Of a DNA stretch of 36,810 nucleotides, positions 1 through 36,810 are shown one piece after another. The stretch is from contig JAFNYY010000090.1 in NCBI GenBank assembly GCA_017383125.1, forward strand, positions 1 through 36,810, given 5' to 3'. This DNA is from Schwartzia sp. (in: firmicutes). Its GTDB lineage: Bacteria > Bacillota > Negativicutes > Selenomonadales > Selenomonadaceae. Every line of letters begins with the position of its first letter. The first letter of the stretch is position 1. The notes beneath the pieces were generated by a model. The model ran no database searches and had not been told where the DNA came from. It was given only the letters and a program-made list of their open reading frames with translations. Both the position numbers and the translations under genes were made by a program.

Positions 1-97
1 ATATCACTGCGGCTGAGTGGCTTATTACCGCCGGTTACTTATTGTATTTTTCATCATACTGTTTCTGATGTTGATTATTTTTTACGAGGTCTTGAAT

Positions 98-1102
98 ATG
101 AAGATAAAAAGTATCGCTGCCTGTGCGGCAATGGCTTTATTTGCCTTCCCAATGTTTGCTCAGGCGGCAGAGCAGACGGCTGGGGATGAGCAGGCTGCCA
201 GGCCGATGGAAAATGCCGTGATTGCGGAGAATGCTCCGAAGTCTCAGACTATCCGGCTCGGCGACCGGAAATCGGCGGGCAGAACAGTTGTCGTCACCGA
301 GCCTGACCAGAGAGCCTCTTTAAAGGAAAAGCGCCAAAAGGAAGAGCAGAAGGCAGAAAAGGCAAGGGCCGCCGAGGAAGCCCGGAAAGAGAAGGAGCTG
401 CAGCGCGAGAAGCGGCGTATGGAGAAGGAAAAGAAAAAGGCGGAGAAGGAAGCCGCAAAGGCGCTGGCAAAGGAAAAACGCCGCCGTGAGAAGCTGGGAC
501 TTCCGCCACTGACTCCGGATGAACTGCTGTCACCGGCAGAAAAGGCGAAGAAAATGCACGATGTCGTCAACAATCCCCTTATCCCGGCGGATTGGGGCGG
601 TGATACCATTTACGGATTGTCCATTGCCACCGAGGAGCAGTGCGTGAAATTCCTGCTGGAGCGAAATCCACGGCCCCAGCTGTCGGTGAGTCCGCAGGAG
701 CTTGTGCATTACTATTTCACAGAGGGAGCCAGAGAGGGAATCCGCGGTGATGTCGCCTTCGCTCAGGCAATGAAGGAAACGGGATACTTCAATTACGGCG
801 GTACGGTGACGCCGGACCAGAACAACTACTGCGGTCTGGGAACCACCAGCAGTACGGTAAAGGGCGGCTATTTCCCCACAGCCGAAATTGGTGTCCGTGC
901 TCACATACAGCACCTGCTGGCCTACAGCTCGACGAGAAGACCGGCGACTGAAATCGTCGACCCCCGCTATGAACTGGTGCGGGACATCTGGGGAGAGAAC
1001 TGCCTCACTCATTGGACAGACCTGAACGGTCGCTGGGCAGTACCGGGAAACTACTACGGTGAGAGCATACTGGAACTGTTCGAGGAAATCCTCGCCCGGT
1101 AA
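98..1102 (+). CDS. Secreted N-acetylglucosaminidase with charged coiled-coil linker
   Basis: Predicted exported peptidoglycan hydrolase of the glucosaminidase family (PF01832-like), which cleaves glycan strands outside the membrane. The 334-residue protein has a signal peptide (residues 1-23, ending FAQA), then a Lys/Glu/Arg/Ala-rich segment (about 70-150) likely to form a long helix. The C-terminal domain (about 180-334) carries the family pattern AFAQAMKETGYF; Glu227 is the probable catalytic acid. The downstream NYCGLG and GVRAHIQHL motifs are also typical. I chose the ATG at 98 because it has an SD-like GAGGT at 86-90 and begins the signal peptide; the frame is open upstream to 17, but that extension reads as a poor leader. 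It lies 47 nt before the UbiB-family gene on the same strand. The family call is secure; the exact bond cleaved is inference. Confidence 0.85.
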   Translation: MKIKSIAACAAMALFAFPMFAQAAEQTAGDEQAARPMENAVIAENAPKSQTIRLGDRKSAGRTVVVTEPDQRASLKEKRQKEEQKAEKARAAEEARKEKELQREKRRMEKEKKKAEKEAAKALAKEKRRREKLGLPPLTPDELLSPAEKAKKMHDVVNNPLIPADWGGDTIYGLSIATEEQCVKFLLERNPRPQLSVSPQELVHYYFTEGAREGIRGDVAFAQAMKETGYFNYGGTVTPDQNNYCGLGTTSSTVKGGYFPTAEIGVRAHIQHLLAYSSTRRPATEIVDPRYELVRDIWGENCLTHWTDLNGRWAVPGNYYGESILELFEEILAR

Positions 1103-1149
1103 AGCACCGACAATACAGAAATACGGATTGAATAAAGGGAGGTGGCATC

Positions 1150-2733
1150 ATGCCGAAAACGGAGCTTGACTCTTCGGCCCAGCGGGTAAGCGAGATGGTC
1201 AGCGTCCTCCGAAAGCGGGAAATAGTCCGGGGACTGACGCCGGAAAAGCTGCGGCTGATTTTGGAGGATTTAGGCCCCACCTATGTGAAGCTGGGGCAGA
1301 TAATGAGCATGCGCCCTGATGTACTGCCGCAGGAATACTGCGACGAGCTGGTACACCTTCAGACCGGCGCAAAGCCGCTGCCCTTTGAGGAAATTAAGCA
1401 GATTATTGAAGCGGAATACGACTGCCCTATTGAGCAGGTGTTCAGGGACTTCGGCGAGACTGCGCTGGGCTCTGCGTCTATCGCGCAGGTTCATCGGGCG
1501 GTGCTGAGGGACGGCACCGTGGTGGCGGTGAAGGTGCAGCGGCCGAACATCTCCGGCACGATGGCAAAGGACATCGTCCTGCTGCGGAGAGCAGCGGCGC
1601 TGATGAGACTGGTCGGCAAGGACGAAAGCGTTATTGACTTCGACCAGCTGCTGGATGAATTTCAGTCCATTGCCCGACAGGAAATGGATTTTCTTATCGA
1701 GGCGCAGAACATAGAGGAATTCTGTCGGCTGAATGCAGATGAGCCGCACATAGCCGGCCCGAAGGTTCATCGGGCCATGACTACATCTAGGGTTCTGGTA
1801 ATGGACTTCGTGGAGGGTATACCCTTTGACGACGAGGCGGCGCTGGAGGCTGCCGGATACGACATGAATCAGCTGGGCCGGAGGCTGGGTGAGCATTATG
1901 TCCGCCAGATGGTAGAGGACGGCTTCTTCCATGCTGATCCGCATCCCGGCAATATTCGTGTTCAGGGAGACAAGATAGTCTGGCTCGACTTCGGCATGAT
2001 GGGCCGCCTCTCCTATCGTGACAGAGCTGCGGTGAGGAAGGCAATAATAGCCCTGACTCAGCACGATGCCTACGAAATGAAAGCAGCAGTGCTGACACTT
2101 GGTCAGCCAAAGGCGAGAGTAAATCACATCCGTCTTTACGAGGATGTGGAGGCGCTGATTACCCGCTACGGCGATATGAACTTCGCTGAGCTGGGCATGG
2201 GCGAGCTTACGCGTCAGATACTGATGACCTTGAAGAACAACCGGATAGCTATCGGCCCGGGGCTCAGTATGTTTGCCAGAGGCATCATCACAATCGAGGG
2301 CGTCATGCGGCGCCATTGTCCGGGAGTCCGCTTCGTAGAGGTTTTCGCCAAAGGATTCAGTCTCAGCCTCGAGAAAAATATAGACTGGCGGGAAGAACTG
2401 GCTCGTATAAAGCATGACGGATATCATCTTGTCAGAAAGACAATGCAGCTGCCGGAGCAGATTTCCGACATTCTCCGTATGACCATGTCGGGCCAGACGA
2501 AGGTAAATCTCGAGCTTACCGGCTCAGAGGAACCGCTGAAGCGGCTGGACGGCATGATAAACAAGCTGGTATTCGGCATACTGGGAGCGGCTCTTCTGCT
2601 GGGCTCCAGTATCATCTCCACTACGCAGATGACTCCGAAAATATTGGAAATCCCCCTGCTGGGTGTGCTTGGTTATCTGGCCGCCCTCATACTCTGCGGG
2701 AAACTTCTTTGGGATATTTTCAAAAACAGCTGA
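1150..2733 (+). CDS. ubiB: UbiB/AarF (ABC1) family atypical kinase
   Basis: Membrane-associated member of the ABC1/ADCK/UbiB atypical kinase family, known for supporting isoprenoid-quinone synthesis and lipid homeostasis. The 527-residue protein has all family marks in order: the KxGQ motif (VKLGQ, about residue 46), the Ala-rich loop ALGSASIAQVHRA (about 105), the VAVKVQRP lysine (about 128), HADPHPGN (about 260) and the metal-binding DFG (about 279). Two hydrophobic helices close the C terminus (about 475-525), as is usual. GGGAGGTGG at 1138-1146 sets the start. The chorismate mutase follows 49 nt downstream, so a link between chorismate use and quinone-type metabolism is possible, but no other quinone gene is in view. 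Family confidence is high; substrate unknown. Confidence 0.93.
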   Translation: MPKTELDSSAQRVSEMVSVLRKREIVRGLTPEKLRLILEDLGPTYVKLGQIMSMRPDVLPQEYCDELVHLQTGAKPLPFEEIKQIIEAEYDCPIEQVFRDFGETALGSASIAQVHRAVLRDGTVVAVKVQRPNISGTMAKDIVLLRRAAALMRLVGKDESVIDFDQLLDEFQSIARQEMDFLIEAQNIEEFCRLNADEPHIAGPKVHRAMTTSRVLVMDFVEGIPFDDEAALEAAGYDMNQLGRRLGEHYVRQMVEDGFFHADPHPGNIRVQGDKIVWLDFGMMGRLSYRDRAAVRKAIIALTQHDAYEMKAAVLTLGQPKARVNHIRLYEDVEALITRYGDMNFAELGMGELTRQILMTLKNNRIAIGPGLSMFARGIITIEGVMRRHCPGVRFVEVFAKGFSLSLEKNIDWREELARIKHDGYHLVRKTMQLPEQISDILRMTMSGQTKVNLELTGSEEPLKRLDGMINKLVFGILGAALLLGSSIISTTQMTPKILEIPLLGVLGYLAALILCGKLLWDIFKNS

Positions 2734-2782
2734 TTGTGGTATTCTTGTATGAATAGAGATTAAATTTTGGGAGGCAATAGAA

Positions 2783-3148
2783 ATGCGCGGCATTCGCGGA
2801 GCAATAACTATCAACGAAAACACCAGAAATGACATTTTCTCGGCATCCAGATGGCTGGTTACTGAAATGTGCCGGAAGAACGGTATAGAGCCTGAGGACA
2901 TCGGCGCGGTAATTTTCTCCGCGACAGAGGATGTCACTGCGGCTTTCCCGGCTACCGGAGCCCGTCAGATACCAGGCTTTGATTTAGTTCCGCTTTTTGA
3001 CACCCGTCAGATGGCCGTGGAAGATTCTCTGCCCATGTGCATCCGTGCACTTATCCTTGCCGATACAGACAAGGCTCAGAAGGACATCTATCATGTGTAT
3101 CTCGGCGGCGCCGCAAACCTCCGTCCCGACCTGCGCAGATTATCTTAA
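2783..3148 (+). CDS. aroH: AroH-type chorismate mutase with exchanged active-site acid
   Basis: Monofunctional AroH-class chorismate mutase (chorismate to prephenate, first step toward Phe and Tyr), a small trimeric enzyme. The 121-residue length and the RGIRGAIT start, [11 protein letters not shown] block, CIRALI block and [13 protein letters not shown] end match the family throughout. Ungapped alignment to the Bacillus subtilis enzyme, as I remember its sequence, keeps Arg7 (Arg5 here), Cys88 (Cys86) and Arg90 (Arg88). However, the positions of Cys75 and Glu78 are Asp73 and Gln76. Glu78 is normally important, so the acid appears to have moved three residues (see findings). GGGAGG at 2769-2774 precedes the ATG. 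It is followed by ridA after only 14 nt, so the two are probably co-transcribed. Confidence 0.92.
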
Positions 3149-3162
3149 AAGGAGAAACAGCA

Positions 3163-3543
3163 ATGAAAAAAGTTATTTCCACGGCAAACGCACCTGCCGC
3201 TATCGGCCCCTACTCTCAGGCAATCGTTGTCGGCGGTCTGCTCTTTGTTTCCGGACAGATCCCCCTGGATCCGGCTACCGGTGCTATGGTAGAGGGCGGT
3301 ATCGAGGCTCAGACTGCCCGTGTCCTTGACAACCTGAAGGCCATTGTGGAAGCTGCCGGCAGCTCTCTCGCCAAGGCAGTAAAGACTACAGTATATATCA
3401 CCGACATCAACGATTTCGGCAAGGTAAACGAGATTTACGCCGGATACTTCACCGAGAATCCCCCGGCCCGTGTCTGCGTCGAGATTTCCAATCTGCCCAA
3501 GGGTGCACTGATTGAAATTGACCTCATTGCTGAGGTTGCCTGA
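3163..3543 (+). CDS. ridA: RidA family enamine/imine deaminase
   Basis: RidA (YjgF/YER057c/UK114) hydrolyses reactive 2-aminoacrylate and related imines released by PLP enzymes, protecting cells from PLP-enzyme damage. The 126-residue length is standard. Visible motifs are the start [16 protein letters not shown], the block [12 protein letters not shown], and the C-terminal signature around [21 protein letters not shown], with the substrate-binding Arg (in PPAR) and the Glu of IEID. I chose the ATG at 3163 because AAAAGGAGA lies just upstream and because the longer frame from 3037 overlaps aroH and has no family similarity. It lies between aroH and tkt in an apparent operon, linking it to aromatic amino acid and pentose metabolism. 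Confidence 0.95.
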
Positions 3544-3584
3544 TTATTCTGTAACAGTTGACTTTGATAAAAGGAGATAATCCA

Positions 3585-5567
3585 ATGTCCCAGCTCGATA
3601 CTAAATGCGTCAACGCAATCCGCGTTCTCTCTGCCGATGCCATTCAGAAGGCAAACAGCGGCCACCCCGGTCTTCCGCTGGGTGCTGCTCCTACTGCCTT
3701 TGCTCTCTGGGCAAAGGAAATGAAGCACAACCCCGCCAACCCGAATTGGGCTGACCGCGACCGCTTCATCCTCTCCGGCGGTCATGGCTCCATGCTTCTC
3801 TACAGCCTTCTCCACCTCTTCGGCTACGGTCTGACCATCGATGACCTGAAGAACTTCCGTCAGGACGGCTCCCTCACTCCCGGTCATCCCGAGTATGGCC
3901 ACACCGTAGGCGTAGAAGCCACTACCGGCCCTCTGGGTGCCGGCATGGGTATGGCGGTCGGCATGGCAATGGCCGAGGCAAACCTCGCTGCCCGCTTCAA
4001 CAAGCCTGACTTCCCAGTTGTAGACCACTACACCTATGTCCTCGGCGGTGACGGCTGCATGATGGAGGGTATCTCCTCCGAGGCATTCTCTCTGGCCGGT
4101 ACTCTGAAGCTGGGCAAGCTCATCGTATTCTACGACAGCAACAGAATCTCTATCGAAGGCAGCACCGATATCGCTTTCACCGAGAATGTACAGAAGCGCA
4201 TGGAGGCCTTCGGCTTCCAGACTATCGAAGTAGCCGACGGCAATGATATGGACGCCATCGCTGCCGCAATCAAGGTAGCAAAGGCCGACAAGACCCGTCC
4301 TTCCTTCATCACCGTTCACACCGAAATCGGCTACGGCTGCCCAGCAAAGCAGGGCAAGGCCAGCGCTCACGGCGAGCCGCTGGGTGCCGACAATGTAAAG
4401 GCCCTGAAGGAAAACCTCGGCTGGCCGGCAGATCAGGATTTCTATGTACCGGCTGAGGTATATGATACAGTTGCTCAGTATGCAAAGCAGGGCGCAGCCG
4501 CTGAAGAAAAGTGGAACGCTCTCTTCGCTGCCTACGCAGAGCAGTACCCCGAGATGGCAAAGCTCTGGGAGCAGATGCACGCTCCGGTTGATGCCGAAGC
4601 CCTTCTCAATGATGAAGAGTTATGGGCTCACGGTGACAAGCCGGAGGCAACCCGCAGCAGCTCCGGTACCATAATTAACCGACTGAAGGACAAGCTGCCT
4701 CAGCTCATCGGCGGCAGTGCCGACCTGGCTCCCTCCAACAAGACTGCCATGAAGGAAATCGCCGATTTCGCTGCTGACTGCTATGCCGGCCGCAACCTCC
4801 ACTTCGGTGTCCGGGAGCTGGCTATGGGTGCCATGGCAAACGGTATCGCCCTCCACGGCGGCCTGATGCCCTATATCGCCACCTTCTTCGTATTCAGCGA
4901 CTATGTAAAGCCTATGATGCGCCTTGCTTCTCTCATGAAGCTGCCCATCATCTATGTATATACCCATGACTCCATCGGCGTAGGCGAAGACGGCCCCACC
5001 CACGAGCCTATCGAGCAGCTTGCCTCTCTCCGCGCTCTGCCGAACTTCAATGTATTCCGTCCGGCTGACATCACCGAGACCGCTGCCGGCTGGTATCTGG
5101 CTGTCACCAGTGCCGAGACCCCGACCGCGCTCGTCCTCTCCCGTCAGAACCTCCCGCAGCTTGCCGGCTCCGGCAAGGAGGCTCTGAAGGGCGCCTATGT
5201 AGTATCTCCTGCACAGGGCGAAGCAAAGGGCATCTACATCGCTTCCGGCTCCGAGGTATCCCTGGCTATCGAGGCACAGGCTGAGCTGGCCAAAGAGGGA
5301 ATCAATGTAACCGTCGTCTCTGCTCCCTGCCTTGACCTCTTCGAGCAGCAGAGCGAAGAATACAAGAACAGCGTACTGCCCAGGAACATCCGTGCCCGCG
5401 TAGCGGTAGAAGCAGGCGGCGACCTCGGCTGGGGCAAGTATGTAGGCCTCGACGGCACCACCGTCACCATGTCCGGCTTCGGTGCATCTGCTCCGGCCGG
5501 TATCCTGCAGAAGAAATTCGGCTTCACTGTTGAGAATGTAGTGAAGGCCATGAAGAGCGTTCTGTAA
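3585..5567 (+). CDS. tkt: Transketolase
   Basis: Thiamine-diphosphate-dependent transketolase moving two-carbon ketol units between sugar phosphates in the non-oxidative pentose phosphate pathway; it supplies erythrose-4-phosphate for aromatic synthesis. The 660-residue protein has the full three-domain length. Motifs seen are NSGHPGLPLGAAP near the N terminus, SGGHGSMLLYSLLH, the ThDP-binding GGDGCMMEG, the catalytic-Glu block HFGVRELAMGAMANG, and THDSIGVGEDGPTHEP. I chose the ATG at 3585 (MSQLD) because AAGGAGATAAT lies directly upstream; an in-frame ATG at 3558 lacks an SD. Codons are strongly C-ending, suggesting high expression. It ends the aroH-ridA-tkt run and is followed by a hairpin terminator. 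Confidence 0.97.
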   Translation: MSQLDTKCVNAIRVLSADAIQKANSGHPGLPLGAAPTAFALWAKEMKHNPANPNWADRDRFILSGGHGSMLLYSLLHLFGYGLTIDDLKNFRQDGSLTPGHPEYGHTVGVEATTGPLGAGMGMAVGMAMAEANLAARFNKPDFPVVDHYTYVLGGDGCMMEGISSEAFSLAGTLKLGKLIVFYDSNRISIEGSTDIAFTENVQKRMEAFGFQTIEVADGNDMDAIAAAIKVAKADKTRPSFITVHTEIGYGCPAKQGKASAHGEPLGADNVKALKENLGWPADQDFYVPAEVYDTVAQYAKQGAAAEEKWNALFAAYAEQYPEMAKLWEQMHAPVDAEALLNDEELWAHGDKPEATRSSSGTIINRLKDKLPQLIGGSADLAPSNKTAMKEIADFAADCYAGRNLHFGVRELAMGAMANGIALHGGLMPYIATFFVFSDYVKPMMRLASLMKLPIIYVYTHDSIGVGEDGPTHEPIEQLASLRALPNFNVFRPADITETAAGWYLAVTSAETPTALVLSRQNLPQLAGSGKEALKGAYVVSPAQGEAKGIYIASGSEVSLAIEAQAELAKEGINVTVVSAPCLDLFEQQSEEYKNSVLPRNIRARVAVEAGGDLGWGKYVGLDGTTVTMSGFGASAPAGILQKKFGFTVENVVKAMKSVL

Positions 5568-5588
5568 GTCTTACAACAAATAAAATTA

Positions 5589-5629
5589 AGCCCGGAAGCT
5601 GGTAGAAATCACCGACTTCCGGGCTTTTT
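5589..5629 (+). terminator. Rho-independent terminator after tkt
   Basis: A perfect 10-bp stem (AGCCCGGAAG at 5589-5598 pairing with CTTCCGGGCT at 5616-5625) is followed by a T run. It lies 21 nt past the transketolase stop and closes that operon. Confidence 0.9.
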
Positions 5630-5671
5630 GATGCAAGATATGAAATGACTGAATTTTATATTGGCTTAGAA

Positions 5672-5716
5672 AACAGCCCCGGGACTCACTGATTTTCAAT
5701 GAGCCCCGGGGCTGTT
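5672..5716. terminator. Second long GC-rich hairpin, possibly minus-strand terminator
   Basis: Arms at 5672-5688 and 5700-5716 pair over 17 bp with one mismatch around an 11-nt loop. On the + strand no T run follows. Read on the minus strand the hairpin is followed by TTTT, so it could stop transcripts coming from the minus-strand Nudix gene 620 bp away, giving a back-to-back terminator pair with the hairpin at 5589. Confidence 0.6.
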
Positions 5717-6333
5717 CTGATAGGGATACCATTATTGCATTTTAGGAAAATGAGCGTTTGGCCGTTTGATGGGATACACTGCGGAGCCCCGGTTTTGCAC
5801 ATGAGAGGTTAACAAGGAAACATCGAATAATGAGCCGTATCAGATTGATGCAGATTGTGTGTCCAGCGACGGGCGACAAATACGCTGTGTGGTAGCTCCC
5901 ACATGAGTATTTGTCAACTGGTGATGGACGCAGAAGATGCATCAAAGATGAACGGCGTAATTATATCGATGGTTCCTTGCTGCACATACGAGCAATGCAG
6001 CAGGAACACAGCTTTCCCATATTTTGGCATTGTTGCTTTTGACTTCCTTTGCAATCCCGATGGGTGCTTTTGTGTCAGGTTTGTAGACACTCAGCATCCC
6101 TAGCTGCTGATTACCCTCCGATACATCAGCACCCACCGGGGAGAGGATCTCCTCTTCGCTCACGCCGCAGCGGTGAAGCAACGAGGCTGATAGCTTCTAG
6201 GGCAGTTATCAGCTCCGCTGCCGCGCTCCGGCGCTTGCAGCCGATTTGACCTTCTCACTACTATATGGCTTATGGATGGAATTTTGAAATAGTAGAGGAA
6301 TAAATTTTAGATAAACTTAAAGCTGTAGCATTG
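5717..6333. other. Poorly coding interval, possible decayed minus-strand gene
   Basis: No convincing gene lies here. On the minus strand, 5942-6181 is open and reads as plausible protein (for example GVSEEEILSPVGADVSEG and KPDTKAPIGIAKEVKS), but it has no SD and no family I can name. Just beyond it a shifted minus frame contains TIDIITPFIFDASSAS, as if reading continued after a frameshift. The + strand frames here look like shadows. A broken gene remnant is the simplest reading, at low confidence. Confidence 0.3.
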
Positions 6334-6750
6334 TTAAGCTTCCTTCCCCTTGGAGAAGTCTGCTTCCAGTTCCTTTTTTATTAAGCTCAATATTTCTATA
6401 TCCGCCGGGAGCCATGCAACATCATCAAGCTCGCTTTTATCAAGCCAGCGGGATTCCAGATGTTCCGTGAGGACGAACGCGTCACTTGTTAGATGGCAGA
6501 GATAGCATTTCATAGATAGGTGGAATTTTTCGTAATCGTACTCAACTGTTGTCAGTAACTTTTCCACGGTAATATCTGCACAAAGCTCCTCGTGTATTTC
6601 TCGTATGAGCGCAGCTTCAGGGGTTTCACCTTTTTCTATTTTTCCGCCGGGAAATTCCCATCCGCCCTTGAAGTCTCCGTATCCACGCTGCGTGGCGAGG
6701 ATCTTCCTGTCCTTTTCGATGATGGCGGCAACAACATTGACTATTTTCAT
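6334..6750 (-). CDS. Nudix hydrolase, MutT/NudG-like (d)NTP pyrophosphohydrolase
   Basis: Small Nudix enzyme predicted to hydrolyse oxidised or non-canonical nucleoside triphosphates to the monophosphate, as in nucleotide-pool cleaning. The 138-residue protein begins MKIVNVVAAIIEKD and has the typical WEFPGGKIEKGE lead into the Nudix box. The box follows G-x5-E-x7-REU-x-EE-x-G-U except that the final Gly is Cys (REIHEELCADI); the metal-binding REIHEE core is intact. I chose the start at 6750 because AAGAGGTG lies 7 nt upstream on the minus strand; the frame extends a further 22 codons without an SD. It is the only clear minus-strand gene in the window, divergent from the FtsZ-like gene. The family is certain; the substrate is not. 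Confidence 0.9.
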   Translation of the reverse strand: MKIVNVVAAIIEKDRKILATQRGYGDFKGGWEFPGGKIEKGETPEAALIREIHEELCADITVEKLLTTVEYDYEKFHLSMKCYLCHLTSDAFVLTEHLESRWLDKSELDDVAWLPADIEILSLIKKELEADFSKGKEA

Positions 6751-7062
6751 TATCGACACCTCTTGTTTAATATTCGGCAATATTAGATGATTTCCTGTCT
6801 TGTTTATCTTTTTCATTTCAGGTTCTTACTTTCTTCAGGATAAAACTTTAACAGTACCGAAAGCTGTATTGCAGTGATAAAAAGTGCTGTGCATATAAAA
6901 ACAATGACGCTGAATATACACAGAAAAATAAAATGTGAAAAATTTTTTATATCCTTTGTCAAAAAGCAGGAAAAGAGGATGTATATAGAGAATAGATGAG
7001 AGATAGGGAAGTGTCCCCTTTTGTATAGTTGTTTTTCTATCGTTTGAGAGGAGGCCGGGAAT

Positions 7063-8349
7063 ATGGCAGCTGAGAGATTGGAGCAGGCCATCAGAAAACC
7101 GGTTGTAAATATAAAGGTCGTAGGTGTCGGCGGCGGCGGTAACAGTGTACTGCTTCGCATTGCCGAGGACAATAAACCGTTTCAGGTTGAGCTGATTGGT
7201 ATAAATACCGACAAGAAGACTCTCCGCAATTTGGATGAGCATGGCATCCGTACTATCGCCATCGGTGAGAGCATCACCGGCGGCCGCGGTACCGGCAGCA
7301 ATATTGAACTGGGTGCCAATGCCGCCCGTATTGATGAGCGGAAGATCGCTCAGGCTCTGATGGGAGCAAATCTTGTTTTCATTACCGCGGGTATGGGTGC
7401 CGGTGTCGGTACCGGTGCGGCGCCGGTAGTGGCAAAGGTCGCCCGGGATATGGGCATCATGACCATCGGCGTCGTGACGGTGCCTTTCTCATGGGAAGGC
7501 AAGCGCAAGCTGATGCTGGCTCAGGGCGGAATAGATAAGATGAAGGGCTGCATGGATGCCCTCATCACCGTGAAGAATGATAATCTTCTGAAGCTGCCGG
7601 AGTACAAGAGCATGTCTCTGGTAGATGCTTTCAAGGCAGCCGATAATATACTTCGTCAGGCTATCGAGTGTATTGCCGATACGATTCTTACCACCGGTAA
7701 GGTCAATGTAGACTTCGCCGATGTCCGGACGATACTCTGCCGCAATTCCAGCAACAGCGATGTTGTCTGGGGTATTGGCGAGGACGAGAACGGCTGCGTT
7801 GTCAAGGCTGTGGAGGCGGCTGTTTCCAGTCCGCTTATCGAGCGTCCGCTGCGGGGAGCCAGAGGTATTATCCTCAATATCTTCGGCAGTGAGGATGTTT
7901 CTATTTTCGATATTAACGATGCTTCCCAGTACATCAACAGTCGTACTTCGCCGGATGTTGATATTATCTTCGGCGTGGTCACAGTGCCTGAGATGGGTAC
8001 GAAGGTCAGAGCGACGATTATCGCTGCAGACTTTGAGGGGAGTGCGCCTCCCCTTGCACCACGGAGCGTCGGTCTGCCGGGCAAGGCTATGACCGCCAGG
8101 GATTTGTTGCAGCAGGTACGGGCTCAGAAGGCCGGAAACAGCGCTCCTGCAGCAGAGACACCGGCTCCGGCTCCTGCACCGGCTCCTGGAGATCCGCAGT
8201 CACAGGGCGTTGATCTGATGCCGCCATCCTTCATGGCGAGGCCCCAGGTCAGCAGGGAAGAAGAGAAGAAGGAAGAAGCTTTTAAGCCGATTGGCCTGGG
8301 ACGGATGACAGTTCCTCGCTGGTCCAACGATTTTGGAAAAGACAAATGA
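7063..8349 (+). CDS. Divergent FtsZ-family GTPase (probable paralogue)
   Basis: Tubulin/FtsZ-family protein of 428 residues. The GTP-binding half has GVGGGGNSV (about 21), GINTD (about 46) and the tubulin signature loop, here GAGVGTG at 112-118 instead of the canonical GGGTGTG. The synergy loop keeps both catalytic acids in VNVDFADV (Asp217 and Asp220), so GTP hydrolysis across a filament interface is plausible. The C-terminal domain ends with DIIFGVV and ATIIAADF, followed by an Ala/Pro-rich linker (about 350-395) and a terminal peptide containing [10 protein letters not shown] in place of the usual FtsZ tail. GAGAGGAGG precedes the ATG. It stands alone, with no ftsA or division-wall cluster, and has its own terminator. 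I infer a second FtsZ-like protein rather than the main division FtsZ, but whether the genome has another copy cannot be seen. Confidence 0.85.
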
Positions 8350-8357
8350 GAATTGAA

Positions 8358-8407
8358 GGGCGGGCAAAGGTCACGGGAAGGGTAGTGGCCGGCTCGCCCG
8401 GTTTTTT
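8358..8407 (+). terminator. Terminator after the FtsZ-like gene
   Basis: GGGCGGGC at 8358 pairs with GCTCGCCC near 8392, enclosing a second stem GGTCAC/GTGGCC. A run of six T's follows at 8402-8407. Confidence 0.8.
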
Positions 8408-8434
8408 GAAAAATACCGGAGAAGGGAAGAGCTT

Positions 8435-9448
8435 ATGAGCAATCGACAATGTGCATCAGTTGGCATGGGTTTGTTTTTAGTGGGTATTCTTCTGTCTATT
8501 GCCTATCTGCCCCAGTTTGCTACGATAATATTTGTGTCCCTGATTCTTCATTCGCTGCTCGTTGATACGGTTGATTCCATGTCTGCCGGGCGAATGCCCA
8601 GGGCTTTGGCGGCTCTCAGTGTTCTCGGCTGTTTTGTGCTGCTGATGGTAGTGGCTTTCGTTTTGATTTCGGCTACGGTAGTGCCGATGGGGCAGGATTT
8701 CATCGACCGGCTGCCGCAGATGGTCAAGACATTCATGGCTCTGCCCTGGGTCAAGGATTTGCCGATAATCGGCAGAGAGCTTAACAGTGTCTGGATGCAG
8801 CTGACGAATTTCTCCGTGGATTTGATGAGCAGCTCCATAACCGTAGTGGTTTCCTTGTTCACAAGGGTTATAGACATTGTGCTGACTCTGTTGGTGACTT
8901 ATTATCTGCTGGCCGACGGAGAGCGGATAAAGTACTGGCTGGCGTCACGCTTTGCGGATGACCAGCAGGACAGAATAATGACGCTGATAGAAGGAATACT
9001 CGGTTCACTGCGGGTATTCATTGTCAGCCAGCTGAAGATTTGCTTACTGATGGGTCTGCTTGTCTACAGCTATTTTGCTTATCGGTCGCTGCCTTATGGG
9101 CCGGTATTTGCCATTTTTTCCGGTGTCTGCGAGTTCCTGCCGGTAGTCGGTCCCACGATTGCGTCCTGCTTTGCGTCGCTAATTATGGTGACAATTTCGC
9201 CGGTAATCGGTCTGCAGACCATTATATTTTTCCTGATAATTACGCAGATAAACCACAATCTCATATATCCGGCTTTTGTCGGGCACTATCTGCGTCTCCA
9301 TCCGCTGGCAATAATTCTTGGCCTGACGCTGGCGGGAGAGCTTATCGGCCCTCTTGGTATGTTCATGGCGGTGCCGACGATGGTCATCGGGCGGATGATT
9401 GTGGAGGATATATACAGAGCCTTTGCGGAGAGCAAAACAAATGAGTGA
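8435..9448 (+). CDS. AI-2E family transporter (PerM/YdiK/YtvI-like)
   Basis: Polytopic inner-membrane protein of the AI-2E exporter superfamily, whose members have been linked to autoinducer-2 export or to Na+/H+ exchange; the substrate here is unknown. The 337-residue length and the layout of hydrophobic segments are typical: paired helices at the N terminus, a soluble stretch (about 90-140), then helices to the end. Family motifs are the block LLVTYYLLADGERIKYW, GVCEFLPVVGP near residue 230, and NLIYPAFVGHYLRLHPLAIILG (given here as family pattern positions about 275-297). It overlaps rsmI by 8 nt, so the two are translationally coupled. AAGGGAAGA precedes the ATG. Confidence 0.9.
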   Translation: MSNRQCASVGMGLFLVGILLSIAYLPQFATIIFVSLILHSLLVDTVDSMSAGRMPRALAALSVLGCFVLLMVVAFVLISATVVPMGQDFIDRLPQMVKTFMALPWVKDLPIIGRELNSVWMQLTNFSVDLMSSSITVVVSLFTRVIDIVLTLLVTYYLLADGERIKYWLASRFADDQQDRIMTLIEGILGSLRVFIVSQLKICLLMGLLVYSYFAYRSLPYGPVFAIFSGVCEFLPVVGPTIASCFASLIMVTISPVIGLQTIIFFLIITQINHNLIYPAFVGHYLRLHPLAIILGLTLAGELIGPLGMFMAVPTMVIGRMIVEDIYRAFAESKTNE

Positions 9449-10319
9449 AACTGAAAACGCCGTGGGTACTCTCTATCTGGCGGCGACGCCTATCGGCAAT
9501 CTGGAGGATATGACCTACAGAGCTGTCCGGGTACTGGGTGAGGTGGATGTGATTGCTGCCGAGGATACCCGGCATACCAGAGGACTGCTCACCCACTTCG
9601 GTATTCATACTCCTCTGGTGAGCTATCACGAGCATAACAAGGATGCAGCCGGACCGCCTCTCATCGAGAGGCTGCTGGCAGGAGAAAATATCGCCTGTGT
9701 CAGCGACGCGGGACTTCCCGGTATCGCTGACCCGGGAGCGGATTTGGCCCGGCGGGCAATTGCCGCGGGGATACCGGTCACCGTCCTGCCGGGAGCCAAT
9801 GCGGCTCTAACGGGACTGATTGCTTCCGGTCTGGATACAGTACGATTCTCTTTCGTTGGCTTCCTGCCCCGGACGAAGGACAAGCGTCGGGATCTGCTGG
9901 CAGAGATAAGGAAGCATCGGGAAACGCTGATATTCTATGAAGCCCCCCATCGTTTGGCTGATTCCCTGAAGGAGCTGGCGGCAGGCCTGGGCGGCAGCCG
10001 TCCGGCCGTCCTCTGCCGTGAGCTGACGAAGAAGTACGAGGAGTACCGTCGGGGTCAGCTGCAGGAGCTTCTGGACGGTCTTTCGGACAACGAGCAGCGG
10101 GGAGAGTTCGTCATCATCGTTGGCGGCTGCGATACGGCAGCCGAAGACGGAATTGATGAGCCGGCGGCCGATGAGCTGAACGCTAACAATCCCGAGGCGG
10201 TGAAGGCTGCTGTAGCGGCACTGACAGAGCAGGGCATGCCTGAGAAGGAAGCCATGCGTCAGATTGCCCGGCAGACGGGACTGTCCCGCCGGGACATTTA
10301 CCGGATGTGCATTGAATGA
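9441..10319 (+). CDS. rsmI: 16S rRNA (cytidine1402-2'-O)-methyltransferase
   Basis: RsmI methylates the 2'-hydroxyl of C1402 in the 16S rRNA decoding centre, using SAM. The 292-residue protein has the tetrapyrrole-methylase-type fold signatures: LYLAATPIGNLEDMTYRA at the N terminus, VIAAEDTRHTRGLL, the loop CVSDAGLPGIADPGADL, VLPGANAALTGLIASG, and FVGFLPRTKDKRRDLL. Its C-terminal third includes the ELTKKYEE block and a helical tail. I chose the ATG at 9441 because the family begins there; the upstream part of the frame lies inside the AI-2E gene. The 8-nt overlap implies co-translation with that transporter. Confidence 0.96.
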   Translation: MSETENAVGTLYLAATPIGNLEDMTYRAVRVLGEVDVIAAEDTRHTRGLLTHFGIHTPLVSYHEHNKDAAGPPLIERLLAGENIACVSDAGLPGIADPGADLARRAIAAGIPVTVLPGANAALTGLIASGLDTVRFSFVGFLPRTKDKRRDLLAEIRKHRETLIFYEAPHRLADSLKELAAGLGGSRPAVLCRELTKKYEEYRRGQLQELLDGLSDNEQRGEFVIIVGGCDTAAEDGIDEPAADELNANNPEAVKAAVAALTEQGMPEKEAMRQIARQTGLSRRDIYRMCIE

Positions 10320-10359
10320 AACGAAGGCGGCTGTCTGCCGTATGTGCGACAGTCATTGA

Positions 10360-10388
10360 TTTACAGGGATAGCCAAAGCGTGTATAAT
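10360..10388 (+). promoter_or_regulatory. Sigma-A promoter for metG
   Basis: TTTACA at 10360-10365 and TATAAT at 10383-10388 are separated by 17 bp, close to the vegetative consensus. They lie 40 nt upstream of the metG start codon, with AGGAGG in between. No T-box-like leader fits in so short a space. Confidence 0.85.
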
Positions 10389-10428
10389 AGATAGAATAAT
10401 TTCAAATCGTGCATTTAGGAGGAACATC

Positions 10429-12057
10429 ATGAATCTCAGTGAAAATAGAAAAAGCTTCTACATTACTACCCCGATTTATTACCCCAGTGCCAAGCTTCAT
10501 ATCGGTCATGCATACTGCACCACTATTGCTGACTCCATTGCCCGCTTCAAGCGCCTTGCCGGCTATGATGTTTTCTTCCTCACCGGCAGTGACGAGCATG
10601 GTCAGAAGATTCAGACCGCGGCTGCGGAAGCCGGAGTAACTCCTATCGAGTATGTTGACAGGATTGTTGCCGGCTTCCAGAACCTTTGGGAGCGTCTCAA
10701 TATTTCCAACGATGATTTTATCCGCACCACTGAAGACCGTCACATGAAGCTGGTGCAGGAGATTTTCCGCCGCATTTATGACAAGGGCGACATTTATCTC
10801 GGCGAGTACAAGGGCCTGTACTGCACTCCCTGCGAAAGCTACTGGACCGAGCATCAGCTGGATGAGAACGGCTGCTGTCCCGACTGCCATCGTGCTGTAC
10901 AGGAAGTAACCGAGAAGGCATACTTCTTCAAGATGTCCAAGTATGCTGACCGGGTACTGGAATATATCGAGAACAATCCTGATTTCATCCAGCCGGTTGC
11001 CCGCCGCAATGAGATGATTAACTTCATCAAGCAGGGCCTTGAAGACCTCTGCATTTCCCGTACCTCCTTCGACTGGGGCATTCCTGTTCCCATCGACGGA
11101 AAGCATGTAATCTATGTATGGTTTGATGCGCTTTCCAACTACCTGACTCCTATTGGCTTCATGGATGATCAGGAGAAATTCAATAAATACTGGCCGGCGG
11201 ATATGCACCTTGTAGGCAAAGAAATCGTCCGCTTCCACTCCATAATCTGGCCCTGCATGCTGCTGGCTCTCGATATGCCGCTGCCGAAGATGGTCTACGG
11301 CCACGGCTGGCTTGTAGTAGACGGCGACAAGATGAGCAAATCCAAGGGTAATGTTGTTGACCCGAATCTCCTTATTGACGAGTTCGGTGCTGACGCTATC
11401 CGCTATTTCCTGCTCCGTGAAATCAATCTCGGTCAGGACGGCAATTTCTCCCGTGATGCCCTTATCAAGCGCATAAACTCTGACCTTGCCAACGATATCG
11501 GCAACCTTCTCCATCGTACCCTCAGCATGGTGACCAAGTATCGTGACGGAATCGTGCCGGCTGCCGGTGAGCAGGATGAAATCGGCAGAAGCCTCATCGC
11601 TGATGCTGAGAAGACCGTAGCTGATTATGAGAAGAACATGGAGGCTTACTCCCTGTCCGATACCATTAAGCTTGTTTGGGCTTTCATCGGCCGGGCCAAT
11701 AAATATATCGACGAGTCTCAGCCCTGGGTACTGGCCAAGGATGAGACTGACAAGGCAAAGCTCGATACCGTCCTCTATAATCTGGCTGAGAGCCTCCGGG
11801 TATCCGCTGTGCTGATTTCTCCTTTCATGCCGCAGACCTCTCCCCGCATTTGGAGTCAGCTTGGTCTTGACGGCGTAAAAGCATTCGCTGATGTCCAGCT
11901 TGATGAAATCAAGAGCTGGGGCGGCTATCCGGCTGATAATCACATCGGTACTGCCGAGCCTATCTTCCCCCGTATCGAGACCGATGAGGAGAAGGCGGCC
12001 AAGGCTGAGAAGGCGGCCAGGAAGCAGGCTAAACAGGCCAAGAAGAAACAGCAGTAA
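10429..12057 (+). CDS. metG: Methionyl-tRNA synthetase, short form
   Basis: Charges tRNA-Met with methionine; class I synthetase. Seen in order: the HIGH motif (LHIGHAY, about residue 24), GSDEHGQKI, a zinc knuckle with two CxxC pairs (YCTPCES ... CCPDCH, about 125-147), WFDALSNYLTPIGF, and the KMSKS loop (DKMSKSKGNVVDP, about 300). The 542-residue protein ends after the anticodon-binding helical domain in a Lys/Ala-rich tail (KAARKQAKQAKKK). It lacks the C-terminal OB-fold tRNA-binding/dimerisation domain found in the longer E. coli and Bacillus enzymes, so a monomeric enzyme is likely, unless that domain is encoded separately. It has its own promoter, and a segmented palindromic repeat begins at its stop codon. 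Confidence 0.96.
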   Translation: MNLSENRKSFYITTPIYYPSAKLHIGHAYCTTIADSIARFKRLAGYDVFFLTGSDEHGQKIQTAAAEAGVTPIEYVDRIVAGFQNLWERLNISNDDFIRTTEDRHMKLVQEIFRRIYDKGDIYLGEYKGLYCTPCESYWTEHQLDENGCCPDCHRAVQEVTEKAYFFKMSKYADRVLEYIENNPDFIQPVARRNEMINFIKQGLEDLCISRTSFDWGIPVPIDGKHVIYVWFDALSNYLTPIGFMDDQEKFNKYWPADMHLVGKEIVRFHSIIWPCMLLALDMPLPKMVYGHGWLVVDGDKMSKSKGNVVDPNLLIDEFGADAIRYFLLREINLGQDGNFSRDALIKRINSDLANDIGNLLHRTLSMVTKYRDGIVPAAGEQDEIGRSLIADAEKTVADYEKNMEAYSLSDTIKLVWAFIGRANKYIDESQPWVLAKDETDKAKLDTVLYNLAESLRVSAVLISPFMPQTSPRIWSQLGLDGVKAFADVQLDEIKSWGGYPADNHIGTAEPIFPRIETDEEKAAKAEKAARKQAKQAKKKQQ

Positions 12058-12156
12058 ACCTCATCCGGCTGCCTGCGGCAGCCACCTTCCCCAGAGGGGA
12101 AGGTCTTGGCCCTCTCCAAAGGAGAGGGGGGACCGGCGAAGCCGGTGGGTGAGGTT
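12057..12156. repeat. Segmented palindromic repeat (about 100 bp)
   Basis: Terminal inverted repeats AACCTCA (12057-12063) and TGAGGTT (12150-12156) enclose four perfect or near-perfect mini-hairpins: GGCTGC/GCAGCC (12067-12083), ACCTTCCCC/GGGGAAGGT (12084-12104), CCCTCTCC/GGAGAGGG (12110-12128) and ACCGGC/GCCGGT (12132-12146). This is the architecture of the dispersed, non-autonomous palindromic repeats common in Firmicutes genomes. It fills the gap between metG and tatD exactly; a degenerate half copy lies at 20023-20060. Confidence 0.85.
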
Positions 12157-12160
12157 GAAT

Positions 12161-13036
12161 ATGAACACAGTTGCAAACCGCAATAAGTACAGAGAAAAGA
12201 TAATGGAACTTTTTGAAAATCCCGATACCCTGCCGGTGTTCGCCGGTGGGGAGGACAGCGATGATATCTTCCTCGTGGATACCCACTGCCACATTGACGG
12301 TGAGGAGTACGACCATGACCGGGATGAGATGATTGCCCGGACCGGCAGAGCCGGGGTGAAGCTCCTTGTGAATATGGGCGACCGGATGGAGTCCAGCCAG
12401 CGCAGTGTGAAGCTGGCTGCCCGGTACGATAATGTTTACACCGGTGTAGGCGTCCATCCGGAGGAGGCGTTCCCCTTCACGCAGGCCGATGATGACCGTC
12501 TGGCTGCATGGACGAAGGAGCCGCGAGTCATTGCCATCGGGGAAATCGGTCTTGACTACTACTGGGAAAAGGACGAGGAAAAACGGCAGCTGCAGCGGGA
12601 TATTTTCATCCGTCAGCTGGCTCTTGCCCGTGACCTTGATTTGCCGGTGTGCATTCACGACAGGGATGCCCACGGAGATGTGCTGAAGATTCTTCAGACC
12701 GAGGGAAGGCAGAACAGGGGCGTTGTTCACTGCTTTTCCGGAAGTGCGGAGCTTGCCCGTGAGCTGCTGAAGCTCGGCTGGTATCTTGGCGTTGATGGTC
12801 CGATTACCTATAAGAATGCCAAGAAGGGGATAGAGGTCATTCGGGAAGTCCCGTTGGACAGGCTGCTGCTGGAGACTGACAGTCCCTACCTGACACCGCA
12901 CCCCTACCGGGGACGGCGCAATGAGCCGGGGCTTGTACGGCTGGTAGCGGAGAAGGTGGCAGAGCTGAGAGAGGTATCCCTTCGGGAGCTGGCGGATCAG
13001 ACCACAAAGAATGCCAAAGAAATATACGGACTGTAA
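12161..13036 (+). CDS. tatD: TatD family metal-dependent hydrolase (DNase)
   Basis: TatD-family TIM-barrel enzyme, associated with 3'-5' DNase activity and DNA repair or quality control. Metal ligands are visible: VDTHCHID near the N terminus, Glu in IGEIGLDYYW, His in CIHDRDAHGD, His in VVHCFSG, and Asp in LETDSPYL. The start is uncertain. ATG 12161 (291 residues) has GGTGAGGTT upstream, which is the end of the palindromic repeat; ATG 12203 (277 residues, MELFENPD) has only a weak purine run. Either gives an N-terminal extension before VDTHCHID that is longer than in most TatD proteins. It commonly follows metG in Firmicutes, as here. Confidence 0.93.
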   Translation: MNTVANRNKYREKIMELFENPDTLPVFAGGEDSDDIFLVDTHCHIDGEEYDHDRDEMIARTGRAGVKLLVNMGDRMESSQRSVKLAARYDNVYTGVGVHPEEAFPFTQADDDRLAAWTKEPRVIAIGEIGLDYYWEKDEEKRQLQRDIFIRQLALARDLDLPVCIHDRDAHGDVLKILQTEGRQNRGVVHCFSGSAELARELLKLGWYLGVDGPITYKNAKKGIEVIREVPLDRLLLETDSPYLTPHPYRGRRNEPGLVRLVAEKVAELREVSLRELADQTTKNAKEIYGL

Positions 13037-13041
13037 AAAAT

Positions 13042-13077
13042 GAGGCTGTGGAAAACAGGTTTTTCGACAGCCTCTTT
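13042..13077 (+). terminator. Terminator after tatD
   Basis: A 14-bp stem with one mismatch (GAGGCTGTGGAAAA with TTTTCGACAGCCTC), a 5-nt loop and a T-rich tail lie directly after tatD and before the radical SAM pair. Confidence 0.8.
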
Positions 13078-13101
13078 GTCGATTTTATTCGGAGATAACT
13101 C

Positions 13102-14289
13102 GTGATAAGCGTTACAAAACTTCTTTTTCGTGATGATTACGAGGGTGACAGGCTTCGCTATGTTCACGGCGCTCACGCCATGAAGCACGGAGCTGCCCCG
13201 GGTATCGGACCGGTGGTGGTCTGGAACAGTACCCGTACCTGCAATCTTAATTGCCGCCACTGCTATATGGAGGCGGACAGTGCCTGTCATCAGGGTGAGC
13301 TTTCCACCGATGAGGCAAAGCACTTTATAGATGATCTGGCGGACTACCGTGTGCCGGCGCTGCTTTTCTCCGGCGGTGAGCCGCTCATGCGGAAAGACTT
13401 TTTTGAGCTGGCAGAGTATGCCGGAGCGAAGAGTGTCCGTCCTACGCTGTCCACTAACGGAACGCTGATTACCCCGGAGGTGGCTCAGCGGATAAAGGAC
13501 ATCGGTGTAACCTATGTAGGAATATCCCTTGATGGCCTGGCAGATGTAAATGACAGCTTTCGCGGCAGGGCCGGTGCCTACGAGCGGGCCATGGCGGGCA
13601 TAAGAAACTGTGTGGCCGTCGGGCAGCGGGTCGGACTGAGATTTACCATCAACAGCCACAACATCGCTGAGCTGGACAATATTTTTGATTTCATCGAACG
13701 GGAAGAGATAAACAGGGTCTGCTTCTATCATCTGGTTTATTCCGGACGGGGAGCCGGCATGACCGCCGAGGATGTGACACCGGCTGAGTCCCGTCGGGCG
13801 ATGGACACCATTATCGCCCGGACGAGAGATTTTGCCGAGCGGGGGCTGAAGAAGGAAATCCTTACGGTGGACAACCACTGTGACGGGGCCTATATGTACT
13901 TGAAAGCTGTGGCCGAAGGCGATGAAGCTTTGGCGAAGCAGATAAAGGATTTCCTTGGGACGAACGGCGGCAATCGCTCAGGCATTGCCTTCGGCGAGGT
14001 GGACCCGGAGGGATTTGTCCATCCCGACCAGTTCACTCGGCATATTACCTTTGGCAATGTGAAGGAGAGACCGTTCAGGGAGATTTGGCAGGACACGGAC
14101 AACAATGAGATTCTCGCCGGACTGAAGGACAGGAAACCGCTTCTCACCGGCCGCTGCAGCACCTGCAAATTCATCGGTGCCTGCAACGGAAACTTCCGGG
14201 CGAGAGCCGAGGCCGTCCACGGTAGCTTCTGGGCCAGTGACCCGGCCTGCTACCTGACGGATGAAGAGATACAAAAGGGTTTTGTATGA
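13102..14289 (+). CDS. nirJ1: NirJ1/AhbC-like radical SAM protein of alternative haem synthesis
   Basis: Radical SAM enzyme closely resembling the NirJ1 type. Relatives (AhbC) remove acetate side chains from 12,18-didecarboxysirohaem to give Fe-coproporphyrin III in the sirohaem-dependent haem pathway; others act in haem d1 synthesis. The 395-residue protein opens with the family-specific ISVTKLLF and has the [4Fe-4S] motif CNLNCRHCY (about residue 50), FSGGEPLM, STNGTLI, GISLDGL and a Cys-rich C terminus (CSTCKFIGACNG ... DPACYLTDEE) for an auxiliary cluster. It starts with GTG at 13102 behind GGAGAT (13091-13096). It overlaps its partner by 4 nt (ATGA), so the two are coupled. Family assignment is firm; the exact reaction is inferred from relatives. 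Confidence 0.88.
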   Translation: MISVTKLLFRDDYEGDRLRYVHGAHAMKHGAAPGIGPVVVWNSTRTCNLNCRHCYMEADSACHQGELSTDEAKHFIDDLADYRVPALLFSGGEPLMRKDFFELAEYAGAKSVRPTLSTNGTLITPEVAQRIKDIGVTYVGISLDGLADVNDSFRGRAGAYERAMAGIRNCVAVGQRVGLRFTINSHNIAELDNIFDFIEREEINRVCFYHLVYSGRGAGMTAEDVTPAESRRAMDTIIARTRDFAERGLKKEILTVDNHCDGAYMYLKAVAEGDEALAKQIKDFLGTNGGNRSGIAFGEVDPEGFVHPDQFTRHITFGNVKERPFREIWQDTDNNEILAGLKDRKPLLTGRCSTCKFIGACNGNFRARAEAVHGSFWASDPACYLTDEEIQKGFV

Positions 14290-15272
14290 TAGTATCATGG
14301 AATACCACCAACGCCTGCAATCTCAAATGCGCTCACTGCTATCGTGATGCGGGGGTAAAGGCGGAGGAGGAACTGAACACCGCCGAGGCAAAAGCTCTCC
14401 TTGAGGGGATTGCCCGGGCCGGCTTCAAGATAATGATATTTTCCGGCGGAGAGCCGCTGCTTCGGCCGGATATTACCGAGCTGGTGGCATACGCCACGGA
14501 GCTTGGCCTAATAGCGGTCTTTGGCACCAACGGGACTCTGATTACCAGAGAAAAGGTATTAGAGCTGAAGGCTGCCGGAGCGAAAGGCATGGGGATTTCT
14601 CTCGACTCCCTTGACCCGGAAAAGCATGACCGGCTCAGAGGTGAGGCGGGGGCATGGCAACAGGCGGTAGAGGGTATGAAAAACTGCCGTGAGGCAGGAC
14701 TTCCCTTCCAGATACACACTACGGTGATGGGCTGGAATGAATGCGAGCTGGAGGCCATGACGGACTTTGCCGTGGAAATCGGTGCAAAGGCCCATCATTT
14801 CTTCTTCCTCGTGCCAACCGGACGGGGAGCGGATATCGGTGACAGCGTCCTGACTCCGGAGCAGCATGAGGCTGTTCTTGCCCGGATTATGAGGAAGCAG
14901 CAGACGGTAGACATCGAGCTGAAGCCTACCTGCGCTCCTCAGTTTATCCGCATAGCTGCCGAGCTGGGTGTCAGGACGAGATTTCGTCGTGGCTGTCTGG
15001 CAGGAATGGCCTACGCCATCATCAGTCCCAAGGGACTGGTTCAGCCCTGTGCCTACCTTCCCCTGTACCTGGGAGATGTCCACGATACGCCCTTCGATGA
15101 GATATGGCGGGACAGCGAAGTGCTGAAGAAGCTGCGGACGCTGGAATATGGCGGAGGCTGCGGCCAGTGTAAGTTTAAACACGTCTGCGGCGGCTGTCGG
15201 GCAAGGGCGGCGGTATACGCTGACGGTGACTATATGGCGACCGATCCCTGGTGCCGTCTGAATGAAAAGTGA
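14286..15272 (+). CDS. nirJ2: NirJ2/AhbD-like radical SAM protein (putative haem synthase type)
   Basis: Second radical SAM enzyme of the same pathway. NirJ2/AhbD-type relatives oxidatively decarboxylate the propionates of Fe-coproporphyrin III to the vinyls of haem b. The 328-residue protein has CNLKCAHCY at about residue 11, FSGGEPLLRPD, FGTNGTLIT, GISLDSLDPEKH and a C-terminal SPASM-like Cys set (CLAG, CAYLP, CGQCKFKHVCGGCRAR, DPWC). Having almost no sequence before the first cluster motif is normal for this subfamily. Start ATG 14286 overlaps the nirJ1 stop. The early sirohaem-branch genes are not in the window, so substrate supply must come from elsewhere. Confidence 0.88.
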   Translation: MIVSWNTTNACNLKCAHCYRDAGVKAEEELNTAEAKALLEGIARAGFKIMIFSGGEPLLRPDITELVAYATELGLIAVFGTNGTLITREKVLELKAAGAKGMGISLDSLDPEKHDRLRGEAGAWQQAVEGMKNCREAGLPFQIHTTVMGWNECELEAMTDFAVEIGAKAHHFFFLVPTGRGADIGDSVLTPEQHEAVLARIMRKQQTVDIELKPTCAPQFIRIAAELGVRTRFRRGCLAGMAYAIISPKGLVQPCAYLPLYLGDVHDTPFDEIWRDSEVLKKLRTLEYGGGCGQCKFKHVCGGCRARAAVYADGDYMATDPWCRLNEK

Positions 15273-15325
15273 TATAAAAAGAAGCATAAATACACAGGCA
15301 AATGATTTAAGAATGGAGCAAAACA

Positions 15326-16147
15326 ATGATCAAGATGATTTTTACCGACATGGATGGTACTCTGCTGGACGACAACGGCAATCTCCCTCCTGATTTTGAT
15401 GCTACCATGGCCCGCCTGAAGGAGCGGGGCTGCCGCTTCTGCCCTGCCAGTGGCCGGCAGTATACTGCGCTGGTAAGTCACATGATGGATTATTTCGATG
15501 ATTTTGCCTTCATCTCCGAGAACGGCACCTGTGCCTTCTTCCGTGGGGAGGAGCTTTTCTCCTATCCCATCCCCGGAGAGCTGGTTCGTCAGGTTGCCCG
15601 CTTTGCCAATGAGCTGCCGGGCGCATATCCTGTCCTGTGTGCTCCCACGGTAGCCTATGTCACTGAGAAGTGGCGCCCCTATACCGCTGCCATGGACAAG
15701 TTCTTCACCCATCACGAATTTGTCGATGATCTTGAGCAGGTTGTTGATGACCCGGAAAAGTACGGTCATATCGTAAAGATAGCCACTGCCGTTGCTGCCG
15801 GCGGCACTACTCTGGAGCTTACCTACCCGGCCCTTCGTGACCGGTTTGAGCCGGAGCTGCAGGTCATCCACAGCTCCGATTTCTGGACGGACATTCAGAT
15901 GCCGGGCTACAACAAGGGCAAGGCTGCTATCCGCATGGCGGAGAAATTTGGCATCAAGGCCGAGGAATGCGCTGCCTTCGGTGACTTCATGAATGACTTC
16001 GAGATGGTCAGAGATGTGGGCATGGGTGTAGCCGTGGAGAACGCCTATGTTGGATTGAAAGAAGTAGCTGACTACATCGCTCCCCCCAACTACGAATACG
16101 GTGTCACCAGGACAATCAACAAGTGGCTCGATGAGGGACTTATCTGA
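15326..16147 (+). CDS. Cof-type HAD-IIB phosphatase
   Basis: Haloacid-dehalogenase superfamily hydrolase of the Cof/YbjI type (subfamily IIB), acting on small phosphorylated metabolites such as sugar phosphates or flavin/PLP phosphates. The 273-residue protein has all four HAD motifs: DMDGTLLD (nucleophile Asp8 and acid Asp10), ASGRQYTA (motif II Ser), Lys in GYNKGKA and FGDFMNDFEM (motif IV). The cap domain lies between motifs II and III. GGAG at 15315-15318 precedes the ATG. It lies 53 nt after nirJ2 without a clear terminator between, so it may be co-transcribed; a strong terminator follows. Substrate unknown. Confidence 0.9.
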   Translation: MIKMIFTDMDGTLLDDNGNLPPDFDATMARLKERGCRFCPASGRQYTALVSHMMDYFDDFAFISENGTCAFFRGEELFSYPIPGELVRQVARFANELPGAYPVLCAPTVAYVTEKWRPYTAAMDKFFTHHEFVDDLEQVVDDPEKYGHIVKIATAVAAGGTTLELTYPALRDRFEPELQVIHSSDFWTDIQMPGYNKGKAAIRMAEKFGIKAEECAAFGDFMNDFEMVRDVGMGVAVENAYVGLKEVADYIAPPNYEYGVTRTINKWLDEGLI

Positions 16148-16176
16148 GCAGGCGTTAACAACAGTAAATAATAGAG

Positions 16177-16213
16177 AAAGACCACTGTACAGGACTTGTG
16201 CAGTGGTCTTTGT
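16177..16213 (+). terminator. Terminator after the HAD gene, overlapping the arsR -35
   Basis: AAAGACCACTG(T)ACA pairs with T(G)TGCAGTGGTCTTT over 15 positions including one G-U, followed by TGTTGTTTT. The right arm contains the TTGTGC that serves as the probable -35 of the next gene. Confidence 0.85.
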
Positions 16214-16224
16214 TGTTTTATAAT
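16196..16224 (+). promoter_or_regulatory. Probable promoter of the ArsR-family gene
   Basis: TTGTGC (16196-16201) and TATAAT (16219-16224) are spaced by 17 bp. The -10 is perfect and the -35 matches at four positions. Transcription would start near 16231. Confidence 0.65.
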
Positions 16225-16234
16225 GTAAGCGGAT

Positions 16235-16252
16235 ATATGAGCAATATGAACA
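16235..16252 (+). promoter_or_regulatory. Tandem ATATGARCA repeats, candidate ArsR operator
   Basis: ATATGAGCA and ATATGAACA follow each other without a gap, just after the predicted transcription start. TGAACA-type half sites in AT-rich sequence are typical of SmtB/CzrA-family operators, but here they are direct rather than inverted, so operator function is a guess. Confidence 0.4.
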
Positions 16253-16281
16253 AATAAACAAATGAAAGAGCGAGGGACATT

Positions 16282-16806
16282 ATGCTCCATTTGAAAATTG
16301 AAAGTCCCGAGATGGGCAGCCATCTTACTGCGAAAGGCGGACGCCTCCGGGCAAAGCACGCCGAGAAGTACGCAGAGAAGGAACGAAAAGCAAGGGAAGA
16401 GGCGGAGGCTCAGGGCATCAAGCTGGACGAGGAAGTCCCGGCTCCGGTGGCGGCAGAGCGTAAGCCAAGAGTGAATACCACCTGTGTTGCAGACGCTGAT
16501 CTGGCGGCAGAGCTTTCCACGATGGATGATTCTAAAGGACGAAATCTGGCGGACCTGTTCAAAATGCTGGGGGATACTACCCGTATAAAGCTTCTTGGTA
16601 AGATTGCCGCCGGAGAAATGCGGGTCGGAGATATCGCTGACTCGCTGGGAATGCAGCCCTCCGCCATCAGCCATCAGCTCCGGGTACTCCGGTCAGCGAG
16701 AATCGTCACCTGCCGCCGTGACGGCAAGGAGGCGTGGTATTCTCTCGATGATGACCATGTGGTGAAGCTGATGCGCCTTGGCCTTGAGCATGTATGCCAT
16801 GGCTGA
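16282..16806 (+). CDS. ArsR/SmtB-family regulator with CzrA-like alpha-5 metal site
   Basis: Winged-helix metal-sensing repressor. The C-terminal about 100 residues form the ArsR domain (LADLFKMLGDTTRIKLL, then the recognition helix PSAISHQLRVLRSARIV, then the wing RRDGKEAWYSL). The last helix has Asp157, His159, His170 and His173 in the spacing D-x-H-x10-H-x2-H, the same as the Zn/Co-binding alpha-5 site of CzrA. The alpha-3 position reads MRVGDIA, without the CxC of arsenic or cadmium sensors, so zinc or cobalt sensing is the best guess. Unusually, about 70 residues precede the domain, including a charged Lys/Glu/Arg helix and a Cys in NTTCVADA. It lies first in a run with an NlpC/P60 gene and a permease. 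The 174-residue length is long for the family. Confidence 0.88.
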   Translation: MLHLKIESPEMGSHLTAKGGRLRAKHAEKYAEKERKAREEAEAQGIKLDEEVPAPVAAERKPRVNTTCVADADLAAELSTMDDSKGRNLADLFKMLGDTTRIKLLGKIAAGEMRVGDIADSLGMQPSAISHQLRVLRSARIVTCRRDGKEAWYSLDDDHVVKLMRLGLEHVCHG

Positions 16807-16820
16807 CGACAGGTATTGAA

Positions 16821-17576
16821 ATGAAAAATGTAAAGAAAATTTTTGCCGCTCTTATGGCAGTAAGCTTCCTGCTGCTGCCGGGTCTGGCCTCTGCTGCGGC
16901 ACCGTCCCCTATGGATAAGCCGGCTAAGATACCGGCGGACGGGAAACCTTCTGCAGTAAAGACGGCACCTAAGCCGGAGCCTGCTGTAAACAGCGGACAG
17001 CCGAAGCCGATCACAAAACCGGCCCCGGCGCAGCCGCCTGCTGCGAAGCCGGCTGCCGCAAAGCCGACCAAGCCAAAGAAGGCGCCCAAAAAGGCGAAGA
17101 AAGACAAGAAGGAAAAACAGGAAAAAAAGACCGGTAAGACGGACGATAAGAAAACCGGCAGCATGAAGATTGCCTGCAAGGAAACAGCCCCCTTTTTTCC
17201 GGGAAAAAAGGTGGACGCCCTTATAAAGACTGCCAAAAGCTATACCGGTGTGAAGTATATGTATGGCGGAGCCGACCCCAAGGGATTCGACTGCTCAGGC
17301 TATATCATGTACATCTTCAAAAAGCACGGCACCTCGGTACCCCGGGCGGCTGACGACCAGTACGACATCGGCCGGCTGGTAGCGGATACGAAGAAGCTTG
17401 TAAAGGGAGACCTCGTATTCTTCTCCGAGAATCGCCGGGAGATTTCCCATGTGGGACTTTACCTCGGCGGCGGCAATTTCATCCACGCATCCTCCTCAAA
17501 GGGAATCCGGATAGACAGCCTTTCCAACGAATATTGGAAGCTCCGCTACGCCGGAGCAAAGCATGTGACTAAGTGA
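16821..17576 (+). CDS. Secreted NlpC/P60 peptidoglycan endopeptidase
   Basis: Exported cysteine peptidase predicted to cut the peptidoglycan stem peptide. The 251-residue protein has a signal peptide (about 1-25, ending LASAAA) and a Pro/Ala/Lys-rich linker (about 28-110) that could lie along the wall. The C-terminal NlpC/P60 domain (about 130-251) has Cys158 in GFDCSGY, His210 in ISHVGLY and His222 in FIHAS, a complete catalytic set. I chose the start at 16821 because it begins the signal peptide, although its SD (AGGT) is weak; it is 14 nt after the ArsR-gene stop, so translational coupling may help. Its stop overlaps the next gene's GTG. Confidence 0.9.
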   Translation: MKNVKKIFAALMAVSFLLLPGLASAAAPSPMDKPAKIPADGKPSAVKTAPKPEPAVNSGQPKPITKPAPAQPPAAKPAAAKPTKPKKAPKKAKKDKKEKQEKKTGKTDDKKTGSMKIACKETAPFFPGKKVDALIKTAKSYTGVKYMYGGADPKGFDCSGYIMYIFKKHGTSVPRAADDQYDIGRLVADTKKLVKGDLVFFSENRREISHVGLYLGGGNFIHASSSKGIRIDSLSNEYWKLRYAGAKHVTK

Positions 17577-18706
17577 CCGATTCAAAAATGGACAAAGTAA
17601 AAACATTTGTAAAACAGGAAGCCGTCCTTTGCCTGGCGACATTGCTGGCAGCGGCTTCTTCCTTTTGGCAGACCCCGAAGCCTGAGTATATCGACTTTGG
17701 CGTGCTGAGCATACTGTTCTCCCTCATGCTGGTGGTAGCAGGATTGAAATCCATCCGGTTTCTCGACTGGCTGGCGGTACTGCTGCTGAACCGCTGCCAC
17801 AGCAGTCGTCAGGTGACGGCGGCATTGCTGACAGTAACCTATATTTCATCAATGTTTGTCACCAATGATGTAGCGCTCATCACCTTCGTACCGCTGGCAA
17901 TCGTCATCGGACGGACGATAAGGATGGACATGAGCCGGCCTATCATCCTCCAGACGCTGGCGGCAAATCTCGGCAGCATGGCCACGCCCCCCGGCAATCC
18001 GCAGAATCTGTTTCTCTACGCATTCTTCGATTACGATCTGACCGGCTTCTTCCGGGCAATGCTGCCGTCTACTCTGCTGGCAATCGTGTTCCTGCTGCTT
18101 CTGACCTTCGTGACCCGAAGCAGACAGCTGGAGCTGGCACTGCCGTCACTGGAACAGCCGGAGCGGGGGAAGACGCTGATTTATCTGGCGCTGCTGCTGA
18201 TGAATATTGGAGCGGTTGTTCATTTTGTGGACAAGTATGCGGCACTGGCCGTTACCGCACTGTTCTTTGCGGTGACAGAGCGGCGGCTCTTCCGGGTGGT
18301 TGACTACAGCCTGCTGGTCACCTTCGTGGGATTCTTCATTTTCATCGGCAACATCAGTCACACGGATATCGTGGAGCTGATACGGACCGGCCTTTTGTCA
18401 AGTGCCGGCGGCACCTATCTGGCAGGGTTGGGACTCAGTCAGGTGGTGAGCAACGTGCCGGCGGCTATGCTGCTGGCGGGACTTACCGACCAGGGAAATG
18501 CCGATGCCCTGCTGGTAGGAGTCAATGTGGGCGGTATGGGTACCATCATCGCTTCCATGGCCAGTGTCATTTCATTTAAGCTTTTTGTGGTGGAGCATCC
18601 GGCTCAGGCCGGGGCATATATGCGGATGTTCACCTACTACAATGTCATCGGTCTGGTGGTCATCGGAGCTCTTACATATTATTTACAAATTTTTCTATCC
18701 TTCTAG
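17573..18706 (+). CDS. Ion transporter (IT) superfamily permease, ArsB/NhaD/CitM-like
   Basis: Polytopic membrane protein of about ten helices in the IT superfamily (ArsB, NhaD, SLC13/CitM relatives), which move anions, organic acids or Na+/H+. Two repeat-related hairpins carry the family marks: FVTNDVALITFVPLAIVIG with MATPPGNPQNLFLYAFF in the N half, and SQVVSNVPAAMLLAGL with GVNVGGMGTIIASMAS in the C half. At 377 residues it is slightly short for ArsB. The GTG at 17573 overlaps the upstream stop (GTGA); an internal ATG at 17588 is an alternative. Being downstream of an ArsR-type gene makes a metal- or metalloid-linked role tempting, but the sensor's site resembles zinc sensors rather than arsenic sensors. 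Substrate unresolved. Confidence 0.85.
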   Translation: MTDSKMDKVKTFVKQEAVLCLATLLAAASSFWQTPKPEYIDFGVLSILFSLMLVVAGLKSIRFLDWLAVLLLNRCHSSRQVTAALLTVTYISSMFVTNDVALITFVPLAIVIGRTIRMDMSRPIILQTLAANLGSMATPPGNPQNLFLYAFFDYDLTGFFRAMLPSTLLAIVFLLLLTFVTRSRQLELALPSLEQPERGKTLIYLALLLMNIGAVVHFVDKYAALAVTALFFAVTERRLFRVVDYSLLVTFVGFFIFIGNISHTDIVELIRTGLLSSAGGTYLAGLGLSQVVSNVPAAMLLAGLTDQGNADALLVGVNVGGMGTIIASMASVISFKLFVVEHPAQAGAYMRMFTYYNVIGLVVIGALTYYLQIFLSF

Positions 18707-18811
18707 CAGGAATATTCTTCTATAGCTAGAATATGTTATAGGTCAGCACATCATTAGTTAATTAAATGAGTGCGTATGAATGATGTATTGTAAGGAAAAG
18801 GGGGGAAAATA

Positions 18812-19156
18812 ATGGCAAATGATTGCATTTTCTGCAAAATAGCCGCTAAGGAGATTCCCTCTGCACTGGTATATGAGGATGAGCAGGTAGCAGTATTCAA
18901 TGACCTTGAGCCGCAGGCTCCTGTCCATGTCCTCATCATTCCCAAGAAGCATGTCGCAAATGTACTTGGTTTGAAGGCAGAGAAGGAATTGGCCGGACAT
19001 ATTCTCGGTGAAGTTGTTCCGGCTCTGGTGGAGAAGCTTGGCCTCAAGGATGGCTTCCGTCTGGTAGCAAATACCGGTGCTCAGGGCGGTCAGACCGTCA
19101 TGCATCTGCATTTCCATCTGCTGGGCGGCCGTGATATGGCCTGGCCTCCCGGCTGA
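18812..19156 (+). CDS. hinT: HIT family nucleotide hydrolase (HinT)
   Basis: Histidine-triad protein of the HinT/PKCI branch, a small dimeric phosphoramidase acting on AMP-lysine and related adenylates. The 114-residue protein has the zinc-type N terminus CIFCKIAAKEIPS, the block VYEDEQVAVFNDLEPQAPVH and the triad MHLHFHLLGG near the end. GGGGGG precedes the ATG. It is followed by rpsU and yqeY, but rpsU has its own strong promoter, so the unit is not a single operon. Confidence 0.95.
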   Translation: MANDCIFCKIAAKEIPSALVYEDEQVAVFNDLEPQAPVHVLIIPKKHVANVLGLKAEKELAGHILGEVVPALVEKLGLKDGFRLVANTGAQGGQTVMHLHFHLLGGRDMAWPPG

Positions 19157-19200
19157 TTTCAGAAAAAATTTCTGAAGCCGTCTATTTTACAGTTAGTTGT

Positions 19201-19229
19201 TTGACAATACAAGCAATTTTCGGTATAAT
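19201..19229 (+). promoter_or_regulatory. Consensus sigma-A promoter of rpsU
   Basis: TTGACA (19201-19206) and TATAAT (19224-19229) with a 17-bp spacer form a perfect vegetative promoter 50 nt upstream of rpsU, as expected for a ribosomal protein gene. Confidence 0.95.
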
Positions 19230-19279
19230 AGATGAGTATCACACTACAACCCCATGTTTGGTGGAGGGGGGGAAACACG

Positions 19280-19462
19280 ATGGCTAACGAAGTAAAAGTC
19301 GGCAAAAACGAAAGCATTGACAGCGCTCTGCGTCGTTTTAAGCGCACCTGCCAGAAGGCCGGCACTTTGGCCGAGGTCAGAAAACGCGAGCACTACGAGA
19401 AACCCAGTGTCCGCCGCAAGAAGAAGTCCGAGGCTGCCCGCAAGCGTAAATTCCGTGCGTAA
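19280..19462 (+). CDS. rpsU: 30S ribosomal protein S21
   Basis: Small basic protein of the 30S subunit platform, near the anti-SD end of 16S rRNA. The 60-residue protein has [18 protein letters not shown] and the Arg/Lys-rich tail [16 protein letters not shown] typical of S21. I chose the start at 19280 (MANEVKVG) because GGAGGGGGGG lies upstream and because the longer frame from 19232 adds a non-homologous leader that includes the 5' untranslated region. It is followed after 34 nt by yqeY, the usual partner in Firmicutes. Confidence 0.97.
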
Positions 19463-19496
19463 GCTTTCGTAGCTGCGCCGATGACGGAGGTATAGT

Positions 19497-19946
19497 ATGT
19501 CCCTGAAGGAAAAGCTCGCTAATGACATGAAAGAGGCCATGAAGGCTCGCGAGGCCGGAAAAGAGTGCTTGAGCGTCATCCGACTGGTCCGCGGGGCTAT
19601 TCGTCAGATTGAGATTGACCAGCGGGTCGAGCTCGACGACGAAGGTGTTCTTGCCGTCATCAGCAAAGAAGTCAAACAGCGCCGCGACTCCATTGAGGAG
19701 TTTAAAAAAGGCGGTCGTGAGGATCTCGTAGCTCAGAACGAAGCAGATATTGCCATTCTCATGGAGTATCTGCCGGCTCAGCTCACTGAGGCAGAGGTAA
19801 AGGCTCTGGTAGATGAGGCTGTCGCTGCCGTAGGAGCAAAGGATCCCAAGGACATGGGCAAAGTAATGAAAGAGCTCATGCCGAAAGTCAAGGGTAAAGC
19901 TGACGGCAAGCTGGTAAACCAGCTGGTCAAAGCTGCTATTGGCTGA
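19497..19946 (+). CDS. yqeY: GatB/YqeY domain protein
   Basis: YqeY family, a helical protein resembling the C-terminal tRNA-binding tail of GatB, the amidotransferase that makes Gln-tRNA and Asn-tRNA; its own role is not established. The 149-residue protein has the family marks MSLKEKLANDMKEAMKA, LSVIRLVRGAI, VKQRRDSIEEFKKGGR, YLPAQLTEAE and the end KGKADGKLVNQLVK. GGAGG precedes the ATG. It is almost certainly co-transcribed with rpsU, an arrangement common in Firmicutes, and is closed by a terminator. Confidence 0.95.
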   Translation: MSLKEKLANDMKEAMKAREAGKECLSVIRLVRGAIRQIEIDQRVELDDEGVLAVISKEVKQRRDSIEEFKKGGREDLVAQNEADIAILMEYLPAQLTEAEVKALVDEAVAAVGAKDPKDMGKVMKELMPKVKGKADGKLVNQLVKAAIG

Positions 19947-19982
19947 TAGAAATAAGCTGTTTTGACAAACAAAAGATTAATG

Positions 19983-20013
19983 GGTCTTGCAGAATTGCAA
20001 GACCTGTTTTTTT
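19983..20013 (+). terminator. Terminator after yqeY
   Basis: Perfect 9-bp stem GGTCTTGCA/TGCAAGACC with a GAAT loop, followed by seven T's at 20007-20013. Confidence 0.92.
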
Positions 20014-20022
20014 ATGCCTGTT

Positions 20023-20060
20023 CTGGGGAAGGTGGCAGCTGCAGGCTGACGGATGAGGTA
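20023..20060 (-). repeat. Half copy of the segmented palindromic repeat
   Basis: CTGGGGAAGGTGGC at 20023-20036, then GCAGGCT and GGATGAGGT, matches in order the reverse complement of 12059-12097 with a few substitutions. The other half of the element is missing, so this is a degenerate remnant. Confidence 0.75.
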
Positions 20061-20323
20061 GTTTAAATTTTAGGGTGAAAAATGACAGATTTCTTGCAAT
20101 AAATCACCATAAAAGCAGAAACGGCTTGTTCGGCTGCTCTGATATTCGCAGGGGTGACTGCACAGACAAAATAAAAGCAAAGACAACAGGAAAGTGTACT
20201 TTCTTGTAAATCTCTGCTGACTTAAAATTATACCACCAATCATCAATTTTTCATACTTGCTTATTACACACTTTTCCTGTGCAAGAAATGATAAAAACCT
20301 TGTGAGATAAGGAACTACACAAT

Positions 20324-20377
20324 AAAAGAGGATAGTTTGCCATTTCCTATGGCAGGCTATCCTCTTTTGTGTTTTTG
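20324..20377 (+). terminator. Long hairpin with T run, no gene immediately upstream
   Basis: AAAAGAGGATAG pairs perfectly with CTATCCTCTTTT, with an inner TGCCA/TGGCA stem, followed by GTGTTTTT. It has terminator form, but the nearest upstream gene already has a terminator 310 bp earlier. Its left arm contains the 16-bp sequence repeated at 23028-23043. Confidence 0.75.
20330..20345 (+). repeat. 16-bp direct repeat, left copy
   Basis: GGATAGTTTGCCATTT, identical to 23028-23043. The two copies bracket the AT-rich MBOAT/SGNH gene pair. Confidence 0.85.
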
Positions 20378-20492
20378 GATAAACTTCCTGTAGCAATATA
20401 GTACACCTTTTTGTAAATCTTGCTGATAAGTGTGCCGGATTACCTCGTATAAAGACGGTTGATTGTTTAAGGTTGTCTGAAAGGATATAGAG

Positions 20493-21917
20493 ATGTTATT
20501 TAATTCATGGGCATTTGCAATCTTTTTGCCAATTGTATTTGTGCTGTATTGGTGCTTACCTCACAAATATCGGTGGGGTGTATTGCTGATGTCTAGCTAT
20601 TATTTCTACATGAGTTGGAACCCTAAATATGTGTTGTTGATTTTTTTGACTACCTTTGCGGCCTACTTGGCAGGAAGACTGTTGGAGCATGAGAAAAATG
20701 AAGGTGGGCGTAAATGCATTGTAGCAGTAACATTGGTGCTTTGTCTGGGAATACTTTTTATATTCAAGTATTACAATTTCTTCTCAGAAAATTTAGTGCA
20801 CATGTTGCAACTTGTGTCAATACAAATGCACCCAATTACGCTAAATCTTCTACTGCCGGTGGGCATTTCATTCTACACATTCCAAACATTGAGCTATGTA
20901 TTGGACGTCTATAAACGCAAAGTGCCGGTAGAGCATCATTTTGGAATCTTTGCTACTTTTATTTCCTTCTTTCCTCAATTAGTAGCAGGTCCGATTGAAA
21001 GAACTGAAACCCTGTTGCCGCAGATAAACAAAGAAAAAGCATTTTCTTATGAACAGGCAACGAGTGGCCTTCGATTGATGGCGTGGGGATTCTTCAAAAA
21101 ACTTGCAATAGCGGATGTTTTGGCAATATATGTTGATGCAGCATATGCATCCCTTGACAAGTGCGCCGGAATTGATTGCCTGTGTGCAATCGTGTTTTTT
21201 ACAATACAGATTTATTGCGATTTTTCGGGATATTCAGATATTGCTATTGGAACAGCAAGGTTGTTGGGAATAGAGTTGATGACGAATTTCAGGAGCCCTT
21301 ATTGTGCAACATCTGTAAAAGAATTTTGGGGCAGATGGCATATCTCTTTGTCTACTTGGTTTCGCGATTATCTTTATATACCGCTCGGTGGAAATCGTGG
21401 CTCAAAGTGGAACCATTATTTTAATATTATGTTGACTTTTTTTGTGAGCGGCTTGTGGCATGGAGCGAATTGGACTTTCATTTTATGGGGAGGAATGCAC
21501 GGAGCAGTGTTAGTTTTGGAGAATTGCTTGAGCAAGTGCTTTGCCGCCAGAAGTCGGTTCAGTAATATTGTTAGTGGGATAAGCGTTTTTATATTTTGTA
21601 ATATTGCATGGATTATGTTTCGTGCATCGAGTGTGAACGATTTCTGCCTAATTATCTCTAATTTGTGGGCTAGCCTTGGAAACTGGGCAGAGTTTAAGAA
21701 AAGTACAATTGGGTTAAATGCCTCGTTTTTGCGTGGAATAGCATGGCCGGTTGCTGTTCTCGTGATATATGATTACGTATCGATGAAAACCGACGTGCAA
21801 AAGTGGCTTGCGATGAGTAATATTATTATTCGTTGGGCGGCTTATCTGGCGATTGTGTTTTATACAATTTTGAAGATGCCTTTGCAAAGTTCAAGTTTCA
21901 TTTATTTTCAATTTTAG
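20493..21917 (+). CDS. MBOAT family O-acyltransferase (AlgI/DltB/PatA-like)
   Basis: Membrane-bound O-acyltransferase that passes acyl groups, usually acetate, across the membrane to an extracellular polysaccharide or wall polymer. The 474-residue polytopic protein has the AlgI-type marks: LLPVGISFYTFQTLSYVLDVY (about 127-147, shown here as family pattern), FFPQLVAGPIER (about 165), KEFWGRWHISLSTWFRDYLY (about 270-290) and SGLWHGANWTFILWGGMHG, with the catalytic His323 and a second His336. Codon use is AT-rich and A/T-ending, unlike its neighbours on both sides, which suggests recent transfer. The SGNH-like gene follows 18 nt later, the usual partner arrangement (AlgI with AlgJ/AlgX, DltB with DltD). 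AAAGGATAT precedes the ATG. The glycan target is unknown. Confidence 0.92.
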   Translation: MLFNSWAFAIFLPIVFVLYWCLPHKYRWGVLLMSSYYFYMSWNPKYVLLIFLTTFAAYLAGRLLEHEKNEGGRKCIVAVTLVLCLGILFIFKYYNFFSENLVHMLQLVSIQMHPITLNLLLPVGISFYTFQTLSYVLDVYKRKVPVEHHFGIFATFISFFPQLVAGPIERTETLLPQINKEKAFSYEQATSGLRLMAWGFFKKLAIADVLAIYVDAAYASLDKCAGIDCLCAIVFFTIQIYCDFSGYSDIAIGTARLLGIELMTNFRSPYCATSVKEFWGRWHISLSTWFRDYLYIPLGGNRGSKWNHYFNIMLTFFVSGLWHGANWTFILWGGMHGAVLVLENCLSKCFAARSRFSNIVSGISVFIFCNIAWIMFRASSVNDFCLIISNLWASLGNWAEFKKSTIGLNASFLRGIAWPVAVLVIYDYVSMKTDVQKWLAMSNIIIRWAAYLAIVFYTILKMPLQSSSFIYFQF

Positions 21918-21935
21918 TAAAGGATGGCATTGGCA

Positions 21936-23024
21936 ATGCGTAAATTTATAATAAAGTGCGGTGTGTTCTTTTTGCTTGTCTATACGATTATTGTCTTGCT
22001 GAATTACAGGATAGACCCTGCTAATATGTTTCATTCGTCTATAGTTGAGAAAATGGTGCCATTGTTAAATGCTGGTAAGATAATTGAATCACCCGGTAAT
22101 TTAGACGAGGGTTTATTCAAGCGGGAAATGATTAAAAGTATGCAGAGAACGCCGGAAACGGTAGTGATTGGTTCAAGCCACATTATGTATGAGCCGTGGC
22201 CGTTTGAAAACTGTTTCGTGGCGGGATTGTCTGGCGCATACTTGGGCGACTATTATGCTGTTGTTGGTATGCTTGAAGAATACAAGAGCTTACCGCAGCA
22301 TATTATCATTGGAACTGATCCGTGGGCTTTTATGACAAATGCAGAGAATGGCAGACATAAATCAATAAATGAATATGCATTGAAGTCGTTGGAAAGAGTT
22401 CAGGGGAAGAATCCTGATATAAGAGGAAATAGCCAACAAGATAAATTCTATAAGTACAAAGAGCTGTTTTCTTTTGCGTATTTTCAGGCGTCGTTTAAGA
22501 AAATGCGGAGCGATGGGATATCGAAATCGTTGAAGGAAGATAATCGTGAGATAATAGTTGCCGATAATGCTGAAATTGAAAAGAAACAGAAGATTATGCC
22601 AAACGGTAGATACATTTTCTCGGAGAGTGGTTTGAAGTCAATACAAGAAAACAATAACTCAGCCGATACAGCTATCAGAATACAGCAGATATACCAACTC
22701 GGCTCCGGTTTTACTGATTTGCAGACAGATAATTTAACGCAGTTTGAAAATTTAGTAGTTTATCTAAAAAAGAAGGGGGTAAAAATTGATTTTTACCTGC
22801 ATCCGTGGTACCCAACTGTTTATAAACATTTCTGTGAGAATGAAAAATACTCGGGCGTACTGAAAACGGAAGAATATTTGCGTGACTTAGGAAAGAAATA
22901 TGATGTGGTGGTGCATGGCTCTTTTAGTTCGGAATTGACGGGTATGAAGGAAGAAGATTATGCAGACTGGTTTCATTTGAAAGCGGACAAAATGTTGGAA
23001 TGCTACAACATAATATTACATTGA
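21936..23024 (+). CDS. Membrane-anchored SGNH-like acyl-transfer partner of the MBOAT protein
   Basis: Probable exported partner that completes acyl transfer to the glycan outside the cell, analogous to AlgJ/AlgX or DltD. The 362-residue protein has one N-terminal hydrophobic helix (about 7-24), a nucleophile-like IGSSH (Ser80/Ser81) and a C-terminal DWFHLK, whose Asp344 and His347 fit the SGNH D-x-x-H pair. Overall similarity to any named family is weak by eye, so the function rests on these motifs and the neighbour. The start is uncertain: ATG 21924 sits directly on AAGG with no spacing, while ATG 21936 has AAGG 12 nt upstream. Codons are AT-rich like those of the MBOAT gene, so the pair probably arrived together. 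Confidence 0.72.
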   Translation: MRKFIIKCGVFFLLVYTIIVLLNYRIDPANMFHSSIVEKMVPLLNAGKIIESPGNLDEGLFKREMIKSMQRTPETVVIGSSHIMYEPWPFENCFVAGLSGAYLGDYYAVVGMLEEYKSLPQHIIIGTDPWAFMTNAENGRHKSINEYALKSLERVQGKNPDIRGNSQQDKFYKYKELFSFAYFQASFKKMRSDGISKSLKEDNREIIVADNAEIEKKQKIMPNGRYIFSESGLKSIQENNNSADTAIRIQQIYQLGSGFTDLQTDNLTQFENLVVYLKKKGVKIDFYLHPWYPTVYKHFCENEKYSGVLKTEEYLRDLGKKYDVVVHGSFSSELTGMKEEDYADWFHLKADKMLECYNIILH

Positions 23025-23027
23025 AAC

Positions 23028-23043
23028 GGATAGTTTGCCATTT
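23028..23043 (+). repeat. 16-bp direct repeat, right copy
   Basis: GGATAGTTTGCCATTT, identical to 20330-20345, beginning 4 nt after the stop of the SGNH-like gene. Here it has no pairing arm. Confidence 0.85.
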
Positions 23044-23122
23044 TACACGAGACGTATGCAGGATTACATTAAAGAGGAATATTTGTCAAATACAAGTATA
23101 CAATGGACATGTATAGATTAGA

Positions 23123-23150
23123 TTGACTTTTTCCATCTCTGTGCTATGCT
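23123..23150 (+). promoter_or_regulatory. Probable promoter of the aminotransferase gene
   Basis: TTGACT (23123-23128) and TATGCT (23145-23150) with a 16-bp spacer. Both boxes are imperfect; the untranslated leader would be about 65 nt. Confidence 0.5.
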
Positions 23151-23223
23151 ATGCAGGTAACTCTAAAGTTGTAGTTATCTATTATATTTTCTTATATTTT
23201 GTGATTTTAGGGAGGATATCAAA

Positions 23224-24468
23224 ATGTCTTTTTCTATGGCAGCAAGTCATGCCGCTAACAAGAAGCTTAGCGATGCAATTTTCGGAGCCAGTGCCGCCTG
23301 CCAGGCTGCAGCCGCCAAGGTCGGTGCCGACAAAGTAACCAATGCCACCATCGGTGCTATCATGGATGAGCAGGAGAAGCTTGCCTGCATTCCTACCATG
23401 GAAAAAGTATTCCGTGCTCTCCCGATTACTGATGCTATTGCCTACGCACCCATCACCGGTCTGCCGGGCTACCTTGACACCGTTGTTGACCTGACCTTCG
23501 CTGATATGCGTCCGCAGGGCTACACCGCTGCCTGCGCTACTGCCGGCGGTACCGGTGCCATCCATCACGCTATTGCCAATTATTCTGAGATTGGCGACGA
23601 AGTCCTCACCAGCGACTGGTACTGGGGCCCCTACAGCGTACTCTGCCAGGAGCAGGGCCGCAAGCTGGCCACCTATGAGCTGTTCGATGCTCAGCAGAAC
23701 TTCAATATCAAAGGCTTCACCGCCAAGGTAGAGGAGCTTCTCGGCAAGCAGGAATCCCTGCTGGTCATTATCAACACTCCGGCTCACAATCCTACCGGCT
23801 ACAGCCTCAGCGAAGAGGACTGGGGTCAGGTAATTGATGTAGTCAAGGCTCAGGCTGCCAAGGGCAAGAAGGTAACCGTCCTCGTTGATATCGCCTACAT
23901 CGACTATGCCGGTGAGAAGAACGAGACCCGCAAGTTCATGAAGATGTTCGAGGGTATGCCGGAGAATGTCATGATTCTCTTCGCATTCTCCATGTCCAAG
24001 GGCTACACCATGTACGGCCAGCGCTGCGGCGCTATCATCGGACTCACCCAGTCCAAGGCTGTCATCGATGAGTTTGCCGATGCCGTTAAGTTCTCCAGTC
24101 GTGCCACCTGGTCCAACTGCAACCGCGGTGCCATGACTGTCCTCACCACCATTCAGCAGGACAAGGCTCTCCTGGCTCAGTTCGAGAAGGAGCGTGCTGA
24201 GTACTATGAAATCATCAAGCAGCGTGGCGCAATCTTCATGGAGGAGGCAAAGGCCTGCGGCCTCAACGCTCTTCCGTACAAGGCCGGCTTCTTCCTCTCC
24301 ATCCCGTCTGTTGACCCGGGTGCCGTCTGCGACAAGCTCCACGACGACCTCATCTTCGCAGTTCCCCTCAAGAAGGGCGTCCGCGTAGCTGTCTGCGCAG
24401 TATCCATCGCCAAGATGAAGGGTATGGCTCAGAAGATTAAGAATGCCATGACTGCCGTCGGTCAGTAA
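23224..24468 (+). CDS. Class I/II PLP-dependent aminotransferase
   Basis: Fold-type I aminotransferase, probably acting on aspartate or aromatic amino acids, of the TyrB/AspC-like group. The 414-residue protein has the PLP-site features TAGGTGAIHHAI (phosphate-binding turn), NTPAHNPTGYSLSEEDW (the Asn and NPTG block), LVDIAYIDYAG (Asp and Tyr) and the Schiff-base Lys259 in FSMSKGYTMYG. Substrate-side residues cannot be read with certainty, so the substrate is inference. Codon use is very strongly biased toward C-ending codons, more than in the adjoining genes, indicating high expression. GGGAGG at 23210-23215 precedes the ATG, and it has its own promoter and terminator, making a single-gene unit. 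Confidence 0.88.
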   Translation: MSFSMAASHAANKKLSDAIFGASAACQAAAAKVGADKVTNATIGAIMDEQEKLACIPTMEKVFRALPITDAIAYAPITGLPGYLDTVVDLTFADMRPQGYTAACATAGGTGAIHHAIANYSEIGDEVLTSDWYWGPYSVLCQEQGRKLATYELFDAQQNFNIKGFTAKVEELLGKQESLLVIINTPAHNPTGYSLSEEDWGQVIDVVKAQAAKGKKVTVLVDIAYIDYAGEKNETRKFMKMFEGMPENVMILFAFSMSKGYTMYGQRCGAIIGLTQSKAVIDEFADAVKFSSRATWSNCNRGAMTVLTTIQQDKALLAQFEKERAEYYEIIKQRGAIFMEEAKACGLNALPYKAGFFLSIPSVDPGAVCDKLHDDLIFAVPLKKGVRVAVCAVSIAKMKGMAQKIKNAMTAVGQ

Positions 24469-24485
24469 TTAAATACAAATAATTC

Positions 24486-24532
24486 AAAGGGACTGTGAAA
24501 AATGATTGCTCATTTTTTCGCAGTCCCTTTTC
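24486..24532 (+). terminator. Terminator after the aminotransferase gene
   Basis: A nearly 20-bp stem (AAAGGGACTGTGAAAAATGA with TCATTTTTTCGCAGTCCCTTT, one bulge and one G-U) closes on a short loop and ends in TTTTCT, 18 nt after the stop. Confidence 0.88.
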
Positions 24533-24547
24533 TCGTATCGTTAAGCT

Positions 24548-24685
24548 CTTGGGCAAAAATGTCTGTAAAGAAACCGTTATGAACGCCGGTGCTTAGCGGT
24601 TGCCGAGGGAAGCGGCGGCAGAGCTTGGCACCGCTGGGTGAATAAATTGAGCGGAGGCGGGTTTCTGACAGACATTTTGCCCAAG
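24548..24685 (+). repeat. 138-bp palindromic element, copy 1 (upstream of glgC)
   Basis: Outer arms CTTGGGCAAAAATGTCTGT and ACAGACATTTTGCCCAAG pair almost perfectly, and AAAGAAACC/GGGTTTCT extends the stem. The core holds CGCCGGTGCTTAGCG (24584-24598) and GAGCTTGGCACCGC (from 24621). The core blocks recur in reverse orientation at 33104-33245. No reading frame; the function is unknown: a MITE-like element or a structured RNA. Confidence 0.85.
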
Positions 24686-24871
24686 AATGAGCCGTAATTT
24701 ATAAAATCCTTTCAAAGATAAAGCAGGAAAAGACAACAAAAATATAGAATAATTATATTTGGGTAGGTTTGTAGATTTATCAGACAGTACATAAAGAGAA
24801 CTCTGCGGATAAAAATAAAAGTCGCCGGCAGGGAAAAGAGCCGGCACGCATATTTTCGGGGAGGGAAATCT
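24686..24871 (+). promoter_or_regulatory. AT-rich leader of the glycogen operon
   Basis: An AT-rich stretch that must hold the glg promoter, although I cannot pick one with good -35 and -10 boxes. A GCCGGC/GCCGGC hairpin (24824-24845, 10-nt loop) lies just before the GGGGAGGG ribosome binding site of glgC; no T run follows it, so it is not a terminator. Confidence 0.4.
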
Positions 24872-26014
24872 ATGAAGATTCAATGTCTGGCCATGATTCT
24901 GGCCGGTGGTCAGGGCAGCCGTCTCGGTGTCCTGACGAAGTCAGTGGCAAAGCCTGCAGTAATGTTTGGCGGTAAGTACAGGATTATCGACTTTCCGTTG
25001 TCCAACTGTGCCAACTCCGGCATCAAGCGAGTTGGCGTTCTGACACAGTATCGGCCGCTGGAGCTGAACAACTATCTCGGCACCGGCGGCGCGTGGGACC
25101 TTGACCGTCACGAGGGCGGTGTTTTCATCCTGCCGCCGTACGCCCGTGAGAAGGGTGCCGACTGGTACAAGGGGACAGCCGACGCCATATATCAGAATAT
25201 AAACTTCATCGAGCTGTCCGATCCGGAATATGTGCTTATCCTTTCCGGTGACCACATCTACACCATGGACTATTCCAAGATGCTGGACAGCCACATCGCC
25301 AACGGCGCAGAGGCTACCATCGGCGTATTTGAGGTGCCCTGGGATGAAGCTCCCCGCTTCGGCATTATGAACACCGATGAGTCGGGCCGGATCACCGAGT
25401 TTGAGGAGAAACCGCCCCAGCCAAAGAGCAATCTGGCCTCCATGGGCATTTACATTTTCAACAAAGACTTCCTCGTGAGGTATCTTGAGGAGGATGCTGG
25501 ACTGGAAAACTCCAGCCATGACTTCGGCAAGGACATCATCCCCAAGATGCTGGCAGACAAGGCCCGGATGTTCTCCTACGCCTACGAAGGCTACTGGAAG
25601 GATGTAGGTACCATCGAGAGCCTCTGGCAGGCAAACATGGACCTGCTGGAGGACGAGCCACCCATCGACACAGACGGAAAATGGCAGATAAGCTCCAGCA
25701 ACCTCTCCATGCCCCCTCACTATGTGGGCAAGGAGGCAACGGTGAGCCGGGCAATGATAAGCGAAGGTGCTCAGATTCTCGGCTCGGTAGTCGGCTCAGT
25801 AGTATTCCCCGGTGTCCGGGTAGCCCGCGGCAGCGAAATCGAAAGCTCCGTAGTAATGCCCTTTGCCAAGATTGGCGAGGGGGCCAAAGTAGAGTATGCA
25901 ATCATCGCCTCCAATGCGGTGGTTGAGCCGGGCGCGGTAGTGAAGGGCGAGCCGGGAAAAATTGCGGTCGTAGCGGAAGGCGAAGTCGTCAAGGCTTCCG
26001 GCGCACAGGGCTGA
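24872..26014 (+). CDS. glgC: Glucose-1-phosphate adenylyltransferase, catalytic subunit
   Basis: Makes ADP-glucose from ATP and glucose-1-phosphate, the committed step of bacterial glycogen synthesis. The 380-residue protein has the intact nucleotide loop [21 protein letters not shown], then [15 protein letters not shown], the catalytic-Asp block [23 protein letters not shown] in the glucose-1-phosphate region, and a C-terminal left-handed beta-helix (about 290-370) of hexapeptide repeats. This is the length of Bacillus GlgC. It is followed 14 nt later by glgD, which suggests a GlgC-GlgD hetero-oligomer as in Bacillus and Geobacillus. GGGGAGGG at the 5' end; first gene of the operon. Confidence 0.97.
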
Positions 26015-26028
26015 GGGGAGGAAAAGTC

Positions 26029-27138
26029 ATGAAGAATGTATTGGGCATAATCAGCCTTGTTCAGGATAATTCCCAGATTAAAGAATTTACCGCGAAGCGT
26101 CCTATCGGTGCAATCCCCATTGCCGGCCGTTATCGCCTCATTGATTTCAGCCTGTCCAATCTGGTAAACTCCGGAGTGGACAATGTGGGCATCATGCTGC
26201 CGCCCCGTTCCCGCTCTCTCCTGGACCATGTGCGAAGCGGTAAGGACTGGGATCTGGCCAGAAAGCGCAAGGGCCTTATTTATCTGCCGCCCACCATTGA
26301 CGGTGAGCGCAGCTGTCTCGGCAACATCATGAGTGCCTATGACAATATGGACTTCGTCAATCAGAGCGAGGAGGACTATGTACTCCTGGTGGGCGGCGAT
26401 ATCGTTTACAATATGGATTTCACGCCGGTATATGACTTCCTTGAGGAATCAGGAGCCGACATCGCAGTCGTCTACACCAAGGCAAGGGATAACAAAAATG
26501 ATTCCGGTGCGGTGCTGACGGTGACTCAGGGGACCAATGTGGTGACGGATATCGCTCTGAAGTCCAGCGTGAGGGCCGGAGAAAATGTGGGACTGGGCAT
26601 CTACCTGATGAAGAAGTCGGTATATGCTGACTTGGTCACCACCTCCTACGAGCATGGCGGAGTAGATTTCCTCCGGGATGCGCTGATGACCATGGGAGAC
26701 AGATACATCGCCGTCGGCTATGAGCATGAAGGCTATGCTGTCACCATTGGCTCCACCATGACCTACTACCGCGTCAGCATGGAGATGCTGGACCCGGCCG
26801 TGTGGGAAGAGCTGTTCATGGGTGAGCGCACCGTCTACACGAAGCTGAGAGACAAGGCTCCGGTAGAGTACAAGTCTACCGCCGAGGTCAGCGACACGCT
26901 GGCTGCCAACGGCTGCACGATTCGCGGCAAGGTTGACCACAGCGTCCTCTTCCGCGGAGTAGTGGTTGAGGAAAGGGCGGTCGTGAAAAACTGTATCATC
27001 ATGCAGGATGCAGTCATCCATGCCGGTGCCCAGATTTCAAACGCCATTCTGGACAAGAATGTCGTCATTACAGAAGACAAGCGTCTCAGCGGCGCCTTCA
27101 ACTATCCGATGATTATTGGTAAGGACATCACGATTTAA
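26029..27138 (+). CDS. glgD: Glucose-1-phosphate adenylyltransferase, GlgD regulatory-type subunit
   Basis: Homologue of GlgC that has lost the catalytic nucleotide loop: where GlgC reads GGQGSRLG, this protein reads ISLVQDNSQIKEF, while the following RYRLIDFSLSNLVNSGVDNVG is kept. The glucose-1-phosphate side and the C-terminal beta-helix (about 285-360, including AVVKNCIIMQDAVIHAGAQ) remain. In characterised Bacillus-type systems GlgD alone is inactive or poor and raises GlgC activity in the mixed complex; I infer the same here. The 369-residue length is normal. GGGGAGG lies before the ATG, and glgP follows after 31 nt. Confidence 0.95.
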   Translation: MKNVLGIISLVQDNSQIKEFTAKRPIGAIPIAGRYRLIDFSLSNLVNSGVDNVGIMLPPRSRSLLDHVRSGKDWDLARKRKGLIYLPPTIDGERSCLGNIMSAYDNMDFVNQSEEDYVLLVGGDIVYNMDFTPVYDFLEESGADIAVVYTKARDNKNDSGAVLTVTQGTNVVTDIALKSSVRAGENVGLGIYLMKKSVYADLVTTSYEHGGVDFLRDALMTMGDRYIAVGYEHEGYAVTIGSTMTYYRVSMEMLDPAVWEELFMGERTVYTKLRDKAPVEYKSTAEVSDTLAANGCTIRGKVDHSVLFRGVVVEERAVVKNCIIMQDAVIHAGAQISNAILDKNVVITEDKRLSGAFNYPMIIGKDITI

Positions 27139-27169
27139 CAATCGCTTTCTTTACCGGGAGGGAAATTTA

Positions 27170-29653
27170 TTGGCTATCGAATCGAAAAGACCGCAGATGA
27201 AGGACTTCAAGGACCGGTTCATCATAACGGCCAGAACGCTCTACGGTCGTGACCTGAACGACCTGAGTAAGGAGGAGCTGTATCAGACTCTGGCAGCTAC
27301 CGTGAAGCAGTATGTTTCGGGAAACTGGATCAAGACAAACCGGGCCTACAAGGACCGCGGGGTAAAGCAGGTCTACTATTTCTCCGTGGAATTTCTTCTG
27401 GGGCGTCTCCTGAATACAAACCTTGTAAACCTTGGTATTCGCCAGGAGGTAGAGGAGCAGCTGAAGGAGCTGGGGGTAGAGCTGGATGAGCTTATCCCCG
27501 AAGAGCGGGATGCCGGTCTTGGCAACGGCGGCCTCGGCCGTCTGGCTGCCTGCTTCATTGACTCTATGGCATCTCTCGGCCTGCCGGGCAACGGCTGCAG
27601 TATCCGTTACCGCTATGGTCTGTTTGAGCAGCATATTCTCGACGGAAATCAGGTAGAGATACCGGACAACTGGCTGAAAAACGCCTTTGCCTGGGAATAT
27701 CGCAAGCCGGACAAATCCGTCCATGTCCACTTCGGCGGCAACGCCTACATGACGGAGAACGAGGACGGCTCCCTGAAGCTCGTTCACGAGGGCGGCTACA
27801 AGGTGCTGGCTGTCCCTTACGATGTGCCGGTGGTCGGCTATGACAATTCTACCGTCAATACTCTCCGCCTGTGGAACAGCGAGGTGGACGAGGACTTCCA
27901 GACCAACATGGTCATGACTGAGGAGCAGGTGGCTGCACACCATCAGTACTATGATTCTGTGCAGAATATCACCAAATTCCTCTATCCCAATGACAATACC
28001 TATGAAGGACGGGCGCTGCGTCTGGTGCAGGAATACTTCTTCGTATCCGCCGGCGTTCAGAGCATAGTGGAGCATCATCTGAAGGAAGGCGTAAAGCCTG
28101 TACAGCTCCCCGACCGGGTAGAAATCCATATCAATGATACCCATCCTGCCCTCTGCGTAGCGGAAATAATGCGTATCCTCGTTGACGAGCAGGGCATGGA
28201 CTGGGAGCCGGCCTGGGAAACTACCCACCGGATGATTGCCTATACGAACCACACCATCATGCCGGAGGCACTGGAGAAGTGGCCGGTAGAGATGGTGAAG
28301 CGCTTTATCCCCCGTATCTACATGATTATCGAGGAGATAAACCGCCGCTTCCTTATCGATGTCCGCCGCCGCTATCCCGGTGACGAGGAGCGGGTACGGG
28401 CCATGTCCATCATTCAGGACGGCAGCGTCCACATGGCCAGACTTTCCGTAGTGGGCAGCCACAGCGTAAACGGCGTTGCCAAGATTCACTCGGAAATTCT
28501 CTGCCGTGAGACGATGCAGAAATTCAGCGAATTCTACCCCGGTAAATTCAACAACAAGACAAACGGCATCACCCACCGCCGCTGGCTCATTGCCGCCAAT
28601 CCCCAGCTTGCCGACCTGCTGGACGAAACTATTTCCCCGGTCTGGCGGAAGGCTCCGGAGCGTCTGGAGGATTTGAAGCCCTTCGCTGATGATGCCTCCT
28701 TCCGGGATAAGCTGGAACAAGTGAAGTGCCGACGCAAGGACGAGCTGGCAGCCTATGTGGCGAAGTACAACGACCTGATAATCGACCCCGAGTCCATCTT
28801 TGACATACAGGTCAAGAGAATCCATTCCTATAAGCGCCAGCTGATGAATATCCTGCACATTATGTATCAGTATGACCGGCTGAAAAATGACCCGGAGTAC
28901 GATGTGCAGCCAATCACCTACTTCTTCGGCGGCAAGGCGGCTCCCGGCTACTACATTGCCAAGGAGACCATCCGCCTTATCAACGCAGTAGCAAAAAAGG
29001 TAAACAACGATCCGCTGGTTCGCGGCCGGATGAAGGTCGTATTCCTGGTGAACTTCGGCGTATCGGTAGGCGAGCTTGTATATCCCGCCGCCGATATAAG
29101 CGAGCAGATTTCCACCGCCAGCAAAGAGGCTTCCGGTACCGGAAACATGAAATTCATGATGAACGGTGCCATCACCCTCGGCACGATGGACGGAGCAAAT
29201 GTAGAAATCTGTGACATCGTCGGTCAGGACAACTGCGTAATCTTCGGTCTGCGGGCCCACGAGGTCATCGGCTTCTACCGCAACGGTATGTACTCAGCCT
29301 GGAACGAATACAACGGCAACGCCGGTCTGCGCCGGGTGGTTGACCAGCTTACGGACGGTACCTACGGCGACTTCGGCTCCCTCCGTGACTACCTGCTCAA
29401 CCACAATGATGAGTATTTCATCCTCAAGGACTTCGGGGCATATCGCGACGCCCACGAGGAAATCGTCCGCCGCTACGGACAGCGTGACGCCTGGCTGAAA
29501 TCCTCTGCGATAAATATTGCCGGCTCCGGCTTCTTCTCGTCGGACCGCACTATAAGAGAGTACGCCAGAGACATCTGGCGCATAAGTCCGCTGGAGATAC
29601 AGGGGACAAGGAAAGAGAAGCCTATAGAGCCGCTGCGGCCCTACGGCTATTGA
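27170..29653 (+). CDS. glgP: Glycogen/starch phosphorylase
   Basis: PLP-dependent GT35 phosphorylase releasing glucose-1-phosphate from alpha-1,4-glucan ends; the product can be respent by GlgC or enter glycolysis. Motifs in the 827-residue protein include YYFSVEFLLGRLL, the glycine-rich GLGNGGLGRLAACF, the block NDTHPALCVAEIMRIL, VKRIHSYKRQLMNIL, and the PLP site EASGTGNMKFMMNGA, with Lys661. I chose a TTG start at 27170 because GGGAGGG lies 7 nt upstream; the earlier GTG at 27116 lies inside glgD, and the next ATG is at 27194. It belongs to the tight glgCDPBA run, 24 nt before glgB. Confidence 0.96.
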   Translation: MAIESKRPQMKDFKDRFIITARTLYGRDLNDLSKEELYQTLAATVKQYVSGNWIKTNRAYKDRGVKQVYYFSVEFLLGRLLNTNLVNLGIRQEVEEQLKELGVELDELIPEERDAGLGNGGLGRLAACFIDSMASLGLPGNGCSIRYRYGLFEQHILDGNQVEIPDNWLKNAFAWEYRKPDKSVHVHFGGNAYMTENEDGSLKLVHEGGYKVLAVPYDVPVVGYDNSTVNTLRLWNSEVDEDFQTNMVMTEEQVAAHHQYYDSVQNITKFLYPNDNTYEGRALRLVQEYFFVSAGVQSIVEHHLKEGVKPVQLPDRVEIHINDTHPALCVAEIMRILVDEQGMDWEPAWETTHRMIAYTNHTIMPEALEKWPVEMVKRFIPRIYMIIEEINRRFLIDVRRRYPGDEERVRAMSIIQDGSVHMARLSVVGSHSVNGVAKIHSEILCRETMQKFSEFYPGKFNNKTNGITHRRWLIAANPQLADLLDETISPVWRKAPERLEDLKPFADDASFRDKLEQVKCRRKDELAAYVAKYNDLIIDPESIFDIQVKRIHSYKRQLMNILHIMYQYDRLKNDPEYDVQPITYFFGGKAAPGYYIAKETIRLINAVAKKVNNDPLVRGRMKVVFLVNFGVSVGELVYPAADISEQISTASKEASGTGNMKFMMNGAITLGTMDGANVEICDIVGQDNCVIFGLRAHEVIGFYRNGMYSAWNEYNGNAGLRRVVDQLTDGTYGDFGSLRDYLLNHNDEYFILKDFGAYRDAHEEIVRRYGQRDAWLKSSAINIAGSGFFSSDRTIREYARDIWRISPLEIQGTRKEKPIEPLRPYGY

Positions 29654-29677
29654 TATGAATTTGAAGGGGGAGCTTTT

Positions 29678-31615
29678 GTGAAACCATCGGCCATAGAGGA
29701 TTTTGACCTCTATCTGTTCCATCAGGGCACGAACTTCCACGCATACCGTCTGCTGGGAGCGCATCCCATGGAGGAAAACGGCAAGGTGGGAGTCCGCTTC
29801 GCCGTGTGGGCTCCGAATGCGGCGGAGGTCAGCGTAGTCGGCGACTTCAACGAATGGAACCCAATGGCAAACCCTCTTACCCGTCAGTCTGACGGAGAAA
29901 TATGGGCCGGTTTCGTCTGCGGCCTGGGCAAGGAGACAATATATAAATATTCCATCCTGCCGCAGGGCGCTGCCCCGGACAGCCGAATCCTGAAGGCTGA
30001 CCCCTTTGCCCTCTGCGCAGAGGTACCGCCGCAGACCGCCTCCCGGGTCTACGATTTCGGCGAGTACGAATGGCATGATGACCAATGGCAGCAGGAGAAG
30101 AAGGGTAAGTCCTCCTACGGCCGTCCCATGCTCACATATGAGGTGCATCTCGGCTCATGGCGGAGGACACCCGACGGCGAGACTCTCAGCTATCGGGATT
30201 TGGCACAGCACCTCATCGACTACTGTGTGGAAATGAACTACACCCATCTGGAGCTGATGCCGCTGGCAGAGCATCCCTTCGGCGGTTCATGGGGTTATCA
30301 GGGAACAGGCTACTTCGCCGCCACCAGCCGCTACGGCCGGCCGGAGGACCTGATGTATCTCATTGACCGGGCCCATCAGAAGGGCATCGCCGTGATTATG
30401 GACTGGGTACCCGGTCACTTCTGCAAGGACGCCCACGGACTGTATCATTTCGACGGACGCAATCTTTATGAGTCTGACAACGAGCAGCGGTCAGAAAACC
30501 GGGAATGGGGTACCGTAAACTTCGACTACGGACGCACCGAGGTCAGGAGCTTCCTCATATCTTCCGCGATGTTCTGGCTGGAGGAATACCATATCGACGG
30601 ACTCCGCATCGATGCGGTAGGCAATATGCTGTATCTCAATTACGGCCGCAAAGACGGAGAGTGGCAGCCAAATAAGTACGGCGAAAACGGCAATCTGGAG
30701 GCAATAGAGTTCATCCACAAGCTGAACGAAGCCGTGTTCAAGTACCATCCCGAGGCTCTGATGATAGCCGAGGAGGCTACCGACTGGCCGAAAATGTCCC
30801 GCCCTATATACATGGGAGGCATGGGCTTCAACTACAAGTGGAACATGGGCTGGATGAACGATATGCTTCGCTACATGGCCCTTGATCCCATCTACAGGAA
30901 GTGGAATCACGACAAGCTCACCTTCTCCATAATGTACGCCTTCAATGAAAACTATGTCCTGCCGCTGTCCCACGATGAGGTGGTACACGGCAAGAAATCC
31001 CTGCTGGACAAAATGCCCGGCGACTACTGGCAGAAATTTGCAAACCTTAGAGCCTTCTACGGCTACTGGATGGCGCATCCCGGCAAGAAGCTGCTGTTTA
31101 TGGGAGGAGAGTTCGGTCAGGTCATCGAATGGAAGTATGATGACAGCCTCGACTGGCATCTGACGGAAAAATACCCGAAGCATGAGGAAATGCTTCGCTA
31201 CAGCAAGGCCCTCAATGAATTCTATGTGAAGAACAGAGCCTTCTGGGATATAGACTGCGATTACGAGGGCTTTGAGTGGATTGATTGCAACGACGCAGAG
31301 CGCAGTATTATCGCCTTCCAGCGCCGTACTGATGATCATGACGACTTCATTATCGCCGTGATAAACTTCACCCCGGAGGTGCGTCAGGGATACAGACTGG
31401 CGGTGCCGAAAAGGGGAGTTTACAGAGAAGTATTCAACAGTGATCTGTATTGCTATGGTGGCTCCGGAGTACAGAACGAAGGAGACTTCACGGCTGAAGC
31501 CGTCCCCCACATGGGTAAAGACTACAGTATACAGATTACATTGCCGCCCCTGTCGGCAATATATTTACGGAAGATTAAACCCGGTGTCCCTGAGTCAGAG
31601 AAAAGCAACGAGTGA
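29678..31615 (+). CDS. glgB: 1,4-alpha-glucan branching enzyme
   Basis: GH13 enzyme that cuts alpha-1,4 chains and reattaches them as alpha-1,6 branches. The 645-residue protein has the N-terminal CBM48 (FAVWAPNAAEVSVVGDFNEWN, about 45-65), then the TIM barrel with MELMPLAEHPF-like region 1 (YTHLELMPLAEHPF), GSWGYQGTGYFA, the nucleophile Asp312 in GLRIDAVGNMLY, the acid/base Glu365 in MIAEEATDWP, and Asp433 in LPLSHDEVVHGKKSLL. All three catalytic acids are present. GTG start at 29678 with GGGGGAG upstream. It ends only 15 nt before glgA. Confidence 0.97.
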   Translation: MKPSAIEDFDLYLFHQGTNFHAYRLLGAHPMEENGKVGVRFAVWAPNAAEVSVVGDFNEWNPMANPLTRQSDGEIWAGFVCGLGKETIYKYSILPQGAAPDSRILKADPFALCAEVPPQTASRVYDFGEYEWHDDQWQQEKKGKSSYGRPMLTYEVHLGSWRRTPDGETLSYRDLAQHLIDYCVEMNYTHLELMPLAEHPFGGSWGYQGTGYFAATSRYGRPEDLMYLIDRAHQKGIAVIMDWVPGHFCKDAHGLYHFDGRNLYESDNEQRSENREWGTVNFDYGRTEVRSFLISSAMFWLEEYHIDGLRIDAVGNMLYLNYGRKDGEWQPNKYGENGNLEAIEFIHKLNEAVFKYHPEALMIAEEATDWPKMSRPIYMGGMGFNYKWNMGWMNDMLRYMALDPIYRKWNHDKLTFSIMYAFNENYVLPLSHDEVVHGKKSLLDKMPGDYWQKFANLRAFYGYWMAHPGKKLLFMGGEFGQVIEWKYDDSLDWHLTEKYPKHEEMLRYSKALNEFYVKNRAFWDIDCDYEGFEWIDCNDAERSIIAFQRRTDDHDDFIIAVINFTPEVRQGYRLAVPKRGVYREVFNSDLYCYGGSGVQNEGDFTAEAVPHMGKDYSIQITLPPLSAIYLRKIKPGVPESEKSNE

Positions 31616-31630
31616 CGAGGAGTGGTTTTA

Positions 31631-33079
31631 GTGGCAGAGAAAAAACTGAATGTCCTTTTTGTGGCGTCCGAAGCGGTTCCCTTTGTGAAGACCGGCGGCC
31701 TCGCCGATGTAGCAGGCTCACTGCCGAAAGCCCTTATGGCAGAAAATATACAGCCGGTAGTGATAATTCCCAAATACCAAAGCATCCCGGAGGAAATGCG
31801 CTGCCGGATGGAGCATATATACGACGGAAGCATCCAGCTGGCTTGGCGTCAGAAATATATCGGGCTTGATATGCTGGAGCATGACGGCGTGAAATATTAC
31901 TTCGTGGACAACGGAGACTATTTTCAGCGGGAGAAGCTTTACGGCTACGATGATGATGCCGAGCGCTTTGCCTTCTTCTGCCGCGGTGTCCTGTCCCTCC
32001 TGCCGGCTATGGATTTCTGGCCGGAGGTCATCCATCTGAACGACTGGCATACCGCAATGATTGCTCCGTATCTGAAATATGACTTCAGCGGCGACGAGCG
32101 CTACAGAGATATTAAGACCGTATTCACCATCCACAACCTGAAGTATCAGGGCGTATTCAATCCCGACTATGTCACGGATGTCCTTGGTCTCGACCGCGCC
32201 CTCTTTGACAGCGGTGTGCTGGAGCAGAGCGGCGCACTGAACTATATGAAGAGTGCCATCGTCTGCTGTGACCACATCACTACCGTCAGCCGCACCTATG
32301 CGGAGGAGGTTCGCTACTCCTATTTCGGTGAGGGGCTGGATGGGCTGCTGGGTCAGCGGGCCGGTGACCTGACGGGCATAACGAACGGAATCGACGGAGA
32401 TATGTACAATCCGGAAAATGATAAATGCCTGTATCACACCTACAACATCCGTACCATCGACAAAAAGCTGGACAACAAGCAGGAGCTGCAGAAGCAGCTT
32501 GGACTGGAGGAAAACCGTAGCATCCCTATGCTGGCTATCATCAGCCGTCTGGTGGAGCAGAAGGGTTTTGACCTCTGCGTGCGGACAATGGATGAGCTGC
32601 TGCGGACAGATAAGGTGCAGCTTGTCGTACTCGGCACCGGTGACAAGTTCTACGAGGACTGGTTCATGGGACTTGCCTGGCGTTTCCCCGGACGGGTATC
32701 CGTGAATATCGGCTTCTCCGATGAGCTGTCCCGCCGGACATATGCGGCGGCAGACCTGTTCCTGATGCCCAGCGTCTTTGAGCCCTGCGGCCTCAGTCAG
32801 CTCATTGCCATGCGCTACGGAGCCATTCCGGTAGTTCACGCCATCGGCGGTCTGAGGGATACAGTAGTACCCTTTGACAAGCTGAATCTTACCGGTACCG
32901 GATTTACCTTTGAAAGCTACAACGCCCATGATTTTCTTTATGCCATTCGTCGGGCTCTGGGAGTCTGTGAGGACTACGAGCTGCGGAGCAGCGTCATGAG
33001 GAATGCCATGGAGGCGGATTTCAGCTGGGCCAAGAGTGCCGGAGAGTATGCGGCACTCTATCGCCGATTGACAGAATAA
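31631..33079 (+). CDS. glgA: Glycogen synthase (ADP-glucose type)
   Basis: GT5 retaining glycosyltransferase extending alpha-1,4-glucan from ADP-glucose. The 482-residue protein has the ADP-glucose loop VPFVKTGGLADVAGSLPKAL near the N terminus, HLNDWHTAMIAPYLKY, FTIHNLKYQGVF, GITNGIDGDMYNP, the C-terminal-domain ISRLVEQKGFDL, and the active-site block FEPCGLSQLIAMRYGAIP. I chose the GTG at 31631 because GAGGAG ends 8 nt upstream; an in-frame GTG at 31622 lies inside that SD. It ends the tight operon; copy 2 of the palindromic element starts 25 nt after its stop. Confidence 0.97.
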   Translation: MAEKKLNVLFVASEAVPFVKTGGLADVAGSLPKALMAENIQPVVIIPKYQSIPEEMRCRMEHIYDGSIQLAWRQKYIGLDMLEHDGVKYYFVDNGDYFQREKLYGYDDDAERFAFFCRGVLSLLPAMDFWPEVIHLNDWHTAMIAPYLKYDFSGDERYRDIKTVFTIHNLKYQGVFNPDYVTDVLGLDRALFDSGVLEQSGALNYMKSAIVCCDHITTVSRTYAEEVRYSYFGEGLDGLLGQRAGDLTGITNGIDGDMYNPENDKCLYHTYNIRTIDKKLDNKQELQKQLGLEENRSIPMLAIISRLVEQKGFDLCVRTMDELLRTDKVQLVVLGTGDKFYEDWFMGLAWRFPGRVSVNIGFSDELSRRTYAAADLFLMPSVFEPCGLSQLIAMRYGAIPVVHAIGGLRDTVVPFDKLNLTGTGFTFESYNAHDFLYAIRRALGVCEDYELRSSVMRNAMEADFSWAKSAGEYAALYRRLTE

Positions 33080-33103
33080 AATTGAGCTGATAAATAAAAA
33101 TGA

Positions 33104-33245
33104 GCCAGTGAATATAGTCTGACGAAAACACGCTTGCACTCGGTTATTCACGCAGCGGTACTAAGCTCCTGTTTCATATGCATATTCGCAGGTCGCTAAG
33201 TACCGGCGTGAATAAACGGTTTTCTTACAGACTGTATTCACTGGC
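33104..33245 (-). repeat. 142-bp palindromic element, copy 2 (downstream of glgA)
   Basis: Outer arms GCCAGTGAATATAGTCTG and CAGACTGTATTCACTGGC pair almost throughout, and GGTTATTCACGC/GCGTGAATAAAC form a further stem. In reverse orientation it shares core blocks with copy 1: 14 of 15 bases at 33194-33208, 22 of 25 at 33144-33168 and 16 of 18 at 33215-33232. The outer 13 bases are unrelated to copy 1 yet self-complementary here. Its right end lies 22 nt before the next start codon. Confidence 0.88.
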
Positions 33246-33267
33246 AATTACATTGAGGAAGACTATA

Positions 33268-36132
33268 ATGTTAAAAATATGCCACGATTCCCACTTGCCC
33301 GTATATCGTCAGCCCTTTGGAGCGGCTGAGGCCGGCAGTGATGTAATGCTCTCTCTGTCTCTTGAGGGGGATGAGACTGCTGCCGGAGTCTTTGTGCGCC
33401 TGTGGACGGACGAAGCTGGTGAGCGTGTCGTCCCTATGACGGAGACAGGTGAAGGGGGCAGAGTGGCATACTATAGAGCCGTGGTGAAGATGCCGGAGGA
33501 GGGAACCCTTCTCTGGTATTACTTTATTGTGGAGAAAGCTGACAGAGGCCGTCTTTACTACGGAAACAACCCGCAGCAGCAGGCCGGCGAAGGCTGCACC
33601 TATGACCACGAGCCACCATCCTATCAGATAACGGTCTACGACCGGGGAGCAAAGACTCCCGACTGGTTTAAGCACGCCGTCATGTATCAGATTTTCCCCG
33701 ACCGGTTCTGCCGGGCAGGAAATGAGCTGATTGAGAAGAAGGGCGCCGTCTATCGGGGCAGCTGGCAGGACGAGCCCTGCTACTATCGTGATCCGAAGAC
33801 TGATGATGTAATCGCCTATGACTTCTTCGGCGGCAATCTGGCCGGTGTGGAATCGAAGCTTGACTATCTGAGAGAGCTTGGCGTCAGCGTCATCTATTTC
33901 AATCCCATATTCGAGTCGGAATCAAATCACCGCTATGATACCTCGGACTATCTGACGGTGGACAATATATTGGGCGGCAATGAAGCCTTCACGCACCTTC
34001 TGACTGCAGCAAAGGAGCGGGGCATAGCTGTCATTCTTGACGGCGTATTCAGCCATACCGGTATGAACAGCCGCTACTTCAATCGGGACGGACGCTACGA
34101 TACATTGGGGGCGTATCAGTCCGAGGAATCTCCCTACCATAGCTGGTACCGGTTTGAAAATTTTGCGGAAGACCGGGACAAATATGACAGCTGGTGGGGG
34201 TTCAAAAACCTTCCCAATGTAGACGAATGCAGCAGTAGCTATCAGGACTTCATCATTCACGGGAAGGACAGCGTCCTTCACCATTGGCTTCGGGCCGGGG
34301 TCAGGGGCTGGCGGCTTGATGTTATCGACGAGCTGCCGCCGGAGTTTTCCCGTAGCTTCTACAAGGAGCTGAAGAATACCGACAGGGATGCCGTCCTCAT
34401 CGGTGAAGTTTGGGAGGACGCATCCAATAAAATAAGCTACAGCCGTCAGCGGGCCTACCTCTCAGGGCACGAGCTGGACGGAGCAATGAACTACCCCCTG
34501 CGGAAAATAATCATTGATTTCCTGCTGGGACAGCCAGGCAATGACAGCAGCGCTGTTTACAATCGGCTGATGAATCTGTTGGAGAACTACCCCGCCGAAA
34601 ATCTGGCGGCTATGATGAACCTTCTGTCCAGTCACGATGTAGAGCGTATGGTGACTCTGCTTGGTGAGGCTCCCTCGGCTGACGGAATGACGGCAGAGGA
34701 GCAGAGGGAATACCGCCTGTCCGCTGAGCAGCGGGAGCTGGGTATGACCCGCAGCCGCCTTGCCGCCCTGTGGCAGTTCACCTTCCCCGGAGTACCCTGC
34801 ATATACTATGGTGACGAGATTGCCATGGAGGGACACCGTGACCCGGTAAACCGCCGCCCCTACCAGTGGGAGCTGACGGAGGGGAGCCGCCTCGCTCAGC
34901 GGGAATGGTACAGGAGCCTGGCGAAGCTGAGAAATGAGAATACTGTCCTTCAGACAGGTACTCTGCATCTTATCCGCACCGGGGGCGAAGGCTTTGCTTT
35001 CCTCCGATGTGTGAGGGACGGACAGGATATGTTCGGGGAGCCGGCGGAAAATGCAGTATTCCTTACCGCAATAAACCGGAGTAAGACAGACAGCACGGAG
35101 TTCGATCTGCAGGTGTCTGCCTTTGCGGCCAATGATTTTGAAGTAGTATTTACCACAGCGGGAGAGACCGGAGCAAAGGATGGGGACTGCTCTTGTGGGA
35201 AAACCCTGTCCATTTCCTACGGCTACCTGCACTTCACCCTTCCTCCCCTTCAGGGAGTCATCCTGAGGGAAAAAAGACTGGCGGGAAAATACCATCGTGA
35301 AGCCGGCATCCTCCTGCATCCCACATCTCTTCCCGGCAAATATCCTATCGGTGACATCGGGAACGGAGCCAGAGCCTTCGTGGATTTTCTGGCGGCGGCA
35401 GGACAGTCGGTGTGGCAGATACTCCCCTTGACTGAGGTGGACGAGGCGTTTTCTCCTTACCGTTCCCCTTCGGCCTTTGCCGGAAACACACTTCTCGTCA
35501 GTCCGGAAATGCTGGTAGAGGACGGCCTGCTGACCGCTGACGAGCTGTCAGCGATATCGGCCGAAATGCTCTCCGGACGGGAGCCGCGGCAGCGGGTTGA
35601 CTATGAGCTTGCCGCCGCTTTCAAGGAGAGGCTGCTCCGCACCGCCTACGGGAATATTCACCGGCCGGGGAGGACAGACGATGACATCACGGAGAATGCC
35701 GATGACAGCTACTGGCTGCCGGACTACGCCTTCTACATGGCGCTGAAAAAGCACTTCGGCTGCAGCTGGACAGAATGGCCGGAGGATATAAGGAAACGCC
35801 GTCGGCCGGCTATGGAAAAATACGCCGCCCTCTTAGCTGACGGGATAGAATACGAAAAATTTGCTCAGCGGATTTTTGACAGCCAGTGGAAGCGGCTCAG
35901 GGAATACGCCGCAGGCAAAGGTGTGGAAACACTGGGTGACTTGCCCCTGTTCGTGGCTCCCGACAGTGCGGATGTCTGGGCGCACCCGGAGTACTTCGAC
36001 CTGAATGATGACGGTACACCTCATACAGTAGCCGGCTGCCCCCCGACTACTTCAGCGAGCAGGGTCAGCTGTGGGGCAATCCCCAGTACAGCTGGCAGAG
36101 GATGGAGCAGGACGGATACCGCTGGTGGATAG
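33268..36132 (+). CDS. GH13-GH77 fusion (neopullulanase-like plus 4-alpha-glucanotransferase), frameshifted
   Basis: Fusion of two alpha-glucan enzymes. Residues 1-130 form an N-terminal beta domain like those of cyclomaltodextrinase/neopullulanase. Residues 130-630 are a GH13 barrel (KHAVMYQIFPDRFCRAG, YDFFGGNLAGVESKLDYL, VIYFNPIFES) with all catalytic acids: Asp351 in WRLDVIDE, Glu380 in LIGEVWED and Asp457 in SSHDVERM. From about 675 a MalQ-like GH77 domain begins (AGILLHPTSLPGKYPIGDIG, QSVWQILPL, GDLPLFVAPDSADVWAHPEYF). After PHTVAG the frame leaves the family at a six-C tract (36039-36044) and ends at 36132 in unrelated residues; GH77 continues in the other frame. ATG 33268 follows TGAGGAAG. 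It presumably debranches and disproportionates oligosaccharides released from glycogen. As drawn, only the GH13 half could be active. Confidence 0.88.
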   Translation: MLKICHDSHLPVYRQPFGAAEAGSDVMLSLSLEGDETAAGVFVRLWTDEAGERVVPMTETGEGGRVAYYRAVVKMPEEGTLLWYYFIVEKADRGRLYYGNNPQQQAGEGCTYDHEPPSYQITVYDRGAKTPDWFKHAVMYQIFPDRFCRAGNELIEKKGAVYRGSWQDEPCYYRDPKTDDVIAYDFFGGNLAGVESKLDYLRELGVSVIYFNPIFESESNHRYDTSDYLTVDNILGGNEAFTHLLTAAKERGIAVILDGVFSHTGMNSRYFNRDGRYDTLGAYQSEESPYHSWYRFENFAEDRDKYDSWWGFKNLPNVDECSSSYQDFIIHGKDSVLHHWLRAGVRGWRLDVIDELPPEFSRSFYKELKNTDRDAVLIGEVWEDASNKISYSRQRAYLSGHELDGAMNYPLRKIIIDFLLGQPGNDSSAVYNRLMNLLENYPAENLAAMMNLLSSHDVERMVTLLGEAPSADGMTAEEQREYRLSAEQRELGMTRSRLAALWQFTFPGVPCIYYGDEIAMEGHRDPVNRRPYQWELTEGSRLAQREWYRSLAKLRNENTVLQTGTLHLIRTGGEGFAFLRCVRDGQDMFGEPAENAVFLTAINRSKTDSTEFDLQVSAFAANDFEVVFTTAGETGAKDGDCSCGKTLSISYGYLHFTLPPLQGVILREKRLAGKYHREAGILLHPTSLPGKYPIGDIGNGARAFVDFLAAAGQSVWQILPLTEVDEAFSPYRSPSAFAGNTLLVSPEMLVEDGLLTADELSAISAEMLSGREPRQRVDYELAAAFKERLLRTAYGNIHRPGRTDDDITENADDSYWLPDYAFYMALKKHFGCSWTEWPEDIRKRRRPAMEKYAALLADGIEYEKFAQRIFDSQWKRLREYAAGKGVETLGDLPLFVAPDSADVWAHPEYFDLNDDGTPHTVAGCPPTTSASRVSCGAIPSTAGRGWSRTDTAGG

Positions 36133-36810
36133 AGCGGCTTCGCCGTCTGTTCACACTCGTTGACAGAGTGAGGATTGATCACTTCCGAGGGCTGGAGGCC
36201 TTCTGGGAAATTCCCGGAGACGCTGCGACCGCCATGGAGGGCAGATGGGTGAAGGGCCCGGGAGCGAAGCTCTTTGCCGCGATATATGAAAACCTCGGTC
36301 AGGTGAAAATCATCGCCGAGGATTTGGGAACGCTCACACCGGAGGTAATAGCGCTGCGAAAGGAGCTGGGTCTTCCGGGAATGAGGATACTGCAGTTCGA
36401 GCTGGGGGAGACCGACCAGCACACAGCCGGACTGAATACCGATGAGAACACTGTCGTCTATACCGGCACCCATGACAACGACACGATAATCGGCTGGCTG
36501 GACGGACTCCGGCAGGGGGAGAAATCTGACCCACGGGCCTTGTCCCTAGTGCTTAAGGAGCTGGGGCTGCCGGCGGCAGACACCGGAGAGCCGCCGGAGG
36601 ACTCGGAAGTAGCAATGGCCGCTATCTGCTATATATACGGGAGAGCGGCCCGCCTTACGGTCGTCCCGCTGCAGGACATTCTTGCGCTGGGCACCGATGC
36701 CCGGATGAATATCCCCGGTACACCGGAGGGGAACTGGGGCTGGCGGCTCGACGATTTCTCCCGTCTCGATGAAGACCTGGCTAGAAGAATAAAGGCCATG
36801 ACCGCAGAGG
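36045..36810 (+). CDS. Out-of-frame rest of the GH77 domain, cut by the window end
   Basis: Continuation of the glucanotransferase in the frame reached by adding one base in the C tract at 36039-36044. It starts DYFSEQGQLWGNPQYSW, the expected next block of MalQ, and holds all three GH77 catalytic acids: Asp in RIDHFRG (codon 36177), Glu in IAEDLG (36318) and Asp in THDNDT (36474). It stays open to the last base of the window, ending around NIPGTPEGNWGWRL, close to the family's C terminus, so only a few dozen residues are missing. There is no SD or start codon suited to separate translation. Conservation of this frame argues against long-standing decay. Confidence 0.85.

Follow-up and report, generated by a model that had tools for sequence, protein, structure and literature searches.

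A natural AroH chorismate mutase with Asp75 and Gln78: putative relocation of the active-site carboxylate across the Selenomonadaceae

Chorismate mutase, the enzyme toward phenylalanine and tyrosine, is a standard test case for rate enhancement without covalent chemistry, and enzymes of the AroH class are homotrimers with active sites between the subunits, each completed by the neighbouring subunit. One point debated in chorismate mutase catalysis is what Glu78 contributes next to Arg90. In a laboratory selection on Glu78 of Bacillus subtilis AroH by Kast et al. in 1996, Asp at position 75 reportedly compensated for the loss of Glu78. The DNA analysed here (36,810 nucleotides of Schwartzia sp., contig JAFNYY010000090.1; hereafter the window) encodes an AroH protein with Asp and Gln at the positions of Cys75 and Glu78 of the B. 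subtilis enzyme, and the question raised by this locus was whether such a protein is a working chorismate mutase with its carboxylate moved by three residues.

The gene and the residues discussed below are listed in Table 1. The encoded protein covered the whole Pfam CM_1 profile (PF07736; positions 1-116 of 116, 145.3 bits against a cut-off of 27, E = 1.3e-42) and matched the NCBIfam AroH equivalog TIGR01796 along positions 1-117 of 117 (137.3 bits, cut-off 82), so that full-length matches above the curated cut-offs were obtained for both AroH-class models. The AroQ class has an all-helical fold, and no match of the window protein to its model CM_2 (PF01817) was found, CM_1 being the sole Pfam match at E 0.001. 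An AF2 model, computed with an input alignment of 70 window and locus sequences, had a mean pLDDT of 96.6, and its monomer was superimposed on chain C of B. subtilis 1com with an rmsd of 0.8 Å over 116 columns and a TM-score of 0.94 (query length); the predicted structure thus has the AroH monomer fold. The closest solved structures by sequence were Thermus AroH and designed variants, followed by Clostridium and Bacillus AroH. The gene order was ABC1-type kinase gene, aroH, RidA-family gene and transketolase gene, and the order of neighbours around aroH was identical in a same-genus genome (L054). The RidA/YjgF-family gene (PF01042) lies at positions 3160-3543 of the window, directly 3′ of aroH, as it does in L054. 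Since RidA trimers adopt a fold like that of chorismate mutase, aroH and its neighbour encode structurally similar proteins next to each other.

Table 1. Positions of aroH and of its predicted functional residues in the window (B. subtilis AroH numbering in parentheses)
Feature	Position	Strand	Remarks and basis
aroH, monofunctional AroH-class chorismate mutase	2783..3148	+	121 aa, ATG start, TAA stop
GGGAGG, likely ribosome-binding site	2769..2774	+	8 bases 5′ of ATG, from sequence
Arg5 (Arg7)	2795..2797	+	alignment
Arg61 (Arg63)	2963..2965	+	alignment
Asp73 (position 75), proposed relocated active-site carboxylate	2999..3001	+	codon GAC; alignment, family survey
Gln76 (Glu78), acid absent	3008..3010	+	codon CAG; alignment, family survey
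Cys86 (Cys88)	3038..3040	+	alignment
Arg88 (Arg90), transition-state-stabilising cation, proposed Asp73 partner	3044..3046	+	alignment; PMC5458464 and PMC10782440, available parts
Tyr106 (Tyr108)	3098..3100	+	alignment
Arg114 (Arg116)	3122..3124	+	alignment

The initial annotation had placed Asp73 at Cys75 and Gln76 at Glu78, and Cys86 and Arg88 at Cys88 and Arg90, using the B. subtilis segment VPVTCMQEMDV. This segment is present in PDB chain 1com, and both pairings were reproduced in a gapless alignment with B. subtilis AroH, with the codons of the first pair falling exactly at 2999-3010. The conserved residues Arg7, Arg63, Arg90, Tyr108 and Arg116 were all found in the aligned window protein (R5, R61, R88, Y106 and R114), and a carboxylate at either 75 or 78, a feature drawn from the survey described below, was present as Asp73 at 75. 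Glu78 of the type enzyme was replaced by Gln76, and the Pfam and NCBIfam models were passed regardless. Judged by the family models, the window protein is a typical AroH-class protein, and the predicted place of the acid is the sole trait that sets it apart from the type enzyme.

The published descriptions of B. subtilis AroH suggest what Asp73 might do. In the available part of one report, the C4 hydroxyl is hydrogen-bonded by Glu78, with the Cys75 amide named alongside, and Arg90 offsets the charge of the ether oxygen (PMC10782440). In a QM model, described in the available part of another, Arg90 is salt-bridged to Glu78 and, in the transition state, leans toward the ether oxygen; the hydrogen-bonding residues include both Cys75 and Glu78 (PMC5458464), which puts residue 75 within the active site. 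We consider it likely, at a probability of roughly three in four, that the window protein is a working AroH chorismate mutase with its active-site carboxylate moved from 78 to 75. The side chain of Asp73 would take over the contacts of Glu78 with the C4 hydroxyl and with Arg88, and Gln76 would stay as a neutral filler.

AroH sequences were surveyed in the own family (Selenomonadaceae), its class and its phylum; 248 genomes, 98 of them from the own family, stood behind the genome loci. AroH was found in 180 of 189 own-family genomes, from which these 98 were sampled. In total 281 loci were gathered, and all except the short fragment L264, for which no match was found, were aligned (280), giving 266 distinct sequences, and removal of nine fragments shorter than 108 residues (among them L262 and L266, pieces from one genome) and of the broken copy L265 left a full-length set of 256. 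Sampling was non-random: the best-scoring loci were taken first, and extra loci of the genera g12 and g16, along with every one of the 17 matches in family f101, were then added for their exceptions. Records from other collections comprised 11 plasmid and 4 phage records, from Listeria, Streptomyces and Nonomuraea, and 5 of the 9 actinobacterial matches were examined, all with Cys75/Glu78.

At positions 75/78, the 256 full-length sequences had Cys/Glu (81), Asp/Gln (69), Gly/Glu (60), Asp/Glu (34), Asp/Val (10), Asn/Glu (1) and Ser/Glu (1); the corresponding counts for all 266 distinct sequences were 84 Cys/Glu, 69 Asp/Gln, 60 Gly/Glu, 39 Asp/Glu, 10 Asp/Val, one each of Glu/Gln, Asn/Glu and Ser/Glu, and one gap. 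Without Asp75 (Cys, Gly, Ser or Asn at 75), Glu78 was kept in 143/143 of the full-length set, and with Asp75 it was gone in 79/113 (69 Gln, 10 Val) and kept in 34/113; Asp75 need not, then, mean relocation in every sequence that carries it. The state with no acid at either site was not found among the 265 distinct sequences readable at both positions, every one of which had an acid at 75 or 78. Arg7, Arg63 and Arg116 were each present in 256/256 full-length sequences and Arg90 in 255/256; position 108 was Tyr in 244/256 and Phe in 12/256.

An alignment of homologues had been proposed in the initial annotation as a check on the swap. For the counts per family, 250 rows were used (the named loci L031-L052 were excluded). 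The own family (97 sequences) had Asp/Gln in 53, Asp/Glu in 32, Asp/Val in 10, and Cys/Glu and Glu/Gln in one each, so that Asp75 was present in 95/97, and Asp/Gln was seen in 27 of 30 own-family genera; all 48 sequences from 25 other families of the same class had Gly75/Glu78. The putative acid swap, put forward there for a single enzyme, is broader than that and prevails throughout the family. Outside the class, Asp/Gln recurred in families f42, f71, f101, f124 and f170, which makes six families in all, and Cys/Glu, Gly/Glu, Asp/Glu and Asp/Gln were all found within f101. The residue swap described in the initial annotation is real, and its evolutionary pattern is the one expected of a functional relocation of the carboxylate; the contacts of Asp73 are a proposal, and the activity of the enzyme is probable.

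Several sequences in the survey showed further changes. Phe replaced Tyr108 in L015, L020, L063, L081 and others (genera g5 and g21), many of them with Asp75/Gln78, as a further change in the active site. L234 (genome G422), with Cys75/Glu78, had Lys for Arg90 and Leu at 88 and was the sole sequence of the 256 without Arg90; its Arg90-to-Lys change has a laboratory parallel in the engineered C88S/R90K variant, according to the available part of the record for structure 1fnj. L265 (G126:C11:77223-77570; AroH-like frame 1495-1836), from an own-family genome, is a second, degenerate copy lying 3′ of a hisS-like frame, with Glu75/Gln78, Lys for Arg7, loss of Tyr108 and an in-frame stop, and is probably a pseudogene or a repurposed paralogue; it was the only case of Glu78 loss without Asp75. 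At G114:C52:10771-11404, two adjacent AroH matches were found, the second of which covered profile positions 28-116 only.

The two columns were also examined for coupled change. By corrected mutual information (257 rows, columns at least 3 apart), columns 75 and 78 ranked 5th of 6443 pairs, below 44-94, 44-74, 74-94 and 4-97, and column 78 had no stronger partner than column 75 (0.252, versus 0.116 for the next). This rank, the counts at the two positions and the low dN/dS given below speak against a chance origin of the swap. Trees were computed without columns 75 and 78, with 114-115 columns remaining, and rows shorter than 108 residues, L265, L031 (the same gene as L054) and L074 (Asp/Gln, misplaced start) were absent from them. 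Near-identical rows were also removed for a tree of 203 rows, and a stricter identity filter was applied for a tree of 121 rows, from which six further rows were dropped: L240, L246, L248, L249 and L251, for long branches or poor placement, and L136, with Gly/Glu, which had landed among Asp/Gln rows. Models of dependent evolution of the two sites were favoured over independent evolution on two trees (LR 34.1, p = 7e-7; LR 35.4, p = 4e-7).

The fewest changes required were 10 for Asp75 and 8 for Glu78 loss in the 203-row tree, and 12 and 11, respectively, in the 121-row tree, with many forks unresolved in both; bootstrapping had not converged for the careful tree. A constraint placing all Asp75 sequences in one clade was rejected (p-AU 0.0005), and the rejection persisted when f42, a distant family, was removed (p-AU 0.0009). 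By the trees, and under the model used for them, Asp75 appears to have arisen more than once. Some Gly75/Glu78 rows of other families sat among own-family Asp75 rows (L136 and L135 in the 203-row tree, L012 and L135 in the 121-row tree), and aroH may have been transferred horizontally between some families. In genus g18 of the own family, L017 and L109 differ (Cys75/Glu78 and Asp75/Glu78) and group together, at a position that varies between trees; its aroH has perhaps been replaced or transferred.

The codons suggest a route for the change. They were TGY (Cys), GGN (Gly) and GAY (Asp) at 75 and GAR (Glu), CAR (Gln) and GTN (Val) at 78, so that the passage from Gly75/Glu78 through Asp75/Glu78 to Asp75/Gln78 requires one base per step. 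The likely order would be GGY to GAY at 75, followed by GAR to CAR at 78, and by way of the double-acid stage Asp75/Glu78 the glutamate can go without the site ever losing all acid. The Asp/Glu rows of the own family could instead be reversions. On balance we favour, with less assurance than the relocation in the window protein itself, a history in which the carboxylate moved from 78 to 75 several separate times, each via Asp75/Glu78, and in which the vacated position 78 became Val in one genus.

The own genome (84% complete) contained one AroH, no AroQ and a prephenate dehydratase; another chorismate mutase in the genome, named in the initial annotation as an observation that would speak against the swap if the enzyme were inactive, was thus looked for and not found there. 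AroQ was likewise not found in 39 of 41 further genomes, including the 100% complete same-genus genome G001, and was present in G194 and G734. Prephenate dehydratase was present in 40 of the 42 genomes and was not found in G003 and G467. Restricted to genomes whose AroH lacks Glu78 (32 further genomes and the own), AroQ was absent from 32/33 (the exception being G194) and prephenate dehydratase was present in 31/33 (all except G003 and G467); the Asp/Val genomes checked were all without AroQ and with prephenate dehydratase (9/9). Against its nearest relative, of the same genus and identical at 113 of 121 residues, the window aroH had a dN/dS of 0.08 (28.5 silent and 9.5 replacement differences), indicating purifying selection. 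Because AroQ is missing from nearly all of these genomes, prephenate dehydratase is present in nearly all and dN/dS is low for the window gene, the Glu78-less AroH enzymes are very probably active.

Three other explanations were weighed against relocation. The most serious, which we nevertheless regard as unlikely, is that Asp75 helps structurally or electrostatically, for instance through a salt bridge orienting Arg90, with no contact to the hydroxyl and with a somewhat slower enzyme as the result. The persistence of Glu78 in 34 of the 113 full-length Asp75 sequences, as if Asp75 were useful alongside it, fits such a role, as does the Arg90-Glu78 salt bridge of the wild-type B. subtilis model (PMC5458464, available part). 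However, Glu78 is lost only beside an acidic residue 75, and the nine Asp/Val genomes have no AroQ, so that the role of Glu78 seems to be covered in its absence.

It is much less probable that position 78 is unimportant in these lineages and has drifted, its link with Asp75 reflecting shared ancestry and not function. The trees are weakly resolved, and the independent-pairs sign test on the starred branches, in which no pair was contrary, is underpowered (4 pairs, p = 0.25; 3 pairs, p = 0.5). A nested test for faster Glu78 loss on an Asp75 background gave no difference (LR 0.1 and -0.1), although it says little, because its model can pass through the no-acid state, leaving it at the upper rate bound. 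Against drift stand the 143/143 retention of Glu78 without Asp75, a dependent model with p below 1e-6, the rejected single-clade constraint on Asp75 and the occurrence of Asp/Gln in six families; plain drift at 78 was rejected on the coupling of the two positions (dependent model, mutual information and the 143/143 count). Least probable of all is that the protein has lost its chorismate mutase function through repurposing or ongoing decay, prephenate being supplied by another enzyme. The missing Glu78 of the type enzyme would agree with this, and a second enzyme could be missed in a genome that is 84% complete, but no AroQ was found in that genome or in 39/41 others, the complete G001 included, prephenate dehydratase was present in 40/42, and R7, R63, R90, Y108 and R116 are kept. 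A second chorismate mutase was rejected as the explanation on these genome counts, and gene decay was rejected on the dN/dS of 0.08.

Relocation of the carboxylate, the reading preferred here, can be set beside known systems. B. subtilis AroH (BsCM; 1com, 2cht, 1dbf and 3zo8) resembles the window protein in its fold and in Arg7, Arg63, Cys88, Arg90, Tyr108 and Arg116, and differs from it in having Cys75/Glu78 instead of Asp/Gln and Lys60 instead of Thr58; many relatives also lack Lys60. The AroH enzymes of Thermus thermophilus (1ode and 1ufy) and Clostridium thermocellum (1xho) count among the nearest relatives of solved structure, in sequence as in fold, but have Ser75/Glu78 and Cys75/Glu78, respectively. 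In all four natural solved AroH enzymes examined (B. subtilis, B. pumilus 7r4b, T. thermophilus and C. thermocellum), Glu78 is present and Asp75 is not. The 1996 selection dealt with laboratory variants at Glu78, whereas the window-type swap is natural, family-wide and recurrent; the question they share is whether an acid is needed at 78. That Glu78 study of B. subtilis AroH (Kast, Hartgerink, Asif-Ullah and Hilvert 1996, J. Am. Chem. Soc. 118:3069) is cited in the available part of PMC12329711, according to which a glutamate stands at the ligand hydroxyl in the evolutionarily unrelated AroQ enzymes (CM_2) and in B. subtilis AroH alike. No natural Asp75/Gln78 AroH was named in the titles and abstract openings of the open-licence PubMed Central matches listed. 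On these comparisons the window protein belongs to a known family and is a new natural variant of it, in which a putative relocation of the carboxylate is fixed across a bacterial family.

The Cys/Glu, Gly/Glu, Asp/Glu, Asp/Gln and Asp/Val enzymes form a natural graded set on one scaffold, with which it can be asked whether catalysis depends on negative charge in the vicinity of Arg90 and the C4 hydroxyl, and not on a particular residue. The two sites also offer an apparently clean case of epistasis, one seemingly being free to change only if the other carries the acid, and annotation that takes Glu78 as essential would wrongly label such enzymes defective. Related bacteria in which the switch was apparently repeated may thus serve as a natural test of how a model enzyme works, and, if true, the history proposed above would show a catalytic residue of the textbook pericyclic enzyme relocated in nature repeatedly, with every stage alive today.
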